A stretch of 64,000 bases of DNA from Alphaproteobacteria bacterium (GTDB lineage Bacteria > Pseudomonadota > Alphaproteobacteria > Micavibrionales > Micavibrionaceae): the NCBI GenBank assembly GCA_009995595.1, contig JAACPE010000002.1, forward strand, positions 186,001-250,000, read 5' to 3'. The notes beneath the pieces are model-generated. The model ran no database searches. It worked only from the letters and a program-made list of their open reading frames with translations, and was not told where the DNA came from. This document shows, in pieces, positions 1 through 64,000 of this stretch. The translations under genes were made by a program, and so were the position numbers. The number at the start of each line of letters is the position of its first letter. Within the stretch, counting starts at the first letter, position 1.

Positions 1-47
1 ATTTGACAAAAATAAGGCAGATACGCAATGATTAAAAGGTAGCAAGT

Positions 48-62
48 TTAAAACTTTATTAA
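48..62. promoter_or_regulatory. CtrA-type box (TTAA-N7-TTAAC) upstream of the first repeat-protein gene
   Basis: Two TTAA half-sites (48-51 and 59-62) are separated by exactly seven bases, and the second is followed by C, matching the full CtrA consensus of Caulobacter and relatives. The box lies just before the AGGAG ribosome binding site (about 68-72) of the gene starting at 80. A possible -35 hexamer TTGACA is at 3-8, but its -10 partner is poor. The position close to the start codon would suit repression better than activation. CtrA binding is inference. Confidence 0.5.
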
Positions 63-79
63 CTTTTAGGAGAACTATT

Positions 80-628
80 ATGAGAAAGACTACAAAATTA
101 GCCTTAACTTTAACTTGTGCAGCTGTGATGGGCTTTACTGCTGCGCCAGCTAAAGCAAATGACCTTATTAATTCATCAGTTAGTGGTTATGTCGGCGGGG
201 ACATCACACAGAGCGTAAGTGGTTATGGAGCCAACGCAGATCTAAACGTTGGGTCTATTGATACAGAGTTTTCATATGGTCCAGGAGGTGCGTATCGTAA
301 TTTAGAAGCAGAAGGTCGCGTTGGTGGGGATGTTACACAGATTGCTAGAACTGGTGGCGGTTGGGTATCCCCAGATTTTAAATTAGAGGCGCAAATTGGT
401 AATATTAAAGCAACGGCAGCGACAAACAGCTATGCTTTTGGAGCAGTTGAAGGTGATATCACCCAAGTAGTGGATGGAGAATCATCTGCCGAACTTCATG
501 TTGGTAGCATGATGACTGATAATGGTACTATTGAAAATAGCACCGCTATAGGTTTTGTAGGTGGTGATGTAACACAACGCGCAACAAATGGTGCGAAAGC
601 ATCAGCCCGCGTAGGTTCATTAAGATAA
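80..628 (+). CDS. Secreted protein with four V-x-G-D-[IV]-T-Q repeats
   Basis: A 182-residue protein with a clear Sec signal peptide (hydrophobic core about 6-20, cleavage probably after AKA at 24-26). The mature part is four imperfect units of about 30 residues (about 31-60, 74-109, 116-144, 153-180). Each has the pattern N-S-x-x-x-G-x-V-x-G-D-[IV]-T-Q, then a Gly/Ala/Ser stretch, and ends in V-G-S-[ILM] or a variant. The core motif is at residues 38-44, 81-87, 123-129 and 160-166. The spacing, the absence of Cys and the alternating hydrophobic/polar residues suggest stacked beta-strands, as in curli-like or beta-solenoid fibre subunits. A good ribosome binding site AGGAG precedes the ATG. 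The next genes carry shorter versions of the repeat and a CsgG/HfaB-like lipoprotein, so it is probably a surface fibre or attachment protein. I do not recognise a named family. Confidence 0.8.
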   Translation: MRKTTKLALTLTCAAVMGFTAAPAKANDLINSSVSGYVGGDITQSVSGYGANADLNVGSIDTEFSYGPGGAYRNLEAEGRVGGDVTQIARTGGGWVSPDFKLEAQIGNIKATAATNSYAFGAVEGDITQVVDGESSAELHVGSMMTDNGTIENSTAIGFVGGDVTQRATNGAKASARVGSLR

Positions 629-641
629 TAAAAGAATTAAG

Positions 642-672
642 GCCCGAGAGTAAACCTCTCGGGCTTTCTTTT
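642..672 (+). terminator. Rho-independent terminator
   Basis: A perfect 9-bp stem GCCCGAGAG (642-650) / CTCTCGGGC (656-664) with a 5-base loop is followed by a T-rich tail. It sits between the first repeat-protein gene and the rest of the cluster. It may attenuate rather than end transcription, because the next gene follows within 30 bases with no obvious promoter. Confidence 0.85.
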
Positions 673-698
673 ACCCAAAATTAAAAAGTTAAGAAAAG

Positions 699-995
699 AT
701 GAAAAAAATAATATTAACAATTATATTATCTGCATACGCTGTCATACCTATAGCAGCGCATGCAAATGAAATGATTAACTCAAGCGCAGAGGGCTATATA
801 GGTGGTGATATCGTACAATCTGCATCTGGGGCATCAACCAATGAGATTTTCGTGGGGTCGATTGTTAATGAATCTGGTCGTTCACTGAGAAATATTCATG
901 TACAAGCCCATGTTGAAGGGGATATAGTTGTAAATACAAATAATGGTGCGCATTCACGAGTTTCTATAGGGTCATATATTCAAAAAAGACGATGA
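699..995 (+). CDS. Small secreted protein with two repeat units, paralogue of the preceding gene
   Basis: A 98-residue protein with a Sec signal peptide (cleavage near AHA at 20-22). Residues 26-55 form a full repeat like those of the gene at 80-628: N-S-S-A-E-G-Y-I-G-G-D-I-V-Q, then V-G-S-I. Residues 64-92 form a second, weaker unit (V-E-G-D-I-V-V, then S-I-G-S-Y). Its length, export signal and shared repeat suggest a minor subunit or nucleator of the same surface structure, by analogy with CsgB/CsgA or HfaA/HfaD; that role is inference. Its stop overlaps the start of the next gene by four bases (ATGA at 992-995), so the two are translationally coupled. Confidence 0.75.
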   Translation: MKKIILTIILSAYAVIPIAAHANEMINSSAEGYIGGDIVQSASGASTNEIFVGSIVNESGRSLRNIHVQAHVEGDIVVNTNNGAHSRVSIGSYIQKRR

Positions 996-1306
996 AAAAC
1001 GCTCTTCTTGCTTTAATATTACTAATACCATCCTATTCTGCGATTGCGCAGGATAAGCCGAATGCAGGTATAGAAAATCTCTATCGCGGTGTAAAAACAA
1101 ATGATTTAATAACTTTTCTTCCACCTCGTCTTGGGCAAGACTCTCTATTAAATAATAACAACGAAGATGGATTTTTTTCTAGGGATAACGGCTGCCCAAA
1201 TGAAATTTTAATTGGCTCTGTCGCTGAAGATTCGGGTATAAGAGGGTCTGTTGACATTGATGTCGTCATTGATAGTGATATTACTATTGTGTGTGGCGGC
1301 TTATAA
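992..1306 (+). CDS. Small secreted protein of the repeat-protein cluster, two cysteines
   Basis: A 104-residue protein with a signal peptide (about 1-19, cleavage near AIA-Q). It has only a trace of the repeat seen in the two upstream proteins: E-I-L-I-G-S-V followed by D-S-G and a D-I-x-V-x-I-D-x-D-I run. Two cysteines, one before that motif and one in the C-terminal I-V-C-G-G-L, could form a disulfide in the periplasm or at the surface. It overlaps the preceding gene by four bases and the lipoprotein gene follows after 12 bases, so the three form one transcription unit. No family recognised. Confidence 0.7.
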   Translation: MKNALLALILLIPSYSAIAQDKPNAGIENLYRGVKTNDLITFLPPRLGQDSLLNNNNEDGFFSRDNGCPNEILIGSVAEDSGIRGSVDIDVVIDSDITIVCGGL

Positions 1307-1318
1307 AAAGCCTTTTGA

Positions 1319-2470
1319 ATGAAATCTCTTGCTCAAAAATTTTCTACTATTTTGGTATCGCTCGCACTTACCGCATGTGCAGCGAACCCTCTACAAACCA
1401 AAGTTAAGCCCAAGAACGAACCAACTTATAACTTTACGCAGAGTTCTCAGGTCTTGTCTTGTGTAGGAAATTTTATTAACCTTGGCAATAAGCCGCCTGT
1501 TGATATTTTTATTAGCAGCATTCCTGATCACACTATCCCAACAATTGAGACAGGTTTTTTAACTAAAAATGCTATTATGATGGTGAACACGGCTTTTGAT
1601 CGCCTTCAAACAGAATTAGTGAGTATAGTTGGTAATGATGGGGGTATGAAAGATCGGCTTCAAGTTCAAGTTTTAGGGGCTTTTACAGAATTAAACCGCA
1701 CGACGCGCTCTAGTGCTGCAAGCGGTGAAGTTATTATTCCTGGTGGTTTTGAGTTAGAATTTGGAAATGATCAGGCCTATAACCATATCGCATTAGATTT
1801 AGCGCTTAGCTACAAAAATAGGATCGTTCCAGGAACAAGCACAAGTGTAAGTATCCAAATTGATGGAGGATCAGGAGATATTACCCTAAGTTACGACGAG
1901 GGCGATGAATTTGCCGCGATTGGCGCACTTGGTTTTTCTGGCCAAGAGGGTTTTCACTCTGCACAACGCTTGTTGGTTGAAACGGCTGTTGCAATAATGA
2001 TGGCACGCTTTTATTCGTTAGATATTCGTCAATGTTGGAATAAAACGAAAAAGCCAAGTCATGAAAGCCCAGTTTTCGATTATGATTACCCAGTATTTGA
2101 TGTAAGCACGATAGACCAAAAAAAAGAAGTGCTCATCAATAGTAGTGTCCCAAATCGTGTGTGGATGGGTGATAGAGAAACATTCCTTATGAGCCCAGCT
2201 GTTAATGAGCCGCTCTACCAGCCTGAAGTTGCTAATCCAAACCCAGGAATAGTTATTATGCCGCAGGGCGTTACAAAGCAATGGGACAGCAATAGTGAAC
2301 GCTGGGACGCACCCCCTTATTATTATAATCAAAATTCAGCAATCCCATCACCCGTGGAAGCAGAAAGCTTAAAGCTATATCAAAATAGACAATCAAATTT
2401 TGCTGTTCCTGCTCCGCCGCAGCCAGATATTTCTGTGACAGCTCGTCAAAAAACATTATTTATTCAGTAA
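1319..2470 (+). CDS. Outer-membrane lipoprotein resembling CsgG/HfaB secretion proteins
   Basis: A 383-residue lipoprotein. The lipobox L-T-A-C puts the lipidated cysteine at residue 20. Residues 40-240 follow the general plan of the CsgG/HfaB family: an early L-x-C-V, a V-D-I-F-I strand, a long helix around A-I-M-M-V-N-T-A-F, a strand G-A-F-T-E-L-N followed by R-S-S-A-A-S, a strand H-I-A-L-D-L-A-L, a Ser/Thr/Gly-rich hairpin region that could form the barrel, and a closing helix ending in D-I-R-Q-C-W. CsgG exports curlins and HfaB exports the Caulobacter holdfast anchors. Here the partners would be the three small secreted proteins encoded just upstream. The last 140 residues are Pro/Gln/Asn-rich and not family-like. 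The assignment rests on pattern resemblance only. The gene runs convergently into yffB with a 15-base overlap. Confidence 0.55.
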   Translation: MKSLAQKFSTILVSLALTACAANPLQTKVKPKNEPTYNFTQSSQVLSCVGNFINLGNKPPVDIFISSIPDHTIPTIETGFLTKNAIMMVNTAFDRLQTELVSIVGNDGGMKDRLQVQVLGAFTELNRTTRSSAASGEVIIPGGFELEFGNDQAYNHIALDLALSYKNRIVPGTSTSVSIQIDGGSGDITLSYDEGDEFAAIGALGFSGQEGFHSAQRLLVETAVAIMMARFYSLDIRQCWNKTKKPSHESPVFDYDYPVFDVSTIDQKKEVLINSSVPNRVWMGDRETFLMSPAVNEPLYQPEVANPNPGIVIMPQGVTKQWDSNSERWDAPPYYYNQNSAIPSPVEAESLKLYQNRQSNFAVPAPPQPDISVTARQKTLFIQ

Positions 2471-2803
2471 GTGTTGATATTTTTGTACGTTAAAACCAAT
2501 AAGAAATTTATTTTCATGAATTATAATCGGACGTTTTATTATTGACGGGTTGTTGATGGCAATTTGGATTGCGCTTTCAGCGTTCATATAAATTTTCACA
2601 TCATTATCTAGAGCGCGCCATGTTGTTCCGTGTTTATTAATGATTGTTTCCCAACCATTTTCAGTTATGGCTTTTTCGAGGACTGTCTCATCAACTCCTG
2701 ATTTTTTATAGTCATGGAACACATATTTGATATTGTGGCCGTCTAGCCATTGAAAGGCTTTTATCATCGTGTCACAATTTTTGATACCATAAATTTTGAT
2801 CAT
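2456..2803 (-). CDS. yffB: ArsC/Spx-family reductase-like protein YffB
   Basis: A 115-residue protein of the ArsC-like thioredoxin-fold family (Spx/MgsR/YffB group). It starts with the typical I-Y-G-I-K-N-C-D-T strand, where the single N-terminal cysteine replaces the ArsC active-site loop, followed by A-F-Q-W-L and the H-D-Y-K-K segment. Near residue 90 is the I-I-K-R-P-I motif that ends in the cis-proline characteristic of the family. Length is normal. The substrate of YffB is not well established; glutathione-dependent thiol reduction has been proposed. It lies ten bases downstream of the HI0933 flavoprotein gene and is probably co-transcribed with it. Confidence 0.88.
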   Translation of the reverse strand: MIKIYGIKNCDTMIKAFQWLDGHNIKYVFHDYKKSGVDETVLEKAITENGWETIINKHGTTWRALDNDVKIYMNAESAIQIAINNPSIIKRPIIIHENKFLIGFNVQKYQHLLNK

Positions 2804-2812
2804 ATCGTAACC

Positions 2813-4000
2813 TTAAGCATTTATGCCTGCGACATAGCCAGATGACCATGCCCATTGGAAATTATATCCGCCTAAATGTCCGGTCACGTCTACAACCTCA
2901 CCAATAAAATAGAGCCCTTTTTGCGCTTTGCACTCCATTGTTTTGGAATTAAGGGCCTCTGTGTCTAACCCGCGCAGTGTAACCTCGGCAGTTCTGTAGC
3001 CCTCAGTTCCACTAGGTTTGACATGCCAATCATTAATTCTAGTGGCTAAATCTTGTATTTTCTTATCGGAAAGCTCTGCAATTTTACCATGAATGTTTAA
3101 TTCATCGCATATGCTTACGGCAAGTCTGCCAGGAATAAGGTCAATAAGACTGTTTTGAATTTCTTTTTTAGGATCTTTTTCTTTACGCGCCTTTAAAAAA
3201 TCATAAGCGTTGTGATTAGGTGCGAGGTTAATTTCAATATCATTTCCTTCCTGCCAATAAGAAGAAATTTGTAGAATAGATGGGCCACTTAGACCGCGAT
3301 GGGTAAATAAAAGCCCTTCACGGAATTGTGTTTTACCATATCTGACGATAGCATCAACAGATAGACCGCTTAGCTCTTTGCAGCGCTCTAAGACAGCGGC
3401 TTGAAACGTAAGTGGAACAAGCGCGGGCCATGTTTCAATCACCTTAAGGCCAAATTGTTTTGCAATTTCATAGCCAAATTTGCTGGCTCCAATTTTAGGA
3501 ATAGAAAGCCCGCCTGTTGCAATAATGAGAGAGGGGGAAATATAGATTTTCTGCTGTGTTTTAACGATATATTTATCCTCGCTAAAAGATATTGAATCGA
3601 CAATTGTTTCCGTTTTTAATTCAACACCTACATCGTCACATTCTTTTAAAAGCATATCGATGATTTGTTGTGCGCTATCATCACAGAATAACTGCCCTAA
3701 TGTTTTTTCGTGAAAGGTAATCCCATGCTTTTTTACCAGATTGATAAAGTCTTCTTGCGTGTACTGGCTAAGCGCACTTTTACAAAAATGTTTGTTATGA
3801 GATAAAAAGGCCTCTGCATTAGCATTGACGTTCGTGAAATTACAACGCCCGCCCCCTGAAATACGTATTTTTTCACCTATTTTCTTAGCGTGATCAATCA
3901 TTAACACTGTTTTACCACGCTGCCCTGCTGTCGCGGCGGCCATCATACCTGCGGCGCCTGCGCCAATGATTATAACGTCAAATTCTACTTCTTTTATCAT
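2813..4000 (-). CDS. HI0933/BaiN-family FAD-dependent oxidoreductase
   Basis: A 395-residue flavoprotein. The N-terminus has the dinucleotide fold I-I-G-A-G-A-A-G-M-M-A-A, followed by the family signature G-G-G-R-C-N-F-T-N near residue 50. A second FAD contact, I-A-T-G-G-L-S-I-P, is near 165, and the C-terminal G-G-Y-N-F-Q-W-A-W-S-S-G closes the FAD site. These are hallmarks of the HI0933/YhiN family. The reaction is unknown for most members; BaiN reduces bile-acid intermediates, which should not be assumed here. It is divergent from the GIY-YIG gene at 4047 and appears to lead yffB in a two-gene unit. Confidence 0.9.
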   Translation of the reverse strand: MIKEVEFDVIIIGAGAAGMMAAATAGQRGKTVLMIDHAKKIGEKIRISGGGRCNFTNVNANAEAFLSHNKHFCKSALSQYTQEDFINLVKKHGITFHEKTLGQLFCDDSAQQIIDMLLKECDDVGVELKTETIVDSISFSEDKYIVKTQQKIYISPSLIIATGGLSIPKIGASKFGYEIAKQFGLKVIETWPALVPLTFQAAVLERCKELSGLSVDAIVRYGKTQFREGLLFTHRGLSGPSILQISSYWQEGNDIEINLAPNHNAYDFLKARKEKDPKKEIQNSLIDLIPGRLAVSICDELNIHGKIAELSDKKIQDLATRINDWHVKPSGTEGYRTAEVTLRGLDTEALNSKTMECKAQKGLYFIGEVVDVTGHLGGYNFQWAWSSGYVAGINA

Positions 4001-4046
4001 GGTCTGCGTTGTAGCATAAGCATGATTGAAAAAATAGGATCATCTT

Positions 4047-4316
4047 ATGGAGAAATCGCCGCGTCAATGGGTTGTGTATATTTTAGAGTGTGGGGACGGG
4101 AGCCTTTATACAGGCATTACTAATGATCTTCAAAATCGTATTCAAGCGCATGAAAATGGCTTAGGGGCAAAATATACAAAGGGTCGAGGTCCGCTTATTT
4201 TGAGATATCAAGAAGATTGCCCTAATAGGAGCGTAGCGAGCAAGCGAGAGTTAGAAGTGAAGCAATTTACAAGATTAGAAAAGCTTGCCCTTATTAGTAA
4301 TGTGGAGGTTTGTTAA
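4047..4316 (+). CDS. GIY-YIG domain protein (UPF0213/YhbQ type)
   Basis: An 89-residue single-domain protein. The GIY-YIG core appears as V-Y-I-L-E-C then L-Y-T-G-I-T-N-D, followed by the R-I-Q-A-H helix, with a conserved Glu around E-L-E-V-K-Q-F. This is the size and pattern of the YhbQ/UPF0213 group, stand-alone GIY-YIG proteins of uncertain nuclease function. Its 3' end overlaps the convergent slyX gene by 23 bases. Confidence 0.88.
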   Translation: MEKSPRQWVVYILECGDGSLYTGITNDLQNRIQAHENGLGAKYTKGRGPLILRYQEDCPNRSVASKRELEVKQFTRLEKLALISNVEVC

Positions 4317-4518
4317 GGGCGGCTTCCTCGCTCACGCTCAGACTATCTCCATCTTTCGTCGTGACTTCCATTTCTTGCATTTTTGCCCCCAAGCGTTGTA
4401 AGTTTCTTTTTAAAACGTCAATTTCATCCCATTGTCTTGTTACAACGTCGTTTAAATCTTGGATTTGACGGTCTTGGTGGGCGAGCATTTCTTCTAAGGC
4501 ATTGAGCTTATCGTGCAT
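4294..4518 (-). CDS. slyX: SlyX family coiled-coil protein
   Basis: A 74-residue acidic protein. The N-terminal two thirds form a heptad coiled coil (L-x-x-L-E-E-M-L, then Q-D-L-N-D-V-V). It ends in the family's signature C-terminal motif P-P-H-Y. SlyX is widespread in proteobacteria and its function is not established. It overlaps the end of the RND pump gene by 11 bases and so is the last gene of the efflux operon. Confidence 0.88.
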   Translation of the reverse strand: MHDKLNALEEMLAHQDRQIQDLNDVVTRQWDEIDVLKRNLQRLGAKMQEMEVTTKDGDSLSVSEEAALNKPPHY

Positions 4519-7500
4519 AATTCATCACTCTTTTTGGTATTGATTTAATGTCATCCATTATCATGACGAGGCAGGGTATGAGAAAAAGAATAATGACGGT
4601 AGCAAAAATAATACCTGTCGCAAGAGAGATGACCATCGGTATTAAAAAGCGTGCCTGCATACTGGTTTCAAGAAGCATGGGCAATAATCCCAAGCTGGTT
4701 GTTAATGTTGTCAGAAGAATGGGGCGGAAACGCCGTCCGATGGCGCTGATAAGGCTATCGAATGTGTTTATGCCACTATTGCGTTGCTTATTATAAAAAT
4801 CCATAAGAACAACGCTATCGTTCACGACAACGCCAGTAAGAGCGACAATCCCAAATAGTGATATGAAACTCAGATCATGCCCTAAAAGATAATGACCCCA
4901 TATAGCGCCAATAACACCAAAGGGGATGGCAGACATAATAATAAGTGGCTGAATGTAGCTACGTAATTGCGCTCCAAGTAAGACAAAGATGATCATAAGG
5001 GCAACCAACATATTTTTGCCAAGGCTTGCAAGATCTTCGCTTTGTTCACGGCTTTCCCCTTCAAAGCTGAAAGATAGGCCAGTATATTTTTCTTTAAGGG
5101 CAGGAAGCTTATTTTCAATAAGCTCTTTCATGACATCTGTTGGTGTTGTGATAGTATTGTCAACATCGGCCGTTACACTCACAATACGTTTTCCATCAAC
5201 GGAATAAATAACAGAATATCCCGTTTGTTCAATGATGTCCGCTACACTGTTGAGCGGAACCTCACGCCCGTCGGCTAGACGAATACGAAAGTTTTTAATG
5301 CCATCAAGACTTTCGCGCTCGCTTTTTGGGTAGCGGACATAAACAATAATCTCTGAGCTGCCGCGCTGGAAGCGCTGTGCCTCAAGGCCAAAGAAAGCCT
5401 GGCGAAGCTGGCGGCCCAGCTCTGAAGGGGTTAATCCAATTGCCAGACCCTCATCATTGAGGCGAAATACATATTCAGGCTTACCAACCTTAAAAGTATC
5501 CTGTACTTCCTTTGTGCCACTCATATTGTTCAAAATTTCTTTTAATTCTTCGGCGGCGTTATTGAGTTGCCTTTCGTCAGGATGAGAAAGCTCAATTTCA
5601 ATATCGGCATCTTCTCCGATAAGGGAGCTTTTAAATTCTAATGTTTCAATATTAGGTAAGTTTTCTGTTTTCTTACGCACCATGGCTTCGATTTCGGTTG
5701 AGGATAGATTTCTAAAATCTGAAGGCACAAGCTGTAAAATAATTTGCCCGATATTATCAGAATTTTGACTGGCGCTGGTTCGCGTGGGATTACCAAGGTT
5801 AGAGACTTGACCGATACTTGTTGAAACACTCTTATAAATACTTTGATTCCCCGTATCAATTTCTTGACGCACATTCTCAATTTCTTCTTCAATCTTAAGC
5901 ATAATTGCCTGCGTCGTTTGAAAAGTCGAACCTTCTGGCAGTGTTGCCGTAATTGTGATTTCATCCGATTCTACGGGTGGAAAGAAAACAAAGCGTACAT
6001 GCCCTCCTTTAAACATTCCTGCCGTAATGACGGCAAAACCTAAAAATAATGCGAGGGTGGCATAGCGCCAGAGAATAATAAAGCGCGCAAAAGGTATTAG
6101 CATATTATAAATAAATTTTTGAAGAAGGTTAGAAAACTTATTACGAATGCTCGCCATAATACCTTTGCTCCATCTCTTAGGGTTTTTAAGATGTGATGGA
6201 AGAATAAAATACGCCTCTATAAGAGATATAAATAAAATAGAAATAACAGCGACGGGAATTACCTTAATAATCTGTCCAAGCGTACCCGTGCTAAAAATAA
6301 GCGGCGCAAACGCTGCCATAGTTGTTGTTACGCCAATAGTAACAGGTGCAATAACAGCTTTAACGCCATCAATAACCGCGTATGGATTGTTTGGGTCGTT
6401 TTCTTGCGCTTCAAAAATGCTTTCACCAGTAATAATGGCATCATCAACGACAATCCCAAGGACAACAATGAGCGCAAAAAGTGAGATCATGTTTATGCTG
6501 TAACCAAGAAAATACATGATCATTAGTCCGCCAAGGAATGAGATAGGAATGGCGGCGCTTGTCCAAAAAGCAAGTTTGAGGTCTAGGAATAAAAGAAAAA
6601 TCAAAAAGACCAGCATAAAACCTAATATGGCATTGCGGAGCATAAGATTGATGCGGTCTTTTAGAACAGCAGTTTCATCTTGCTGTAAAGAGAGGTTCAA
6701 ACCATCGGGTAGTGAAACAGTGTTAAGATAATCCTTGGCGATGCCAACCACAGTAAGGGTATCTTCGCTTTCACTGCGTGAAATATCAATAAAAGCTGCG
6801 CGTTCACCATTAAATTTACTGATAATGTTTACATCGGCTAAGCCATCATTAATGCGGGCAATATTGCCAAGTCTTAGTTTTGTGCCGTTTTCTAATGTGC
6901 GCAGCACAATTTTTTCAAAATCAGCGCCTGTATAGCTTTTCTCCTGAACGCGCAGAAGGATGATGCCTCGTTTTGATTCGATGGACCCCGCTGGTGTATC
7001 AATAGAAAACTGACCAATCGCCGTACCAATATCTTGAAGGCTGAGATTATATTGCCTCAGCGTATCTTCTGACAATTCAATGGAAATTTCATAATCGCGT
7101 AGACCGCGAATATTAGTTAAAGCAATGCCAGAGAGTGATTTGAGCTCATCTTCAATAGTTTCTGCCCAATATTTTAAAACATCTTCGCTTACATTGCCAT
7201 GCAGCGCTAAGCTTAAAACATTTGGAGTGACTTTAACTTTATTGATACTGACGCGCTCTGCATCTGCTGGCGGAAAATCCGACAGGCTGTTGACTGCTGT
7301 ATCAACATCATTATAGACGTCATCTGCGTTTACAAAGTCTTCGAGTTCAACATTAACTACACCAATACCTTCGGATGCACGTGAGGATATACGTTTTACT
7401 CCCTCGGTTCCAAGTAGTGCTTCTTCAACGCGTTTTGTAATAGAATCGGCAACTTCATAAGGGCTTGCGCCGGGGTAAACGACACTTACATTAATAAGTT

Positions 7501-7678
7501 TGGGATCAATAGCAGGGAAAGTTTCTGTGCGCATATTAAACACACTAAAAATACCCCCCGCTAAAAATAAGAACATTAATATATTTGCAGCAACATGGTT
7601 GTCTGCAAACCAGGCAATAAGTCCTGTCGCTTTACTATCTGCTTTATTGAATTGCTTTGGCTCCTCAGGATTATTCAT
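4508..7678 (-). CDS. RND-family efflux pump inner-membrane transporter (AcrB/MdtB-like)
   Basis: A 1056-residue resistance-nodulation-division permease of full length. It has a first transmembrane helix near residue 30 and a large periplasmic loop. TM2-TM6 lie around 340-500, where V-V-D-D-A-I corresponds to the proton-relay aspartates of TM4. A second periplasmic loop follows, and TM8-TM12 lie near 880-1045 with the mirrored G-V-V-V-N-D-S. It would work as a trimer with the adaptor encoded next (8-base overlap) and the NodT-type outer-membrane protein to export drugs or other amphiphiles using the proton gradient. The divergence of the periplasmic loops from AcrB does not allow a substrate call. 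Confidence 0.93.
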   Translation of the reverse strand: MNNPEEPKQFNKADSKATGLIAWFADNHVAANILMFLFLAGGIFSVFNMRTETFPAIDPKLINVSVVYPGASPYEVADSITKRVEEALLGTEGVKRISSRASEGIGVVNVELEDFVNADDVYNDVDTAVNSLSDFPPADAERVSINKVKVTPNVLSLALHGNVSEDVLKYWAETIEDELKSLSGIALTNIRGLRDYEISIELSEDTLRQYNLSLQDIGTAIGQFSIDTPAGSIESKRGIILLRVQEKSYTGADFEKIVLRTLENGTKLRLGNIARINDGLADVNIISKFNGERAAFIDISRSESEDTLTVVGIAKDYLNTVSLPDGLNLSLQQDETAVLKDRINLMLRNAILGFMLVFLIFLLFLDLKLAFWTSAAIPISFLGGLMIMYFLGYSINMISLFALIVVLGIVVDDAIITGESIFEAQENDPNNPYAVIDGVKAVIAPVTIGVTTTMAAFAPLIFSTGTLGQIIKVIPVAVISILFISLIEAYFILPSHLKNPKRWSKGIMASIRNKFSNLLQKFIYNMLIPFARFIILWRYATLALFLGFAVITAGMFKGGHVRFVFFPPVESDEITITATLPEGSTFQTTQAIMLKIEEEIENVRQEIDTGNQSIYKSVSTSIGQVSNLGNPTRTSASQNSDNIGQIILQLVPSDFRNLSSTEIEAMVRKKTENLPNIETLEFKSSLIGEDADIEIELSHPDERQLNNAAEELKEILNNMSGTKEVQDTFKVGKPEYVFRLNDEGLAIGLTPSELGRQLRQAFFGLEAQRFQRGSSEIIVYVRYPKSERESLDGIKNFRIRLADGREVPLNSVADIIEQTGYSVIYSVDGKRIVSVTADVDNTITTPTDVMKELIENKLPALKEKYTGLSFSFEGESREQSEDLASLGKNMLVALMIIFVLLGAQLRSYIQPLIIMSAIPFGVIGAIWGHYLLGHDLSFISLFGIVALTGVVVNDSVVLMDFYNKQRNSGINTFDSLISAIGRRFRPILLTTLTTSLGLLPMLLETSMQARFLIPMVISLATGIIFATVIILFLIPCLVMIMDDIKSIPKRVMNYAR

Positions 7679-8819
7679 TATCTGTTAATCCTTGGCTATT
7701 TGAATTTGTTTTTATTTCACTACCATCACTCGCTCCTGAAAGACGGCTAGTAACAATGTTTAGTGAGGCCTGATTTGTATCTATAACAATTGAATCTTCA
7801 TCAGAATAAATAGTTTTTGCCTCTAAAGATTTAAGCTTATTATCTGGTGTAACAGTCCAAATCTCACCTGTTTTTTGTAAAGACAGGGCAGGTAAGACGA
7901 ACACATTTTTATAAAGCGGCCCTTGTGCATTAATTGTAGCAAAGGTTCCAGGAATAATATCAGTGACAGTTTCCTTGAACCCAAAATAAATATTTGCAAA
8001 ACGTGTGCTTGGATCAATTGTGCTTACCCCACGTTTTATGATGCCGTCATATACCTTGTTTCCATCTGGTGTTTCAACGGTGATTTTAATTACAGGCATT
8101 GTTGCATCAAAAAGCCAAGATAATTTTTCTTGATCAAGCGACGCGGTAATTTCTAGAGAGTTTATGTCATAGACAGTGCCATAGCTCTGCCCCATTGTAA
8201 CAAATTGCCCTTTTTCAATGTTGGCTGTCATGACGCGTCCATTGAAAGGCATGCTAAAGCGGGAGCGATTTAAATCGAGCTGTGCATTTTCAAGCTGCGC
8301 TTTTGCAGATTGTAAGTTTGCTTTTGCCGCCTCAAGCTGTGGTTTACGTGCAACAAGTTCTGGTGCCTCAAGAGCGCCATGAATTTGCTGCCATTCTGCA
8401 AGGGCAGCTGCGCTTTCAGCTTGTTCTAAATTAAGCGCAGTTTGTGCACTCACAACGTTGGCACGAAGCTGATCTATATTCAGCGTTATATCTTTTGTTT
8501 CGATTTGGAAAAGGGTCTCACCTTTTTTAAACGTCCCTCCTTGTGCGAAGTTAGGGTTAACTGAAATAACGCGCCCTGAGATTTCAGGTGTTACATTGAT
8601 TTCTGATCGTGCGCTTATAATGCCCGTTGTTTGAAAACTAACCTGATAATTAGATGGAGTAATGTTTTCTACATCAACAAAAAGACTGCGGGTATCATTA
8701 GATCGCTCGCGCAGGGCGTGATCGGTTGATCCGAGCAACCCTGAAATTGTGAAGGAGCCGATGATAAAAGCGATAACAAGTATAAGCTGTGTAAATCCGA
8801 TGATTTTATTTTTCATCAC
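7671..8819 (-). CDS. RND efflux periplasmic adaptor (membrane fusion protein)
   Basis: A 382-residue HlyD/AcrA-type adaptor. Residues 8-29 form an N-terminal membrane anchor. A split lipoyl domain follows (G-R-V-I-S-V-N-P-N-F-A-Q-G then G-R-V-M-T-A-N-I-E-K-G), flanking an alpha-helical hairpin rich in Ala, Gln and Glu at about 115-185. Beta-barrel and membrane-proximal domains follow. It overlaps the outer-membrane factor gene by 14 bases and the pump gene by 8. It links inner- and outer-membrane components of the pump across the periplasm. Confidence 0.92.
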   Translation of the reverse strand: MMKNKIIGFTQLILVIAFIIGSFTISGLLGSTDHALRERSNDTRSLFVDVENITPSNYQVSFQTTGIISARSEINVTPEISGRVISVNPNFAQGGTFKKGETLFQIETKDITLNIDQLRANVVSAQTALNLEQAESAAALAEWQQIHGALEAPELVARKPQLEAAKANLQSAKAQLENAQLDLNRSRFSMPFNGRVMTANIEKGQFVTMGQSYGTVYDINSLEITASLDQEKLSWLFDATMPVIKITVETPDGNKVYDGIIKRGVSTIDPSTRFANIYFGFKETVTDIIPGTFATINAQGPLYKNVFVLPALSLQKTGEIWTVTPDNKLKSLEAKTIYSDEDSIVIDTNQASLNIVTSRLSGASDGSEIKTNSNSQGLTDNE

Positions 8820-10290
8820 TATTTTCCTCTTTGGGATTTAAAGTATTATCTTTGTCACAGCTATTATTGTTATCGAACCAGTTACCGCCTAAGGCGAGTA
8901 TAAGGCCAACATGAGAATGCCATTTTTCTTGCTGTTTTAATGTTTTTCTTTGCTGCGCGATAAGCAAGCTTTGTCTTGCATCGAGAACGTTTTGAAGCGT
9001 TTCTATGCCTTGAATATAACGATTATAAATTAGGTCTTCAGAGCGTTTAAGTGCAAAAATTGATTGTTCAATATCGATAATTTCGTTTGTGACATTGTGT
9101 TTAGCTTTTAGAAAATTTTCTACATCGCTAATAGCCTCAAGGATTTGCCCCGCATAGTTGTAAGATATTTCACGCGCTTCAGATTCCCTAATGCGGATTG
9201 TGGATTTAATGCGGCCCCCTTGGAATATTGAGCTTGTCAGAGATCCTAATATAGAGCCAGCGAGTTGCTCTGCTGTAAATAGGTTTTTTGTTTCATTTCC
9301 ACTAAATCCTAAAGCAGCTGATAGATTGAGTGAAGGGTAAAGATCAGCCATTGCAACCTTCACGTTATATCCTGAGGCGTTTACGCGGGCACGAGCGGCC
9401 TTTAAATCTGGTCTCATATCAATAAGTGCAGCGGGAAGGCAAGTCGAAACGGCAGGTAAATTTTGATTTAAATCTAAGTTAAGCGATTTGTGATTTGTTG
9501 TTCCTGGTTTTTGCCCCAATAGGATATCATAAGCATAGAGGCTAGAAGATAATAAGGTTTCATATTGATAAATTTCAGATTGAGCAGTTTTCATTCTGTC
9601 TTCGGCCAGATAGACGGTTGAGAGCTTGATACTCTCTAACCCTAAATCATAACGACGTTTAACGAGGTCATAAACTTGACTTCTGTTATAGGCAATTTCC
9701 TGCGCTATTTCTAATAGGGTTTTGTGTGTTTCTATATTGACACGAATATTTACAAGCTGTGCAATTAAGGATTGTGTCAGCGCCTCTTTATCAAATTGAC
9801 TTGCGATAAAAGATGATTGCGCAGCATTTGTTGAATTCCGGATACGTCCAAATAGGTCGATTTCCCATGATGACTGCAAGCCCGGGTTATAATTTGTATT
9901 ATAAAAACGGGCATTTCCAAAATCTCCTGCGATACCTTGTGCCCCAGTGTTTTGAAAAGAGCGTGAGCCAGTAGTGCTTGCTGTTAGGTTAGGGAAAAAA
10001 GAGCTGTTAGCTTGGGCTATACGTTCATTATTTTGAATAATGCGTTCTCCGGCCTCTTTTAAAGCAAGGTTTTGATTAAGCAAGACTGTCACATTATCAT
10101 TCAGGGTCTGATCATTAATTGTTTCCCACCATTTTGTTACATAAAGCGACTGACTTAAGTTGTTTTCATTAATATAGCTACCTTGGATGTCTTCGGATGC
10201 TTTAAGTATGTCATTATGCCCTACAGAAGAACAGGCTGTTAGGGTCATAACAGATATAAGAATAACAAGGAATATTTTTGAAAAAGGCAT
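8806..10290 (-). CDS. NodT/OprM-type outer-membrane efflux lipoprotein
   Basis: A 494-residue TolC-superfamily protein. The lipobox L-T-A-C (cysteine about residue 20) marks it as a lipoprotein of the NodT subgroup. Two similar halves each contain long helices for the periplasmic tunnel and strands for the barrel. The S-W-E-I-D-L-F-G-R-I-R motif near residue 140 and the D-M-R-P-D-L-K-A-A-R-A motif near 290 are family signatures. It starts one base into the stop of the TetR gene (stop/start overlap), so regulator and pump are translated from one mRNA. It provides the outer-membrane exit duct. Confidence 0.92.
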   Translation of the reverse strand: MPFSKIFLVILISVMTLTACSSVGHNDILKASEDIQGSYINENNLSQSLYVTKWWETINDQTLNDNVTVLLNQNLALKEAGERIIQNNERIAQANSSFFPNLTASTTGSRSFQNTGAQGIAGDFGNARFYNTNYNPGLQSSWEIDLFGRIRNSTNAAQSSFIASQFDKEALTQSLIAQLVNIRVNIETHKTLLEIAQEIAYNRSQVYDLVKRRYDLGLESIKLSTVYLAEDRMKTAQSEIYQYETLLSSSLYAYDILLGQKPGTTNHKSLNLDLNQNLPAVSTCLPAALIDMRPDLKAARARVNASGYNVKVAMADLYPSLNLSAALGFSGNETKNLFTAEQLAGSILGSLTSSIFQGGRIKSTIRIRESEAREISYNYAGQILEAISDVENFLKAKHNVTNEIIDIEQSIFALKRSEDLIYNRYIQGIETLQNVLDARQSLLIAQQRKTLKQQEKWHSHVGLILALGGNWFDNNNSCDKDNTLNPKEENSDEK

Positions 10291-10970
10291 TACTCAGCTT
10301 CTTTCAGTTGGCAGGCCCGTAAGCCATTTAAAACAGTATCGATGTATTCTTTTACAACTTTTCTTGTTTTCCCGATTTGCGCCTGTGATAAATTATCTGT
10401 GCCCATGTGACGTAAAAAAGATTCTCGGCTGGTGATGAACCCTAAAACCTGGCTTATAAAAATATGGCTTCTAATTTTGCTTTCTTCGCTATTTGGATCT
10501 CGGCCAATATAAATTGCGATCATGCGCGTTAAATCTTGTTGGATGCGCTTGATTATTGAATCATAAATAATATCAAAGGCTGGCGTAGGATTGCTCTGTT
10601 CGCGTGAGATAAGGACGTTCCAAGATTTTGGCTCTTCGTGAACCAAAAACATGGTAAGCATTGTTTCAATAATGCTATCAATAACTTGTTTTGCTTCATG
10701 TGCGGTTGGCTTTTCTTTGCGGATGATATCACCCAAAGTGACATATGTCCCTTTGATATAATCTTGGATACGTAAAGAAATATAATCCAAACAGGCCTCA
10801 TATAACCCTTCTTTATTTCCAAAGTGATATGAAATAAGAGCAATATTTGCGCCACAATCGTGAGAAAGCATACGTGTGCTTGTACCGTTCAGGCCATATT
10901 CACCAAAAAGCTTTATGCCACTTTGGATAAGGGCATTTCTGGTGTCTAATTGTTGTTTAATTTTGGTCAT
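10290..10970 (-). CDS. TetR-family repressor of the efflux operon (CecR-like)
   Basis: A 226-residue TetR regulator. The N-terminal helix-turn-helix has the pattern G-I-K-L-F-G-E-Y-G-L, then A-L-I-S-Y-H-F-G-N-K-E-G-L-Y. The ligand domain contains I-S-R-E-Q-S-N-P-T-P and L-T-R-M-I-A-I-Y-I-G, segments shared with the CecR (YbiH, DUF1956) subgroup. It is the first gene of a five-gene operon (regulator, outer-membrane factor, adaptor, pump, slyX). A perfect inverted repeat lies within its own promoter, so it most likely autorepresses the whole operon until an effector binds. Confidence 0.9.
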   Translation of the reverse strand: MTKIKQQLDTRNALIQSGIKLFGEYGLNGTSTRMLSHDCGANIALISYHFGNKEGLYEACLDYISLRIQDYIKGTYVTLGDIIRKEKPTAHEAKQVIDSIIETMLTMFLVHEEPKSWNVLISREQSNPTPAFDIIYDSIIKRIQQDLTRMIAIYIGRDPNSEESKIRSHIFISQVLGFITSRESFLRHMGTDNLSQAQIGKTRKVVKEYIDTVLNGLRACQLKEAE

Positions 10971-10987
10971 TTTTATCTCTACACTTA

Positions 10988-11016
10988 TTATTTAAACAAA
11001 TGTTTAAATTTGTAAA
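10988..11016 (-). promoter_or_regulatory. Promoter of the TetR-efflux operon
   Basis: Read on the minus strand, TTTACA (11016-11011) serves as -35 and an A/T-rich hexamer about 17 bases on (near 10993-10988) as -10. The spacer is filled by the 18-bp inverted repeat, a standard arrangement for repression by occlusion. Confidence 0.5.
10991..11008. promoter_or_regulatory. TetR-type operator (8-bp perfect inverted repeat)
   Basis: TTTAAACA (10991-10998), two central bases, then TGTTTAAA (11001-11008): a perfect palindrome 20 bases upstream of the repressor's start codon and between its predicted -35 and -10. Size and symmetry fit a TetR dimer site. Direct binding is inferred from position. Confidence 0.7.
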
Positions 11017-11029
11017 GCGCAGAATAATT

Positions 11030-11533
11030 TTAGCTTTTATATTTTTCTTGATAGCGTGTTATTGCATCATAAAGTTCGTTTACCAAAATATCTATTTCAG
11101 GATTATTCGGGCCTTTTAGTTTCTTAATTAAAACCATGTCCAAACAAATATTATGAGCATGAACAATTTTATAAAGATCTTTGTTAATCAACTCAGCGCG
11201 TTCAACAAAATTGAGAACAATATCTGCAACGCGGCTGATGGCTGGATATCCAAACATCGCCCCACTTGCCTTTAGTTGCATAATATTGCTTGTCATCTCT
11301 TCCATATAATCCATAAGAGATTCTTCACTGCGCGAACCTTCGGCTAATTTTAAGGCTCCTTGAACATTTGTTAAATATTCACGCGCATAAGGCTCATAGT
11401 CAATTTGATTATTATTGATGAATGCCTGACTTTTTTGGATTTTATCTTCAGGTATGCCGCCACCGCCGACCTTTTCTTTTAGGGTGTTTGGCGGTGTAAA
11501 GAATTCTGCTTTATTATCTTCGTTTTCTGGCAT
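11030..11533 (-). CDS. Helical partner protein of a response regulator (paralogue of the 22056-22568 protein)
   Basis: A 167-residue, mostly helical soluble protein with no signal peptide. It shares a core with the protein at 22056-22568: M-x-L-K-A, F-x-Y, a helix with A-x-I-x-L-x-F-x-E, then K-D-x-x-x-I-V-x-A-H-x-x-x-L, K-K-x-K-G, and a C-terminal E-L-x-x-A-x-x-R-Y. Both follow a CheY-like regulator gene directly; here the start overlaps the regulator's stop by one base. The conserved histidine in I-V-x-A-H and the helical build could indicate a diverged histidine phosphotransfer (Hpt) domain, but the usual H-x-x-K-G-x-x motif is not present. Function unknown. Confidence 0.75.
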   Translation of the reverse strand: MPENEDNKAEFFTPPNTLKEKVGGGGIPEDKIQKSQAFINNNQIDYEPYAREYLTNVQGALKLAEGSRSEESLMDYMEEMTSNIMQLKASGAMFGYPAISRVADIVLNFVERAELINKDLYKIVHAHNICLDMVLIKKLKGPNNPEIDILVNELYDAITRYQEKYKS

Positions 11534-12027
11534 TATTTTTTGTCCGAACCACGCTTTGTTTCACCCTCATAATCGGCGTCACTTCTTCTGCGACGATCAG
11601 GGCCAAAAAATTCTTTATTTCTAACAAATTGTCTCGGCTTTTCAATTATTTGTACGATACGGTTATATAAATCTTTTGATGTGTAAGGTTTTGCTAAAAA
11701 CTCCGTAATGCCTTCATCTCTTGCATGTTCAACACGTGCTCGGTTCGTGTAACCTGTCATTAAGATAATCGGAACATATGGGTTTGGAGATTTAGGGTCT
11801 TTTCTAATTTTTTCTATAAGCTCCATACCGCCCATAGAGCCCATAATCCAGTCTGTTAATATAAGATCAGGATTTTCCTTCACACAAATTTTAAAGGCTT
11901 CCTCTCCACTTCTTGCGACGAGAATATTTTTGAATCCGAAAATATCAAGAATAGAGCGCGTTAGAATAAGCATGGGCTCCATGTCTTCGACAAGAAGAAT
12001 TTTCACTGTTTCGAGTTTATAAGTCAT
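11533..12027 (-). CDS. CheY-like response regulator with P-D-R-R-R-R tail
   Basis: A single receiver domain with a short tail and no DNA-binding output domain. The acidic pair is in L-V-E-D, the phospho-acceptor Asp in L-I-L-T-D-W-I-M, the Thr in L-M-T-G-Y and the Lys in F-L-A-K-P-Y. After the domain comes the basic motif F-F-G-P-D-R-R-R-R, repeated almost exactly in the regulator at 22587-23102. An in-frame GTG lies at 12036; I prefer the ATG at 12027, which has a weak GTGAG ribosome site. It is followed by the helical partner in one transcription unit. Output is presumably protein-protein interaction. Confidence 0.87.
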   Translation of the reverse strand: MTYKLETVKILLVEDMEPMLILTRSILDIFGFKNILVARSGEEAFKICVKENPDLILTDWIMGSMGGMELIEKIRKDPKSPNPYVPIILMTGYTNRARVEHARDEGITEFLAKPYTSKDLYNRIVQIIEKPRQFVRNKEFFGPDRRRRSDADYEGETKRGSDKK

Positions 12028-12193
12028 TGATCTCACTTGAGTTTTTGAACCTGCGTTATGATTTCATGGATTGCTTTAATCAGCAACAGGGAATTTGAAA
12101 AAATATTTTACGAAATAAGGTTGTTTTTTGAAACCGTTTGCATGCTCAGGCGTCCTACCTTATTGTTTTTAAAGTTTAAATTCGAGATAAAAA

Positions 12194-13075
12194 GTGCCAG
12201 AAAAAATTACTCCCACAATGCCTTTTGCCCTGAGTATGGGGCCACAGCGTGCAGGTACATCATGGCTTGACAGGTATCTACGCTCGCGCGGGGATGTCTG
12301 TTTGCCAGAAGAGGTCAAAGAGATATTCTTCTTTGATCGAAATTTTGACCGTGGTTACGGGTTTTATAAAAGCCATTTTTTACCAAAAGACAGCCATGTA
12401 ATTGGTATGGAAATTACGGCAACGTCCTTTGATTGCCTACAAGCGCCGCAACGTGTGTTTAAAACATTTGGCAAAGATGTAAGATTGATATGCCCATTGC
12501 GACATCCTGTTGTGCGCTCTTATTCTTTATATTTGCATTATCTACGTTATGGAATTGTAAGTGGAAGTTTGCAAGAGGCGGTACAGCAAGTGCCGCAAAT
12601 AATTGAGAGTAGTCATTATGCCACGCATCTAAATCGCTGGTGTGAATATTATGATAAAAAAAATATCACTTTTATTTTTCAAGAAGAGCTTGAGAGCAAT
12701 CAAGCGGAGTTTGTTAAAAAAATATGCTCAGGTCTTGGAATTCCTATTATCCCTCCAGAAGAAGATGTTCAAGGAAAGTATAATATTACGACCTATTCTA
12801 AGTTTGGACCTGTTGCACGTTTTGCCCAGAATACAGCTGATTTTTTAAGAAAAAACAGGTTATATTTTATAATTAATATAGCAAAAAACTTAGGTGTTAA
12901 ACGTATTATTTTTGGAAAAGAGCGACCAGATGCGAATAAGAAAAATATTCCGATAGAAGATAAAATTTGGCTTTTTGATCAACTTGGTGATGAGGTGGAA
13001 AAATTTGAAAAACTTGTTGGCTATAAAATTTCTTATTGGCACGAAATAGAAAAAAATAAAAATAATGACCGATAA
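12194..13075 (+). CDS. PAPS-dependent sulfotransferase domain protein
   Basis: A 293-residue protein of the sulfotransferase fold. The 5'-phosphosulfate loop is G-P-Q-R-A-G-T-S-W-L near residue 16, and the 3'-phosphate motif is R-H-P-V-V-R-S-Y-S-L-Y near residue 100. Related bacterial enzymes sulfate cell-surface glycans or lipids; the acceptor cannot be told here. The start at 12194 is a GTG; an ATG eight codons downstream is possible. It overlaps the next gene by 11 bases. Confidence 0.85.
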   Translation: MPEKITPTMPFALSMGPQRAGTSWLDRYLRSRGDVCLPEEVKEIFFFDRNFDRGYGFYKSHFLPKDSHVIGMEITATSFDCLQAPQRVFKTFGKDVRLICPLRHPVVRSYSLYLHYLRYGIVSGSLQEAVQQVPQIIESSHYATHLNRWCEYYDKKNITFIFQEELESNQAEFVKKICSGLGIPIIPPEEDVQGKYNITTYSKFGPVARFAQNTADFLRKNRLYFIINIAKNLGVKRIIFGKERPDANKKNIPIEDKIWLFDQLGDEVEKFEKLVGYKISYWHEIEKNKNNDR

Positions 13076-14081
13076 TATTTCTAGGCTTCTATTATATCCT
13101 TTTGAAAATAACTTGTTACAGAGTAATCAAGAGGATCGGTGTCTTATTATCAACGATTCAAAGACGCTCTTAAATGGCTTTTTTCTATCTATAGATCAAC
13201 TTACGTTTGATTACTCAGTGACAGTCGACAATTCTCAATCGGTTCAAAATATCCCAGAAAATGAAGAATATAATTATATCTTTTATGTTTTGCCAAAAAA
13301 TAAAAGAGAGAGTCTATATTATTTGTCTGTTGCCACTAAACATTTAAAAAAAGATGGTTATATTGTTGCTGTAGCTGCAAATGACGCGGGTGGTAAAACG
13401 CTATCAAAAGTGATGAATCAGGTTGGCTTTAAAGGAGAGTCTTATTCAAAAAACAAATGTCGTATTTTTGTAGGTCAGGTGGCAGGTGTGAATGATGAAT
13501 TTATCAATGATAATTTAAAAATAGGCGTGCCCCATCTTGTATCAATAAATTGCGAAGAATTTTATACGCAAGTGGGAATTTATGGATGGGATAAAATTGA
13601 CTTGGGATCTAAAATTTTAATCCAAACCCTTCCAGAAAATTTATCAGGGGTTGGCGCTGATTTTGGCTGCGGTTATGGTTACATCGCAAAGAAGATTTGT
13701 GAAAAAAATAATAAACTCTCGAAATTTATTTGTATTGATATAGATTGGCGCAGCATTGAATGTGCCAAATTAAACCTAAAACCCTACGATGAAAAAGTTG
13801 ATCTTGATTATCTATGGGCAGATTTGACACAAAAACCTGAAGGTTTAACTCCTCTTGATTTTATTGTGATGAACCCTCCTTTTCACAAAGGTAAAGAAAC
13901 GAAAATCGATTTGGGGAGACAAATGATCAAAACAGCACATTCTCGCCTTAAAAATGGCGGAAAGTTGTATATAGTAGCAAATAGGCAGTTGCCTTATGAA
14001 GCCGTCCTTAATGATCTGTTCCGCAAGGTGGAAAAAGTAAATGAAGAGCAGGGATTCAAGGTATTTCACGTTCAAAAATAG
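13065..14081 (+). CDS. RsmC-like class I SAM methyltransferase
   Basis: A 338-residue protein of two-domain RsmC build. The N-terminal half is a degenerate methyltransferase-like domain. The C-terminal half has a SAM-binding motif (D-F-G-C-G-Y-G-Y-I) near residue 198 and the catalytic N-P-P-F-H-K-G near 265, as in RsmC/RlmG enzymes that methylate exocyclic N2 of guanine in ribosomal RNA. E. coli RsmC acts at 16S G1207. Whether this protein has the same target is inference. It overlaps the sulfotransferase gene by 11 bases and is followed after nine bases by the SIMPL gene. Confidence 0.8.
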   Translation: MTDNISRLLLYPFENNLLQSNQEDRCLIINDSKTLLNGFFLSIDQLTFDYSVTVDNSQSVQNIPENEEYNYIFYVLPKNKRESLYYLSVATKHLKKDGYIVAVAANDAGGKTLSKVMNQVGFKGESYSKNKCRIFVGQVAGVNDEFINDNLKIGVPHLVSINCEEFYTQVGIYGWDKIDLGSKILIQTLPENLSGVGADFGCGYGYIAKKICEKNNKLSKFICIDIDWRSIECAKLNLKPYDEKVDLDYLWADLTQKPEGLTPLDFIVMNPPFHKGKETKIDLGRQMIKTAHSRLKNGGKLYIVANRQLPYEAVLNDLFRKVEKVNEEQGFKVFHVQK

Positions 14082-14090
14082 AAAGTCAAA

Positions 14091-14828
14091 ATGATGAAGG
14101 ACCAACCACAGGGTGTATTTTTAATCATCTCACTCCTTATTTTATCCTTAGGTATTTCTTATGCAGGTAGTAAAATTCACGATGGCCTAACTGATTTTAA
14201 AAGTTACGATAAAAGTGTCCGCGTTAAGGGCCTTGCCATGCAAGATGTTAGAGCTGATGTTGCTCTCTGGCCTATTTCTTACGCAGAGACCGGAAATAAC
14301 CTTGAAGCTTTGCAAGAAATTGTTGAGAAAAAAGGCAATATTGTTGAATCTTTTTTTCAAGAATACGGTATGGCTAAAGACCAAATTGAATTGCAGCAAG
14401 TCAATGTCCAAGATCTTATGGCCAATGCCTATCGCCAGCTTAATCCGGATCAGAGCCGTTATATTATCACACAAACTTATCTCGTTCGTACCGAAGATAT
14501 AGATGCCATGTCAAATGCGGCAAAGAATATTGGTACTTTAATTAAGCGCGGCGTCGTTCTCGCCCAGGCAGGGTCATCAACGCCAACCTATCTCTATACA
14601 AAGTTGAATGATATTAAGCCTCAAATGCTAGCGGCAGCGACGCAAAACGCGAAGGATGCGGCAGAAGAGTTCTCTAAACAAACAGGTCAAAAAGTCACAG
14701 ATATTAAAAGTGCTTCACAAGGCGTGTTTCAAATTATGCCGCGAGACGAAACTTATACAGTTCCTGAAGCCCAACAAATTAACAAAACTGTGCGGGTTGT
14801 TTCAACCATAGAGTTTTACCTCGACTAA
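14091..14828 (+). CDS. SIMPL domain (DUF541) periplasmic protein
   Basis: A 245-residue protein. One N-terminal hydrophobic segment (about 8-26) acts as signal or membrane anchor. A SIMPL domain follows, beginning V-R-V-K-G-L-A and continuing with long amphipathic helices and the R-Y-I-I-T-Q-T-Y-L-V-R strand. Family members are periplasmic or outer-membrane associated and poorly characterised (YggE in E. coli, linked to oxidative stress). The stop codon touches the start of the next gene (TAA then ATG). Confidence 0.88.
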   Translation: MMKDQPQGVFLIISLLILSLGISYAGSKIHDGLTDFKSYDKSVRVKGLAMQDVRADVALWPISYAETGNNLEALQEIVEKKGNIVESFFQEYGMAKDQIELQQVNVQDLMANAYRQLNPDQSRYIITQTYLVRTEDIDAMSNAAKNIGTLIKRGVVLAQAGSSTPTYLYTKLNDIKPQMLAAATQNAKDAAEEFSKQTGQKVTDIKSASQGVFQIMPRDETYTVPEAQQINKTVRVVSTIEFYLD

Positions 14829-15494
14829 ATGCAAAGTGAACAAAATATAAAAGGGATTATTTGGGATTTGGATAATACCTTTTATCGTTTTACACCTGAA
14901 TTTCGCCTCAGCTGTAATCATGCGGCGGCGCAGGCTGTGCTTGATCTTGGTTTTGGTAAACCTTATGAAGAATGCTTGGATATTGCCATTCAATCTTCGA
15001 AAAATCATCATTTTTCCCTTTATACCTTTATCAAAAAATATGGTCTTGATTATAATCGTCTTCACTTTCTCTTTCACCAACACATGCGCCCTGATTTAAT
15101 TGACCCAATTGATGGTGTTGTCGATAAAGTAAAAAGTATAAAGATGCCACAGGTTGTTCTAACAAATGGATCGCGAGACTGGGCGCTTAAGGCTCTTAAA
15201 CAGATTGGCGCGCATGAGCTTTTTTCTAATAAACAAATTTTAGCGCTTGAAGATGTTAATATGACGTCAAAATCAGGTGGGTTTTATGGCTATGAAAAAG
15301 CGCTCAATACCTTAAAAATGAGACCTGATGATGTTATTTTTATTGATGATCTTGATCGTAATTTAGAAAAAGCAAAGAAAATAGGGCTGAATACTGCTTA
15401 CGTTCACCATGGCATCGAATTAAAACAAAAACCAAGTTTTATGGATTATCAGTTTCATAATCCTATTGATCTTATAGACTATTTTGGTTGGTAA
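14829..15494 (+). CDS. HAD-superfamily hydrolase, pyrimidine 5'-nucleotidase type
   Basis: A 221-residue HAD IA phosphatase. Motif I is I-W-D-L-D-N-T (nucleophile and acid Asp), motif II L-T-N-G-S, motif III a lysine in the K-S-G-G-F-Y region, and motif IV F-I-D-D-L-D. The N-terminal W-D-L-D-N-T-F-Y and overall length fit the SDT1/PPA-type pyrimidine 5'-nucleotidases. The substrate is not fixed by sequence. It begins directly at the stop of the SIMPL gene and ends four bases from the convergent AAA ATPase gene. Confidence 0.87.
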   Translation: MQSEQNIKGIIWDLDNTFYRFTPEFRLSCNHAAAQAVLDLGFGKPYEECLDIAIQSSKNHHFSLYTFIKKYGLDYNRLHFLFHQHMRPDLIDPIDGVVDKVKSIKMPQVVLTNGSRDWALKALKQIGAHELFSNKQILALEDVNMTSKSGGFYGYEKALNTLKMRPDDVIFIDDLDRNLEKAKKIGLNTAYVHHGIELKQKPSFMDYQFHNPIDLIDYFGW

Positions 15495-15497
15495 GAT

Positions 15498-16475
15498 TTA
15501 AGCTTTATCTTGAGCTTCGTTAAAATTTTTACCGCCTATATCCACTTTATTAATTGTGGGGTCATAGACCTCTTCAGTGTTCATCTTATTATCTGAAAAC
15601 GCGTTGGGATTCATGCCAGTTTCTTTGGCAACCATCATATAGACTGCCTCAATGCACAATGTCCTATCTTTGCCGCGGAACATATTATGCCATGCACAGG
15701 CGGCGTCCATAGTGATAATAGATTTATCAGGCTGTGATCTTTTTCGCATGTATTCTTCGGTCAATTTGACGACCTCGTCAATCATCTCATCGGGTATGGT
15801 TAACTTGTGATGCTTTTCGTAACTCGGGCGAATACCGCGTAAAATCTGGCGTGTTTCATCGGCAGTTGGCATACTTAAGTTCACTTTTTGAAAACGGCGA
15901 TCCATTGCGGGGTCAACGGCCACGTACATTCTAAATTCATCAAGTGTCGTAGCGCCCAATATGTGCAAATCTCCGACTGTCATATAGGGCTTCATCACCT
16001 CTGAAAGGCCTGAATACGCTGAGCCTTTTGCAGTGGGCATAATCGTGTGAATTTCGTCAATAAAAATAACATAACGCGGTAAATCTGGGTCATGATAGCG
16101 CTCTGCAATACCACGGCAAATCGGGTTAAATCGTGCCTGAAACTCACCAGGACTGTTCGTTCCTGCTGCCATGGCCGGCATATCTAGTTCAATAATTTGT
16201 GCGCCTTTAAGGTAGGACGGCACACGGTCAGCAACAACGGCCTGCGCAAGGCCCGCCACAAGCGCCGTTTTACCAACCCCTGCGGGCGCAAGCATACAAG
16301 CATTTTTCCTGTTTCGCTGAAGGAGGATCAGCATAACTTGATCAATTTCAGTGTCACGTCCGACAATCTTATCAAAACGACCCATTTCAGCCATTTTCGT
16401 ATAATTACGGCAGTATTTTTCCAAGAGATTTTCGAGCTCTTCGTCTGAAATTTTATATTTGTAATCTTTGCTCAT
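15498..16475 (-). CDS. Stand-alone ClpB/ClpA D1-type AAA+ ATPase
   Basis: A 325-residue protein equal to a single Clp/Hsp100 D1 ring domain. After a short N-terminal helix (about 7-28) come V-G-R-D-x-E-I, the Walker A A-P-A-G-V-G-K-T-A near 62, the F-x-A-R-F loop, Walker B F-I-D-E-I-H, the sensor I-L-G-A-T-T-L-D-E-F and the arginine finger M-D-R-R-F-Q-K. A small helical lid domain and a roughly 60-residue unrelated tail follow. There is no N-domain, middle domain, second ATPase ring or ClpP-binding loop. The first Gly of Walker A is Ala. It may be a specialised unfoldase or remodelling factor; partners are unknown. It is downstream of serB by 107 bases, possibly with its own promoter. Confidence 0.85.
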   Translation of the reverse strand: MSKDYKYKISDEELENLLEKYCRNYTKMAEMGRFDKIVGRDTEIDQVMLILLQRNRKNACMLAPAGVGKTALVAGLAQAVVADRVPSYLKGAQIIELDMPAMAAGTNSPGEFQARFNPICRGIAERYHDPDLPRYVIFIDEIHTIMPTAKGSAYSGLSEVMKPYMTVGDLHILGATTLDEFRMYVAVDPAMDRRFQKVNLSMPTADETRQILRGIRPSYEKHHKLTIPDEMIDEVVKLTEEYMRKRSQPDKSIITMDAACAWHNMFRGKDRTLCIEAVYMMVAKETGMNPNAFSDNKMNTEEVYDPTINKVDIGGKNFNEAQDKA

Positions 16476-16582
16476 TTAAATAATTCCTAGATCGTCGAAA
16501 AATTTGCCTAAAAGCGAGCGCCTTTATGTGTCTTAATAGTGTACCTAAAAGTCTTAAGAAAAAGAAAAGAAAACAAAAAGTT

Positions 16583-17467
16583 TTAACAAACCCCTTTATA
16601 TCCTTGAGCATATAACACGGCGGTTAAATCGCCGTGGAGGATGCAGTTTAATATTGCTTCTCTTACAATTGGTTTGGGATGAAAACCAATTCCCAATCCT
16701 GCGGCGGATAGCATAGGGATATCGTTTGACCCATCGCCGATAGCGGCAATATCTTCATAATTTAGGGACAGTTTATCTTTATAACCTTCAAGGTAGGCCA
16801 GCTTTGTGTCTTTATCCAAAATTGGCTCTGCGACAGTACCGTCAAGAAGGTTATTATCGATGCCAAGTATATTGCCATGATGACCTGCAAAACCACATTG
16901 TGTTGCGACGGCCTCAGTAAAGTAGGTAAAGCCGCTTGATACCAATATACTAGCGCCGCCATTTTCGCGCATAGTTTTGATAAGCTTTTCTGCTCCAGGG
17001 GTGAGTTGTGTCTGCTCCAATGTTTCTTTTAACTTATCTGTAGAGAGACCTTTCAATAGCTGTACGCGTTCACGTAGTGAATCTTTATAATCGAGTTCAC
17101 CTTTCATGGCGCGCATTGTAATATTTGCAATTTTTTCTTTCAGGCCTACAAAATCGGCCAATTCATCAAGCGTTTCGGTTGTGACAATCGTTGAATCCAT
17201 ATCCGCAAGAAGGAGTTTTTTACGCCGGTTTTTGGCAGATGTACAAAAAACATCTATTTTCGCATCGTCAAATAGCTCTTGCAGTATTCGCGTCTGATCC
17301 ATTGTAAGGCATTCCGCAATAGGAATTGTTGCTGCAATATGAGAATCAAGCCATTTTGGCTTATCCGTAATCATGATCGCTTGATTTGCAGCAAAATTTT
17401 CAACTTGGGCTATATGTCCAGCCGATAAATTTTTATGTGCAGCAACAAGAGTGAGAATGTAATCCAT
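16583..17467 (-). CDS. serB: Phosphoserine phosphatase SerB
   Basis: A 294-residue enzyme for the last step of serine synthesis (phosphoserine to serine). An N-terminal regulatory-like region of about 80 residues precedes the HAD catalytic domain. Motif I is A-D-M-D-S-T (nucleophile Asp), motif II V-S-S-G-F, and motifs III/IV include A-I-G-D-G-S-N-D-I. The E-T-L-D-E-L-A cap segment is characteristic of SerB. It lies 10 bases downstream of pdxJ and near serC and serA, forming a serine/vitamin B6 neighbourhood. Confidence 0.94.
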   Translation of the reverse strand: MDYILTLVAAHKNLSAGHIAQVENFAANQAIMITDKPKWLDSHIAATIPIAECLTMDQTRILQELFDDAKIDVFCTSAKNRRKKLLLADMDSTIVTTETLDELADFVGLKEKIANITMRAMKGELDYKDSLRERVQLLKGLSTDKLKETLEQTQLTPGAEKLIKTMRENGGASILVSSGFTYFTEAVATQCGFAGHHGNILGIDNNLLDGTVAEPILDKDTKLAYLEGYKDKLSLNYEDIAAIGDGSNDIPMLSAAGLGIGFHPKPIVREAILNCILHGDLTAVLYAQGYKGVC

Positions 17468-17477
17468 AGCTTTATCT

Positions 17478-18221
17478 TTATACTGTCCCTGATTTTTTTT
17501 GCGCTTTTTGTATGACTTCTAAATAAGCTTTCACCGCTTTATCCCAGCCCATTAGGAGGGCATCAGACGTTATTGCATGACCTATAGAGACTTCGGCGCA
17601 ATCAGGGATTGATTCGATAAAATCGCCTAAATTATCAAGCGATAAATCATGTCCAGCATTAACTTCAATGCCGTTCTTTTTCGCCTCAAGGGCAGTTGTA
17701 GCGTAATCCATTAAATCTATTTGATGCTCGGCATAAGGACCAGTATAAAGCTCTATTCTCTTGGCCCCGATAGAAATAACCGCTTCAATTAATTTAGGGA
17801 CGGGATCAAGAAATAGAGATACACGTCTATTTTGACTTTGAAGCGTCTTTGTAATGTCTTTAAGCATATCATGATGCTTCTTTACATCCCATCCATGGTC
17901 AGAGGTCCTTTGGTTGGGTTCATCGGGCACTAAAGTCACTTGATGGCATTTGTGCTTCAAAACAAGTTCGATGAAATCATCGGCTGGGTAACCTTCAATA
18001 TTAAATTCGATCTCAGAATTATCGTGATTTTCGATGAATTGGGCGAGTTCAGGGATATCAGAGCGGCGGATATGACGCTCATCTGGGCGAGGATGCACTG
18101 TAATGCCCGCCGCTCCAGCATTTAAAATAATCTCTGCGGTTTTGATAATATTCGGGTAGCCTACGTCACGTTGGTTACGCAGTAAGGCCACTTTATTAAG
18201 ATTAACAGATAATTTTGTCAT
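17478..18221 (-). CDS. pdxJ: Pyridoxine 5'-phosphate synthase PdxJ
   Basis: A 247-residue TIM-barrel enzyme that condenses 1-deoxyxylulose 5-phosphate with 3-amino-2-oxopropyl phosphate to pyridoxine 5'-phosphate. Typical segments are L-S-V-N-L-N-K-V-A-L-L-R-N near the start, G-A-A-G-I-T-V-H-P-R-P-D-E-R-H-I, the catalytic Glu in E-F-N-I-E-G, V-T-L-V-P-D and the C-terminal V-S-I-G-H-A. It is divergent from serC; SerC also acts in the DXP-dependent B6 pathway, so the linkage is functional. Confidence 0.95.
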   Translation of the reverse strand: MTKLSVNLNKVALLRNQRDVGYPNIIKTAEIILNAGAAGITVHPRPDERHIRRSDIPELAQFIENHDNSEIEFNIEGYPADDFIELVLKHKCHQVTLVPDEPNQRTSDHGWDVKKHHDMLKDITKTLQSQNRRVSLFLDPVPKLIEAVISIGAKRIELYTGPYAEHQIDLMDYATTALEAKKNGIEVNAGHDLSLDNLGDFIESIPDCAEVSIGHAITSDALLMGWDKAVKAYLEVIQKAQKKSGTV

Positions 18222-18319
18222 GCTCTGTTGTAACTTAAGACTGGACAGCGTGACCAGAATTTTTTATCTCATGGATAAGATTTAATGCTTTTGCACTTTA
18301 ATATGAAAGAAAAACCATC

Positions 18320-19489
18320 ATGGATAAGCCTGTAGTTAAACCAAATAGCCCTTATTTTTCATCTGGCCCATGTGCGAAGCGTCCAGGTTGGGATGCGGCA
18401 AATTTAAATTCGGCATGGCTTGGTCGCTCGCACCGCGCCGCAGGGGGCAAAGTAAAGCTTAAGGCTGTAATTGATCAACATGTTGAGATATTAGGGATCC
18501 CCGAAGGATATCGCTGTGCGATTGTTCCCGCATCTGACACAGGCGCTGTTGAAATTGCTATGTGGAATTTATTGGGTGCGCGCGGTGTTGATATGCTGGG
18601 CTGGGAGAGCTTTGGCATGGATTGGATCAAAGACGCTGTTGATGAGCTTAAGCTTGATGATTGCCGCACGATTAAGGCAGATTATGGACAGCTTCCTGAT
18701 CTATCGCAAGTTGACACTGATCGTGACGTTGTTTTTACATGGAATGGCACAACTTCTGGCGTGCGCGTTCCTCATGCGGACTGGATCAAAGATGATCGTA
18801 AAGGTTTAACTATTTGTGATGCGACTTCTGCTGTGTTTGCTTATGACTTGCCATGGGAAAAACTTGATGTTGTGACATGGAGCTGGCAGAAGGTTTTAGG
18901 GTCAGAGGGGGCGCACGGAATGCTTGTTTTAAGCCCGCGCGCAGTTGAGCGTCTAGAGAGCTTTGCTCCTGATCGCCCATTACCAAAAATATTTCGCTTA
19001 ATGAATAAGGGCGCGTTAATTGAAGGCGCCTTTAAAGGTGAAACATTAAACACGCCCTCGATGTTGGCCACAGAAGACTGTCTTGATGCACTTGCATGGG
19101 TAAAATCGATTGGCGGCCTTCAGAGCACAATTGAGCGTAGCGCGGGCAATTTCAAAGCTGTTGCGGACTGGGTGGCACAAACTGACTGGATTGAATTTTT
19201 GGCGGAAGATAAAGACACAGCCTCTTATACCTCCATCTGCCTTAAAATTACAGATCCTTGGTTTAATTCAAAATCAGATGACGATCGAGAAGCTTTCGTA
19301 AAAGCTATGGTGAAATTATTAGAATTAGAAAACGCTGCCTATGACATCGCATCATATCGCGCGGCCCCCGCAGGTATTCGTATTTGGGGCGGTGCAACCG
19401 TTGATCCTCAAGATACGGCGAAACTTATGCCGTGGCTGGATTGGGCCTTTGCGGCGGCTAAATCACAAGATGTTGCAAAAGCGGCATAG
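18320..19489 (+). CDS. serC: Phosphoserine aminotransferase SerC
   Basis: A 389-residue fold-type I PLP enzyme that transaminates 3-phosphohydroxypyruvate in serine synthesis and the equivalent step of vitamin B6 synthesis. It begins [12 protein letters not shown], the signature of the alphaproteobacterial SerC type. The PLP lysine is in S-W-Q-K-V-L-G, preceded by D-A-T-S-A-V. A good ribosome site (GAAAG region) precedes the ATG. serA follows about 900 bases later with an unrelated opposite-strand gene between them. Confidence 0.95.
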
Positions 19490-19625
19490 CTTACAGAGCG
19501 TTTTTAAGGCTATATAAAATATAAAGCGCGATTAATAACAAAAGCCGCCATCTCTTGGGCGAGGCTCAAACCAGATTGAGGTTGCGGCAATAATCAGGAT
19601 GAGGATGGTATAAGCCGTTATAGAT

Positions 19626-20339
19626 TTATTTCTTTTTAAATATAAGAAGCGTTGTGAGTGGGCAATCCGTTTTTGGATTTATCCATTTCACATAGCTTTC
19701 TCCAACCTGCTTAAAAGATTTTGAAGCGGATTTTACGATATCGTGAATGAGAGGTGTAAATTGATTTCCTTTAACAATATTTTGACCCTCTAAAATCAAA
19801 AGTGTTTCTTTTTTCATTACAGGAGGGATCTTTCCTAAAATATGGGTCATACGTCTCAAATAAGCATCATATCCCGCATGCTTGGGATCACCATCATAGA
19901 GAGGGTTCCACTTATCGAAACGTGACATAAAAGGCGGGCAAGTTAAGATGATATCCATTTTGGGGAACTCATAGCGCGCTATGTTTGCACTATCATCGTT
20001 GACGACATGTGTCCAATTTTCAAGCTGTCCTGCAACCCATTGATGCCTATTAGGGTCAGCCTCTATTCCATACGGGATACGCCCTAATTCTTCGGCCATA
20101 AACATCGTCGTGCCTAGGCCAACAAAAGGATCAAAAACTTTAGCACCCTTTACTGTATATTTTTTAATAATATGGCGATAAAGCCCTTCGGGTGATTTGA
20201 TGTTATTGCCCTCAAAAGGGGGTGCGGTTTTCTCTAATTCCCATGTCAATTCTATTAAAATATCGTGTGTCATGTCGGGATGATAAAGGAATGCCGCCAG
20301 AGGGTCTATGGTATTTTGATTTGCAGAAGAGAAGGTCAT
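19626..20339 (-). CDS. Orphan SAM-dependent methyltransferase, possibly a DNA methylase
   Basis: A 237-residue protein. The SAM-binding motif is D-P-F-V-G-L-G-T-T near residue 85, followed by an acidic residue (G-I-E-A-D-P). The catalytic motif T-C-P-P-F is near 133. The D-P-F-x-G-x-G-T-T form is that of amino-methyltransferases acting on DNA or tRNA. The motif order (SAM site before P-P-F) is the reverse of the common beta-class such as CcrM. There is no target-recognition domain of usual size and no restriction enzyme nearby. It sits on the opposite strand between serC and serA, so it may be an insertion into an ancestral serC-serA pair. Target unknown. Confidence 0.7.
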   Translation of the reverse strand: MTFSSANQNTIDPLAAFLYHPDMTHDILIELTWELEKTAPPFEGNNIKSPEGLYRHIIKKYTVKGAKVFDPFVGLGTTMFMAEELGRIPYGIEADPNRHQWVAGQLENWTHVVNDDSANIARYEFPKMDIILTCPPFMSRFDKWNPLYDGDPKHAGYDAYLRRMTHILGKIPPVMKKETLLILEGQNIVKGNQFTPLIHDIVKSASKSFKQVGESYVKWINPKTDCPLTTLLIFKKK

Positions 20340-20419
20340 TTAATCTGCTTGCATTTCGATATAGCCGTGATATCAAGAAAGCCTGTTTTTCCTAAACAAG
20401 ACAAAACTAGGAGTTAGAT

Positions 20420-22018
20420 ATGTCACAAGAAAACACTATAAAACCAAAAGTCCTGATTTCGGACAAAATGCACCCGTTGGCTGTAGAAATTTTCATTAGA
20501 GAAGGTTGCGACGTTACAGAAAAATTTGGGATGACTCCTGAAGAGCTAATTGCAGAGATTCCCGAGTACCATGGTCTTGCTATTCGCTCAAGCACAACTG
20601 TTACCCCTGAGATTCTGGCAGCAGGCACAAATTTAAAAGTTGTTGGCCGTGCAGGCATTGGCGTTGATAATGTCGACGTTAAAGATGCTACAAATAGAGG
20701 TGTTGTTGTGATGAACACACCATTTGGGAATTCAATTACGACTGCTGAACATGCTATTGCGATGATGTTCTCTCTTGCCCGACAAATCCCTCAAGCCAAT
20801 GAATCAACCCATGCAGGAAAATGGGAAAAGAAAAAATTTATGGGCGCTGAGCTATACAATAAAACACTTGGTGTTATTGGATGTGGTAATATTGGCGGTA
20901 TTGTTGCAGATCGCGGTGTTGGTCTTAAAATGAATGTGATTGCCTATGATCCTTTTTTAACAGAAGAACGTGCTATTGAGCTTGGTGTTGAGAAAGTTGA
21001 AATTGATACACTTTTTGAGCGTGCTGATTTTATAACAATTCACGTGCCAAAAAATGATAAGACTGTCGGCCTTATTAACAAAGACTCTATTGCGAAAATG
21101 AAAGAGGGCGTTCGTATTATTAACTGCGCGCGCGGGGGTATTATTGTTGAGGCAGATCTTAGAGAGGCGCTGGATAATGGTAAAGTTGCTGGAGCGGCGC
21201 TCGATGTTTTTGAGGTTGAGCCTGCAACTGAAAACGTATTATTTGGTCATCCAAATGTTATTTGTACCCCGCATTTAGGAGCTGCAACTACAGAGGCGCA
21301 GGTTAATGTCGCTATTCAGGTTGCTGAACAAATGGCAGATTTTTTGGTTAATGGCGCTGTTACAAATGCCCTTAATATGCCTTCTATCTCAGCGGAAGAT
21401 GCGCCAAAACTCAAACCCTATATGCGTTTGGCTGAACAACTTGGTAGCTTTGCGGGGCAGATTACTCAAAATGCGATTAAATCCGTTACAATTGAGTATC
21501 AAGGGACAGTCACTGAAACCAATACAAAGCCGTTAACGTCAATAATCTTGGCGAACTTGCTTGGCGCACAGCTCGAAACGGTGAATATGGTGAATGCCAT
21601 GAGCATTGCCGAGGCACGCGGTATACAATGCTCTGAAGTAAAAACTGGTTCATCAAAAGACTGGCGCTCTGTCATTATTGTTAAAGTCGAAACAGAAGAG
21701 CGTGCGCGCTCTATCTCTGGCACACTCTTTACTGGTAAAGAGCCACGTATAGTTGATATTGAAGGTGTGCGTATTGAGGCCGCGTTAACAGAAAATATGT
21801 TGTTTATCCGTAACGATGACACACCGGGTCTTGTTGGCCATGTTGGAACGATCTTGGGCGAGGCAGGACAAAATATTGCTAACTTTTATTTAGGACGTAA
21901 GCCTGAAGGTAAGGCCGCTATTTGTCTTGTATCACTTGATACAGATGTTTCTGAGGATGTGATGAAAAAAATAACAAACTTGTCACAGGTTCAACAAGCG
22001 AAAAAGCTTCATTTTTAG
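20420..22018 (+). CDS. serA: D-3-phosphoglycerate dehydrogenase SerA
   Basis: A 532-residue long-form (type I) enzyme for the first step of serine synthesis. The NAD-binding domain has G-C-G-N-I-G-G-I-V (about 153-161). Catalytic Arg (C-A-R-G-G), Glu and the His of C-T-P-H-L-G-A are all present. An intervening ASB domain and a C-terminal ACT domain (N-D-D-T-P-G-L-V-G-H-V-G) follow, as in the mycobacterial and alphaproteobacterial forms. Ribosome site AGGAG is nine bases before the ATG. A terminator follows at 22042-22078. Confidence 0.95.
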   Translation: MSQENTIKPKVLISDKMHPLAVEIFIREGCDVTEKFGMTPEELIAEIPEYHGLAIRSSTTVTPEILAAGTNLKVVGRAGIGVDNVDVKDATNRGVVVMNTPFGNSITTAEHAIAMMFSLARQIPQANESTHAGKWEKKKFMGAELYNKTLGVIGCGNIGGIVADRGVGLKMNVIAYDPFLTEERAIELGVEKVEIDTLFERADFITIHVPKNDKTVGLINKDSIAKMKEGVRIINCARGGIIVEADLREALDNGKVAGAALDVFEVEPATENVLFGHPNVICTPHLGAATTEAQVNVAIQVAEQMADFLVNGAVTNALNMPSISAEDAPKLKPYMRLAEQLGSFAGQITQNAIKSVTIEYQGTVTETNTKPLTSIILANLLGAQLETVNMVNAMSIAEARGIQCSEVKTGSSKDWRSVIIVKVETEERARSISGTLFTGKEPRIVDIEGVRIEAALTENMLFIRNDDTPGLVGHVGTILGEAGQNIANFYLGRKPEGKAAICLVSLDTDVSEDVMKKITNLSQVQQAKKLHF

Positions 22019-22041
22019 TTTTTTAAAGAGACCGATTTGGG

Positions 22042-22078
22042 AAAGCAGTCTTTTATTAAGCCTGCTTTTCTTTTTTCT
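22042..22078 (+). terminator. Terminator of serA
   Basis: Stem AAAGCAG (22042-22048) / CTGCTTT (22062-22068) with a 13-base loop and a long T-rich tail. It overlaps the 3' end of the convergent gene at 22056. Confidence 0.7.
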
Positions 22079-22568
22079 TCTTTGAATAGTAACGCGCGCA
22101 GGCTTGTTTAAGTTCACTCATAAAGATTTCTCCATTTTGGCCGCCATCCCCTTTCATTTTTTTCAAGATAATTGCATTGAGCGTCGTATGGTGGGCGCGA
22201 ACAATCGATAGGGCATCTTTATCAATTTCATTAATTGATTCAAGAAAGCTCAGCATAATATTAGCCAAATTTCCAATAAGAGAATAATGAAAGATAGTTG
22301 CGTTGGCTTTTAATTCCATCACGGGCCTAGTGATCAGCTGTTTTTGTTCTTCTAAATTAGTAGAGCCGAGCTCTTTTTCAACTTTATTTAGGTTTTCAGA
22401 TAGTTTTTCAAGAAATTGCAAACCTAAGGGGGTAAAATCAACCTCATTATTATCAATTGCATTTTGCGCTTTTTCGACAATTTTTTGATCTAAGGGCCCT
22501 TTACCAACTTTGTTTTGTAACATTAGGCTGGCTTTGTAGGTTTTTGCTTTTTTTCTAATTTCATCCAT
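22056..22568 (-). CDS. Helical partner protein of a response regulator (paralogue of the 11030-11533 protein)
   Basis: A 170-residue, charged helical protein, second copy of the family seen at 11030-11533. Shared residues include M-x-L-K-A, F-x-Y, a helix with A-x-I-x-L-x-F-x-E, K-D-A-L-S-I-V-R-A-H-H, K-K-M-K-G, and C-terminal E-L-x-x-A-x-x-R-Y. The A-H is in the same place in both copies. It lies 18 bases downstream of a response regulator that is itself the paralogue of the one at 11533-12027. Possibly a diverged phosphotransfer or scaffold protein; no function is established. Confidence 0.75.
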   Translation of the reverse strand: MDEIRKKAKTYKASLMLQNKVGKGPLDQKIVEKAQNAIDNNEVDFTPLGLQFLEKLSENLNKVEKELGSTNLEEQKQLITRPVMELKANATIFHYSLIGNLANIMLSFLESINEIDKDALSIVRAHHTTLNAIILKKMKGDGGQNGEIFMSELKQACARYYSKKKKEKQA

Positions 22569-22586
22569 GATTCGTCAAAATATAAA

Positions 22587-23102
22587 TTAATCCCTACCCG
22601 ATGAATAGCCATTATTATCATCTTCACGTCTAAACGGACCAGCATAAGTAGGATCAACACGTCTGCGGCGATCAGGGCCAAAAAATTCTTGTGTTTCAAT
22701 AAAATTTCTTGGTTTTGCAATAACATGGGCAATACGTTTGGCAATATCATTGGCTGTGAAAGGTTTTACTAGAAATTCGGTAACCCCATCATCGCGCGCT
22801 TTTTCAACACGCGACCATGCACTATATCCTGTTATGAGGATGATTGGCGCCATTCTGTTGGGTGAATTTGTATTGTTACGAACAGCGCGTGTTAAATCAA
22901 GGCCATCCATATTGTTCATGACCCAGTCGGTTAGTATAATATCGTGGTTTTCCTTTTGAAAAATTTCAAAGGCTTTTTCACCGTCTGATGCAACATCGAT
23001 ATTACGAATGCCTAGGTTTTCTAGTACAGTCACAAGTAATTTACGCATGGGCACCGTGTCTTCAACAACCAAAACGCTTAATTTTTCAAACTGAAAACCC
23101 AT
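22587..23102 (-). CDS. CheY-like response regulator with P-D-R-R-R-R tail
   Basis: A 171-residue receiver-domain protein with no DNA-binding domain. Acidic pair in V-V-E-D, acceptor Asp in I-I-L-T-D-W-V-M, Thr in L-I-T-G-Y, Lys in F-L-V-K-P-F. The tail begins E-F-F-G-P-D-R-R-R-R and then is rich in Arg, Asp, Asn and Gly. It is the close paralogue of the regulator at 11533-12027, sharing D-D-G-V-T-E-F-L-x-K-P and the tail. It is co-transcribed with the helical partner gene downstream. No histidine kinase is adjacent. Confidence 0.88.
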   Translation of the reverse strand: MGFQFEKLSVLVVEDTVPMRKLLVTVLENLGIRNIDVASDGEKAFEIFQKENHDIILTDWVMNNMDGLDLTRAVRNNTNSPNRMAPIILITGYSAWSRVEKARDDGVTEFLVKPFTANDIAKRIAHVIAKPRNFIETQEFFGPDRRRRVDPTYAGPFRREDDNNGYSSGRD

Positions 23103-23224
23103 ATCACCCTAAAATTTATTCCTCATCTTTATTCTATTCTCATAGCAAAGGGTTATGGTTAAGGCAATATCTTATGTATTTGCATTCAGGGCTATTCATG
23201 GATTAGTAAGCATAAACAAAAGAA

Positions 23225-23278
23225 CCCTGATGCTATATGTTTATTATTATCCGAAGATATCCATAAACAGCATCAGGG
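23225..23278 (-). terminator. Strong hairpin, terminator-like on the minus strand
   Basis: CCCTGATGCT (23225-23234) pairs perfectly with AGCATCAGGG (23269-23278). Inside, GTTTAT pairs with ATAAAC after a 4-base bulge, and TATC/GATA closes a CGAA tetraloop. On the minus strand the stem is followed by a T-rich stretch (TTCTTTTGTTTAT), as for a Rho-independent terminator. That would imply a minus-strand transcript coming from further right, where no gene is seen, or a structured leader for the response-regulator gene. Confidence 0.5.
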
Positions 23279-23752
23279 CCCTTATCTGGGAAGAAAGCAG
23301 TAAAGTTCTATTCGTTGAATAAAGCAGTCTGCATTATCGTTATCAAAACTATAAGATGAATTTGATGTACACCAAGTTCTTTTCTTATACCTTATGAGGT
23401 ATTACCCATACCTCTCAATATTTATAGTGGCGGATAAAACCACTCGTTGAACCCTTCGCGACTTTTTGTTCGTGTCCAACAGTTTAGAGATAAATCAATA
23501 ACAACTCTGTTTGTGAATGACCCAACTCACATTTTTACGTGTGCGACCACGGGCCAAGGTTATTCATAATGAGGTCGTTTTATTCTCTCTTTAAGCTTTC
23601 GAAGATAAATCTTCAAAAACAACGAGCACTGACCAATGTGCTCTATCAATTCTAAAGCCGTCTTGCGACGCTTCTATAAGAAGTAATGCCTTAGCGATGA
23701 TTTAAGAATGACTCAAAAAGTAAGTACTGTCGAGTCTTTTCTTGCTTAATTT

Positions 23753-23778
23753 TTAAAAAAGTTTTAAAAAAATATTAA
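23753..23778. promoter_or_regulatory. Three TTAA half-sites at exact 11-base steps (double CtrA-type box)
   Basis: TTAA at 23753-23756, 23764-23767 and 23775-23778, each pair separated by seven bases. It lies in low-complexity A/T sequence, so chance is more likely here than for the other boxes. Confidence 0.3.
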
Positions 23779-24086
23779 AATTAGAAATTATATTTCTATT
23801 ATGTTGTTGATTTTAGTAATATAAATAAATTTATTCACAATTTCTTCCTCATTGTTATAAAGCTTATTTTTTGTCCAAAGGAGCATAAATAAGAAAAAAT
23901 GGCCGATTTTTAAGATTTTAAACCCAGAAATTGCAAAAACGGACACTCTTTTATCCATAAACCTTCTTTACTCAGAATACTTATTAAGTTGGGAAACCAT
24001 GGAATGCATAGTTTAGCCGCTTTGATTAGACTTTGAGCCCTTAGAATTGGTAAACTTTTGTATAGAAATCTGATACTTTTAGCCTT

Positions 24087-24101
24087 TTAATTATCTCTTA
24101 A
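24087..24101. promoter_or_regulatory. CtrA-type box upstream of the giant adhesin gene
   Basis: TTAA (24087-24090), seven bases, TTAA (24098-24101). A TATAAG hexamer follows at 24111-24116. It is about 225 bases before the adhesin start codon. Confidence 0.45.
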
Positions 24102-24199
24102 GGTTATGAGTATAAGTTGTTTATTGATTTATATTGCTTGAACAAAGGGTATTTGATAGAACGAGCTGAATTCTAAATATAGTAAGTTTAACATAATTA

Positions 24200-24228
24200 T
24201 TGACATAATATTAATATTACGTTAATAA
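24200..24228 (+). promoter_or_regulatory. Sigma70-type promoter of the adhesin gene
   Basis: TTGACA (24200-24205), 17-base spacer, TAATAA (24223-24228). The predicted transcript would have a leader of about 90 bases. A CtrA-type box overlaps the spacer and -10. Confidence 0.55.
24211..24225. promoter_or_regulatory. CtrA-type box overlapping the adhesin promoter
   Basis: TTAA (24211-24214), seven bases, TTAA (24222-24225), exact spacing, inside the predicted promoter of the adhesin gene. Confidence 0.5.
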
Positions 24229-24242
24229 TGCGTCACTTCAAA

Positions 24243-24257
24243 TTAAAGGAATTTTAA
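24243..24257. promoter_or_regulatory. CtrA-type box in the adhesin leader
   Basis: TTAA (24243-24246), seven bases, TTAA (24254-24257) followed by C, the full consensus. It is about 70 bases before the start codon at 24326. Confidence 0.5.
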
Positions 24258-24325
24258 CTAACGCTCGCTCGGTATCTCTTTACCATGCCCTAAGGCAAGC
24301 AAGCTAACACTTATAGGAGATGCTT

Positions 24326-27300
24326 ATGGCTAGCAACCACCTGATTTTGGCCCAACCCGAGGCTAATTCAACAATTGATTACACAATCCCAAGTGGCGAG
24401 TCTGCAAGACTATCTTTCACACCAGAAGACATTTCCGGTCTTAATATTGGTGGTTCGGGAGAACTGGTAATCAGCTTTATTGATGGTGGGCAGCTTGTTG
24501 TTTCTAACTTTAATGAGTTTATACAAAACGGAAATACACTTTATTTAGATGATGGTACATTCATCGATCCAGCCGTGCTAGCCAGCGCGATCGGTGGAGA
24601 CTATCCATTTAATGACATCTCTACAGCAGCCGGCGTTGCGGGTAACGACAACGGCGTAGAGCGTATTGCACAGCCAGGTGAAAATACTACACAAGAAATC
24701 TCCCTTGTTCCTGGCCAACAATATGCATGTGAGTTTGATCCTGCTAATGCAGCTAAAGTAGAAATTAAAGATGGCCAAATGATCCTCACATTTGCTGATG
24801 GATCACAAGTGGTTATTAACAACTATTCAGAAGTGATGGCAGGTGATCTTCCTGCTGAGCTTACACTTGCTGACGGCACTGTTATTGATGGTGAAAAATT
24901 ATTAACAGCTGTGACTAATATCGAAGAGCCAACAGAAGAAGTATTGACAGTTGCAGATGTTGAGCCTGCGTCAGGTGAGGCTGATCCTCAAGCCGAAGTT
25001 CGTGGGCAAGAATCTGCGGCAGATCAAGTTGCAAATATTGAGCCAGCAGCGGGTGACGATATCGCCAATACGCTTGCAAATATTGAGCCAGCAGCGGGCG
25101 AAGCGCTGGGCGGCGGCGATGGTAACTATAATTTTAGCACGCCTAATGCTACTCCGCTTCAAGCGGCTACTGCAATTGGGCCTTTAGGGCCAACGGCGCT
25201 ACAATATGGTGCGCCACGTGTACTTGGAGAGGTGCGTGACATTCAGCGTGTTACAACACCTGTTAATCCGCGCCCTGTTATTGCTCGCGCTGAAGTTGCG
25301 CTTGATGAATCGAATCTGGATGGCGGCCCACTTGTAGGTGGCGGCACATTGGATGTTAATTATGGCGGCGATGGCGCAGGCTCTATTCTTCCAAATGGTG
25401 AAGTGACTGTGTCTTGTGATTCTGCTGGCGTTGATACGCTTTTAGTTCAAGGTCAATTGGTTGATATTGCACAAACCGCTAATGGGTATGTTGGAACCAT
25501 TGCTGGATCAAACCCTGTTGTTACAGTATTTGAATTCACGATCGACTCAGCGACAGGCGAATACAGCTACACACAATTTGAATCATTCGATCATTCAGAT
25601 ACAAATAATGACAATGAAGATATTTGTCTTGATTTTGGTATTGTAGTGACAGACGCTGATGGTGATGCAACACCAGTAAACATTAGTATTCTTGTTGCTG
25701 ATGACGCGCCAGTTGTGACATCACAAGTAACAGAAACTGTTGATGAAACAGATATGGTTGGCGGCAAAATTGCCGTGACAGGTCAATTCCAAGCAGATGT
25801 CGGCCAAGATGGTCCAGGCGTTTATTCATTGGCCCCTGCATCTACAGTAACTATCTCAGGATCAGTTGCTGGTGGTACATTGACATCAAATGGTGTTCCA
25901 GTTGTAACAACTTTAACAGGAAACACCTATACTGGTGTCGCCAATGGGCAAGTTATCTATACATTAGAATTAAATACTGCGACGGGCGAATACACTTATA
26001 CATTGTGTGGCCCACTTGATCATGCGGATACAACAAATCCAGATGATGTAATTTCGTTTAATTTTGATATCAATATTACGGATTTTGATGGCGACACAAA
26101 AACAGGCACAGTGACTGTAAATGTTAAAGATGATGCGCCAGCACTTTTGAGCCAAAAAGCACTTACTGTTGATGAAACAGATGCAAATGGTGCCAATCTT
26201 GTTGCTGCAGGTCAATTTGTTGTTGATGGCGGCGAAGATGGTATTGCAAGCTTTACACCAACAGGTGCGAGCACATTTAACGCAACGGGCTCAACAGGTG
26301 CAGGGCTTACTTCTGGCGCAGAGCCAGTTGTTGTGACTGTAACTGGCAATACATATACAGGCACTGCGAACGGCCAGACTGTCTTTACGATGGAGTTGAA
26401 CCCAACAACTGGCGCTTATACTTACACGCAAATTTTACCTCTTGATCATGCAGATACGACAAACCCAGATGATGTTATCAGTCTTGAGTTTGGCTTTACT
26501 GCTGTTGATGGTGATGGGGATGCCGTTTCTGGGCTTGTGACTGTGAACGTAAAAGATGATGGTCCGTCAATCAAGCCAACTGTAGCGACAGTTGATGAAA
26601 CTGACCTTGCTGGCGGCGTTTCAATTTCTGGAACATATACTGGTGATTTCGGACAAGATGGTGCAGGCACGCTTGCGCCAACTGGTGACTTTACATCAGG
26701 CGGATCAAAGCTTGGCGGCGCATTGACATCAAATGGCGTAGCAATAGTTGTGACGTTCGATGCTGATACAAACACTTATTCAGGCGTTGCAGGAGCGAAC
26801 ACTGTCTTCACTATGGTCGTGAATGATGACGGTTCATACAAGTTTGATCTGCTTAAGACACTTGATCATGCAGATCCAAATGATCCAAATGATATTATAA
26901 ACTTAGATTTTGCTGTTCAAATTACAGATGGCGACGGCGACAGCGCGACAAGCTTTATCCGTATCAATGTTAAAGATGATGTTCCAGTTATTGGCGATTC
27001 AAAAGGTCAAGTTGATGAAACCAATCTTGATAAAGGGCCAATCGTTTACTCAGATACGGTTGATAGTAGTTTTGGTGCTGAAGTTGGTGAAATTAAGCCC
27101 ACTGGCTCAGGCCCAACAGGCGTAACAACGAATGGCGTACCTGTTGTAACAACAATTACTGGCGATACCTTTACGGGCACGGCAAATGGTGTGACAATCT
27201 TTACACTCCAAATTGATGCACAAACAGGTAAGTACACTTACACGCAGTTTGAAGAAATTGATCATGCAAATCCAAATGATCCAAATGACATCGTGTCGTT

Positions 27301-30300
27301 AAACTTTGGTATTATTATTGAGAGCACTGATGGATCTTTTGATACTGGTGTGATCACAATTGATGTTTCTGATGATGCGCCAGAAGCGCAAGACGACATT
27401 AATGGTGCCGAAGAAGGCCAGCTTATTACTGGCGACGTCACTGGGAATGACAATCTTTCTGAAGACAATCCAAACACAGTCACGAATATCCGCTTTGATG
27501 GTGTTGATTACCCAATCGTAGCAGGCGGCTTTGCTCAAATTGATACACCACTTGGTCAAATCAAAATGAACAGCGATGGTACTTATGAGTACACAACGAA
27601 AAATAATGACCCAGATGGTGTTGATCAGTTCGTTTACACTCTAACCGATAATGACGGCGATAGCTCTACAGCTAAACTTGACATTACTGTAACGCCTGAT
27701 GGCCAGCCCGTTGCTGTTTCTGAAGAGCTTGCAGTAGATGAAACTAACCTCACACCAGGGCCTATGATCTTTAATAACAGCCTTGATATTGATTTTGGTA
27801 TTGATGGTGCTGGGACAGTGGTCATAAATGGTGACATTAAAGTGGGTGGATCGCTTCTTGCGGGTCAACTGACTTCTGGCGGCGTGCCAGTGGATGTGAC
27901 TTTTGCTGGCAATACCTACGCTGGTGTTGCGGGCGCGGTAACCGTGTTTACGCTTCAGGTCAATAATGATGGAACATATAGCTTTCAGTTATTTGATCAT
28001 ATTGATCATGCAGATAACACAGATCCAAATGACATCATCAAACTTGATTTTGGCGTAACAATCTCTGATGCGGATGGAGATTCAGCCGAAGGCGTTATTA
28101 ATATTCTTATCTATGACGACGCGCCTGTTGCCTATGACGATGAACGCGTTTCATTAAAAGAGAGCGAAGAAGTTCGCGGTAATGTGACAACAAATGATGA
28201 GCTTTCAGAAGATCGCCCAACAAATGTTGTTGAAGTGAGCTTTAACGGTAATATCGTTGCTGTTCCTGCGACTGGCGTTGCAACAATTAACGGCAATTAC
28301 GGTAAGTTAACTATCGCATCTAATGGTTCTTACACATACAAGGCAAATGATAATAATCCAGAAGGCACAGACATATTTACTTATGTGCTTGAAGATTTTG
28401 ACGGTGATCGTGATACAGCTGAGTTTGGCTTTAACGTAGCGATGATTAACGATGAGCCTTTTGTTAAGCCAGCCCATGAAGTTGTTGACGAGACAGACCT
28501 TGGCCCATTGGTTGAGACAGGCACAGTTATTGCTGACTTTAAAGGTGATGGCCCTGGTACAATAGAGGGCAATGGTAGCTTTACATCAAGTGGTTCACGT
28601 GCGGGGAATGCCCTAACGTCAAACGGTACACCTGTAACCGTTACTTTCGATGATGCGACAAACACTTATAAAGGTGCTGCTGGCGGTGAAACAATATTCA
28701 CTTTGGCGATTAATCCGACTACCGGTGCGTATACTTACACACAAGTAGGTGTTCTTGATCATGCAGATGGCAATAATCCAAACGATGTTATTGATCTTCG
28801 TTTTGGTGTTGAAGCGATTGATAAAGACGGTGATAAAGCGGCAACAACAATAACAATCAGCGTTCGTGATGATGCCCCAGAAGCAAAAAATGTTGTTGCA
28901 GATGGTGTTGATGAAACAACAGCGTTCCGTGATGGATCGCAAAGCATTGATGGAAACGTGCGCCCTGATTTTGGTAATGACGGAGCAGGGTCTGTTTCAG
29001 GAAATAACCAGTTTAACGCTGGTGGTTCACTGACAGGCGGCGTGCTGACTTCAAATGGTCAGCCAGTTGTTGTTTCTTATAACGCGGCAACAGGAACTTA
29101 CACAGGCTCTGCTGCGGGCAAGACAGTCTTTACAATGGTTATTGGTAACAATGGCGATTACGACTTCACATTAACAGGGTCGCTGGATCATGCTGATGGA
29201 AACAAAGACAACGACATTATTGATCTTAACTTTGGTTACACAGTGACGGATTATGATGGCGATAAAGCATCAGCTTTCATTAAAGTTAATGTTGCTGATG
29301 ATGTACCAAGTATCGATCAAAAATTTGTTGCAGTTGACGAAGATGATTTAGCGAATGGCCCTATCACATTAACAGCGACTGTCCCTCATGACTTTGGTCA
29401 AGATGGAGCGGGCTCAATTGATCCAACTGGTAAATTTGTTGCTAAATTCCAAGAGGGCGGCCCAGATGTTACACTGACATCACAAGGTGATGCAATTACT
29501 GTGACACAAGCTGGAAACGGCTATATTGGTAAAGCTTCAGATGGTCGTGAGATATTCTCTCTATCAATCAATCCTGAAACAGGTCGTTACACTTATACGC
29601 AACTTGATCAAATTGATCATCCAGATGGTTCAAATCCAGATGATGTAATTTGGCTTAAATTCGAAGTCAAAATAACAGATGCAGATGGTGACAGTGATAC
29701 AGCCTATATTGGTATTGATGTCCACGATAGTGGCCCAGTTGCAAATAATGATACCGGTAACGCCAAAGAAGGTGAAACAATTAATGGTAACGTTATTGCG
29801 AACGATGTTGTTGGCGCTGACGAGGCCGGCACAATTACAAACGTGACTTATAATGGTAATACCGTTGCTGTTCCTACTACAGGTCAGGCAACTATTTCTG
29901 GTCAGTTTGGTACGTTGAAAATCTCTGCTGATGGCTCTTACACATATAAGGCAAATAGCAATAATCCAAATGGGATTGATGTATTTACTTATACCCTCCG
30001 TGATTTTGATGGAGACACGGCTACTGCCAAGTTGAGTATCAATGTAGAGCGTGTGAATGATATTCCTGTTGTGACGAAGCCTGGTAATCAGACTGTTGAT
30101 GAATCTGATCTTGGCCCAGTGACCAAAACAGGCGACATCAAAGTGAATTTTGGCGGTGATGCACCTGGCACTATTGACCCAAGCGGCGCTTTCAGTGCGA
30201 CGGGCTCTTTAACTGGCGGCAAACTGACATCATGTGGTGAGCCTGTGACAGTTTCTGTTTCAGGTAACACCTATACTGGTGTTGCTGATGGTAAGACAAT

Positions 30301-33300
30301 CTTCACATTAGAAATCAAAGATAACGGTGCTTATAAGTTTGATCTGATTGGTACGCTTGATCATGCTGATGGCTCTAATCCAAATGACGTGATTAATCTA
30401 AACTTTGGTATCATAGCCAGAGATGCTGACGGTGATACGGCCACGACAACTTTGACAATTAATGTTAGAGACGATGCGCCCGAAATTTCTGATCGCTTCC
30501 AGCAGGTTGACGAAGATGTTTTGGTCAATGGCGGTACAATTACGCTCACAAGCACTGTTCCCCATGATTTTGGGAATGATGGCGCGGGTACAATAAAATC
30601 AAATGGTGATTTTGTTGCTAAATTCCAAGTAGGCGGCCCAGATGTTACTTTAACATCACAAGGTCAAGCCATCGTGGTAACGCAAACAGCGAATGGTTAC
30701 GTTGGTAAAGCGGGTGGCCGTGATGTTTTCTCAATCACTGTGAACTCAACGACAGGTCAATATACCTACAAACAGTTTGATCAAATTGACCATCCTGATG
30801 CAGCAAACCCAGACGATGTGATTTGGCTGAAATTTGGTGTGACAATCACTGATAAAGATGGTGACACAGACACTGCCTATATCGGTATCGATGTCCATGA
30901 TAGTGGCCCAGTTGCAAATGATGATCATGATAATGCTAAAGAGGGTGAAACAATTACGGGTAACGTGATTACTAACGATGTTGTTGGCGCCGATGAAGCT
31001 GGCAGAATCACAAATGTGAACTTTAATGGTCAAAATACTGCTGTTCCAACAACAGGTGTTGCGACAATTAATGGTCAGTTTGGTACACTTAGAATTGCTG
31101 CAGATGGCTCTTATACCTACACAGCAAATAATAATAATCCAGAAGGAACTGACGCGTTTACTTACACGCTTCGCGATTTTGATGGTGATACAGATACAGC
31201 CATTTTGGCAATTTGTGTTGACCCACAAAACGATGTTCCCGTTATTGTTCAACCTGGGGTGAAGACTGTTGATGAAACAAATCTTCCAGGTCAAAGCGTT
31301 TCTGGTAAAGTTGATGTCAATTTTGGGAATGATGGCGCGGGATCTATTGATCCAAACGGAACATTCTCTGCTTCCGGTTCATTAACTGGTGGCAAACTAA
31401 CATCTTGCGGTGAGCCTGTGACAGTTACTGTTTCCGGTAACATTTATACTGGCGTTGCTGATGGCAAAACGATCTTCACTTTAGAGATTAAAGACAATGG
31501 TGATTACAAGTTTGACCTTCTAGGCACTCTTGATCATGGCAATGTTACTAACCCTGATGATGTTATTCGTTTAAATTTTGGTGTGACAGCTAAGGATGCT
31601 GATGGCGATACAGCCACAACAACAATTAGCATCAACGTTAAAGATGATGGTCCATCAATTACAACGATCTTTAAACCAGTGGATGAGGATAACTTGGCTA
31701 ATGGTGGAACAATCACACTCACCAATACAATTGCCCATAATTATGGCGCAGATGGTGCGGGTTCGATTGATCCAACAGGTGTCTTTACAGCGAAGTTCCA
31801 AACAACTGGTCCAGATGTGACATTAACATCAAAAGGTCAGTCGATTGCTGTGACAGCAACAGCGAATGGTTATGTTGGTGTTGCTGGTGGACGCACTATC
31901 TTCACACTCGATGTGCAAGATAATGGCCGCTACACATATAAGCAGCTTGATCAAATTGATCACCCGAATGCAAGTAACCCAGATGATGTGATTTGGCTTA
32001 AGTTTGAGGTTCAAATCACAGATAAAGATGGTGATACAGCAACGGCTGTTATCGGTATTGATGTCCATGATAGCGGCCCACAAGCCAATAATGACTCTGG
32101 ATCAGCCTCTGAGAGTGGAACAATTACTGGTAATGTTATTGCCAATGATCAAATACGCGCCGATGATGATGGTTCAATCACTAAAGTCGTGTTCAACGGT
32201 CAAACAACAACCGTTCCGACAACTGGTGTTGCGACAATTACAGGTCAATATGGCGTATTGAAAATTGCTGCGAATGGCTCATATAGCTATAAAGCCAACA
32301 GTAATAATCCAAATGGAACAGATGTATTCACTTACACACTGAAAGATTTTGATGGTGACACATCAACGGCTAACCTATCTATCAAGGTAACGCCAGATGA
32401 TAAGAATCCAATTGATATTAGTGGCCATTCTATTGTTGATGAAACAGGTTTGAATATCTCTGAAACTGGTACAATTAGTGTTAACTACCAAGGTGATGGT
32501 CCAGGAACAACGGATGGAACAGGTGCTTTCTCATCTTCTGGTTCACGCACTAGCGGCACATTGACGCATAATGGTACAGCGGTGACAGTGTCTTACAATA
32601 ATGGTGTTTACACAGGTAAAGCGGGAACAGTGACAGTCTTCACAATGACTATTCGCGCCGATGGTACATATACATACAACCAATTGGAAAACCTTGATCA
32701 TGCTGATGGCTCTAATCCAGATGATGTGATCAACCTTAACTTTGGTGTGAAAGCGACGGACGCTGACGGTGATACTGGTACAGGTACTGTTGTTATTAAA
32801 GTGAAAGACGATGGTCCAATTGCTAAAGATGACACGTTGTCTTTAAGTGACACACAAACATCGCGTAACGGTAATGTTTTAACCAATGATGATATTGGTG
32901 CGGATGACGGCCCAGGAGTTGTTGTTGCAACGCCCGGTACTTTCAATGGAACATATGGAACACTTGTTCTGCGTGCTGATGGATCTTACACGTATACACG
33001 TAATGGTAACCAAGGCGGAACAGACAAGTTCAACTATGTCATGTGTGACTCTGATGGGGATCGTTCTCCTGCTGAGCTTACCATTACTGTTGCGACTATC
33101 ATTCCAGATGCAAAACCAACGGATGTAACGGGCTTTGATGCAGTTGATGAGACGAACCTCAATGGTGGTACATTGACTGAAACAGGCACGGTTTCTGTGA
33201 ATTACAATGGTGATGGTCCAGGAACAGTAACAGCCCGTAATAGCTTTAGCTCTTCTGATGCAACATTAACGCATAATGGCACAGCGATTGTTGTGACATT

Positions 33301-35320
33301 GGCTGGTAATACCTTCACGGGTAAGGCTGGAACTAAGACGATCTTCACAATGACAGTCAATGCGGACGGCACGTATTCATACAAACAGTTTGATAATATT
33401 GATCATCCTGTTGCCAATAATGCGAATGACACGATTGATCTTCGCTTTGGTGTGAAAGCAACCGATGCAGATGGTGACAGTGCAGATGGTACAGTCACGA
33501 TCCGTGTGGCAGATGATGGTCCAAAAGCCAACAATGACACGCTATCTATAAGCAATAGCCAAACATCAAGAACAGGTAATGTTCTGACGAATGATGACAA
33601 AGGTGAAGATGATGGCCCTGGTGTCTCTGTTGTAACTGCTGGTACATTTACTGGTACATACGGAACACTTGTTCTACGTGCAGATGGTTCTTATACCTAC
33701 ACAAGATCTGGTAATGCTGGCGGCGTTGATACGTTCAACTACACGATGCAAGACTCAGATGGTGATCGTTCAGCAGCCACACTGACTGTTAACGTTGCTA
33801 AAGATGGAACGCCAACAGGTATTTCTGGTGTTGATACAGTCGATGAAACTAACCTTACGGGCGGTGTTATTACTGAAACGGGTACAATCTCAGTGAATTA
33901 CAACGGAGATGCAGCAGGGGCAGTAACAGCACGTAATAGCTTTAGCTCTTCTGATACAACATTGACGCATATGGGAATCCCCGTTGTTGTAACATTATCA
34001 GGCAACACCTTTACTGGTAAGGCCGGTACGACGACGATTTTCACGACGACTATTAATGCAAATGGTACTTATACATTTAAGTTGTATGATAACCTTGATC
34101 ATCCAAACGCAAATGATCCAAATGATAGTATTGCCTTACGTTTTGGCGTAACAGCGACGGATTCTGATGGCGATAGTGCAAATGGAACATTGACAATCAA
34201 TGTTCTTGATGATGGTCCAAAAGCTGTAAACGATACTGATCATTTAAATTCATCTGAAACGCGCGAAACAGGCAATGTTTTGACGAATGATAGTGCGGGA
34301 ACAGATGGTGGTAAAGTTGTTACAAATTGGGGCACTTATAACGGAAGCTTTGGTAGACTTGTTTTAGCGAGTGATGGATCGTATACGTACACACGCACAA
34401 ATAATAATGCAGGCACTGATGTTTTCAACTATACCATGCAAGATAAAGATGGCGATAAGTCATCTGCACAACTGATCATTACACTTGATAGAATATTTAC
34501 AGGTGGTGATGGCGGCGGTGACGGCGGTGGTGACGGTTGTCCTCTCGTTATTGACCTTGATGGTGACGGCATAGAGCTTATCTCTAAAGAGAATGGCGTG
34601 ATGTTCGACATTGATGAAGATGGTATTGCAGATAGAACAGCATGGGTTAGTGCCGATGATGGTATCCTTGTCCATGATGAAAATGGTGACGGAATCATTG
34701 GCGACCACTCAGAAATGTTTGGTAATGACCGTCAAGGAGGTTTTGCGATGTTGTCTGATGAAGACACCAATAATGACGGTGTTATCGATGCCAACGATGA
34801 AATCTGGTCTTCACTAAAAGTGTGGCAAGATCTAAATGGCGATGCCTTCTCACAAGCGGATGAGCTTTTGACAATGGATCAACTTGGCATACAGTCAATT
34901 TCACTCAGTGTTCAGGAAATCCAAGAAGTGATTGCTGGTAACAATGTGACAGCTGTTTCGACTGTAACACTCGAAGATGGATCGTCATTGAATGCTTATG
35001 ATGCATGGTTTCAATATGATAGCAGCGCCGCAGCGCAAGATGCCTTCTTGTTTGATGCGATTGCAGAAAGCGCCGAGACATTGGTCAACTTCAACGCTCA
35101 TGAGGCTGGAAATCTTGACATATCTCTTCTGGTTGAAGGCCAAGATGATGTTACTGAGGCCATTAACGACTTCGTTTATACTACAGAGTCTGCAGATAAA
35201 GGCGTTGTTGATAATGGTGACCATACAATAGGCCAAGTTTCTGAAATTTCATTGGCAGAAGCACCAGTGAGCAGCACGAGCGTCGAGCTTATTAATGTTG
35301 ACAATATTGTTAACCAGTAG
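24326..35320 (+). CDS. Giant repetitive type I-secreted adhesin
   Basis: A very large surface protein of 3664 residues. The AGGAG at 24315-24319 sits seven bases before the ATG at 24326, so that start is preferred over the ATG at 24320. Residues 1-320 contain two copies of a small beta module (L-V-I-S-F-I-D-G-G-Q and M-I-L-T-F-A-D-G-S-Q) and a linker with A-N-I-E-P-A-A-G repeats. About 3070 residues then hold 16 repeats of one kind (starting V-D-E-[TSD], containing L-D-H-A-D and D-x-D-G-D, ending V-x-D-D-x-P), interspersed with eight VCBS/cadherin-like repeats (G-N-V-x-x-N-D, D-G-S-Y-T-Y, F-x-Y-x-x-x-D-x-D-G-D). After a Gly/Asp linker comes a Ca-binding region with D-x-D-x-D-G loops. No RTX nonapeptide array is visible. 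It has no Sec signal, and tolC, ABC and HlyD genes follow, so it is exported by that type I system. Its likely role is attachment or biofilm matrix. Confidence 0.92.
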   Translation: MASNHLILAQPEANSTIDYTIPSGESARLSFTPEDISGLNIGGSGELVISFIDGGQLVVSNFNEFIQNGNTLYLDDGTFIDPAVLASAIGGDYPFNDISTAAGVAGNDNGVERIAQPGENTTQEISLVPGQQYACEFDPANAAKVEIKDGQMILTFADGSQVVINNYSEVMAGDLPAELTLADGTVIDGEKLLTAVTNIEEPTEEVLTVADVEPASGEADPQAEVRGQESAADQVANIEPAAGDDIANTLANIEPAAGEALGGGDGNYNFSTPNATPLQAATAIGPLGPTALQYGAPRVLGEVRDIQRVTTPVNPRPVIARAEVALDESNLDGGPLVGGGTLDVNYGGDGAGSILPNGEVTVSCDSAGVDTLLVQGQLVDIAQTANGYVGTIAGSNPVVTVFEFTIDSATGEYSYTQFESFDHSDTNNDNEDICLDFGIVVTDADGDATPVNISILVADDAPVVTSQVTETVDETDMVGGKIAVTGQFQADVGQDGPGVYSLAPASTVTISGSVAGGTLTSNGVPVVTTLTGNTYTGVANGQVIYTLELNTATGEYTYTLCGPLDHADTTNPDDVISFNFDINITDFDGDTKTGTVTVNVKDDAPALLSQKALTVDETDANGANLVAAGQFVVDGGEDGIASFTPTGASTFNATGSTGAGLTSGAEPVVVTVTGNTYTGTANGQTVFTMELNPTTGAYTYTQILPLDHADTTNPDDVISLEFGFTAVDGDGDAVSGLVTVNVKDDGPSIKPTVATVDETDLAGGVSISGTYTGDFGQDGAGTLAPTGDFTSGGSKLGGALTSNGVAIVVTFDADTNTYSGVAGANTVFTMVVNDDGSYKFDLLKTLDHADPNDPNDIINLDFAVQITDGDGDSATSFIRINVKDDVPVIGDSKGQVDETNLDKGPIVYSDTVDSSFGAEVGEIKPTGSGPTGVTTNGVPVVTTITGDTFTGTANGVTIFTLQIDAQTGKYTYTQFEEIDHANPNDPNDIVSLNFGIIIESTDGSFDTGVITIDVSDDAPEAQDDINGAEEGQLITGDVTGNDNLSEDNPNTVTNIRFDGVDYPIVAGGFAQIDTPLGQIKMNSDGTYEYTTKNNDPDGVDQFVYTLTDNDGDSSTAKLDITVTPDGQPVAVSEELAVDETNLTPGPMIFNNSLDIDFGIDGAGTVVINGDIKVGGSLLAGQLTSGGVPVDVTFAGNTYAGVAGAVTVFTLQVNNDGTYSFQLFDHIDHADNTDPNDIIKLDFGVTISDADGDSAEGVINILIYDDAPVAYDDERVSLKESEEVRGNVTTNDELSEDRPTNVVEVSFNGNIVAVPATGVATINGNYGKLTIASNGSYTYKANDNNPEGTDIFTYVLEDFDGDRDTAEFGFNVAMINDEPFVKPAHEVVDETDLGPLVETGTVIADFKGDGPGTIEGNGSFTSSGSRAGNALTSNGTPVTVTFDDATNTYKGAAGGETIFTLAINPTTGAYTYTQVGVLDHADGNNPNDVIDLRFGVEAIDKDGDKAATTITISVRDDAPEAKNVVADGVDETTAFRDGSQSIDGNVRPDFGNDGAGSVSGNNQFNAGGSLTGGVLTSNGQPVVVSYNAATGTYTGSAAGKTVFTMVIGNNGDYDFTLTGSLDHADGNKDNDIIDLNFGYTVTDYDGDKASAFIKVNVADDVPSIDQKFVAVDEDDLANGPITLTATVPHDFGQDGAGSIDPTGKFVAKFQEGGPDVTLTSQGDAITVTQAGNGYIGKASDGREIFSLSINPETGRYTYTQLDQIDHPDGSNPDDVIWLKFEVKITDADGDSDTAYIGIDVHDSGPVANNDTGNAKEGETINGNVIANDVVGADEAGTITNVTYNGNTVAVPTTGQATISGQFGTLKISADGSYTYKANSNNPNGIDVFTYTLRDFDGDTATAKLSINVERVNDIPVVTKPGNQTVDESDLGPVTKTGDIKVNFGGDAPGTIDPSGAFSATGSLTGGKLTSCGEPVTVSVSGNTYTGVADGKTIFTLEIKDNGAYKFDLIGTLDHADGSNPNDVINLNFGIIARDADGDTATTTLTINVRDDAPEISDRFQQVDEDVLVNGGTITLTSTVPHDFGNDGAGTIKSNGDFVAKFQVGGPDVTLTSQGQAIVVTQTANGYVGKAGGRDVFSITVNSTTGQYTYKQFDQIDHPDAANPDDVIWLKFGVTITDKDGDTDTAYIGIDVHDSGPVANDDHDNAKEGETITGNVITNDVVGADEAGRITNVNFNGQNTAVPTTGVATINGQFGTLRIAADGSYTYTANNNNPEGTDAFTYTLRDFDGDTDTAILAICVDPQNDVPVIVQPGVKTVDETNLPGQSVSGKVDVNFGNDGAGSIDPNGTFSASGSLTGGKLTSCGEPVTVTVSGNIYTGVADGKTIFTLEIKDNGDYKFDLLGTLDHGNVTNPDDVIRLNFGVTAKDADGDTATTTISINVKDDGPSITTIFKPVDEDNLANGGTITLTNTIAHNYGADGAGSIDPTGVFTAKFQTTGPDVTLTSKGQSIAVTATANGYVGVAGGRTIFTLDVQDNGRYTYKQLDQIDHPNASNPDDVIWLKFEVQITDKDGDTATAVIGIDVHDSGPQANNDSGSASESGTITGNVIANDQIRADDDGSITKVVFNGQTTTVPTTGVATITGQYGVLKIAANGSYSYKANSNNPNGTDVFTYTLKDFDGDTSTANLSIKVTPDDKNPIDISGHSIVDETGLNISETGTISVNYQGDGPGTTDGTGAFSSSGSRTSGTLTHNGTAVTVSYNNGVYTGKAGTVTVFTMTIRADGTYTYNQLENLDHADGSNPDDVINLNFGVKATDADGDTGTGTVVIKVKDDGPIAKDDTLSLSDTQTSRNGNVLTNDDIGADDGPGVVVATPGTFNGTYGTLVLRADGSYTYTRNGNQGGTDKFNYVMCDSDGDRSPAELTITVATIIPDAKPTDVTGFDAVDETNLNGGTLTETGTVSVNYNGDGPGTVTARNSFSSSDATLTHNGTAIVVTLAGNTFTGKAGTKTIFTMTVNADGTYSYKQFDNIDHPVANNANDTIDLRFGVKATDADGDSADGTVTIRVADDGPKANNDTLSISNSQTSRTGNVLTNDDKGEDDGPGVSVVTAGTFTGTYGTLVLRADGSYTYTRSGNAGGVDTFNYTMQDSDGDRSAATLTVNVAKDGTPTGISGVDTVDETNLTGGVITETGTISVNYNGDAAGAVTARNSFSSSDTTLTHMGIPVVVTLSGNTFTGKAGTTTIFTTTINANGTYTFKLYDNLDHPNANDPNDSIALRFGVTATDSDGDSANGTLTINVLDDGPKAVNDTDHLNSSETRETGNVLTNDSAGTDGGKVVTNWGTYNGSFGRLVLASDGSYTYTRTNNNAGTDVFNYTMQDKDGDKSSAQLIITLDRIFTGGDGGGDGGGDGCPLVIDLDGDGIELISKENGVMFDIDEDGIADRTAWVSADDGILVHDENGDGIIGDHSEMFGNDRQGGFAMLSDEDTNNDGVIDANDEIWSSLKVWQDLNGDAFSQADELLTMDQLGIQSISLSVQEIQEVIAGNNVTAVSTVTLEDGSSLNAYDAWFQYDSSAAAQDAFLFDAIAESAETLVNFNAHEAGNLDISLLVEGQDDVTEAINDFVYTTESADKGVVDNGDHTIGQVSEISLAEAPVSSTSVELINVDNIVNQ
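25291..34497 (+). repeat. Array of 16 adhesin repeats (type A) and 8 interspersed VCBS-like repeats (type B)
   Basis: Counted by reading the protein. Order: A1-A5, B1, A6, B2, A7-A9, B3, A10, A11, B4, A12, A13, B5, A14, B6, A15, B7, A16, B8. Type A units are about 125-145 residues, type B about 95-110. A-units carry one D-x-D-G-D motif each, with minor variants, and probably bind calcium between domains. Confidence 0.85.
29333..31678 (+). repeat. Two tandem 1173-bp super-repeats within the adhesin gene
   Basis: The motif V-D-E-D begins at 29333, 30506 and 31679, giving two steps of exactly 1173 bases (391 codons). Each unit is type A, type B, type A (A9-B3-A10 and A11-B4-A12). A third, shorter copy (A13-B5-A14) follows. 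The A units that start each copy share V-D-E-D, G-P-D-V-T-L-T-S, D-D-V-I-W-L-K-F and I-D-V-H-D-S-G-P, which the other A units lack. Confidence 0.85.
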
Positions 35321-35337
35321 TTATTAAGTAATTACAT

Positions 35338-35364
35338 AAAAAGGCGCCAAAAGGCGCCTTTTTT
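35338..35364 (+). terminator. Rho-independent terminator after the adhesin gene
   Basis: GGCGCC (35343-35348), loop AAAA, GGCGCC (35353-35358), flanked by A and T runs (stem extends through A/T pairs), then six T. It separates the adhesin transcript from the secretion genes, which then need their own promoter. Confidence 0.9.
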
Positions 35365-35417
35365 AATAACTTAAAGCTAGTTTTATACCCCAAGCTATTG
35401 AAAAAAAATGAAATAAC

Positions 35418-35446
35418 TTGCGCTTGTGGCGAAAAAAGGACATAAC
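35418..35446 (+). promoter_or_regulatory. Promoter of the type I secretion operon
   Basis: TTGCGC (35418-35423), 17-base spacer, CATAAC (35441-35446), about 55 bases before the tolC start codon and directly after the adhesin terminator. A moderate match. Confidence 0.4.
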
Positions 35447-35501
35447 TACTAGGTAATTTTTAACGTTGTACGATTTATTTCTACAAAATAGGGGTCAGAC
35501 C

Positions 35502-36878
35502 ATGACAAATAATTTCACAAAACGCATCTTACTATCAGCTTCTATGCTTGCAATTATTGGGTTTTCTAGCTCAGTATCTGCGCAACAAGCACCAATGCAA
35601 ATGGGCTTATCTGAAGCGGTTTCGATTGGCGTGATGACAAATCCTGAATATGGCGTTGTTGCTGCGTCACGCCGCGCAACTGACGAAGAGCTAAATCAAG
35701 CAAAGGCTCTTTACTTGCCTTCGATCGATTTCTCTGGTGACACAGGGTATGAGTATACAGAAGATACAGTGACAAGATCAGGTATTGGTGACAATGATGA
35801 GACGTTATATCGTTACGAGGCGGGCTTAACACTGACACAAATGCTTTTTGATGGTTTTGAAACAAAGTATGAAAACGAGCGCCAGAAACACCGTGTTCAA
35901 TCATCTGCACACCGCGTGAGAGAAACATCTGAACTTGTTGGTCTTTCTATTGTTGAAGCTTTTCTCGAGGTTGTCCGTCAGCGTGAACTTCTCGGCATTA
36001 CACGTGAAAACGTTGCAGAGCACTTAGCCATTATGGATTTGATCCAAGAAGGCGTTGATGGTGGCCGTTCAACGCAAGCTGATCTGGAGCAAATTAAGGC
36101 ACGTTTAGCCTCTGCTCGCGCTCAAGAATCTACCGTACGTCAACAGCTTCGTATCGCTGAGTCTAACTTCCGCCGCGAAGTTGGTGATGATGCGAAAGAC
36201 CTTGTTCTTCCTGCTGTCCCAGTTAATGGTCTAACAGCGAATGTTGAAGAGGAAGTTAAAACAGCTCTTACACAAAGCCCAACATTAGATATCTTTAATT
36301 CCGATATTAATGTGGCCTATGCAGAATATGAGGGTACGAGTTCTACACTCTACCCACAAATAGATTTGCAGTTAAATGCGCGCCAAGGTGAAAACTTAGG
36401 AGGAGTAGAGGGTGTAGATCGTGGAGCCTCCGCTCTTGTGGTTGCCAACTGGAATTTATACCGCGGTGGCGGCGATATGGCCCGTATTCGTGAATTCACA
36501 CACCGTCATCAAGAATCAAAAGAGCGCCGGAATGACACAGCGCGCGCTATCGAAGATCAGGTTCGCCAAACATGGGCGCAAATGGTTTCTGCAGGTGAGC
36601 AAGCGCGTGAGTTTGCAAATCAGGCTGCAGCTAACCAAGAAGTTGTTCGTGCTTATAAAGATCAATTCTCTTTAGACCGTCGTACATTGCTTGATGTTTT
36701 GGACTCTCAAAACGAGCTTTTCGTGTCACGCTCGAACAAAATTAACTCTGAGTTTTTGGAAATGTTTGCTGTTTACAGTCTGTTGGCTTTTAAAGGTGAG
36801 CTTCTTCCAACACTAAGTGTTGCTTACCCCAGAGAGATTGCAGAAATCGACGTTCCGAATAAAAATATCGATCGCTAG
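35502..36878 (+). CDS. TolC-family outer-membrane protein of the adhesin secretion system
   Basis: A 458-residue outer-membrane exporter. The ATG at 35502 gives a good signal peptide ending V-S-A-Q; an upstream in-frame TTG at 35466 would add 12 residues before the signal and is unlikely. Two tandem halves have the TolC pattern: long helices, A-G-L-T-L-T-Q-M-L-F-D-G-F in the first half and V-A-N-W-N-L-Y-R-G-G-G-D in the second, then L-L-D-V-L-D-S-Q-N-E-L near the C-terminus. It is the AggA/LapE type found with LapB-type transporters. The ABC transporter follows after 34 bases. Confidence 0.93.
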   Translation: MTNNFTKRILLSASMLAIIGFSSSVSAQQAPMQMGLSEAVSIGVMTNPEYGVVAASRRATDEELNQAKALYLPSIDFSGDTGYEYTEDTVTRSGIGDNDETLYRYEAGLTLTQMLFDGFETKYENERQKHRVQSSAHRVRETSELVGLSIVEAFLEVVRQRELLGITRENVAEHLAIMDLIQEGVDGGRSTQADLEQIKARLASARAQESTVRQQLRIAESNFRREVGDDAKDLVLPAVPVNGLTANVEEEVKTALTQSPTLDIFNSDINVAYAEYEGTSSTLYPQIDLQLNARQGENLGGVEGVDRGASALVVANWNLYRGGGDMARIREFTHRHQESKERRNDTARAIEDQVRQTWAQMVSAGEQAREFANQAAANQEVVRAYKDQFSLDRRTLLDVLDSQNELFVSRSNKINSEFLEMFAVYSLLAFKGELLPTLSVAYPREIAEIDVPNKNIDR

Positions 36879-36912
36879 ACGCATTCTCTTCTTAACAGTA
36901 TAGGAATGACGC

Positions 36913-39291
36913 GTGACGCAGGATAATCCGCCGCCACCCAAGAAGACTGTCTTTCGCGAGCATGCGCAAGGCAAGGAAAATGACCCTTCGATACAACAAT
37001 CGCAGGATCAAAGTCCTGAGTATGGCAAAACAGATTACGCTGAAGGTCTTAAAGAACACGAAAAGACCCCTGATGCGTGGCCTTTGGAAGCAGATAGAAT
37101 TGCAATTCATGATCCTCTTGTAAATTGCTTAGTTCTTATGGCGGGTTATTATGGTCGCCGTACGAGCGTCAATGCCCTTACAGCAGGTTTGCCCATAGCA
37201 AAAGATGGGATTACTCCTGTTCTTTTTGAGCGCGCTGCATCGCGTGCCAACATGAATGCCATCATGGTTGACCGTACTTTAGACGCTCTTGCAATTGCTG
37301 CAAATTTACCGTGTATATTAGTGCTTGAAAATAACCAGTCTTGTATTCTTTGGGGCGTTAAATCTCCTGTTTCTATAAAGCATAAGAAAAACAGCAGAAA
37401 ACAGATTGAAAGTGTCCACCCAGATACCTTATTTATCGTTCAGTTTCCTGAAACAGAAAATGAAAAACAGGAAATTTTATTAAAAGACCTACAAAAAATT
37501 TATACAAATTATGCGTTTTATGTACGTCCAATCGCGCGCGTTGATGATCGTGCAGGCCCTGCGCTTATTGATACGGCGCGTGACTGGTTCTGGTCTGCGT
37601 TAAAAGAGCATAAAGGAATTTATGCTGAGGTGATTGCCGCTGCTATTATGATCAATCTTTTTGCGCTTGGAAGTTCTTTATTTGTAATGAACGTCTATGA
37701 CCGCGTTGTGCCTAATAATGCTATCCCGACTTTATGGGTACTCGCTATTGGCGTTTTGATTGTGTACGTGTTTGATTTTATCTTAAAAAATATGCGCGCA
37801 TATCTTCTAGACCATGCGGGACAAAAAGCTGATGTGAAAATTTCAGCACGTTTATTCGAGCAAATGCTTGGTATGAAAATGACATCGCGCCCAGGTAGTG
37901 CAGGTGTTATGGCTAGCCATATGCGGGAATTTGAATCTCTACGAGACTTCTTTACCTCTGCAACAATGGTCGCTTTGATTGATTTCCCATTTATATTTTT
38001 CTTTATAGCGATTATCGCTTTGATTGGCGGTCCCATTGCATTTGTTCCACTCGCCGCAGTCCCCATCGTTCTTATTGTGGGTTTTGCATTGCAGGGACCT
38101 TTACGTAAAATTATTAAAGAATCTATGATGGAAAGTGCTCTCAAAAATGCTCTTTTATTTGAAACAATTTCAGGCCTAGAAACGATCAAAGTGCAAGCCG
38201 CTGAGGGCCATACGCAGCGCAAATGGGAAGAATTAACAGATAGAGCGTCGCGCACAGCCGTTAAATCACGCCGTGTAAACGCCTTTGCCCTTAATTTCGC
38301 TGTATTTGTGCAACAGCTAGTCAGTGTGTTTGTGGTTGTGGTCGGTGTCTTTTTGATAAAAGAAGGTCAAGTATCAATGGGCGCTTTAATTGCTTGTGTG
38401 ATTTTAAGTGGTCGTGCAATGGGGCCGCTTGCCCAGATTGCTGGGCTTTTGACCCGTATGCATCAATCGTCAGAGTCTCTTCATCAATTAAATGAAATGA
38501 TGAAAAAGCCTGTTGAGCGCCCTGCTGATAAACACTTTATCTCAATGCCGTCTATTAAAGGCAAAGTAGAATTTCGTGATGTAATTTTTCATTACCCTGA
38601 ACAAACTGTGCCTGCTGTGAATAATCTTAGCTTTTCTCTTAATCCAGGGGAGCATGTCGGTATTATTGGCGCCGTTGGATCTGGCAAAACCACCATTGAG
38701 CGTCTCTTGATTAATCTTTATCAGCCGACAAGCGGTAGCGTACAGATTGATGGTACAGACGTACGCCAAATTGACCCTGGTGACTTGCGCCGTAATGTTG
38801 GCGCTGTGCAGCAAAGCCCGCAATTATTTTATGGTACAGTGCGTGAAAATATGACGATGGGCCATGAAATGGCTCCAGACCGGTCTGTCTTACGCGCTGC
38901 CGAGCTCGCAGGCGTGATGGAGTTTTTGAAAGACTCTCAAGCGGGTCTTGACACAAAAGTTGGTGAACGTGGAGAGGCTTTATCTGGAGGGCAGCGCCAA
39001 GCCGTTGCGATCGCCCGGGCACTTTTATACGATCCACCAGTTCTTATTTTAGATGAGCCAACAGCGGCAATGGATCCAGCTTCTGAGAACCGTTTACGTA
39101 AACGCCTTCATAAACTGATTGAGGGACGTACAACGCTCCTTATTACACACAAGGGATCAATGTTAACATTAGTGGATAAACTTATCCTTCTTGATCGTGG
39201 ACGTCTTGTTGCCTTTGGACCAAAAGACGAAGTTATTCGTAATTTACAGGGCCGCCAATATGGCTCTTCAGCAGAAAATACGGATGTGTAA
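36913..39291 (+). CDS. Type I secretion ABC transporter with degenerate C39 domain (LapB/LssB type)
   Basis: A 792-residue permease-ATPase fusion starting at GTG 36913 (AGGAA seven bases before it; an ATG at 36906 is in another frame and soon stops). Residues about 55-200 form a C39-like domain (D-P-L-V-N-C-L-V-L-M) without the Q-x-x-D-C-G active site, as in exporters of RTX adhesins that do not cleave a leader. Six membrane helices follow (about 235-520). The ATPase has Walker A G-A-V-G-S-G-K-T-T, signature L-S-G-G-Q-R-Q and Walker B L-I-L-D-E-P. The HlyD-type adaptor starts two bases after the stop. It powers export of the giant adhesin. Confidence 0.94.
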   Translation: MTQDNPPPPKKTVFREHAQGKENDPSIQQSQDQSPEYGKTDYAEGLKEHEKTPDAWPLEADRIAIHDPLVNCLVLMAGYYGRRTSVNALTAGLPIAKDGITPVLFERAASRANMNAIMVDRTLDALAIAANLPCILVLENNQSCILWGVKSPVSIKHKKNSRKQIESVHPDTLFIVQFPETENEKQEILLKDLQKIYTNYAFYVRPIARVDDRAGPALIDTARDWFWSALKEHKGIYAEVIAAAIMINLFALGSSLFVMNVYDRVVPNNAIPTLWVLAIGVLIVYVFDFILKNMRAYLLDHAGQKADVKISARLFEQMLGMKMTSRPGSAGVMASHMREFESLRDFFTSATMVALIDFPFIFFFIAIIALIGGPIAFVPLAAVPIVLIVGFALQGPLRKIIKESMMESALKNALLFETISGLETIKVQAAEGHTQRKWEELTDRASRTAVKSRRVNAFALNFAVFVQQLVSVFVVVVGVFLIKEGQVSMGALIACVILSGRAMGPLAQIAGLLTRMHQSSESLHQLNEMMKKPVERPADKHFISMPSIKGKVEFRDVIFHYPEQTVPAVNNLSFSLNPGEHVGIIGAVGSGKTTIERLLINLYQPTSGSVQIDGTDVRQIDPGDLRRNVGAVQQSPQLFYGTVRENMTMGHEMAPDRSVLRAAELAGVMEFLKDSQAGLDTKVGERGEALSGGQRQAVAIARALLYDPPVLILDEPTAAMDPASENRLRKRLHKLIEGRTTLLITHKGSMLTLVDKLILLDRGRLVAFGPKDEVIRNLQGRQYGSSAENTDV

Positions 39292-39293
39292 TT

Positions 39294-40751
39294 ATGGCCT
39301 TATTTAAGAAAAAGAGAAAACCATTACAAGAAATTAGTGGCAATGATCCCAACTTGGCGCGCGCGATGCGAGAGCAAATGGAAGCGCAAATGTCACCCAC
39401 AGAGCTTGAAAATCATGAAAAAGGAAAATGGCTTAAGGAGCATACAGATCGTATAGAAGCTCAAGCGGGACGTTTCTTTCAAGCTGATGAAGATTTACCC
39501 CTTAGAACGCATCTAGCCTTGATCCTTATTATTGTATTTTGGGTTGCATTTATCGTTTGGGCAAGTTTTGCGCAGCTTGATGAAGTTGTACGTGGTGATG
39601 GGACGATCATTCCATCGTCTGAAATCCAGAAAATATCAAGCCTTGAGGGCGGTATCATACAAGAATTCTTCATAGAGCGTGGTAAAGAAGTTAAAGCGGG
39701 TGATGTGCTTGTCCGTATGAGTGATGTTGCCGCGTCTTCTGATTTAGGCTCAAACGAATCGCGTTATTTGGGATTATTGGCCGCAATTACACGTTTGCAA
39801 GCTGAAGTCGAAGGTAACGTCCCACAATTTCCGCAAGAGGTGATGGAAAAATCACCCTCTAGCGTAACGGAGGAGATGAACGCATTTCGTGCCAACCAAG
39901 ACAGTATTAACAATCAGATCGTTATTATGGAGCAGCAAAAGAGTCAGCGTTCACAGGAGTTGAATGAGCTTCAGGTGCGCGCTAGTGACGTACAGGGGCA
40001 ATTACGCCTGATCCAAGAAGAAAAGCAAATGGTTGAGCCGTTGGTGGCAAGAGGCGCAGCGCCCAAGATGGAGCTTTTGCAACTAGACCGCCAAATTAAA
40101 GAAAAACAGACTGAACTGAATGGCGTAACTTCTGCTATCCCTCGTGCGCGCTCGGCTATTGCAGAAGCAAATGGGCGTATTAATGAGGTTAAATCAACAG
40201 CGCGTGCCCAATCTCAAACAGAGCTTTCAGCCAAACTTATTGAAATGAATGCCATTAAAAAAGGGCTTGCAGGACTTCAAGATCGTCAAACACGTACAGA
40301 GATCAAATCACCTGTAAACGGTTATATTAAAGATCTGAAAGTGTTTACTGTTGGGGGCGTTGTGCAACCTGGGCAGGAATTTATCGAAATTGTACCCAAA
40401 GACGATAAACTTCTCGTTGAGGCGCGCATTAATCCTAAAGATATTGCTTTTGTTGCCTCTGGTGATGATGCGATGGTCAAAATAACAGCGTATGACTTTT
40501 CTATTTACGGCGGATTGGCTGGTAAAGTTGTCTATATCTCTGCCGATGCGATTACAAATGAAGAGGGTGAGAGCTTTTATGTTCTTCACGTCGAGACAAA
40601 TGAAACATCACTTATCCGTAATGGTGAAGAGCTTCCAATTATTCCAGGTATGGTTACTTCAGTTGATATTCTAACGGGCAAAAAGACGGTCATGGAATAT
40701 CTGCTTAAACCTTTCAATAAAACCCTTGGCGAGGCAATGAACGAGCGATAA
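39294..40751 (+). CDS. HlyD-family type I secretion adaptor
   Basis: A 485-residue membrane fusion protein. It has a cytoplasmic N-terminal segment of about 75 residues, a single membrane helix around 76-98, a lipoyl half (I-S-S-L-E-G-G-I-I-Q-E-F), a long coiled coil (about 150-335), then the second lipoyl half and a beta-barrel (I-K-S-P-V-N-G-Y-I-K, then P-G-Q-E-F-I-E-I-V-P). The C-terminal G-M-V-T-S-V-D-I-L-T-G-K-K is the HlyD-family signature. It bridges the LapB-type ABC transporter to the TolC-type channel. Last gene of the secretion operon. Confidence 0.94.
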   Translation: MALFKKKRKPLQEISGNDPNLARAMREQMEAQMSPTELENHEKGKWLKEHTDRIEAQAGRFFQADEDLPLRTHLALILIIVFWVAFIVWASFAQLDEVVRGDGTIIPSSEIQKISSLEGGIIQEFFIERGKEVKAGDVLVRMSDVAASSDLGSNESRYLGLLAAITRLQAEVEGNVPQFPQEVMEKSPSSVTEEMNAFRANQDSINNQIVIMEQQKSQRSQELNELQVRASDVQGQLRLIQEEKQMVEPLVARGAAPKMELLQLDRQIKEKQTELNGVTSAIPRARSAIAEANGRINEVKSTARAQSQTELSAKLIEMNAIKKGLAGLQDRQTRTEIKSPVNGYIKDLKVFTVGGVVQPGQEFIEIVPKDDKLLVEARINPKDIAFVASGDDAMVKITAYDFSIYGGLAGKVVYISADAITNEEGESFYVLHVETNETSLIRNGEELPIIPGMVTSVDILTGKKTVMEYLLKPFNKTLGEAMNER

Positions 40752-40817
40752 GCCAATTCGCCGCTTCATTATAGTATTTCCTAGACTTAAAGCTGAAATA
40801 GCGTTAAAAATTTGCTT

Positions 40818-42812
40818 ATGCAAACACAAGAAGTTTTAAAAAATATGGTTACAATTACCCTCCCTGATGGCGCAACACGTACTTATGATGCCGGTATAAC
40901 GGGTATGGAAATTGCCGAGAGTATTTCAAAATCACTCGCTAAATCCGTTATCGCCATCGCGATTGATGGCGCGCTATCAGATCTATCTTTACCGATTGAT
41001 AAAGACTCCACTATCAGCCTTGTAAAACGTGAGGATGATCAGGCACTTGAAATGATACGTCACGATGCGGCGCATATAATGGCAGAAGCAGTGCAGACCT
41101 TATTTCCTGGCACACAAGTGACTATAGGCCCATCAATTGAAAATGGATTTTATTATGATTTTGCCCGTGATGAGCCTTTCAGCACAGATGATTTTGAGGC
41201 GATTGAAAGGCAAATGCGTAAAATTGTGGAGCGCAATTCTGCCTTCGTCCGTGAGGTTTGGCCTCGTAATGAGGCGATAGCGTATTTCAAAGGAAAGGGA
41301 GAGAACTATAAAGCAGAGCTTATTTCTGATTTACCTGAAACAGAAGATATTAAAATATATCGTCAAGGTGAAGGTCCAGACGGTTGGCTTGATTTATGTC
41401 GCGGCCCGCACATGCCGACCACAAAGCATGTTGGAACAGCATTTAAATTAATGAAGGTTGCTGGCGCCTATTGGCGTGGAGATTCGAATAACGCCATGCT
41501 TCAACGTATATATGGTACGGCGTGGCGTAATGATAAAGAATTGCAGGCGCATTTGACGCAAATCGAAGAAGCGGAAGCACGCGATCACCGCAAACTTGGT
41601 AAAGAAATGGACTTGTTTCACATTCAAGAAGAGGCACAAGGATCCGTTTTTTGGCATCCAAAAGGCTTTCATATCTATAATCAGCTTGAGGCTTATATTC
41701 GCCGCCGTTTAAATGATGTCGGATATAAAGAAGTCAAAACACCACAACTGATTGATAATAAACTCTGGGAAGCTTCTGGGCACTGGGGTAAGTACCGCGA
41801 AAATATGTTTGTTGTGCCTGATGTGGTGCCAAATACAGAAGAAGGCGGGAAAGTTTTTAAAGAAGAGCCAACACGTTTCATGGCACTGAAACCCATGAAC
41901 TGCCCAGCCCATGTACAGATTTTTAACCAAGGTTTGAAATCATATCGTGATCTACCGCTGCGTATGGCTGAGTTTGGATGCTGTCACCGTAACGAGGCGC
42001 ATGGCGCGCTTCATGGCCTCATGCGTGTACGCCAAATGACACAAGATGATGCCCATATCTTTTGCACAGAAGATCAAATCACCCAAGAGTCGATTGATTT
42101 TTGCGCTCTGGTCAAAAATGTCTATCAGGATTTAGGCTTTAACGATGTGCGCGTTGTGCTTGCTTTGCGTCCTGAAATGCGTGCAGGAAGCGATGCGGTC
42201 TGGGACAAGGCTGAAAATGGTTTGCGAGATGCGCTTAGAAAAGCAGGTCTGGAATTTGAAGAAGAAGAGGGGGAAGGTGCCTTTTACGGCCCTAAAGTTG
42301 AATATCATATCCGTGATGCGATTGGCCGTAGTTGGCAGTGCGGGACACTTCAACTGGACTTTGTTCTCCCAGAGCGCCTCGATGCCAGTTACGTGGGTAA
42401 AGATGGCAGTCGTCACCGCCCTGTTATGCTTCACCGTGCTGTTTTAGGCACGCTAGAGCGCTTTATAGGCATTATGATTGAAAATTATGCAGGGCGTCTT
42501 CCTTTATGGCTGCTTCCGACTCAGGTTGTTGTGACAAGTATTAAGCCCGAAAGTAACGGCTATGCTCAAAAGGTATATGACCAGTTAAAAGCGCATAATA
42601 TACGTGCCGAGCTTGATATTCGTGATGAAAACCTAAACGCAAAAGTGCGGGAGCATTCAAATGCAAAAGTCCCTGCTATGTTTGTTGTAGGGGGGCGTGA
42701 AGAAGAAAATCAAACAGTGGCCATTCGCCGTTTGGGGTCAAAAGACCAAAATATAGTCGCTCTCGATCAGGCAATCGCTGATCTGGCTTTAGAAGCAAAG
42801 GCTCCTTATTAA
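40818..42812 (+). CDS. thrS: Threonyl-tRNA synthetase
   Basis: A class II synthetase of about 664 residues. N-terminal TGS domain (V-T-I-T-L-P-D-G), editing domain with H-D-A-A-H (zinc-like H-x-x-x-H), catalytic core with M-N-C-P-A-H, R-M-A-E-F-G and L-D-F-x-L-P-E-R, then an anticodon-binding domain ([10 protein letters not shown]). I list the ATG at 40818; homologues usually begin close to V-T-I-T-L-P-D-G, so the ATG at 40845 is an equally good start. The stop overlaps the start of tspO by one base. Confidence 0.96.
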
Positions 42813-43276
42813 TGTCCAAGTATTTTGTCTGGCTGTTTTGGCTTATCCTTTACCTTTTTGTTTCATCAACGATTGGTCAGGTGACGCAAAGTAATATTGA
42901 TGACTGGTATAAAGATCTCATTAAATCCACCTTTAATCCGCCCAATTATGTCTTTCCAATTGTTTGGACTATTATCTATGGAATGGTTGCCACAGCGGGT
43001 CATTTGATATGGCAGGATAAGTGCGATAAAGGCATAAAGACGATTTTTATCCTCTACACGATTATGAACTGGTCGTGGAGCTTCGTTTTCTTTGAAGCAC
43101 AAAATATAACTCTTGCTTTTGGGTGGATTGTGGCTGTCAATTTGATCAATATTTGGTTTATCATTAAAACCTATAAAAAACATCGTTGGTCATCCATTCT
43201 CATGGTGTCACCCTTAATATGGACAGGGTTTGCGACGTTTTTAACCTTTGAAATATGGCGTTTAAACGGCTCATAG
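42812..43276 (+). CDS. tspO: TspO/MBR family membrane protein
   Basis: A 154-residue protein with five predicted membrane helices. The family pattern is present: F-N-P-P-N-Y-V-F-P-I-V-W-T-I-I-Y, then W-S-W-S-F-V-F-F, and repeated Trp and Pro in the helices. TspO binds tetrapyrroles and sterol-like ligands and affects porphyrin handling and stress responses. Its start overlaps the thrS stop (TAATG), an unusual partner; in many bacteria thrS is followed directly by infC. Confidence 0.92.
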   Translation: MSKYFVWLFWLILYLFVSSTIGQVTQSNIDDWYKDLIKSTFNPPNYVFPIVWTIIYGMVATAGHLIWQDKCDKGIKTIFILYTIMNWSWSFVFFEAQNITLAFGWIVAVNLINIWFIIKTYKKHRWSSILMVSPLIWTGFATFLTFEIWRLNGS

Positions 43277-43301
43277 GTTTGTGCGCTTTTACCAAAATCC
43301 C

Positions 43302-43330
43302 TTGCAATTTAAGGGGTTTGTGGGTATTAA
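43302..43330 (+). promoter_or_regulatory. Candidate promoter of infC
   Basis: TTGCAA (43302-43307), 17-base spacer, TATTAA (43325-43330), about 60 bases before the infC ribosome binding site. Confidence 0.4.
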
Positions 43331-43377
43331 TGCGTTATTCATAAATGGATTATATAATACTATTTATTTTAACAATT

Positions 43378-43394
43378 AAGGAGTTATAACCATC
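43378..43394 (+). promoter_or_regulatory. infC ribosome binding site with AUC start codon
   Basis: AAGGAG (43378-43383), eight bases, then ATC (43392-43394). The reading frame is closed by TAA at 43377-43379, and no ATG, GTG or TTG occurs in frame before the highly conserved N-terminal part of IF3. IF3 genes are known to use rare start codons (AUU in E. coli) for autoregulation. Confidence 0.75.
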
Positions 43395-44096
43395 ACTAAA
43401 CCACCTTTTCGTCCCGTTCGCAAAGAAACAGGGCCCCGTATTAATCTTAATATCACTGCAGAAGAAATACGCGTTGTCGGCGCAGATGGTGAAATGCTTG
43501 GCGTCATGAGCGTCAAAAAAGCCGTTGCGATTGCTGAAGAAAGTGGACTTGATCTTGTCGAGGTTTCTCCAAATGCCAAACCGCCTGTTTGTAAAATCCT
43601 AGATTTTGGTAAATACAAATACGAGCAACAGAAAAAAGCCTCAGAAGCGCGTAAAAAGCAAAAGACAGTTGAGGTTAAAGAAATCAAAATGCGTCCAACG
43701 ATCGAAGATCACGATTATGGCGTGAAGTTAAAAAATGCACAAAAATTCTTAAAAGCCGAAAACAAAGTCAAGGTAACGTTACGTTTTCGTGGTCGTGAAA
43801 TGGCTCATAAAGATCTGGCTTCTGCTCTTTTAAATCGTTTTAAACATGATCTTGCTCCACTTTCAAAGGTGGAAATGTATCCGAAGATGGAAGGGCGCCA
43901 AATGATGATGATTTTGGCACCAGATACAACGCTAGCAGAGGCTGCAGAAAAAGAAGCACGCCTTGCTGAAAAAGCGGTGAAACGCGCGGAAATAAAAGCC
44001 GCAAAAGACGCTGCCAAAGAAGCAAGGGCAGACTCTGATGTGGAAGAAAAGAAAGCGTCACAAGAAACTAGCGAGGCGCAGACAGATAAGGCATGA
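43392..44096 (+). CDS. infC: Translation initiation factor IF-3
   Basis: A full-length IF3 of 234 residues when read from the AUC codon at 43392. The N-terminal domain includes G-P-R-I-N-L-N-I and E-I-R-V-V-G-A-D-G, which lie upstream of the first ATG in frame (43482) and would be lost if that ATG or the one at 43494 were the start. The linker is Lys-rich (Y-E-Q-Q-K-K). The C-terminal domain has [15 protein letters not shown] and P-K-M-E-G-R-Q-M. A 30-residue Ala/Glu/Lys tail extends past the usual end. IF3 checks start-codon pairing on the 30S subunit, so its own non-canonical start gives feedback control. The flavoprotein gene begins six bases after the stop; rpmI and rplT do not follow. 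Confidence 0.93.
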
Positions 44097-44102
44097 TTAA
44101 TA

Positions 44103-45410
44103 ATGTCTGATTTGGAGCAAGCTCAACACTATCTTAAAACCTATTATCGCGACACACTTCATACGAATGTGGCTCGAAAGCCTTTAGTTGCTGATATTGA
44201 GACGGACATCTGCGTTATTGGCGGTGGTCTTGCAGGTTTATCAACGGCTCTGGGTCTTGTCGAAAAAGGTAAAAACACTACTCTTATTGAAGCCAATCGT
44301 ATTGGGTGGGGCGCATCTGGCCGTAATGGTGGTTTCGTCGCAAAAGGTTATGCGGCTGGATATAGCCAGCTCGTTAAAAAAGTTGGCCTTGAACACACCA
44401 AACAATTACATAAGCTCGCCACACATGGACGTAGCCTTATCAAAAAACGTATTGATCAATATGATATTGATTGTGGCCCTGTTGTTCAGGGTGTTCTTGG
44501 TGTGTCATGGAATAATCACCCTCAAAGCGTAAAAGATTATATCAAGTTCATGCGTAATGATCTTAATGCGCCGCTTGAGTTTTGGTCTACAGAAAAGATT
44601 AGAGATCTTTGTAAGACAGAGCGTTATTACGATGGATTTTATTCCCCTGAAGATTATCAGTTCCATCCTTTAAATTATATCCATGGCCTTGCCAACGCAA
44701 TTGAAAGCTACAAAGGACAAATCTTTGAAAGCACAAAAGCAATCAAAATTACTGATCGCTCCGATGGTGGCTACATCGTGCATACGCCGCAAGGCCAGAT
44801 AAAATGCAATCAAGTTGTTCTCTGTTGTTCTATCTATGTTGATGATTTGAACAAGAAACTAAAGTATGCGTCTTTTCCTGTTTATACCTATGTCATGGTG
44901 ACAAAACCTATTGATAAAGAGCGCCTTGATGCAGCAATTAACACGGATTATGCTATTTTTGATAACCGTTACGCACAGGATTACTATCGCCGCTTACCTG
45001 ATAACCGTATCTTATGGGGCGGTCGTGTGAGCGTAACAGGTGTTCCCGAAAACTTAGCGCAAATCATGACGCGCGATCTGTTAAAAGTGTATCCGCAATT
45101 AAAAGGGCATGTTGAGCCCGAATACGCATGGGGTGGAGAGCTATGCTATGCGCCCCATAAAATGCCCCAAATTGGACAACTTAAACCAGGGTATTGGTAC
45201 AACACGTGTTTCGGTGGGCATGGCCTTGTGCCGACATCTGTTGGCGGTGATGTGGTTTCAAGTGCAATAGCAGAGGGAGACGAGCGTTATAAATTGTTTG
45301 AGCCATTCAGTAAACTTTGGTTTGCAGGAGGCCCATTCTCACCTTATATCGCGCAAAGTGTCTATTACTTATGGCGCGCACGAGATGTTCTCATAAGCAT
45401 GAACCGATAG
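44103..45410 (+). CDS. DAO-family FAD-dependent oxidoreductase (PuuB/gamma-glutamylputrescine oxidase-like)
   Basis: A 435-residue flavoenzyme. The FAD fold is I-G-G-G-L-A-G-L-S-T-A near residue 40. The segment G-W-G-A-S-G-R-N-G-G-F near residue 75 is typical of the OrdL/PuuB branch, which oxidises secondary amines such as gamma-glutamylputrescine. The C-terminal F-G-G-H-G-L-V-P-T-S closes the FAD site. No other putrescine-pathway gene is nearby, so the substrate is inference. It is probably read through from infC and ends at a strong terminator. Confidence 0.85.
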   Translation: MSDLEQAQHYLKTYYRDTLHTNVARKPLVADIETDICVIGGGLAGLSTALGLVEKGKNTTLIEANRIGWGASGRNGGFVAKGYAAGYSQLVKKVGLEHTKQLHKLATHGRSLIKKRIDQYDIDCGPVVQGVLGVSWNNHPQSVKDYIKFMRNDLNAPLEFWSTEKIRDLCKTERYYDGFYSPEDYQFHPLNYIHGLANAIESYKGQIFESTKAIKITDRSDGGYIVHTPQGQIKCNQVVLCCSIYVDDLNKKLKYASFPVYTYVMVTKPIDKERLDAAINTDYAIFDNRYAQDYYRRLPDNRILWGGRVSVTGVPENLAQIMTRDLLKVYPQLKGHVEPEYAWGGELCYAPHKMPQIGQLKPGYWYNTCFGGHGLVPTSVGGDVVSSAIAEGDERYKLFEPFSKLWFAGGPFSPYIAQSVYYLWRARDVLISMNR

Positions 45411-45420
45411 ATAAGCACAA

Positions 45421-45447
45421 AAAACCGCCCCTAGAGAGCGGTTTTTT
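45421..45447. terminator. Bidirectional terminator between the flavoprotein gene and trxA
   Basis: AAAACCGC (45421-45428) and GCGGTTTT (45438-45445) form an 8-bp stem with A-run and T-run flanks, so it can end transcription in both directions. Confidence 0.85.
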
Positions 45448-45466
45448 ATAAGTCTGTTTTTTGTCT

Positions 45467-45790
45467 TTAAATAACGCTGTTCAGCCAGGCGCTCAGGTTA
45501 GATTTTGACATGCCGCCCACTTTTGTCTCAATGGGCTGTCCATCTTTAAAGATAATAAGTGTTGGAATACCGCGTACACCATATTTGGTTGGCGCGAGAG
45601 GGCTTTCGTCAATATTCACCTTAACAACCTTCATCTTATCACTCATTTCTATGGCGACTTCGTCAACAATTGGCGATAATGCCTTGCAAGGACCACACCA
45701 TTCTGCCCAAAAATCAACCATTACAGGCCCATCAGCGCCTAAAACTTCTTTTTCGAAATTAGCATCAGAAACTTGCACGCTCGTCATCAT
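45467..45790 (-). CDS. trxA: Thioredoxin
   Basis: A 107-residue classical thioredoxin with the W-C-G-P-C-K active site near residue 31, F-W-A-E before it, and the cis-proline in G-I-P-T-L. It keeps cytoplasmic thiols reduced and serves as electron donor to reductases. It lies downstream of addA with a 116-base gap. Confidence 0.96.
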   Translation of the reverse strand: MMTSVQVSDANFEKEVLGADGPVMVDFWAEWCGPCKALSPIVDEVAIEMSDKMKVVKVNIDESPLAPTKYGVRGIPTLIIFKDGQPIETKVGGMSKSNLSAWLNSVI

Positions 45791-45906
45791 CTTTATCCTT
45801 ATATCGCATGTTACTATTACAATTTTATTCGTCTCAATGATTAAAATTGTTACATCAGATTAAATGATTTTAAGGAGCAGTCAAACAAAACCCTTGTATA
45901 TGCGGT

Positions 45907-48900
45907 TTACAAAACATCAAGTGGCATTAGATGTGGCCCATCCGTCCATAACAACGCTGTTTTAACCTCTTTATCAGGATATATCTTGAGCAGGGCCTTT
46001 GCGTATGCTTTAAGCTGATTATAATACAGGACAGGAACATCTTTTGGGTCTTTTGGCGGCGGCCTATTTGTTTTGTAATCAATAATCATAATAGTTGTAT
46101 CGGTCACAAGAAGGCGATCAATTTGCCCAGAAATAAGGATTTTATCATCAAGCATACCCGTCACAGATACCTCTGCCATTGATCCAATTCCAAATATGGG
46201 TGAAAATTCTGGATGATGTAAAATAGTAAGGGTTTCTTGAATGATACTGCGCTGAACCTCTTGAGTAAATTGATGACTGGCTTTTGCAACATAATCTAAT
46301 GCTCTTTGTTCCCACATTTCGGGATCGATGTCAGGTAAAAGCTGTAATAACCTATGCGTCACATTACCACGTATAAAGCGCTGATTGTCCTGGCTCCCTA
46401 ATGGCGATAATACAGTGACTTCGGGGACGGACGGGCGCGAAGGAACAAGAGGGCGCGGCGGCGCTGGTTCTTGCGGTATAGATTCAAAAAGCCATGATGG
46501 AATATCATAATCACTTTTATCTATAAAATTATTTTGTTTGGATTTTTTATCAGCATTGAGCGCCGTATTTTCTGTTGTAAAACGTCTTATTGGCTGTTCA
46601 ATATCATTAATATAAATTTCTTCGATACCGTCCATCTCATTAAAGGCATTTTCTATGTAATGATACCAACTGTCATCCAAAGGTTTTTTCGATCCGACAT
46701 GGCCACCAATGTAAAGCCGGCTTTCTGCCCGTGTTAAGGCAACATAAAGAAGACGTTTATATTCTTCCTCTGCTCGCAGTTTAACTGTCTCAATCGCCTT
46801 TAAGCAATAACTAGGGGCATCATTTATGCGCGGTATAAAAAATGGTAAATCATATTTTGAACGATCTGGCCAAATAATTTTATCTGTAATAATAGAAGAG
46901 CTAACACGTATGGTGTCCGGTAAAATAACAATAGGTGCTTGTAAGCCTTTGGCGCCATGTACAGTCATAATCCGAACAGCCTTTCCAGCTTCTTCCATTT
47001 CACGCTTGATGACTGTTTTATCGCTTTGCTGGCTATGCACAAAACCTTGGAGGCTTGGTGCATTATCAAGCTCATAATGAAGCGCTAGGTTTAAAAACTC
47101 ATTAACTGGATCAAGACATTCCTGCCCAAGTCGATACTGCAACGCCTTAAGTCCACTTTTATTTTTAAGCGGGCATGCGCGTTGTAAAATTGTGTTGAAG
47201 AAAGAATAAGGTGATTTTTGTCCGCTCTGGGCTATTAAGTTATTAAGCCATTCTAAGAGTGGTTTGTCATGACATTTATCACGTAGGGATTGCCACAGAG
47301 TTGATTGGCGTTCATACGCATAATCAAAAAGTATGTCATCATCCCACCCTATGAAAGGCGACTTTAAAAGACAGGCAAGGTTTAAATCATCATCAGGGAG
47401 AAGGGCGAATTGCGCGGCGCTTAATAAGTCTTGAACGCTGAGTTCATCATTGATCGTCATACGATCAACCCCGCTAACGGGGATGCAATTTGTTTTAAGT
47501 GCTTTTACAAGCTGACCAACAAAGGCATTACGGGCCCGAACCAAAATCATAATATCGCCAGCTTCAATAGGTCTATCATGCGACTCTAGCGGCTCTTTGG
47601 CGTCAAGCCACCCCTTGATCGTTTGAGCAATATGATTGGCGTGCATCACGGCGCCTGATTGGGTATCTTGTACTGTTATTGGAGGATCCCAAGGGTGGAT
47701 AGGCTCTTTTTCCTCGGTTTTAAATAAAGGCCAAAGCTCGACAAGGCCTGGCTGCCCTGTCCTAAAGGCCTTATGTGGCAAAATGTTTTCGCCGAGACCA
47801 TTTCTCATCGCGTCATTTTGAAAAACCTTATCGACTAAATCAAGAACACACGAAACACTGCGAAATGAAATATTGATATCAACAGGGTCAAATATTTTTT
47901 TGGCATGATTTATTTTTTCCTGAAACCAACGCCGCAAAATATTAAATTTTTCGGGAGAGGCCCTGCGGAAACTAAAAATTGATTGCTTTTCATCGCCAAC
48001 AACAAAAATAGTACGGTCATTATCCGCAGCATTCTCACCATCAAAAAAATCATATGTTAAAAGCTGGATAATTTCCCATTGCTCTGGATTTGTGTCTTGC
48101 GCTTCATCAACAAGAATATGGTCAATGCCTTGGTCAAGCTTGAAACGCACCCATGGGGCAACATCTTCCTGTGCCATATTCATGGATTGTCCTTTTAAAA
48201 GCTTTAGTGTCTTTAAGATCTGATCGTCAAAATCTAGAGCATTATTCTTTTCTTTTATAAGTTGGTATTCATCTAGTAAATGCTGGGCAATAATAAATAA
48301 ATCACGTGTAGCCGCCGCGCACTTAATAGACTTAAGTTTATCATCAAAATCAACTATCAGATTTGCTTCCGCTAAAAGGATGTCAGGAACATCAGGATCA
48401 AGTTTTGTAACGCCTGCTGTACAAAGTTTAGATCGTATTTTATCTTGCGTAGTAAAAAAGAGGAGGCGATAGGCGGGATAGTTTTTTATACGCGCTTTAA
48501 TATCATTTTCGAGCCATGATTGTAGCGCAATCCCCATAGGTTGATCGGATTTTTCTGTGCCGTTGGCAAGGGCTTTGCAAGCTTGATAAAGCAAGCTTTC
48601 CTGCTCTGTAGTAAGCGCACAAAAATCAAAAAAAGCCTGATCAATACTCAGCATTGGGTCAATACCAAGGGATGTGCATAAATTCGTATGAATGCCGTCT
48701 GCATCAAAGTATTTGTTAAATAACTGTTCTATTTGATATCGCTCATTACAGAGCGTTTGTAATATATTATCTAATTGATCTTCATTCATCATTTCAGAAA
48801 ATGAGTGAATTGCTTGGGCAAGAGGCGAGGACTTATCTGATAAGACCTGCTTCGTCATATTTTGATATGCCCTTTTAAGATACCGTGATGATTCATCATC

Positions 48901-49398
48901 TTCCAAGGCGACAAATTGTGGTGAAATACCTGCCTCCAGAGGAAAGCGACTAAGAACAGACTGACAAAAGGAATTGATTGTCATGATCTTAAGGCCGCCA
49001 GGTGTGTCTGTCACTTCTGCGAATAAACGTCTTGCGGCATTTAAGTCTTTTTGATTTGGGGGGCGCAACAATAATTTCTCTAAAGCATTTTTCAAATCGT
49101 CATCATCGGCAATAACCCACTCACTCAGCTTATTTTGAATTCGAACCGCCATCTCACTCGCGCCTGCTTTAGTAAAGGTAAGTGCCAAAATCTTATTTGC
49201 TTGTGTTCGAATGACGCCATTTTTATCAGGCAATAGAAGGCGCAACATACGCTCAGTCAGTACCTTAGTTTTGCCAGACCCTGCCGACGCACTTACCCAT
49301 GATGAGGCATCAGGTGATGAGGCGCGCGATTGTAAAACATTTGGGTCAATGTCCCTATCGTGATCTAAAGCGAGCGTAAGGCGTTTATCTGAGGTCAT
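45907..49398 (-). CDS. addA: Double-strand break repair helicase-nuclease AddA
   Basis: A 1163-residue UvrD-like helicase. Walker A is S-A-G-S-G-K-T near residue 40, Walker B D-E-A-Q-D-T, helicase motif III G-D-E-K-Q-S-I-F-S-F-R, and motifs V/VI V-H-G-A-K-G-L-Q-A-P and V-A-L-T-R-A. The C-terminal PD-(D/E)xK nuclease has I-D-Y-K-T-N-R. With AddB it resects DNA ends for RecA loading, the alphaproteobacterial counterpart of RecBCD. Its start overlaps the addB stop by one base. Confidence 0.95.
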   Translation of the reverse strand: MTSDKRLTLALDHDRDIDPNVLQSRASSPDASSWVSASAGSGKTKVLTERMLRLLLPDKNGVIRTQANKILALTFTKAGASEMAVRIQNKLSEWVIADDDDLKNALEKLLLRPPNQKDLNAARRLFAEVTDTPGGLKIMTINSFCQSVLSRFPLEAGISPQFVALEDDESSRYLKRAYQNMTKQVLSDKSSPLAQAIHSFSEMMNEDQLDNILQTLCNERYQIEQLFNKYFDADGIHTNLCTSLGIDPMLSIDQAFFDFCALTTEQESLLYQACKALANGTEKSDQPMGIALQSWLENDIKARIKNYPAYRLLFFTTQDKIRSKLCTAGVTKLDPDVPDILLAEANLIVDFDDKLKSIKCAAATRDLFIIAQHLLDEYQLIKEKNNALDFDDQILKTLKLLKGQSMNMAQEDVAPWVRFKLDQGIDHILVDEAQDTNPEQWEIIQLLTYDFFDGENAADNDRTIFVVGDEKQSIFSFRRASPEKFNILRRWFQEKINHAKKIFDPVDINISFRSVSCVLDLVDKVFQNDAMRNGLGENILPHKAFRTGQPGLVELWPLFKTEEKEPIHPWDPPITVQDTQSGAVMHANHIAQTIKGWLDAKEPLESHDRPIEAGDIMILVRARNAFVGQLVKALKTNCIPVSGVDRMTINDELSVQDLLSAAQFALLPDDDLNLACLLKSPFIGWDDDILFDYAYERQSTLWQSLRDKCHDKPLLEWLNNLIAQSGQKSPYSFFNTILQRACPLKNKSGLKALQYRLGQECLDPVNEFLNLALHYELDNAPSLQGFVHSQQSDKTVIKREMEEAGKAVRIMTVHGAKGLQAPIVILPDTIRVSSSIITDKIIWPDRSKYDLPFFIPRINDAPSYCLKAIETVKLRAEEEYKRLLYVALTRAESRLYIGGHVGSKKPLDDSWYHYIENAFNEMDGIEEIYINDIEQPIRRFTTENTALNADKKSKQNNFIDKSDYDIPSWLFESIPQEPAPPRPLVPSRPSVPEVTVLSPLGSQDNQRFIRGNVTHRLLQLLPDIDPEMWEQRALDYVAKASHQFTQEVQRSIIQETLTILHHPEFSPIFGIGSMAEVSVTGMLDDKILISGQIDRLLVTDTTIMIIDYKTNRPPPKDPKDVPVLYYNQLKAYAKALLKIYPDKEVKTALLWTDGPHLMPLDVL

Positions 49399-52358
49399 TA
49401 TGCTACATCCTCACTATCACCGAGAGCTGTCCATTCTTTAATACGTGCTAAATGCTCATAATCATTAAAGCGCGGCAGGTTATCTGTGCGCGGTATGCTG
49501 AGATAGGGTGTTTTTTGATCATTAAAGGCTTTTACTAAATTCTCTAACCCTATCAACGCATTTTCTTTAGCCTCTTGTAATTTCTTTGGGTCTTTAAGGG
49601 TAGTGACATCTCCCGCAGTCTCGCCGCCAGATAATTGCCAATAACTTAAGTTAAAAACACTGCCGTTCAGCCCATATTGATTAAACCCACCTTGCTCTAA
49701 AATCACGGCCTCTAGGGGGAGTTGCGGCGTTTTTCCATTGATCATGCCTGTAATTGAAAATTGCCCGCCTGATTTATAATCAATAATTGCATAGTGACCA
49801 AGTGGCGAGATATCAATACGGTCTGCACGTCCCTCAAGGGTGAACGGGGTTTCAAAATTAAAAACATGCCCTCCTTTTATTTCAAATTGATAGGGTCGCG
49901 CCGTATCTCGCCAGTTTATCTCGTGGTTAATAAGCCACTCCCCGATACGACGCAATCTTGGCGCCCAGCTCTGCCAGAGCAAAACTTGATTAGTCTTTAG
50001 GCATTCTTCTTCAGCAATAGAAATAAAACTCTTAATATCATCAAAACCAAGGTTAGTTTTATGTTTTTGCGTAAAACGCTCAAGAATTTTATGAAGAACG
50101 TTTCCTTTTTCAAGCGCACTCCATGGTTTTTCTAATGGATCAATTTTATTAAGTTTTAAAATTTTATAAGCATAAATGGCGTAAGGATCTTTTAGCCATG
50201 TTTCTATGCGTGTGACAGAGAGTTTGCTGGGGCGCGCTTTAAGCGGTGGCCTAGGTGATGGTCTTAAAACAGGAATCGTTTCAGCCTCGCTGTTAACGGC
50301 GTTTAAGTACGCCCCATACTGTGTTGAATGTTGTGTGTGAATTTTTAAATTCATCGCATGCGCGACAGTATCAAGTCGCTGTAGCCAGCGTGAAGGAACT
50401 GTCGGTGTTCCTTCATCTCGGTTAGAGCGTGTTAGGAAAACTTCAGGCGCACAAAATCCTTGTACAAAATCATGTGCAGACAGACCAATCGATTTTTCTG
50501 AGCTCGGCAAACCAAAATCATCACGCATAGGGCGGGACATCCATGGGTCATGACCCTGATCAGACGGCCATGTTCCCTCATTGAGGCCAGAGAGAATAAC
50601 ACGGTCTGTATGAAGAAGGCGTGCCTCTAGCTGCCCTAAAATCATAAGGCGTGGGTGCGTACCATAACGTGGGCGAACGGTTACGCCCTTCATTAAGTCA
50701 TTTAATATTGTAATATAATCATGACCAGTAACTGGAGGTAAAAGGGCAATATCCTCTTTAAGTGATGATAAAAATATAGACGCCGCCTCACCATCATCGC
50801 CGCCCCATAAGATTTTAGGATCGCAAAATTTCTCTAATAAAATAAGATGTTCTTGTAAAACCTCATCAAACATCAAATCAGGTTTTTGTATTAAGGTTAA
50901 AAACTTTTCCATTTGATCTTCAAGAAAATGAATGAATTTTATCACAATAGGGTCGGGGTCTTTTTTATAAAGATCATCAACTATTTCTTGATGACGTAAA
51001 CGCAGACCAATAAATCCTCCTATCGGCTTAAGGCCGCGTAAAATATCTTTATCCAGCAAGCGCACTGTTTTTCTATAATTATCAAATTGTGCGTTCGAAG
51101 AAAGGCTATGCTTTAAAAAACAAAGCAAAGAGGCTGGTGATAAATTATCAAGGCAGCATTCCGCTGATAGACGGATAAACGATCCGATTGGAGTTTCTGA
51201 TAAAGGAATGCCAGCAGAATCATCAATATCAATATCCCATTTTTGGCAAATAGCCGTTACACGTTTAGCAAGCTGTCTGTCAGGAGTGATAAGCGCTGCT
51301 GTTTTTCCTGTTCCCTTGAGGGTTTCACGCAGAGCTATGGCAATCAGGCTCGCTTCTTCTTGTGTATTTTCACAATCAAAGCGGTAGATATTCTCAATAT
51401 AACTTTTTTCTTTATTTTGCTCGTTGATCAGGGCTCGCCACTGCCCTGTATGATTGGCGGGTAGCATAACATCAGAGATTAGTTTTTCGCGCGTGGTCTT
51501 GGCTGTCTCACAGTAAGGCCATAGTTGAACATCATGGCGATCGATCTCAATATATTCAATTAACTCTTTAATAGTGCTTTGCGGGTGGTTTTGTTCAATG
51601 CCCTGCCACGCATCTTCATTCATATAATGATCCAGTGCAGGTAAAATAATAGAACCTGTTGTTAAATGAGCAATTGTTTTTAATAGCCCACGCGTTGATG
51701 GGATGGAGCCTGTCGATCCTGCGGCAATGATGGGATGAGTTGGGTTATTTTCTGCCCAATGCGCGGTTAATATTTTAATTAATCTATTACGCCTATCGGC
51801 AGCATCAATCACCATTTCTTCTGCTAAAATTTTTGGCCAGTGGATAGTTAAAATTGATAAAAAATCGAGCGTTATTTGCCAATGACGTGCAAATTTTTCA
51901 CGATCAACAAGCATGGCTAATTGTCCGATATCAAGGTCTTCTGTATAAATCTGATCTAAAAGTTGCCCTAAACTGTTTGCTAGCCCCAAGTCTTGGGCAG
52001 GCCCCTTGCTAAAGCCTGGTAATCTACCAATAATTTGTGCAAGCAAAATGGTGCGCCTCATGGGACTAATAGCGGGGGGAAGGTCAAATGCACTTTGCGT
52101 AATTGCACTTATCCTAAGCTCATCTTCATCAATATCCCCCACAGGTTGAAGGCGCGGAAGCAAGAGCGGCTTTCCATTTGTGCATCTTAAAAAAGCATCA
52201 CGGACAATACGGCATGCGCGGCGTGTTGGAAGTAATATAAGATAAGATGCTAATCTTTCAGGTGTCTCTTTTTCTTGCTCGAGTAAGCCATATGCAAGAG
52301 CATCTGCAAATGAATAGCGCGGCGGTATAGTGTAAACGGTCGCGCCATTATTGGTCAT
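49398..52358 (-). CDS. addB: Double-strand break repair protein AddB
   Basis: A 986-residue protein of the alphaproteobacterial AddB type. An inactivated helicase-like N-terminal part (L-L-P-T-R-R-A-C-R) is followed by a C-terminal nuclease domain with G-N-V-L-H-K-I-L-E and the catalytic I-I-D-Y-K-S-G. It partners AddA. It overlaps the upstream nucleotidyltransferase gene by 11 bases, so tsaE, the transferase, addB and addA form one compact operon. Confidence 0.94.
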   Translation of the reverse strand: MTNNGATVYTIPPRYSFADALAYGLLEQEKETPERLASYLILLPTRRACRIVRDAFLRCTNGKPLLLPRLQPVGDIDEDELRISAITQSAFDLPPAISPMRRTILLAQIIGRLPGFSKGPAQDLGLANSLGQLLDQIYTEDLDIGQLAMLVDREKFARHWQITLDFLSILTIHWPKILAEEMVIDAADRRNRLIKILTAHWAENNPTHPIIAAGSTGSIPSTRGLLKTIAHLTTGSIILPALDHYMNEDAWQGIEQNHPQSTIKELIEYIEIDRHDVQLWPYCETAKTTREKLISDVMLPANHTGQWRALINEQNKEKSYIENIYRFDCENTQEEASLIAIALRETLKGTGKTAALITPDRQLAKRVTAICQKWDIDIDDSAGIPLSETPIGSFIRLSAECCLDNLSPASLLCFLKHSLSSNAQFDNYRKTVRLLDKDILRGLKPIGGFIGLRLRHQEIVDDLYKKDPDPIVIKFIHFLEDQMEKFLTLIQKPDLMFDEVLQEHLILLEKFCDPKILWGGDDGEAASIFLSSLKEDIALLPPVTGHDYITILNDLMKGVTVRPRYGTHPRLMILGQLEARLLHTDRVILSGLNEGTWPSDQGHDPWMSRPMRDDFGLPSSEKSIGLSAHDFVQGFCAPEVFLTRSNRDEGTPTVPSRWLQRLDTVAHAMNLKIHTQHSTQYGAYLNAVNSEAETIPVLRPSPRPPLKARPSKLSVTRIETWLKDPYAIYAYKILKLNKIDPLEKPWSALEKGNVLHKILERFTQKHKTNLGFDDIKSFISIAEEECLKTNQVLLWQSWAPRLRRIGEWLINHEINWRDTARPYQFEIKGGHVFNFETPFTLEGRADRIDISPLGHYAIIDYKSGGQFSITGMINGKTPQLPLEAVILEQGGFNQYGLNGSVFNLSYWQLSGGETAGDVTTLKDPKKLQEAKENALIGLENLVKAFNDQKTPYLSIPRTDNLPRFNDYEHLARIKEWTALGDSEDVA

Positions 52359-53076
52359 AATGTATACTCTTTAAGTACGAGTTTACTGATTTTAAATCAT
52401 CTGGCGTACTAATATGGTGCCATTCACCTTCATGCACTATACCATAAAGTGTTTGGTTTTTTTCTGCACGGTCCATAATCTCTAAATAGGAAAAGGCTCC
52501 ATCAGGGGTCTTCTCGAATAGATTAGGTTTGGAAATGCGGACACCCGTAAACATATACGCACCTGATCCGTCTGGTGTTCGCGTGGCCTGTCCGTGAATA
52601 TCTATATTATAATCACCAACTCCTTGTGTTAGCTTCATTTTGGTAACAGGCTGCAATAACATAAGGATATCCATCTTATCAGAATCCCATGAATTTTCTA
52701 ACCTTTGGAGTGCTGTCCCATTATCTCCCTCAATCCAAAAAGCATCACCATTAATAAGAAAAAAAGGGTTTTGATCTAAAAGAGGAAGTGCTTTTTTAAC
52801 ACCGCCCCCTGTCTCTAAAACTATGTTCTCTTCTGAGAAAATAATTTTTTGTGTCTTTGTGCCTATAATATTTTTTCTTATGATATCGCCCAGATAAAAT
52901 AAATTTATTACAGTTTTAGAAATACCATGATTGTCTAGCTTTTGTATGATGTGCTCTATGATTGGACGATCGCCTAATTTCACCATCGGTTTTGGAAGTG
53001 TATCTGTATACGGACGTAAACGTGTTCCTTTACCTGCTGCTAAAATAAAAGCAGTATCTATTTTTTCTTTAAGCAT
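52348..53076 (-). CDS. Nucleotidyltransferase, MurNAc-1-phosphate uridylyltransferase (MurU) type
   Basis: A sugar-phosphate nucleotidyltransferase of about 242 residues. The N-terminal signature is A-F-I-L-A-A-G-K-G-T-R-L-R-P with K-P-M-V near residue 35, and I-N-G-D-A-F-W holds the metal-binding Asp. The start at 53076 overlaps the tsaE stop by a few bases; an in-frame upstream ATG at 53115 lies inside tsaE and is less likely. MurU activates recycled MurNAc-1-phosphate to UDP-MurNAc. The amgK-like kinase often found beside it is not next to it here. Confidence 0.85.
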   Translation of the reverse strand: MLKEKIDTAFILAAGKGTRLRPYTDTLPKPMVKLGDRPIIEHIIQKLDNHGISKTVINLFYLGDIIRKNIIGTKTQKIIFSEENIVLETGGGVKKALPLLDQNPFFLINGDAFWIEGDNGTALQRLENSWDSDKMDILMLLQPVTKMKLTQGVGDYNIDIHGQATRTPDGSGAYMFTGVRISKPNLFEKTPDGAFSYLEIMDRAEKNQTLYGIVHEGEWHHISTPDDLKSVNSYLKSIHYDQ

Positions 53077-53506
53077 GATCACAAACCTTGTCAATTTTGA
53101 AGACACGCACATCATTATTTACAATTGATATTGAAATATCATAGCGGCTTACAGGAATAAGTGAGCCTAGTCTTGCCGGCCATTCGACGATAGTGATCCC
53201 AGATGAAAGCGCTTCTTCCCAGCCGAGTTCAAACACATCTTCGGGATCATTGAGGCGATAGAGGTCAAAATGCCATATCGCGGTTTCATTTTTTTCATAG
53301 AGCTGCACTAGGGTAAAAGTGGGGCTCGGAACTTCTGCTTCATAACCCAAATATGATCTAATAAGGGCGCGTGAAAATGCCGTTTTACCTGCCCCCATCT
53401 CGCCATGCAGACATAGAACATCGCCACAGCCTAAGATTTTGGCAAATTCTTGAGCTAAATCTGCAGTCTGGTCTTCACTGTTTGAGGTAAAGGTTGGGGG
53501 AATCAT
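53069..53506 (-). CDS. tsaE: tRNA threonylcarbamoyladenosine biosynthesis ATPase TsaE
   Basis: A P-loop ATPase of about 145 residues from the ATG at 53506; the frame stays open up to 53605 with another ATG at 53557, but those starts exceed the family length and approach the divergent gene at 53594. Walker A is G-E-M-G-A-G-K-T, then a conserved S-P-T-F-T-L-V and W-H-F-D-L-Y-R. TsaE drives the TsaBD complex that makes t6A37 in tRNAs. First gene of the tsaE-murU-addB-addA run. Confidence 0.93.
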   Translation of the reverse strand: MIPPTFTSNSEDQTADLAQEFAKILGCGDVLCLHGEMGAGKTAFSRALIRSYLGYEAEVPSPTFTLVQLYEKNETAIWHFDLYRLNDPEDVFELGWEEALSSGITIVEWPARLGSLIPVSRYDISISIVNNDVRVFKIDKVCDHA

Positions 53507-53593
53507 GCTTTTCGCTTTAATAATACGGCTCTTTTCTTTATAAATCCTAGTATTCATAGCATGTTTTATTGAAAAAGAGAGTGCGAAACCCCG

Positions 53594-54607
53594 ATGCAGC
53601 CACAATATACTGACATAAAAGACGTTGCTATTATTGGCGCAGGGCCGGTCGGTCTATTTGCCGTCTTTCAATGTGGCATGTTAGGGTTATCATGTACCGT
53701 TATTGATAGCCTTGAAGAGATTGGGGGACAATGTACCGCGCTCTATCCAGAAAAGCCCATATACGATATTCCCGCCTATCCCGAGGTCATGGCCGCGAAT
53801 CTTATTAAAAACCTAGAAGCACAGGCGGCACCTTTTAATCCTATTTACATCCTGAATAACAAGATAGTTTCTTTAAGCAATGATAATGGCTTATGGATTT
53901 TAAAAACGGATAAAAATATTACAATTCATGCGAAAAAAATAATTATTGCTGCTGGAGGGGGCGCTTTTGGGCCGAACAGACCCCCTTTAGCTGGCATTGA
54001 TAGTTATGAGGGCGCATCCGTCTTTTACATGGTGCGTAACAAGGCTGATTTTAAAGATAGAAATATTGTCATTGCGGGCGGCGGCGATAGCGCGGTGGAT
54101 TGGGCGATAGCCCTAAGTGATATAGCAAAAAGCGTTCATTTGGTTCATCGTCGTGACAAATTTCGTGCTTCTCCTGATAGTGTCCGCCGGTTGAATGATC
54201 TTGCAAAAGAGGGATTTATCACTATTGATACTCCCTATCAATTAAAGGAATTGATTGGAGATGGTACAACACTAAAAGCCATACGTATTTCCAACAAAGA
54301 AGGTGAAAAAGACATACAAGCAGATATTTTACTTCCTTTCTATGGTCTGTCAATGGAGCTTGGCCCTATTAAAGAGTGGTGTTTAGATTTATATGACTCC
54401 TATATCGTTGTGAATCCAACAACGCTCATGACAAATGTTTCTGGAATATACGCTATAGGCGACATAGTGTCTTATGATAATAAGTTAAAACTGATTCTAA
54501 CAGGGTTTTCTGAGGCCGCTATGGCCGCCCATTCAATATATAGGGAAATATATCCTGATAAAGAGCTTCATTTTGAATATTCAACTACAAAAGGTATTCC
54601 AGCCTGA
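53594..54607 (+). CDS. Ferredoxin/flavodoxin-NADP+ reductase, TrxR-like type
   Basis: A 337-residue flavoprotein of the YumC/Rhodopseudomonas-type FNR2 group. FAD motif I-I-G-A-G-P-V-G-L-F near residue 15, G-G-Q-C-T-A-L-Y-P-E-K near 45, NADPH motif I-A-G-G-G-D-S-A-V-D near 160, and Y-A-I-G-D-I near 290. No CxxC disulfide is present, unlike thioredoxin reductase. It moves electrons between NADPH and ferredoxin or flavodoxin. It lies on the opposite strand between tsaE and divL. Confidence 0.92.
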   Translation: MQPQYTDIKDVAIIGAGPVGLFAVFQCGMLGLSCTVIDSLEEIGGQCTALYPEKPIYDIPAYPEVMAANLIKNLEAQAAPFNPIYILNNKIVSLSNDNGLWILKTDKNITIHAKKIIIAAGGGAFGPNRPPLAGIDSYEGASVFYMVRNKADFKDRNIVIAGGGDSAVDWAIALSDIAKSVHLVHRRDKFRASPDSVRRLNDLAKEGFITIDTPYQLKELIGDGTTLKAIRISNKEGEKDIQADILLPFYGLSMELGPIKEWCLDLYDSYIVVNPTTLMTNVSGIYAIGDIVSYDNKLKLILTGFSEAAMAAHSIYREIYPDKELHFEYSTTKGIPA

Positions 54608-54616
54608 TAAACTGAT

Positions 54617-56920
54617 TTATTCTATTGCCACAAGCTCTGACTCAAGGGGCAAAGAAATAGTAAAGTTCGTCCCTTTGCCCTCTGTACTATCTATAGAAAC
54701 GCTTCCGTCATGCAGCTCAACGATATTTTTCACGAGTGATAACCCGAGCCCAGCACCTTTGTTAAGCGCAGTGGGTGACATATCTATGCGCTCTTGATGT
54801 ATGCGTTCAAATGGATTGAAAATACGCTTCTGATCTTCTTCCGATATACCAATCCCTGTATCAGATACTTTAAGGTGTACGTGTGTTTCATCTTTATGCG
54901 CTGAAATAGTGATTTGCCCATTTTCTGGAGTAAAGTTAATCGCATTCCGAATAAGGTTAAGCATCACTTGTTTAATGCGCCTTTCATCTGCAACGATCTT
55001 GCCGATATCCCGATCACAGTGGATAGTAACACTAATCTTCTCCTTCCGCGCCCATTCTTCAACAAGAGCATTTAAAGTTTCCAGCATAGCGTGTATGTCA
55101 ATATGGGTTCCGACAAGGTCAAGATACCCTGCCTCAATTGTCGATAAATCAAGAATGTCATCAATAAGGCTAACAAGTTTACCACCCGCATCGCGTATGT
55201 CAGTGGTATAGCCTTTCTGGCGTTCGTTCAAATCACCAAAATATTGATTATCTAATATTTCGGCAAACCCAATAATAGCATTCAAAGGCGTACGAAGTTG
55301 ATACGACACGTTCGCCAAAAAGTCTGTTTTAAGTTGCTCCGCAGCCTCAAGCGCCGCATTTTTCTCACGCAAAGCTTTTTCGACTTTTACGGTGTCCGTC
55401 ACATCAAAATAAGAAACAAGCACACCACCATCAGGAAGTGGCACAGTTGTATACTCCAGTAACATATCATCATTACGCTCTAAACGACCTTCTTTCACAA
55501 TACGTTCAACGCCATGCGATATAAGTTGAGGTTTTAGCTCACCCCATCTTTGCCCATCGAAAAATCCACTCATACGATCAATGATTTTCGTAATATGGGG
55601 TTTATTCTCCAAGTCTTCTGGGTGAAGTCCCCATAACTCTGCATAGGATGGATTGCTCAGCTTTAAGCGCCCATCTGTCCCAAACACAGCAACACTCTCA
55701 GCGAGGTTATCAAGGGTCTCTTTTTGAACTGCAATCAGCGTATTATAGGAGGACTCAAGCTCCAATCGGCTTGTGACATCTTCAAATATCATCATAAGGC
55801 CGCCCATAGGGTGCGGAATCACTAAAAAGCGTACAGCTCGGCCATCAGGCAGGTACATCATGTCTTCATGGGCATCAATAAGGCGAGTAAACATATCAAT
55901 CCATGATTTTTTATATGTTCTGAAATCGGCCTGCTCCGGTAATTGTCTAATTTCTCTTAGTTTTTCCAGAACGTCGTTTAGCTTAGGCTTGTTATTGAGC
56001 CATTGGTCTTCTAAGCCCCATAATTGACTAAAAGCGGTGTTATAAAATTCTAGCTTTTGGTCATCGCCATAAATGGCAATGCCACTTCGCAATTGTTCTA
56101 ATAAGGTCTTATTAGCTGATAAATGCCGCTCGAGTTGGGCGTCACTTTCTTCCTTTTGGGTCATGTCCTGCGCCATACCCACCAGCCAATTAGTTCCCGG
56201 TAGGGGTATTTCATAAAAGCCCATTAAATAACGCCTACCTAAAGCAACAATGTGACTTTCTACAGTTTGCGCCTCTCCCAGAGAAAGTGCCTTTTTTGCA
56301 ATATCCTTAAGACTCTGACCCTTGGCGCGCGAAGAAAGCTGAAACTCTGTCTGTTTGGTTAAAATAGCGGCGGGGGTTGTTTCAAACAAATCGGCATAGG
56401 CCTGATTACACCAAATAAGCTCCGTTTTCGTATCTCGCATCCATAAGGGTATAGATGTTGTATCAAGTATTTTTTGTAAGCGTAAGCATTCTGATTCGGC
56501 GCTATCGCGACTGTTTTGAAGCGTTTTTAATTCCGTTTGTTGCGCTGAAACGTCTTCAATCCATAAAATGTAAAATTCTGATTTTCCATTCATATCTTTG
56601 CCGACTGTGCCTGATAAACGCAAAATACGCGGGGCGTTGTTCAACTCTACGTTTATTGTAAATGGCTTGTGTGTCTCTTTAAGATCAATAAATAAGCCTT
56701 CCAAAACAGCGGCATCACTTGTTTTCAGCGCGTTTTGTAGGTCATGAATATTGCTTATCGTCGCAACATCAAGGAGCGCGCAAAAGTTTGTGCTATAGGC
56801 AATTGAGTTATCATGAGAAAAACCACAATATTCGCCAGGAAACGCGGCTAAAAAAGCTTCCAATCGGCTTTTTTCTTCCTCTAATTGATCTGCGCCTGTC
56901 AGTGATTTTAAAAATTTCAT
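54617..56920 (-). CDS. divL: DivL-like tyrosine pseudo-kinase
   Basis: A multi-PAS sensor-kinase homologue of 767 residues from the ATG at 56920 (780 if a TTG at 56959 is used). Several PAS domains fill the first 500 residues. The dimerisation helix reads N-V-S-Y-Q-L-R-T-P-L: tyrosine stands where histidine kinases have the phosphorylated histidine (Y540, or Y553 from the upstream start). Caulobacter DivL has the same replacement at Y550. An intact-looking ATPase domain follows (N-L-I-R-N-A-I-N-F-T-P, D-T-G-I-G-I, G-A-G-L-G-L-S-L). In Caulobacter DivL binds phospho-DivK and sets CckA activity, hence CtrA phosphorylation and cell-cycle progress. CtrA-type boxes elsewhere in this window fit. 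No obvious membrane helix is seen at the N-terminus. Confidence 0.88.
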   Translation of the reverse strand: MKFLKSLTGADQLEEEKSRLEAFLAAFPGEYCGFSHDNSIAYSTNFCALLDVATISNIHDLQNALKTSDAAVLEGLFIDLKETHKPFTINVELNNAPRILRLSGTVGKDMNGKSEFYILWIEDVSAQQTELKTLQNSRDSAESECLRLQKILDTTSIPLWMRDTKTELIWCNQAYADLFETTPAAILTKQTEFQLSSRAKGQSLKDIAKKALSLGEAQTVESHIVALGRRYLMGFYEIPLPGTNWLVGMAQDMTQKEESDAQLERHLSANKTLLEQLRSGIAIYGDDQKLEFYNTAFSQLWGLEDQWLNNKPKLNDVLEKLREIRQLPEQADFRTYKKSWIDMFTRLIDAHEDMMYLPDGRAVRFLVIPHPMGGLMMIFEDVTSRLELESSYNTLIAVQKETLDNLAESVAVFGTDGRLKLSNPSYAELWGLHPEDLENKPHITKIIDRMSGFFDGQRWGELKPQLISHGVERIVKEGRLERNDDMLLEYTTVPLPDGGVLVSYFDVTDTVKVEKALREKNAALEAAEQLKTDFLANVSYQLRTPLNAIIGFAEILDNQYFGDLNERQKGYTTDIRDAGGKLVSLIDDILDLSTIEAGYLDLVGTHIDIHAMLETLNALVEEWARKEKISVTIHCDRDIGKIVADERRIKQVMLNLIRNAINFTPENGQITISAHKDETHVHLKVSDTGIGISEEDQKRIFNPFERIHQERIDMSPTALNKGAGLGLSLVKNIVELHDGSVSIDSTEGKGTNFTISLPLESELVAIE

Positions 56921-56987
56921 AATAGGGCAAATTGTATGCGCCGCAGGGTCAAAGGACAAGCGCTAGAAAAGGCCGATGGTCTTTTAT

Positions 56988-57821
56988 TTATAAAATAATT
57001 GTACGCCTATCTTGGATAAAGATGCGCCGCTCTGCAAATAAATTGACGGCCCGGGCAAGAACTTTGGCTTCGGTATCTTGACCAAGGCGCTGCATCATTT
57101 GCGGCGTATAGGAATGGTCAACGGGCACTATATCTTGGGTAATAATCGGGCCTTCATCTAAATCTGCCGTTGCAAAATGAGCCGTTGCGCCTGTAATTTT
57201 AACGCCGCGCTCATAGGCCTGACTATATGGCCGTGCCCCTTTAAAACCCGGCAAAAATGAGTGGTGAATGTTGATAATATGACCTGCATTTTTTTTGCAA
57301 AACGAATCGCTCAAAACCTGCATATACCGCGCTAAAACAATAAGCTCTGCGCCTGATTCATCATACAGGCGCTGAATTATCTCTTCTTTTTTATCGGTCT
57401 TGGACACATCAATTTTATGAAATTCTAAACCATGATCCTGCGTTAGATTTCTTGTAGTTTCATGGTTCGAAATCACGCCAATAATATCAATCGGTAAACT
57501 TTTATTTTTCCAACGATAAAGTAAGTCATAAAGACAATGATCATGCTGGGATACCATAACCAGCGTTTTGAGAGGCAAGCTTAAATCACATATATGATAA
57601 GTCATCACATATCGCTTGGAAACGTCTTGAAAACTATTCTTGAAATCACCCAGACTGTTTTCCTGCAAAGCACTAAAAACAACGCGCATAAAAAACTGAC
57701 CTGAAAAACTATCGTTAAATTGCGAAGATTCTTCAATATTACATTGGGCATTACTAAGAGCCGTGGCAACTGCGGCAACAATGCCGGGTTTATCCTCACA
57801 TTGTAGACGAAGCACATGCAT
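56988..57821 (-). CDS. purU: Formyltetrahydrofolate deformylase
   Basis: A 277-residue enzyme that hydrolyses 10-formyl-THF to formate and THF. It has an N-terminal ACT domain (L-Q-C-E-D-K-P-G-I-V-A) and a formyltransferase-fold domain with I-I-N-I-H-H-S-F-L-P and T-A-H-F-A-T-A-D-L-D-E-G, which carry the catalytic His and Asp. It starts one base before the end of the FMN-reductase gene and is in the ahcY run, linking methyl and one-carbon metabolism. Confidence 0.95.
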   Translation of the reverse strand: MHVLRLQCEDKPGIVAAVATALSNAQCNIEESSQFNDSFSGQFFMRVVFSALQENSLGDFKNSFQDVSKRYVMTYHICDLSLPLKTLVMVSQHDHCLYDLLYRWKNKSLPIDIIGVISNHETTRNLTQDHGLEFHKIDVSKTDKKEEIIQRLYDESGAELIVLARYMQVLSDSFCKKNAGHIINIHHSFLPGFKGARPYSQAYERGVKITGATAHFATADLDEGPIITQDIVPVDHSYTPQMMQRLGQDTEAKVLARAVNLFAERRIFIQDRRTIIL

Positions 57822-58402
57822 TAGCTTTGTAACGCCTTTGTGGTTTTAATCAATTCATCAACGACGTTTTGAAGCATCACTTTTTGTTTATCATCACTCA
57901 ACTTGCCTTTGTCGTCAAAGGCATTCATACCATTACCTATGGCTGCTTGTGATGGCGTTACATGAACGCCAATATTACCAAGGAGCATACGCAGTGGCAC
58001 AAGCCCGCGTAAACCACCCAACATGCCCGAGGATACCGCCGCAATTGCTGCCACTTTATCTTTATAGGCTATAAGAGGCTTTTCGTCCTGCTCATGGCTG
58101 CGCGACATCCAATCTATCGTATTTTTAAGCAAGGATGAATACCCGCTATTATACTCAGGAGAGGCAATAAAAAAACCATCACACGTAATAAATTTTTTCT
58201 TCAGTGTAATAGCATTATCAGGCAACCCTTTTTCTTTTTCTAGATCACCATCATATATGGGCATAGGGTAGTCCTTTAGATCAATAAACTCTGCCGACAC
58301 ATTCTCATGTTCTGATGCCATGTCACAGGCAGCACGCGCTAGACTCTTATTTAAAGATCCTTCACGTGCGCTACCTGCTAAAAATAGAATTTTAATACTC
58401 AT
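57821..58402 (-). CDS. NADPH-dependent FMN reductase family protein
   Basis: A 193-residue flavodoxin-fold protein. The phosphate-binding loop is A-G-S-A-R-E-G-S-L-N-K-S-L and the second signature is S-P-E-Y-N-S-G-Y. Such enzymes reduce FMN, quinones or metals with NADPH. It is 11 bases downstream of ahcY and overlaps purU by one base. Confidence 0.9.
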   Translation of the reverse strand: MSIKILFLAGSAREGSLNKSLARAACDMASEHENVSAEFIDLKDYPMPIYDGDLEKEKGLPDNAITLKKKFITCDGFFIASPEYNSGYSSLLKNTIDWMSRSHEQDEKPLIAYKDKVAAIAAVSSGMLGGLRGLVPLRMLLGNIGVHVTPSQAAIGNGMNAFDDKGKLSDDKQKVMLQNVVDELIKTTKALQS

Positions 58403-58413
58403 GAAACGCCTTA

Positions 58414-59724
58414 TTAGTAACGATAAGCGTCGTCTTTAAACGGGCCCTCTTGTGCTACGCCAATGTACTCAGCCTGTTCTTTAGAGAGCTTAGAAAGCTT
58501 AGCGCCTACTTTTTCTAGATGAAGTAGGGCGACTTTTTCATCCAGATGTTTTGGAAGCACGTAGACTTTGTTTTCATACTGATCTGCATTCGTCCATAGC
58601 TCAATTTGAGCAAGTGTTTGGTTTGTGAATGATGCGCTCATCACAAATGATGGATGACCAGTCGCACAACCTAAATTCACAAGACGTCCCTCGGCGAGAA
58701 GGATAATACGTTTTCCACTTGGGAATTCTATTTCATCAACCTGTGGCTTGATGTTGTTCCATTTAAGATTGCGAAGCGGCTGTGTTTGAATTTCATTGTC
58801 AAAGTGGCCAATGTTACAAACAATTGCGCGGTCTTTCATTTCACGCATGTGGTCCATCGTAATGATGTCTTTGTTACCTGTCGTCGTCACAAAGATATCG
58901 GCGCGCGGCGCTGCATCTTCCATTGTGGTCACTTCATAACCGTCCATAGCAGCCTGAAGCGCACAAATGGGATCAATCTCAGTGACCATAACGCGTACGC
59001 CTTGTGATGATAACGACTCAGCAGAGCCCTTACCAACATCGCCATAACCAGCAACACAGGCCACTTTACCAGCCATCATGACATCGGTTGCACGGCGAAT
59101 AGCATCAACCAGGCTTTCGCGGCATCCATATTTATTATCAAATTTTGATTTAGTAACTGAGTCGTTGACGTTAATCGCTGGCACTTTCAATGTGCCTTTT
59201 TTTACCATCTCCTGCAGGCGCAAAACACCAGTTGTTGTCTCCTCTGATAGGCCTTTTACATCCTTCATAAGTTCTGGATAATCTCTATGCATGATCGTTG
59301 TTAAATCGCCACCATCATCAAGAATCATGTTGGGTGTCCAACCATTTGGCCCTTTAATTGTTTGGTGAATACACCATTCCCCTTCTTCTTCTGTTTGGCC
59401 TTTCCACGCAAATACTGGCGTGCCGCGCGCTGCAACAGCTGCTGCGGCGTGGTCTTGTGTTGAGAAGATATTGCATGAGCTCCAGCGCACCGTCGCGCCT
59501 AAATGTTGTAGTGTTTCAATTAAAACAGCAGTTTGAATTGTCATGTGTAGGCAGCCAACAATACGGGCGCCTTTTAATGGCTGTGACGCGCCGTATTCTT
59601 CACGCGTTGCCATCAATCCAGGCATTTCTGCTTCGGCAAGGTCAATCTCTTTACGGCCAAATTCTGCCAATGAAATATCCGCTATTTTGTAGTCGTTTTT
59701 TACTGTTTGTGGTGAGGCGCCCAT
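58414..59724 (-). CDS. ahcY: S-adenosylhomocysteine hydrolase
   Basis: A 436-residue enzyme that splits SAH to adenosine and homocysteine. The ATG at 59724 has a GGAG site seven bases upstream; an in-frame TTG at 59736 lies before that site and is unlikely. NAD-binding motif G-Y-G-D-V-G-K-G-S, substrate residues in [11 protein letters not shown] and [11 protein letters not shown], and the C-terminal D-D-A-Y-R-Y (NAD-binding Lys and Tyr region) are present. It heads the run ahcY, FMN reductase, purU, divL. Confidence 0.96.
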
Positions 59725-59863
59725 TTTTTGCTCCAATCAATGCTTTTATGGTAAATTTTTCGTATCTTTATTAAATATTAACAATTCCAAGGTAAGAATT
59801 AAGGGCAAATACCTTGTAAAGCAAGGAAAAACAGGAAAAAGAGGATTAAAGAAAGTTAAGGTA

Positions 59864-60268
59864 ATGGGGAGTAGTAAAGCCATGAAAATGGATGATTTTA
59901 ACGCAGAAAGTAAGGAATCACGCTACGCGTATGTTCCTAGCCCTGTTCAAGAGCGTGCCTTTATGATTGTGCGGGCTCACGGGCAAAAACAGCCAACACC
60001 TGTTGGTGATTACACGGTTTTAGATCCTGCGGAGGATCCAAAATTATCAGAAAAGAAGGTCATGAACCTTGTTTCCCTTCTTAACGGCCGCAAACGCCTT
60101 ATGGATTTGGGGCACGAAACAAAAACACGCGTTCTTTACAAAATTGTGAGCGAGCGCGATGAAGAAAATAAAGCAAAAGTGCTTTTTTATAACTTAGGCG
60201 AAACAGGCGTATCCGTTGAAAACGCATTATTTCGTATAGAAGCAGATGAGGAGGTCTGGGATGGTTAG
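59864..60268 (+). CDS. Conserved-looking small protein of unknown function
   Basis: A 134-residue soluble, charged protein with no signal peptide. Distinct stretches include R-Y-A-Y-V-P-S-P-V-Q-E-R-A-F, a V-M-N-L-V-S-L-L-N-G helix, and a terminal strand with F-R-I-E. I do not recognise the family. Codon use resembles the neighbours and a TAAGG ribosome site precedes the ATG. The next small reading frame starts inside its last codons. Confidence 0.7.
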   Translation: MGSSKAMKMDDFNAESKESRYAYVPSPVQERAFMIVRAHGQKQPTPVGDYTVLDPAEDPKLSEKKVMNLVSLLNGRKRLMDLGHETKTRVLYKIVSERDEENKAKVLFYNLGETGVSVENALFRIEADEEVWDG

Positions 60269-60392
60269 TAGAGTTGGATTAATAGCAGGAGTTACCGCTT
60301 TTGCCGAATCAGTGGATGGACTGGAAACGCCAGCGAGAGATTTAGATGTCGTTAACGCTGTAGCGTCAAAACCTACTCCACTTAAGATTTAA
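60261..60392 (+). CDS. Small protein overlapping the preceding gene
   Basis: A 43-residue frame starting at an ATG eight bases before the upstream stop, with a GGAGG-like site (AGGAGGTC at about 60249-60256) five bases before it. Composition is Ala/Val-rich with an N-terminal hydrophobic stretch. Its end overlaps the 3' end of the convergent rapZ by 11 bases. The strong ribosome site argues that it is translated. Confidence 0.5.
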   Translation: MVSRVGLIAGVTAFAESVDGLETPARDLDVVNAVASKPTPLKI

Positions 60393-61209
60393 GATCACGA
60401 TGTTTTTTAAATGTGGTAACGCCGCATTCTTTTAACCATTTGTGCAGTGTCTCAATAGTGTAAACTGAGCGGTGCTTTCCACCTGTGCATCCTATAGCAA
60501 TCGTCAGATAGCTTTTACCCTCGTGGTTATAACGGGGCAATAAGGGTTCAATTAAGTTCTTAAAATTTTCAATAAACGGGACAAAGTTTTCATCATTGTC
60601 GATGTATTTGCCAATCTCCTTATCCGTTCCGTTTAAATGGCGGATATCCTCATCCCAGTGTGGATTGCGTAAAAACCGAACATCCATGACAATGTCGGCC
60701 TCACGCGGTACGCCATTGCGAAAGCCAAAAGACATCAGGCTAACCGTAAAACGTGCCGTGTCACTTAAAGAAAAATGTCCTTCTAAAACATGACGTAAAT
60801 CATGGATAGATAAATCAGATGTATCTAAAACAAGAGCTGCTTTGGATTTAAGAAGTTTAAGTAAGCTTTTTTCTTTTTTTATGCCATCGGCAACAGGGCG
60901 ATCTTTGGCAAGGGGATGCTTACGACGCGTCTCCGTAAAGCGTTTTTGTAAAACGGTCTCATCGCAATCAATATAAATAAGGCTCGCATTCAACGCAGCT
61001 GATTTTTCTAAAATATTATTGGGTGAGAAATTGCGCGTGCGGCTATCAATACCAATAGCAATTGGTTTGTTTGGCTCTTTTTCAATGAGGCCGTCAATAA
61101 ACTCAAGCGGGAAGTTATCAAAAACCTCATATCCTAAATCTTCGAGCACTTTAAGCGACGATGAAATCCCAGCGCCCGATAAGCCTGTAATGATAAGTAC
61201 TTTAGACAT
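60382..61209 (-). CDS. rapZ: RapZ-family protein with altered Walker A
   Basis: A 275-residue protein of the RapZ/YvcJ family. N-terminal P-loop domain and C-terminal domain with I-G-C-T-G-G-K-H-R-S-V-Y, the family signature. The Walker A reads G-L-S-G-A-G-I-S-S: isoleucine replaces the nucleotide-binding lysine. In enterobacteria RapZ is an RNA-binding adaptor for small RNAs; in many alphaproteobacteria it lies with chvG, hprK and PTS genes. Its start overlaps the membrane-protein gene by eight bases. Confidence 0.9.
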   Translation of the reverse strand: MSKVLIITGLSGAGISSSLKVLEDLGYEVFDNFPLEFIDGLIEKEPNKPIAIGIDSRTRNFSPNNILEKSAALNASLIYIDCDETVLQKRFTETRRKHPLAKDRPVADGIKKEKSLLKLLKSKAALVLDTSDLSIHDLRHVLEGHFSLSDTARFTVSLMSFGFRNGVPREADIVMDVRFLRNPHWDEDIRHLNGTDKEIGKYIDNDENFVPFIENFKNLIEPLLPRYNHEGKSYLTIAIGCTGGKHRSVYTIETLHKWLKECGVTTFKKHRDLKS

Positions 61210-61789
61210 GTGTTCGCTTTCTTTTGCGGATATAAATCATCGTGATCAGCGCAAAGTTTGTTAGTACGAGTGAAAAAGGAAAGAGTGCCGTAATGACGGA
61301 ATAATTTTCAAGCGCTAAAATTGTAAAAACGTGTTTAAAACCACCAAGTGCATAACTAAGACAGGATTCTTGCTCAGGAGCGTGCCAGCTTTTTCTAAAT
61401 GTAGGGTAGAATCCTGCCCCGTCAATTATTGTAATCAAGATCACGGACCATAGCGGTGTATCCGTAATCAACCATAGTGGGATGGCGAGCAGGGAGAGTA
61501 TAAAGGCCCATTTATCGCTTCGAGAGATCAAAATATTTTTTCTTTTTACATACCCAATCCCTGCAATGACAAAAGATATGATTGCAGAAAGAAGCGTTAT
61601 GATTGCCCCGACGCCACCACTATCAGAAATTTGTGCAAAATAACCTATTAAAGTTAAAAGTCCCCATATGGACCATGAAAAAGGGTGTGGGCGTGTGTCA
61701 CCTTTATAAATGGAAAAGATGTAAATCGCGTAACTAGATAGCATAAATAAAATGCCAATACCCGCTAGTATCTCTTTTTCTAATCCCAT
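61202..61789 (-). CDS. Multi-pass membrane protein, PQ-loop/SWEET-like
   Basis: A 195-residue protein with about six predicted membrane helices and short loops. P-H-P-F-S-W-S-I-W near residue 35 and Y-P-T-F-R-K-S-W near 130 resemble the paired motifs of PQ-loop (SWEET-like) proteins, giving two similar halves. Transport of a small solute is possible; no function is established. It lies between chvG (one base gap) and rapZ (8-base overlap), the position occupied by hprK in many relatives, so it is tightly in this operon. Confidence 0.7.
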   Translation of the reverse strand: MGLEKEILAGIGILFMLSSYAIYIFSIYKGDTRPHPFSWSIWGLLTLIGYFAQISDSGGVGAIITLLSAIISFVIAGIGYVKRKNILISRSDKWAFILSLLAIPLWLITDTPLWSVILITIIDGAGFYPTFRKSWHAPEQESCLSYALGGFKHVFTILALENYSVITALFPFSLVLTNFALITMIYIRKRKRTHV

Positions 61790-61790
61790 A

Positions 61791-63650
61791 TTAAGCGGCC
61801 TTTAGCTCAACGCAAAAGCGAGCGCCTTTTTTACTACCGTTTTCATCAACAATGTTTTCGGCCCAGATATTACCGCCATGCGCCTCAATAATTTGTTTTG
61901 AAATCGACAGCCCTAAACCAGAGTGTGAACCGTATTCTTCGTGGTTTGGACGCTCTGTATAAAAGCGATCAAATATTGTTTCAATTTTATTGTTAGGAAT
62001 TCCCGGGCCTTCATCTTCAACAGTAATTAAAATATTCTCATCAATGATCTGTGCCTTAATGACCACTTTTGCATTCTTGGGCGAAAAAGACAGCGCGTTA
62101 CTGATGAGGTTGCCAAATACTTGTGAAAGGCGATCTTCACTCCCTTGCGTGAAGAAGGTTTTATCATCAGGCAGGATCAGTTTGATTGCCGTGTCTTCAA
62201 AACTGCCATCATCATTATCTCCTTCTATTCGGCTCATCGGTTTTTTATAGGCATCTTGAAGGCGGTATAGAAGACTATTGATATCTATCTTTTCTAATTC
62301 TTCCCGTGATAACTCGGCATCAATACGGGAGGCGGTTGAAATATCGCTAATTAAACGGTCAAGGCGCTGGACATCGTGGTGAATAATATCCATGAGTTTT
62401 GATCGTTTATCTTCATCTTTGATTTTCGCGGCCGTTTCAATGGCACTACGCATGGAGGTGAGCGGGTTTTTAATCTCATGCGATACATCGGCAGCAAAAC
62501 GTTCAATTGTGTCCATACGATCATGTAAGGCTTTTGTCATGTCACGCAGGACAAGCGAAAGCTCACCAATTTCATCACCGCGTTTGCTCATATCAGGAAT
62601 ATCATCATAGCTACCTTTGCCCACGCGCACTGCTTCGGCAGCAAGGGCTAAACGCTGTAAAGGCTTGCCTATAATCCCCGATAGATAAATCGAGAGCATG
62701 ACGGTAATGCCGAGCGCACCTAAAAATACACGAAACACATCAACCCGAATATCGGCAATTTTTGTCTCTAATGCAGTGCCATCTCGGGCAAGCAGAACAA
62801 CACCCAAAACTTGTTTAACTTTTTGAATGGGCGCGGCGGCGGTTAAAATAATTTTTCCATTATCATCAACCCATGCGCGAGCGCTAATTTTGCCAATTAA
62901 GGCTTGCTGTGTATCGGCGAAGGAAAAAATATCCTGTGACTGAAGTTCAGGAAAGCGCTCTGGTTTTGTCTGCATTGGAATCAAATCTAAAAACCGCGTC
63001 GCGGATTGAGAAAAAAGTGAGTTAATATCGCGCGCTGATATTGTCAGGGGTGCGCCTAACTCTTCCATTTGAACATCACCATCAATGCCAGATAATTTAT
63101 GAGAATCAGCGAGTGTCTCACCATCAACACCAAAAAGCTGAATACGGCTATCGCCAATTTCACCAAGGCGGCGGATCATTTTGCGGGCAAGCGCAGGTTT
63201 AATCGCCTCAATCTCTAGCGCAGCTTCTGTTGGAATAGGGGAAAGCTGAAAGACGGGACGAACAGATCCTTCAGATAACGCTCCAGAAAACAATTGCGCC
63301 TCTGAACGCATGGATTCGAGCTCTGCTTCGATCAAGCTGTCTGTGTATTGACCCAAATAGAGAATGCCAACACCCAAAATCATGATCGCAATAATATTAA
63401 CCGCCATAATACGGACGGTGAGCGAGCTTATCTTTTCCGAGGACGCACTCCAGCGTTCTTCAATGTTAATATTATTGCGTGTTTTATCAGATTTGTTCTT
63501 CTCGTCAAAACGACGAAAAAGTGGAAAGAGCTTACGACTCTTTGTAGCGATATCCGATTCCGTAAAGCGTTTCAATGTGGTCGAAATCGTCATCGATTTT
63601 TTTGAACTTTTTTCTGATTCGTTTGATGTGTGAGTCGATTGTTCTGTCAT
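61791..63650 (-). CDS. chvG: Sensor histidine kinase ChvG
   Basis: A membrane kinase of up to 619 residues. First membrane helix about 80-103, periplasmic sensor domain of about 190 residues, second helix near 305, HAMP, then H-box [13 protein letters not shown] and an ATPase domain ([25 protein letters not shown]). ChvG/ExoS senses acid or envelope stress and controls ChvI. The first ATG (63650) lies 119 bases inside chvI and the next (63593) 62 bases inside; no start codon exists after the chvI stop before the conserved region, so a real overlap is needed. The 63593 ATG is the more economical choice. Confidence 0.93.
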
Positions 63651-64000
63651 CTACGTAGATATTCTCACCATATGCCAAATCAATCAACTGATCTCTGTTT
63701 TTTACATGCCCAGGACGCATGGCAAGCGCCTTAATCAGCAAATATTCAGTTACTGTTAAGTTAATAGGATGCTTTTTCCAACTACAGAGATGACGCGAAT
63801 CATCAAGGGTCAGGTGGCCGCGGTGAACGGCTTCTTCCTCATTTTTACTATCTTGTGGGGCACGTTGCAGCTCTTGGCGGCGTAAAAGCGCGCGGATACG
63901 CTCAATCAGCAGTCTTTGTGAAAAAGGTTTTGTTATGTAATCGTCAGCCCCCATACGAAGACCAATAACCTCATCAACTTCGTCGTCTTTCGACGTCAGG
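63532..64000 (-). CDS. chvI: Response regulator ChvI, C-terminal part (5' end outside the window)
   Basis: The frame is open to the right edge, encoding L-T-S-K-D-D-E-V-D then [16 protein letters not shown] (end of the receiver domain with the conserved Lys) and an OmpR-type winged helix ending G-I-G-Y-R-Y-K-E-S. The sequence matches the ChvI pattern closely. The ATG at 63954 is internal. It overlaps the start of chvG, the usual partner. About 155 codons are seen; the phospho-acceptor lies outside. Confidence 0.93.

Follow-up and report, generated by a model that had tools for sequence, protein, structure and literature searches.

Does a four-gene cluster in a member of the Micavibrionaceae encode an export system of the kind that builds curli or anchors holdfasts, and if so, what would it export? 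The cluster was found by ORF calling within a window of 64,000 nt (assembly GCA_009995595.1, contig JAACPE010000002.1, positions 186,001 to 250,000), in which four ORFs, here named A, B, C, and D, follow one another on the + strand at positions 80-2470. Literature searches returned no paper on the A-B-C-D cluster. Curli-type export is normally recognised through curlin repeats or Csg models, and none of these four proteins had a Pfam match to CsgE, CsgF, CsgG, or curlin, so similar systems would be invisible to standard annotation. We lean toward an export locus of the curli/Hfa type that serves a distinct substrate of its own. The cluster probably makes a fibre or an adhesin for the cell surface, and standard annotation overlooks it.

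Gene set, repeats, and noncoding elements

The first-pass annotation had described two secreted proteins sharing a repeat, in four and two copies, and this was confirmed with a unit HMM made solely from the repeat units of three relatives, with our own A and B excluded (Table 1). Mature A contained four copies and scored 85.9 bits, compared to 8.9 bits for the top of 500 shuffles, and mature B contained two copies and scored 47.5 bits, compared to 13.0 bits for the top of 500 shuffles. The profiles of A and B matched each other at 98% in a profile-profile comparison. This common repeat is not recognised by protein family libraries. As had been expected of the repeat proteins, the structure model of A was a stacked beta-solenoid (pLDDT 79.9, pTM 0.74). 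The similarity of A to the FapC amyloid in a fold search (E 2.2e-3, probability 0.14) and to CsgA in a fold comparison (Z 6.6, rmsd 9.0) was not significant.

Table 1. Features of the cluster and its upstream region, in window coordinates
Feature	Position	Strand	Basis
TTGACA, candidate -35 element	3..8	+	-77/-78 from A start codon in 3/4 loci
CtrA-type box TTAA-N7-TTAA, probably chance	48..62	+	2/4 loci
Gene A, 182 aa secreted, four repeats, likely major subunit	80..628	+	ORF, unit HMM, model
A repeat 1, residues 27-62	158..265	+	unit HMM of relatives, 35.1 bits
A repeat 2, residues 72-111, weakest copy	293..412	+	unit HMM of relatives, 9.8 bits
A repeat 3, residues 112-148	413..523	+	unit HMM of relatives, 27.5 bits
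A repeat 4, residues 149-182	524..625	+	unit HMM of relatives, 26.5 bits
Hairpin resembling a terminator, with T-rich stretch, A-B gap	641..672	+	4/4 loci
Gene B (98 aa, secreted) with two repeats, putative nucleator/anchor	699..995	+	ORF, unit HMM
B repeat 1, residues 23-57	765..869	+	unit HMM of relatives, 24.9 bits
B repeat 2, residues 58-96	870..986	+	unit HMM of relatives, 28.1 bits
Gene C (104 aa, secreted), putative accessory of the channel, or end cap	992..1306	+	ORF; kept in 4/4 family loci
C two-cysteine tail, residues 68-101	1193..1294	+	pattern match
Gene D, lipoprotein of CsgG/HfaB type (383 aa), probable export channel	1319..2470	+	fold match, HfaB profile
D lipobox LTAC, residues 17-20	1367..1378	+	C20 invariant in nine homologues
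D CsgG-like domain, residues 40-242	1436..2044	+	best CsgG alignments, 32..242 and 38..244

The trace of the repeat that had also been reported in C was equivocal: the B and C profiles aligned across 39 columns at 83% (78% in the reverse direction), but C scored 3.0 bits with the unit HMM, compared to a shuffle maximum of 9.6. The pattern of its two-cysteine tail occurred in all eight C-type proteins collected, a count that is descriptive since the pattern was derived from those same proteins after inspection, and in only one of the 237 ORFs of the window, C itself. An earlier pattern search for C-type proteins had overlooked the one in genome G220.

A perfect CtrA-type box does precede A, as first noted, but it is unconvincing as a regulatory signal. 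The window holds 8 such boxes versus 3.5 expected by base composition, and the upstream box is present in only two of the four homologous regions. CtrA control of the cluster was rejected on these grounds, although it speaks for the box that its positions in those two regions, -32 and -33 relative to the start codon, agree within 1 nt. If the TTGACA further upstream is a promoter element, the box would fall downstream of the transcription start. The gap between A and B (70 to 73 nt) contains a hairpin in all four loci, with z scores of -5.6, -2.4, -4.4, and -2.9 against base shuffles, and it is from this putative terminator 3' of A that we propose that A may be made in excess.

Protein D is a remote CsgG/HfaB homologue

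The resemblance of the lipoprotein to CsgG and HfaB, claimed from the sequence at the outset, was upheld by both profile and structure comparisons. With the NCBIfam holdfast_HfaB model NF037935, D scored 21.9 bits (E 8.4e-5), which is far below the 300-bit cut-off of that model; none of the 104 genomes of the host family passed this cut-off, and canonical-looking HfaB proteins there scored 165-177 bits. D was without any Pfam family up to E 10 and hence without a match to CsgG (PF03783). In its own genome, the HfaB model matched D alone (E 0.067), and the E. coli and Caulobacter controls were positive. Profile comparisons of D gave 97.3% across 236 columns with six HfaB proteins, 93.9% with seven HfaB proteins of the host family, and 98.2% across 261 columns with five DUF4384-type lipoproteins. 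Neither D nor its alignment retrieved anything relevant when solved structures were searched by sequence.

The monomer model of D was of moderate quality (mean pLDDT 49.5, with 113 residues at 70-90, 0 above 90, and 225 below 50), and its fold was closest to CsgG, with a VIA Z of 13.0 to 7brm and 4uv2, compared to at most 9.7 for other families. The seven best rows were all CsgG, with Z from 13.0 to 10.6 over 135-176 residues and rmsd values of 3.7-6.4 A, and the best Foldseek match was also 4uv2 (E 5.4e-5). Sorting of lipoproteins to the outer membrane calls for a lipobox cysteine without Asp at +2; by reading, the +2 residue of D is Ala (LTAC-A), which fits an outer-membrane lipoprotein.

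We infer the following scheme. D would be lipidated, reach the outer membrane, and act there as a CsgG-like export channel, and the signal peptides of A, B, and C would take these three into the periplasm. A and B would be released unfolded through D, and outside the cell every repeat of ~35 residues may form one coil of a beta-solenoid; end-to-end stacking of A units would then give a fibre or an adhesive layer. Relative to the rest, A would be in excess. B may serve as a nucleator or anchor, the part that CsgB plays for curli; C could assist the channel or be an end cap. Because the locus is compact, with four genes and a solenoid subunit that models well, it is easy to test there what a CsgG-like channel can export, and should the host share the lifestyle of Micavibrio aeruginosavorus, the locus becomes a candidate for predator attachment machinery.

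Relation to known systems and alternative readings

The cluster has the logic of curli and holdfast-anchor loci that the first-pass annotation had attributed to it, as indicated by the fold of D, the gene order, and the fold of A. CsgG-like pores are surveyed broadly in PMC13397529. HfaABD is one of the systems that invite comparison, and it is the model for an alternative that we regard as fairly unlikely: D and the small repeat proteins would together hold a polysaccharide or a different adhesin at the outer membrane, as a complex without long filaments. PMC6707917 describes HfaABD of Caulobacter as anchoring the holdfast polysaccharide. The HfaB-like D is likewise encoded beside small secreted partners, and A and B are short, with copy numbers fixed at four and two across the four genera, as read from units delimited by hand. 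However, when three HfaA and three HfaD sequences were compared by profile with A, B, and C, no probability exceeded 1%, and inspection by eye picked out no polysaccharide genes in the ORFs next to the four clusters.

A second HfaB-type locus, present in 7 of the 104 genomes of the host family, also combines an HfaB homologue with secreted partners, but its HfaB scores 165-177 bits, its partners are of about 355, 145, and 170 aa, and A, B, and C had no profile match to these partners outside the signal peptide. We therefore rejected A, B, and C as homologues of HfaA/HfaD or of the partners at the second locus.

The closest profile match of D was to lipoproteins carrying DUF4384 and PG_binding_1 domains, for example on plasmid AZO_p4 of Azospirillum lipoferum 4B. 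These have a CsgG-like N-terminus, and some stand behind repeat and C-type proteins, but their C-terminal domains are not in D and no B gene was noted there. The combination of DUF4384 with CsgG had no match in the literature. Such proteins bear on another reading, quite unlikely in our judgment, in which D would be a periplasmic or signalling lipoprotein with a widespread CsgG-type domain, and A to C would be surface proteins that leave the cell by a different route. FlgT, PelC, LptE, and TraT match the same fold class (Z 7 to 9.7), and the distant D homologues with PG_binding_1 and DUF4384 domains often lie, by eye, near adenylate-cyclase or caspase-like genes. Conversely, the best family other than CsgG trails it by 3 Z units, the sequence families closest to D are the HfaB and DUF4384 types, and the cluster is kept together with D in four of four loci.

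The curlin repeat is given as X6QXGX2NX10 in PMC3521004. A true curli system that has diverged, its subunits derived from curlin, is very improbable and was ruled out by the missing curlin repeats: the cluster shares with curli a channel whose fold is closest to CsgG, a larger (major) and a smaller (minor) protein with a common repeat, and a solenoid model for A, but a search for the curlin repeat PF07012 at E 1 found none in this genome or the three family carriers, and the minimal pattern QxGxxN is not in A, B, or C. An export locus of the curli/Hfa type with a different substrate remains the reading that we favor.

Distribution and distant homologues

Gene-neighbourhood conservation was found as anticipated, with the order A-B-C-D kept in 4 of the 104 host-family genomes, that is, in every one of the four family loci. 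Repeat proteins routinely occurring without the lipoprotein, which would have spoken against an export pairing, were not seen in the family: the A profile matched exactly the four genomes with a strong D match, although it was built from those four carriers and tests only the absence of further ones. In two genomes of the same genus (G009 and G001), the cluster is absent and its flanking genes directly abut, indicating gain or loss of the whole cluster in one piece. Weak D matches occurred in two family genomes (G071 and G021), and the stretches read around them contained no repeat protein. A scan of genome contigs with the D sequence alone gave no match, the same scan with the D alignment recovered only three already-known relatives, and neither the A7 profile of D nor its own sequence matched viral contigs, plasmids, or phages.

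Beyond the family, among more distant alphaproteobacteria, G220, G356, G420, and A. lipoferum 4B have a similar repeat protein and a C-type protein encoded ahead of a D homologue. In G469 the repeat protein is the sole partner in the stretch read; three of the seven distant strong D homologues (G476, G125, and G146) lacked both the repeat and the C-type partner within the stretches read, and no partner was visible near the D homologue of A. ramasamyi. G220 has a second repeat protein with no D match in the surrounding 12 kb read. We consider it unlikely, as matters stand, that these loci and ours form a separate alphaproteobacterial class of nucleation-type secretion, in which a D-type channel, a two-cysteine C, and non-curlin solenoid subunits would have spread as a compact unit and might serve epibiotic, Micavibrio-type predators in gripping prey.

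Sequence comparison of the Micavibrio and distant repeats is no more than suggestive of homology, given mixed profile and shuffle results and, in G420 and A. lipoferum, recognition of the repeat proteins by eye. The Micavibrio A, B, and C profiles found none of the distant proteins, the distant repeat proteins scored within their own shuffles with the pooled unit HMM, the A8 profile did not match the G420 repeat protein, and a tblastn search using the repeat protein of G356 found no match in a plasmid collection that included A. lipoferum AZO_p4. In profile-profile comparisons, the distant repeat scored 21.6 with mature A versus a maximum of 15.5 in 60 shuffles, 17.57 with the pooled units versus a maximum of 12.02 in 100 shuffles, and 17.4 with mature B, a slight excess over the shuffle maximum of 15.3; with C it scored 16.2, below the shuffle maximum of 17.2. 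The distant C-type proteins scored 21.8 with C versus a shuffle maximum of 20.65. Elsewhere in its genome, G469 carries curlin repeats, with 23 matches.

The repeat proteins and their gene cluster

The four genes of the cluster (A to D) encode proteins of which none matched a Pfam family above cut-off, nor did A, B or C match an NCBIfam family above cut-off. By reading, signal peptides start A, B and C, and a lipobox (LTAC) is present in D. The ends of D (+) and an ArsC-type gene (-) overlap by 15 nt (window 2456-2470), as if the cluster fitted tightly against its neighbor.

Open reading frames of the cluster
Gene	Position in window	Length	Strand	Basis
A	80-628	182 aa	same strand as B, C, D	ORF
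B	699-995	98 aa	same strand as A, C, D	ORF
C	992-1306	104 aa	same strand as A, B, D	ORF
D	1319-2470	383 aa	same strand as A, B, C	ORF

The first-pass annotation had described a repeat shared by A (four copies) and B (two copies), with a trace in C. A unit HMM made only from the units of three relatives, leaving out the sequences of this genome, was compared with 500 shuffles per protein. The copies in A scored 35.1, 9.8, 27.5, and 26.5 bits and those in B 24.9 and 28.1 bits, and the whole-protein scores (85.9 bits for A and 47.5 for B, versus shuffle maxima of 8.9 and 13.0) confirmed the repeat in both. The consensus, by eye, was approximately N-x-A-x-G-x-V-x-G-[DSN]-[IV]-x-Q, a variable stretch, and then [IV]-G-[ST]-[IV]. 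The trace in C fared less evenly: its unit-HMM score of 3.0 bits fell inside its shuffles (maximum, 9.6), but the B and C profiles aligned over 39 columns at 83%, and C is possibly related to the repeat. The stacked beta structure predicted for the repeat proteins was obtained for a model of A made from four sequences (pLDDT, 79.9; pTM, 0.74). By Foldseek, the nearest solved structures were two functional amyloids, FapC and CsgA, but neither match was significant; CsgA also headed the VIA list, inside the chance range (Z, 6.6; rmsd, 9.0).

Lipoprotein D and comparison with curli and Hfa

The proposed resemblance of D to CsgG/HfaB was upheld by both fold and profile comparisons. The model of D was moderate (mean pLDDT, 49.5; pTM, 0.49; 113 of 383 residues at 70 to 90 and 225 below 50); despite this, the structural comparison clearly pointed to the curli channel as the best match of the predicted fold, with curli-channel entries in rows 1 to 7 (Z, 13.0 to 10.6), ahead of every other family (at most 9.7). 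The D profile matched six HfaB proteins at 97.3% over 236 columns, seven host-family HfaB proteins at 93.9%, and five DUF4384-type lipoproteins at 98.2%. When the HfaB model was run on this genome, D was the sole responder, weakly (E, 0.067), and the E. coli and Caulobacter controls responded. Two cysteines besides the lipid one, residues 48 and 239 (window 1460-1462 and 2033-2035), were invariant in nine D homologues and could possibly form a disulfide.

The cluster is neither a curli nor an Hfa locus in the strict sense. For curli, curlin repeats at E 1 were absent from the four family carriers, as from the more distant genomes G220, G356, and G420, and none of A, B, and C contains the minimal curli pattern. 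Distant genome G469 has curlin repeats, at another place. For Hfa, the NCBIfam holdfast_HfaB profile matched D (E, 8.4e-5), but its 21.9 bits lay below the cut-off of 300, and in profile comparisons A, B, and C matched neither HfaA nor HfaD (three sequences of each); nor did they match the partners of a second HfaB-type locus found in 7 of the 104 family genomes.

That second locus (stretches L051-L057, from G062, G103, G123, G098, G063, G071, and G008) has an HfaB of 165 to 177 bits, a 354- to 377-aa protein with IGDVTA-like repeats, a 137- to 183-aa protein with a start like NKPFSF, a LuxR-type regulator in all seven by eye, and, in six, a two-cysteine protein of roughly 145 aa. In the one set scanned (G103), the partners matched no NCBIfam family. 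In another genome, G139, there are five HfaB-type matches, of which three fall within 15 kb as repeated three-gene sets (L098, G139:C1:457729-472593).

Distribution within and beyond the host family

Among the 104 family genomes, D of this genome matched six at E 0.01, four strongly (itself included) and two weakly. At the same threshold the A profile matched those same four; it was built from them and is not an independent test of co-occurrence, so the result is only that no repeat protein without D was found in the host family. All three relatives are MAGs, two named Micavibrio sp. and one Alphaproteobacteria bacterium. Gene-neighborhood conservation, one of the checks proposed, was seen in the order A, B, C, D in all four carriers, with identities to the proteins of this genome of 46 to 47% (D), 38 to 49% (C), 32 to 36% (B), and 34 to 38% (A). 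Flanking genes, by eye, differ among the four. No D match was found in nine same-genus genomes at E 0.001. Eight same-genus loci were retrieved via the ArsC-type neighbor; in two (G009 and G001) the cluster's flanking genes, ABC-F and ArsC-type, lie directly next to each other with 3 nt between them, so the cluster was gained or lost in one piece. The remaining six have other neighbors.

At E 1e-6, a nine-sequence D profile matched 27 of the 385 genomes of the class, eight of them (this genome included) at at least 150 bits; five of the seven distant strong homologues were rows of that profile. Of the other 19, 18 match where the HfaB model also does, the exception being G465. In G220, G356, and G420, D is preceded by both a repeat protein and one of C type, and a repeat protein lies about 1 kb ahead of D in G469; neither was seen in the stretches read from G476, G125, and G146. 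On plasmid AZO_p4 of A. lipoferum 4B, both lie upstream of D, two further genes separating C from D; the annotation has these three as hypothetical proteins and a DUF4384 protein. The G420 and A. lipoferum repeat proteins were identified by eye. In A. ramasamyi, D is present and partners are not visible. The C-type tail pattern C-x(2-5)-[IVLN]-G-[NSV]-[VI]-x(12-24)-[DN]-[IV]-[IVFT]-x(1-5)-C was made from eight collected proteins, all of which it fits, and among 237 window ORFs matched only C.

A profile built from three distant repeat proteins matched 3 of 385 class genomes, the source genomes themselves. A second copy occurs in two of these; in G220, the 12 kb surrounding it contain no D match. 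Profile-profile scores between the distant and Micavibrio repeats were above all shuffles, but single HMM scores did not exceed them; a common repeat is thus suggested at most.

The repeat proteins may have a giant relative in G420, where an 883-codon open frame (L132 6309-8960) with many VNVGG..A..QxIG-type repeats directly follows the D homologue. At L024 3908-6454, L026 3565-5832, and L133 7075-7890, three distant D homologues neighbor what looks, from its motif, like a caspase-type peptidase; other homologues have CHASE2-like adenylate cyclases or Crp-type regulators nearby.

Proposed assembly and expression signals

Homology, gene order, the solenoid model, and hairpins were computed; we infer that D most likely serves A and B as an export channel in the outer membrane. 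These would fold outside the cell into beta-solenoid modules that would polymerize by stacking into a fiber or adhesive layer, with a putative role in attachment. B would be a nucleator or anchor, and C an assistant at the channel or an end cap. Use in prey attachment is a guess by analogy with the host group, in which M. aeruginosavorus feeds while attached to its prey (PMC3189940). The main text of that paper does not contain the terms curli, holdfast, or CsgG.

The A-B gap (70 to 73 nt) holds a hairpin and then a T-rich stretch in all four family loci, in unrelated sequences (z versus base shuffles, -5.6, -2.4, -4.4, and -2.9), as would be expected were A produced in excess. Of four distant loci, three have a strong hairpin in the gap 3' of the repeat gene (z, about -2.5 to -2.8) but lack clear T runs; G420 has no such hairpin (z, -0.7). 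The CtrA-type box noted before A is real in its letters (48-62) and occurs in two of four loci, at agreeing positions, but such boxes are not rare in the window (8 versus 3.5 expected). TTGACA lies at -77/-78 in three of the four family loci.
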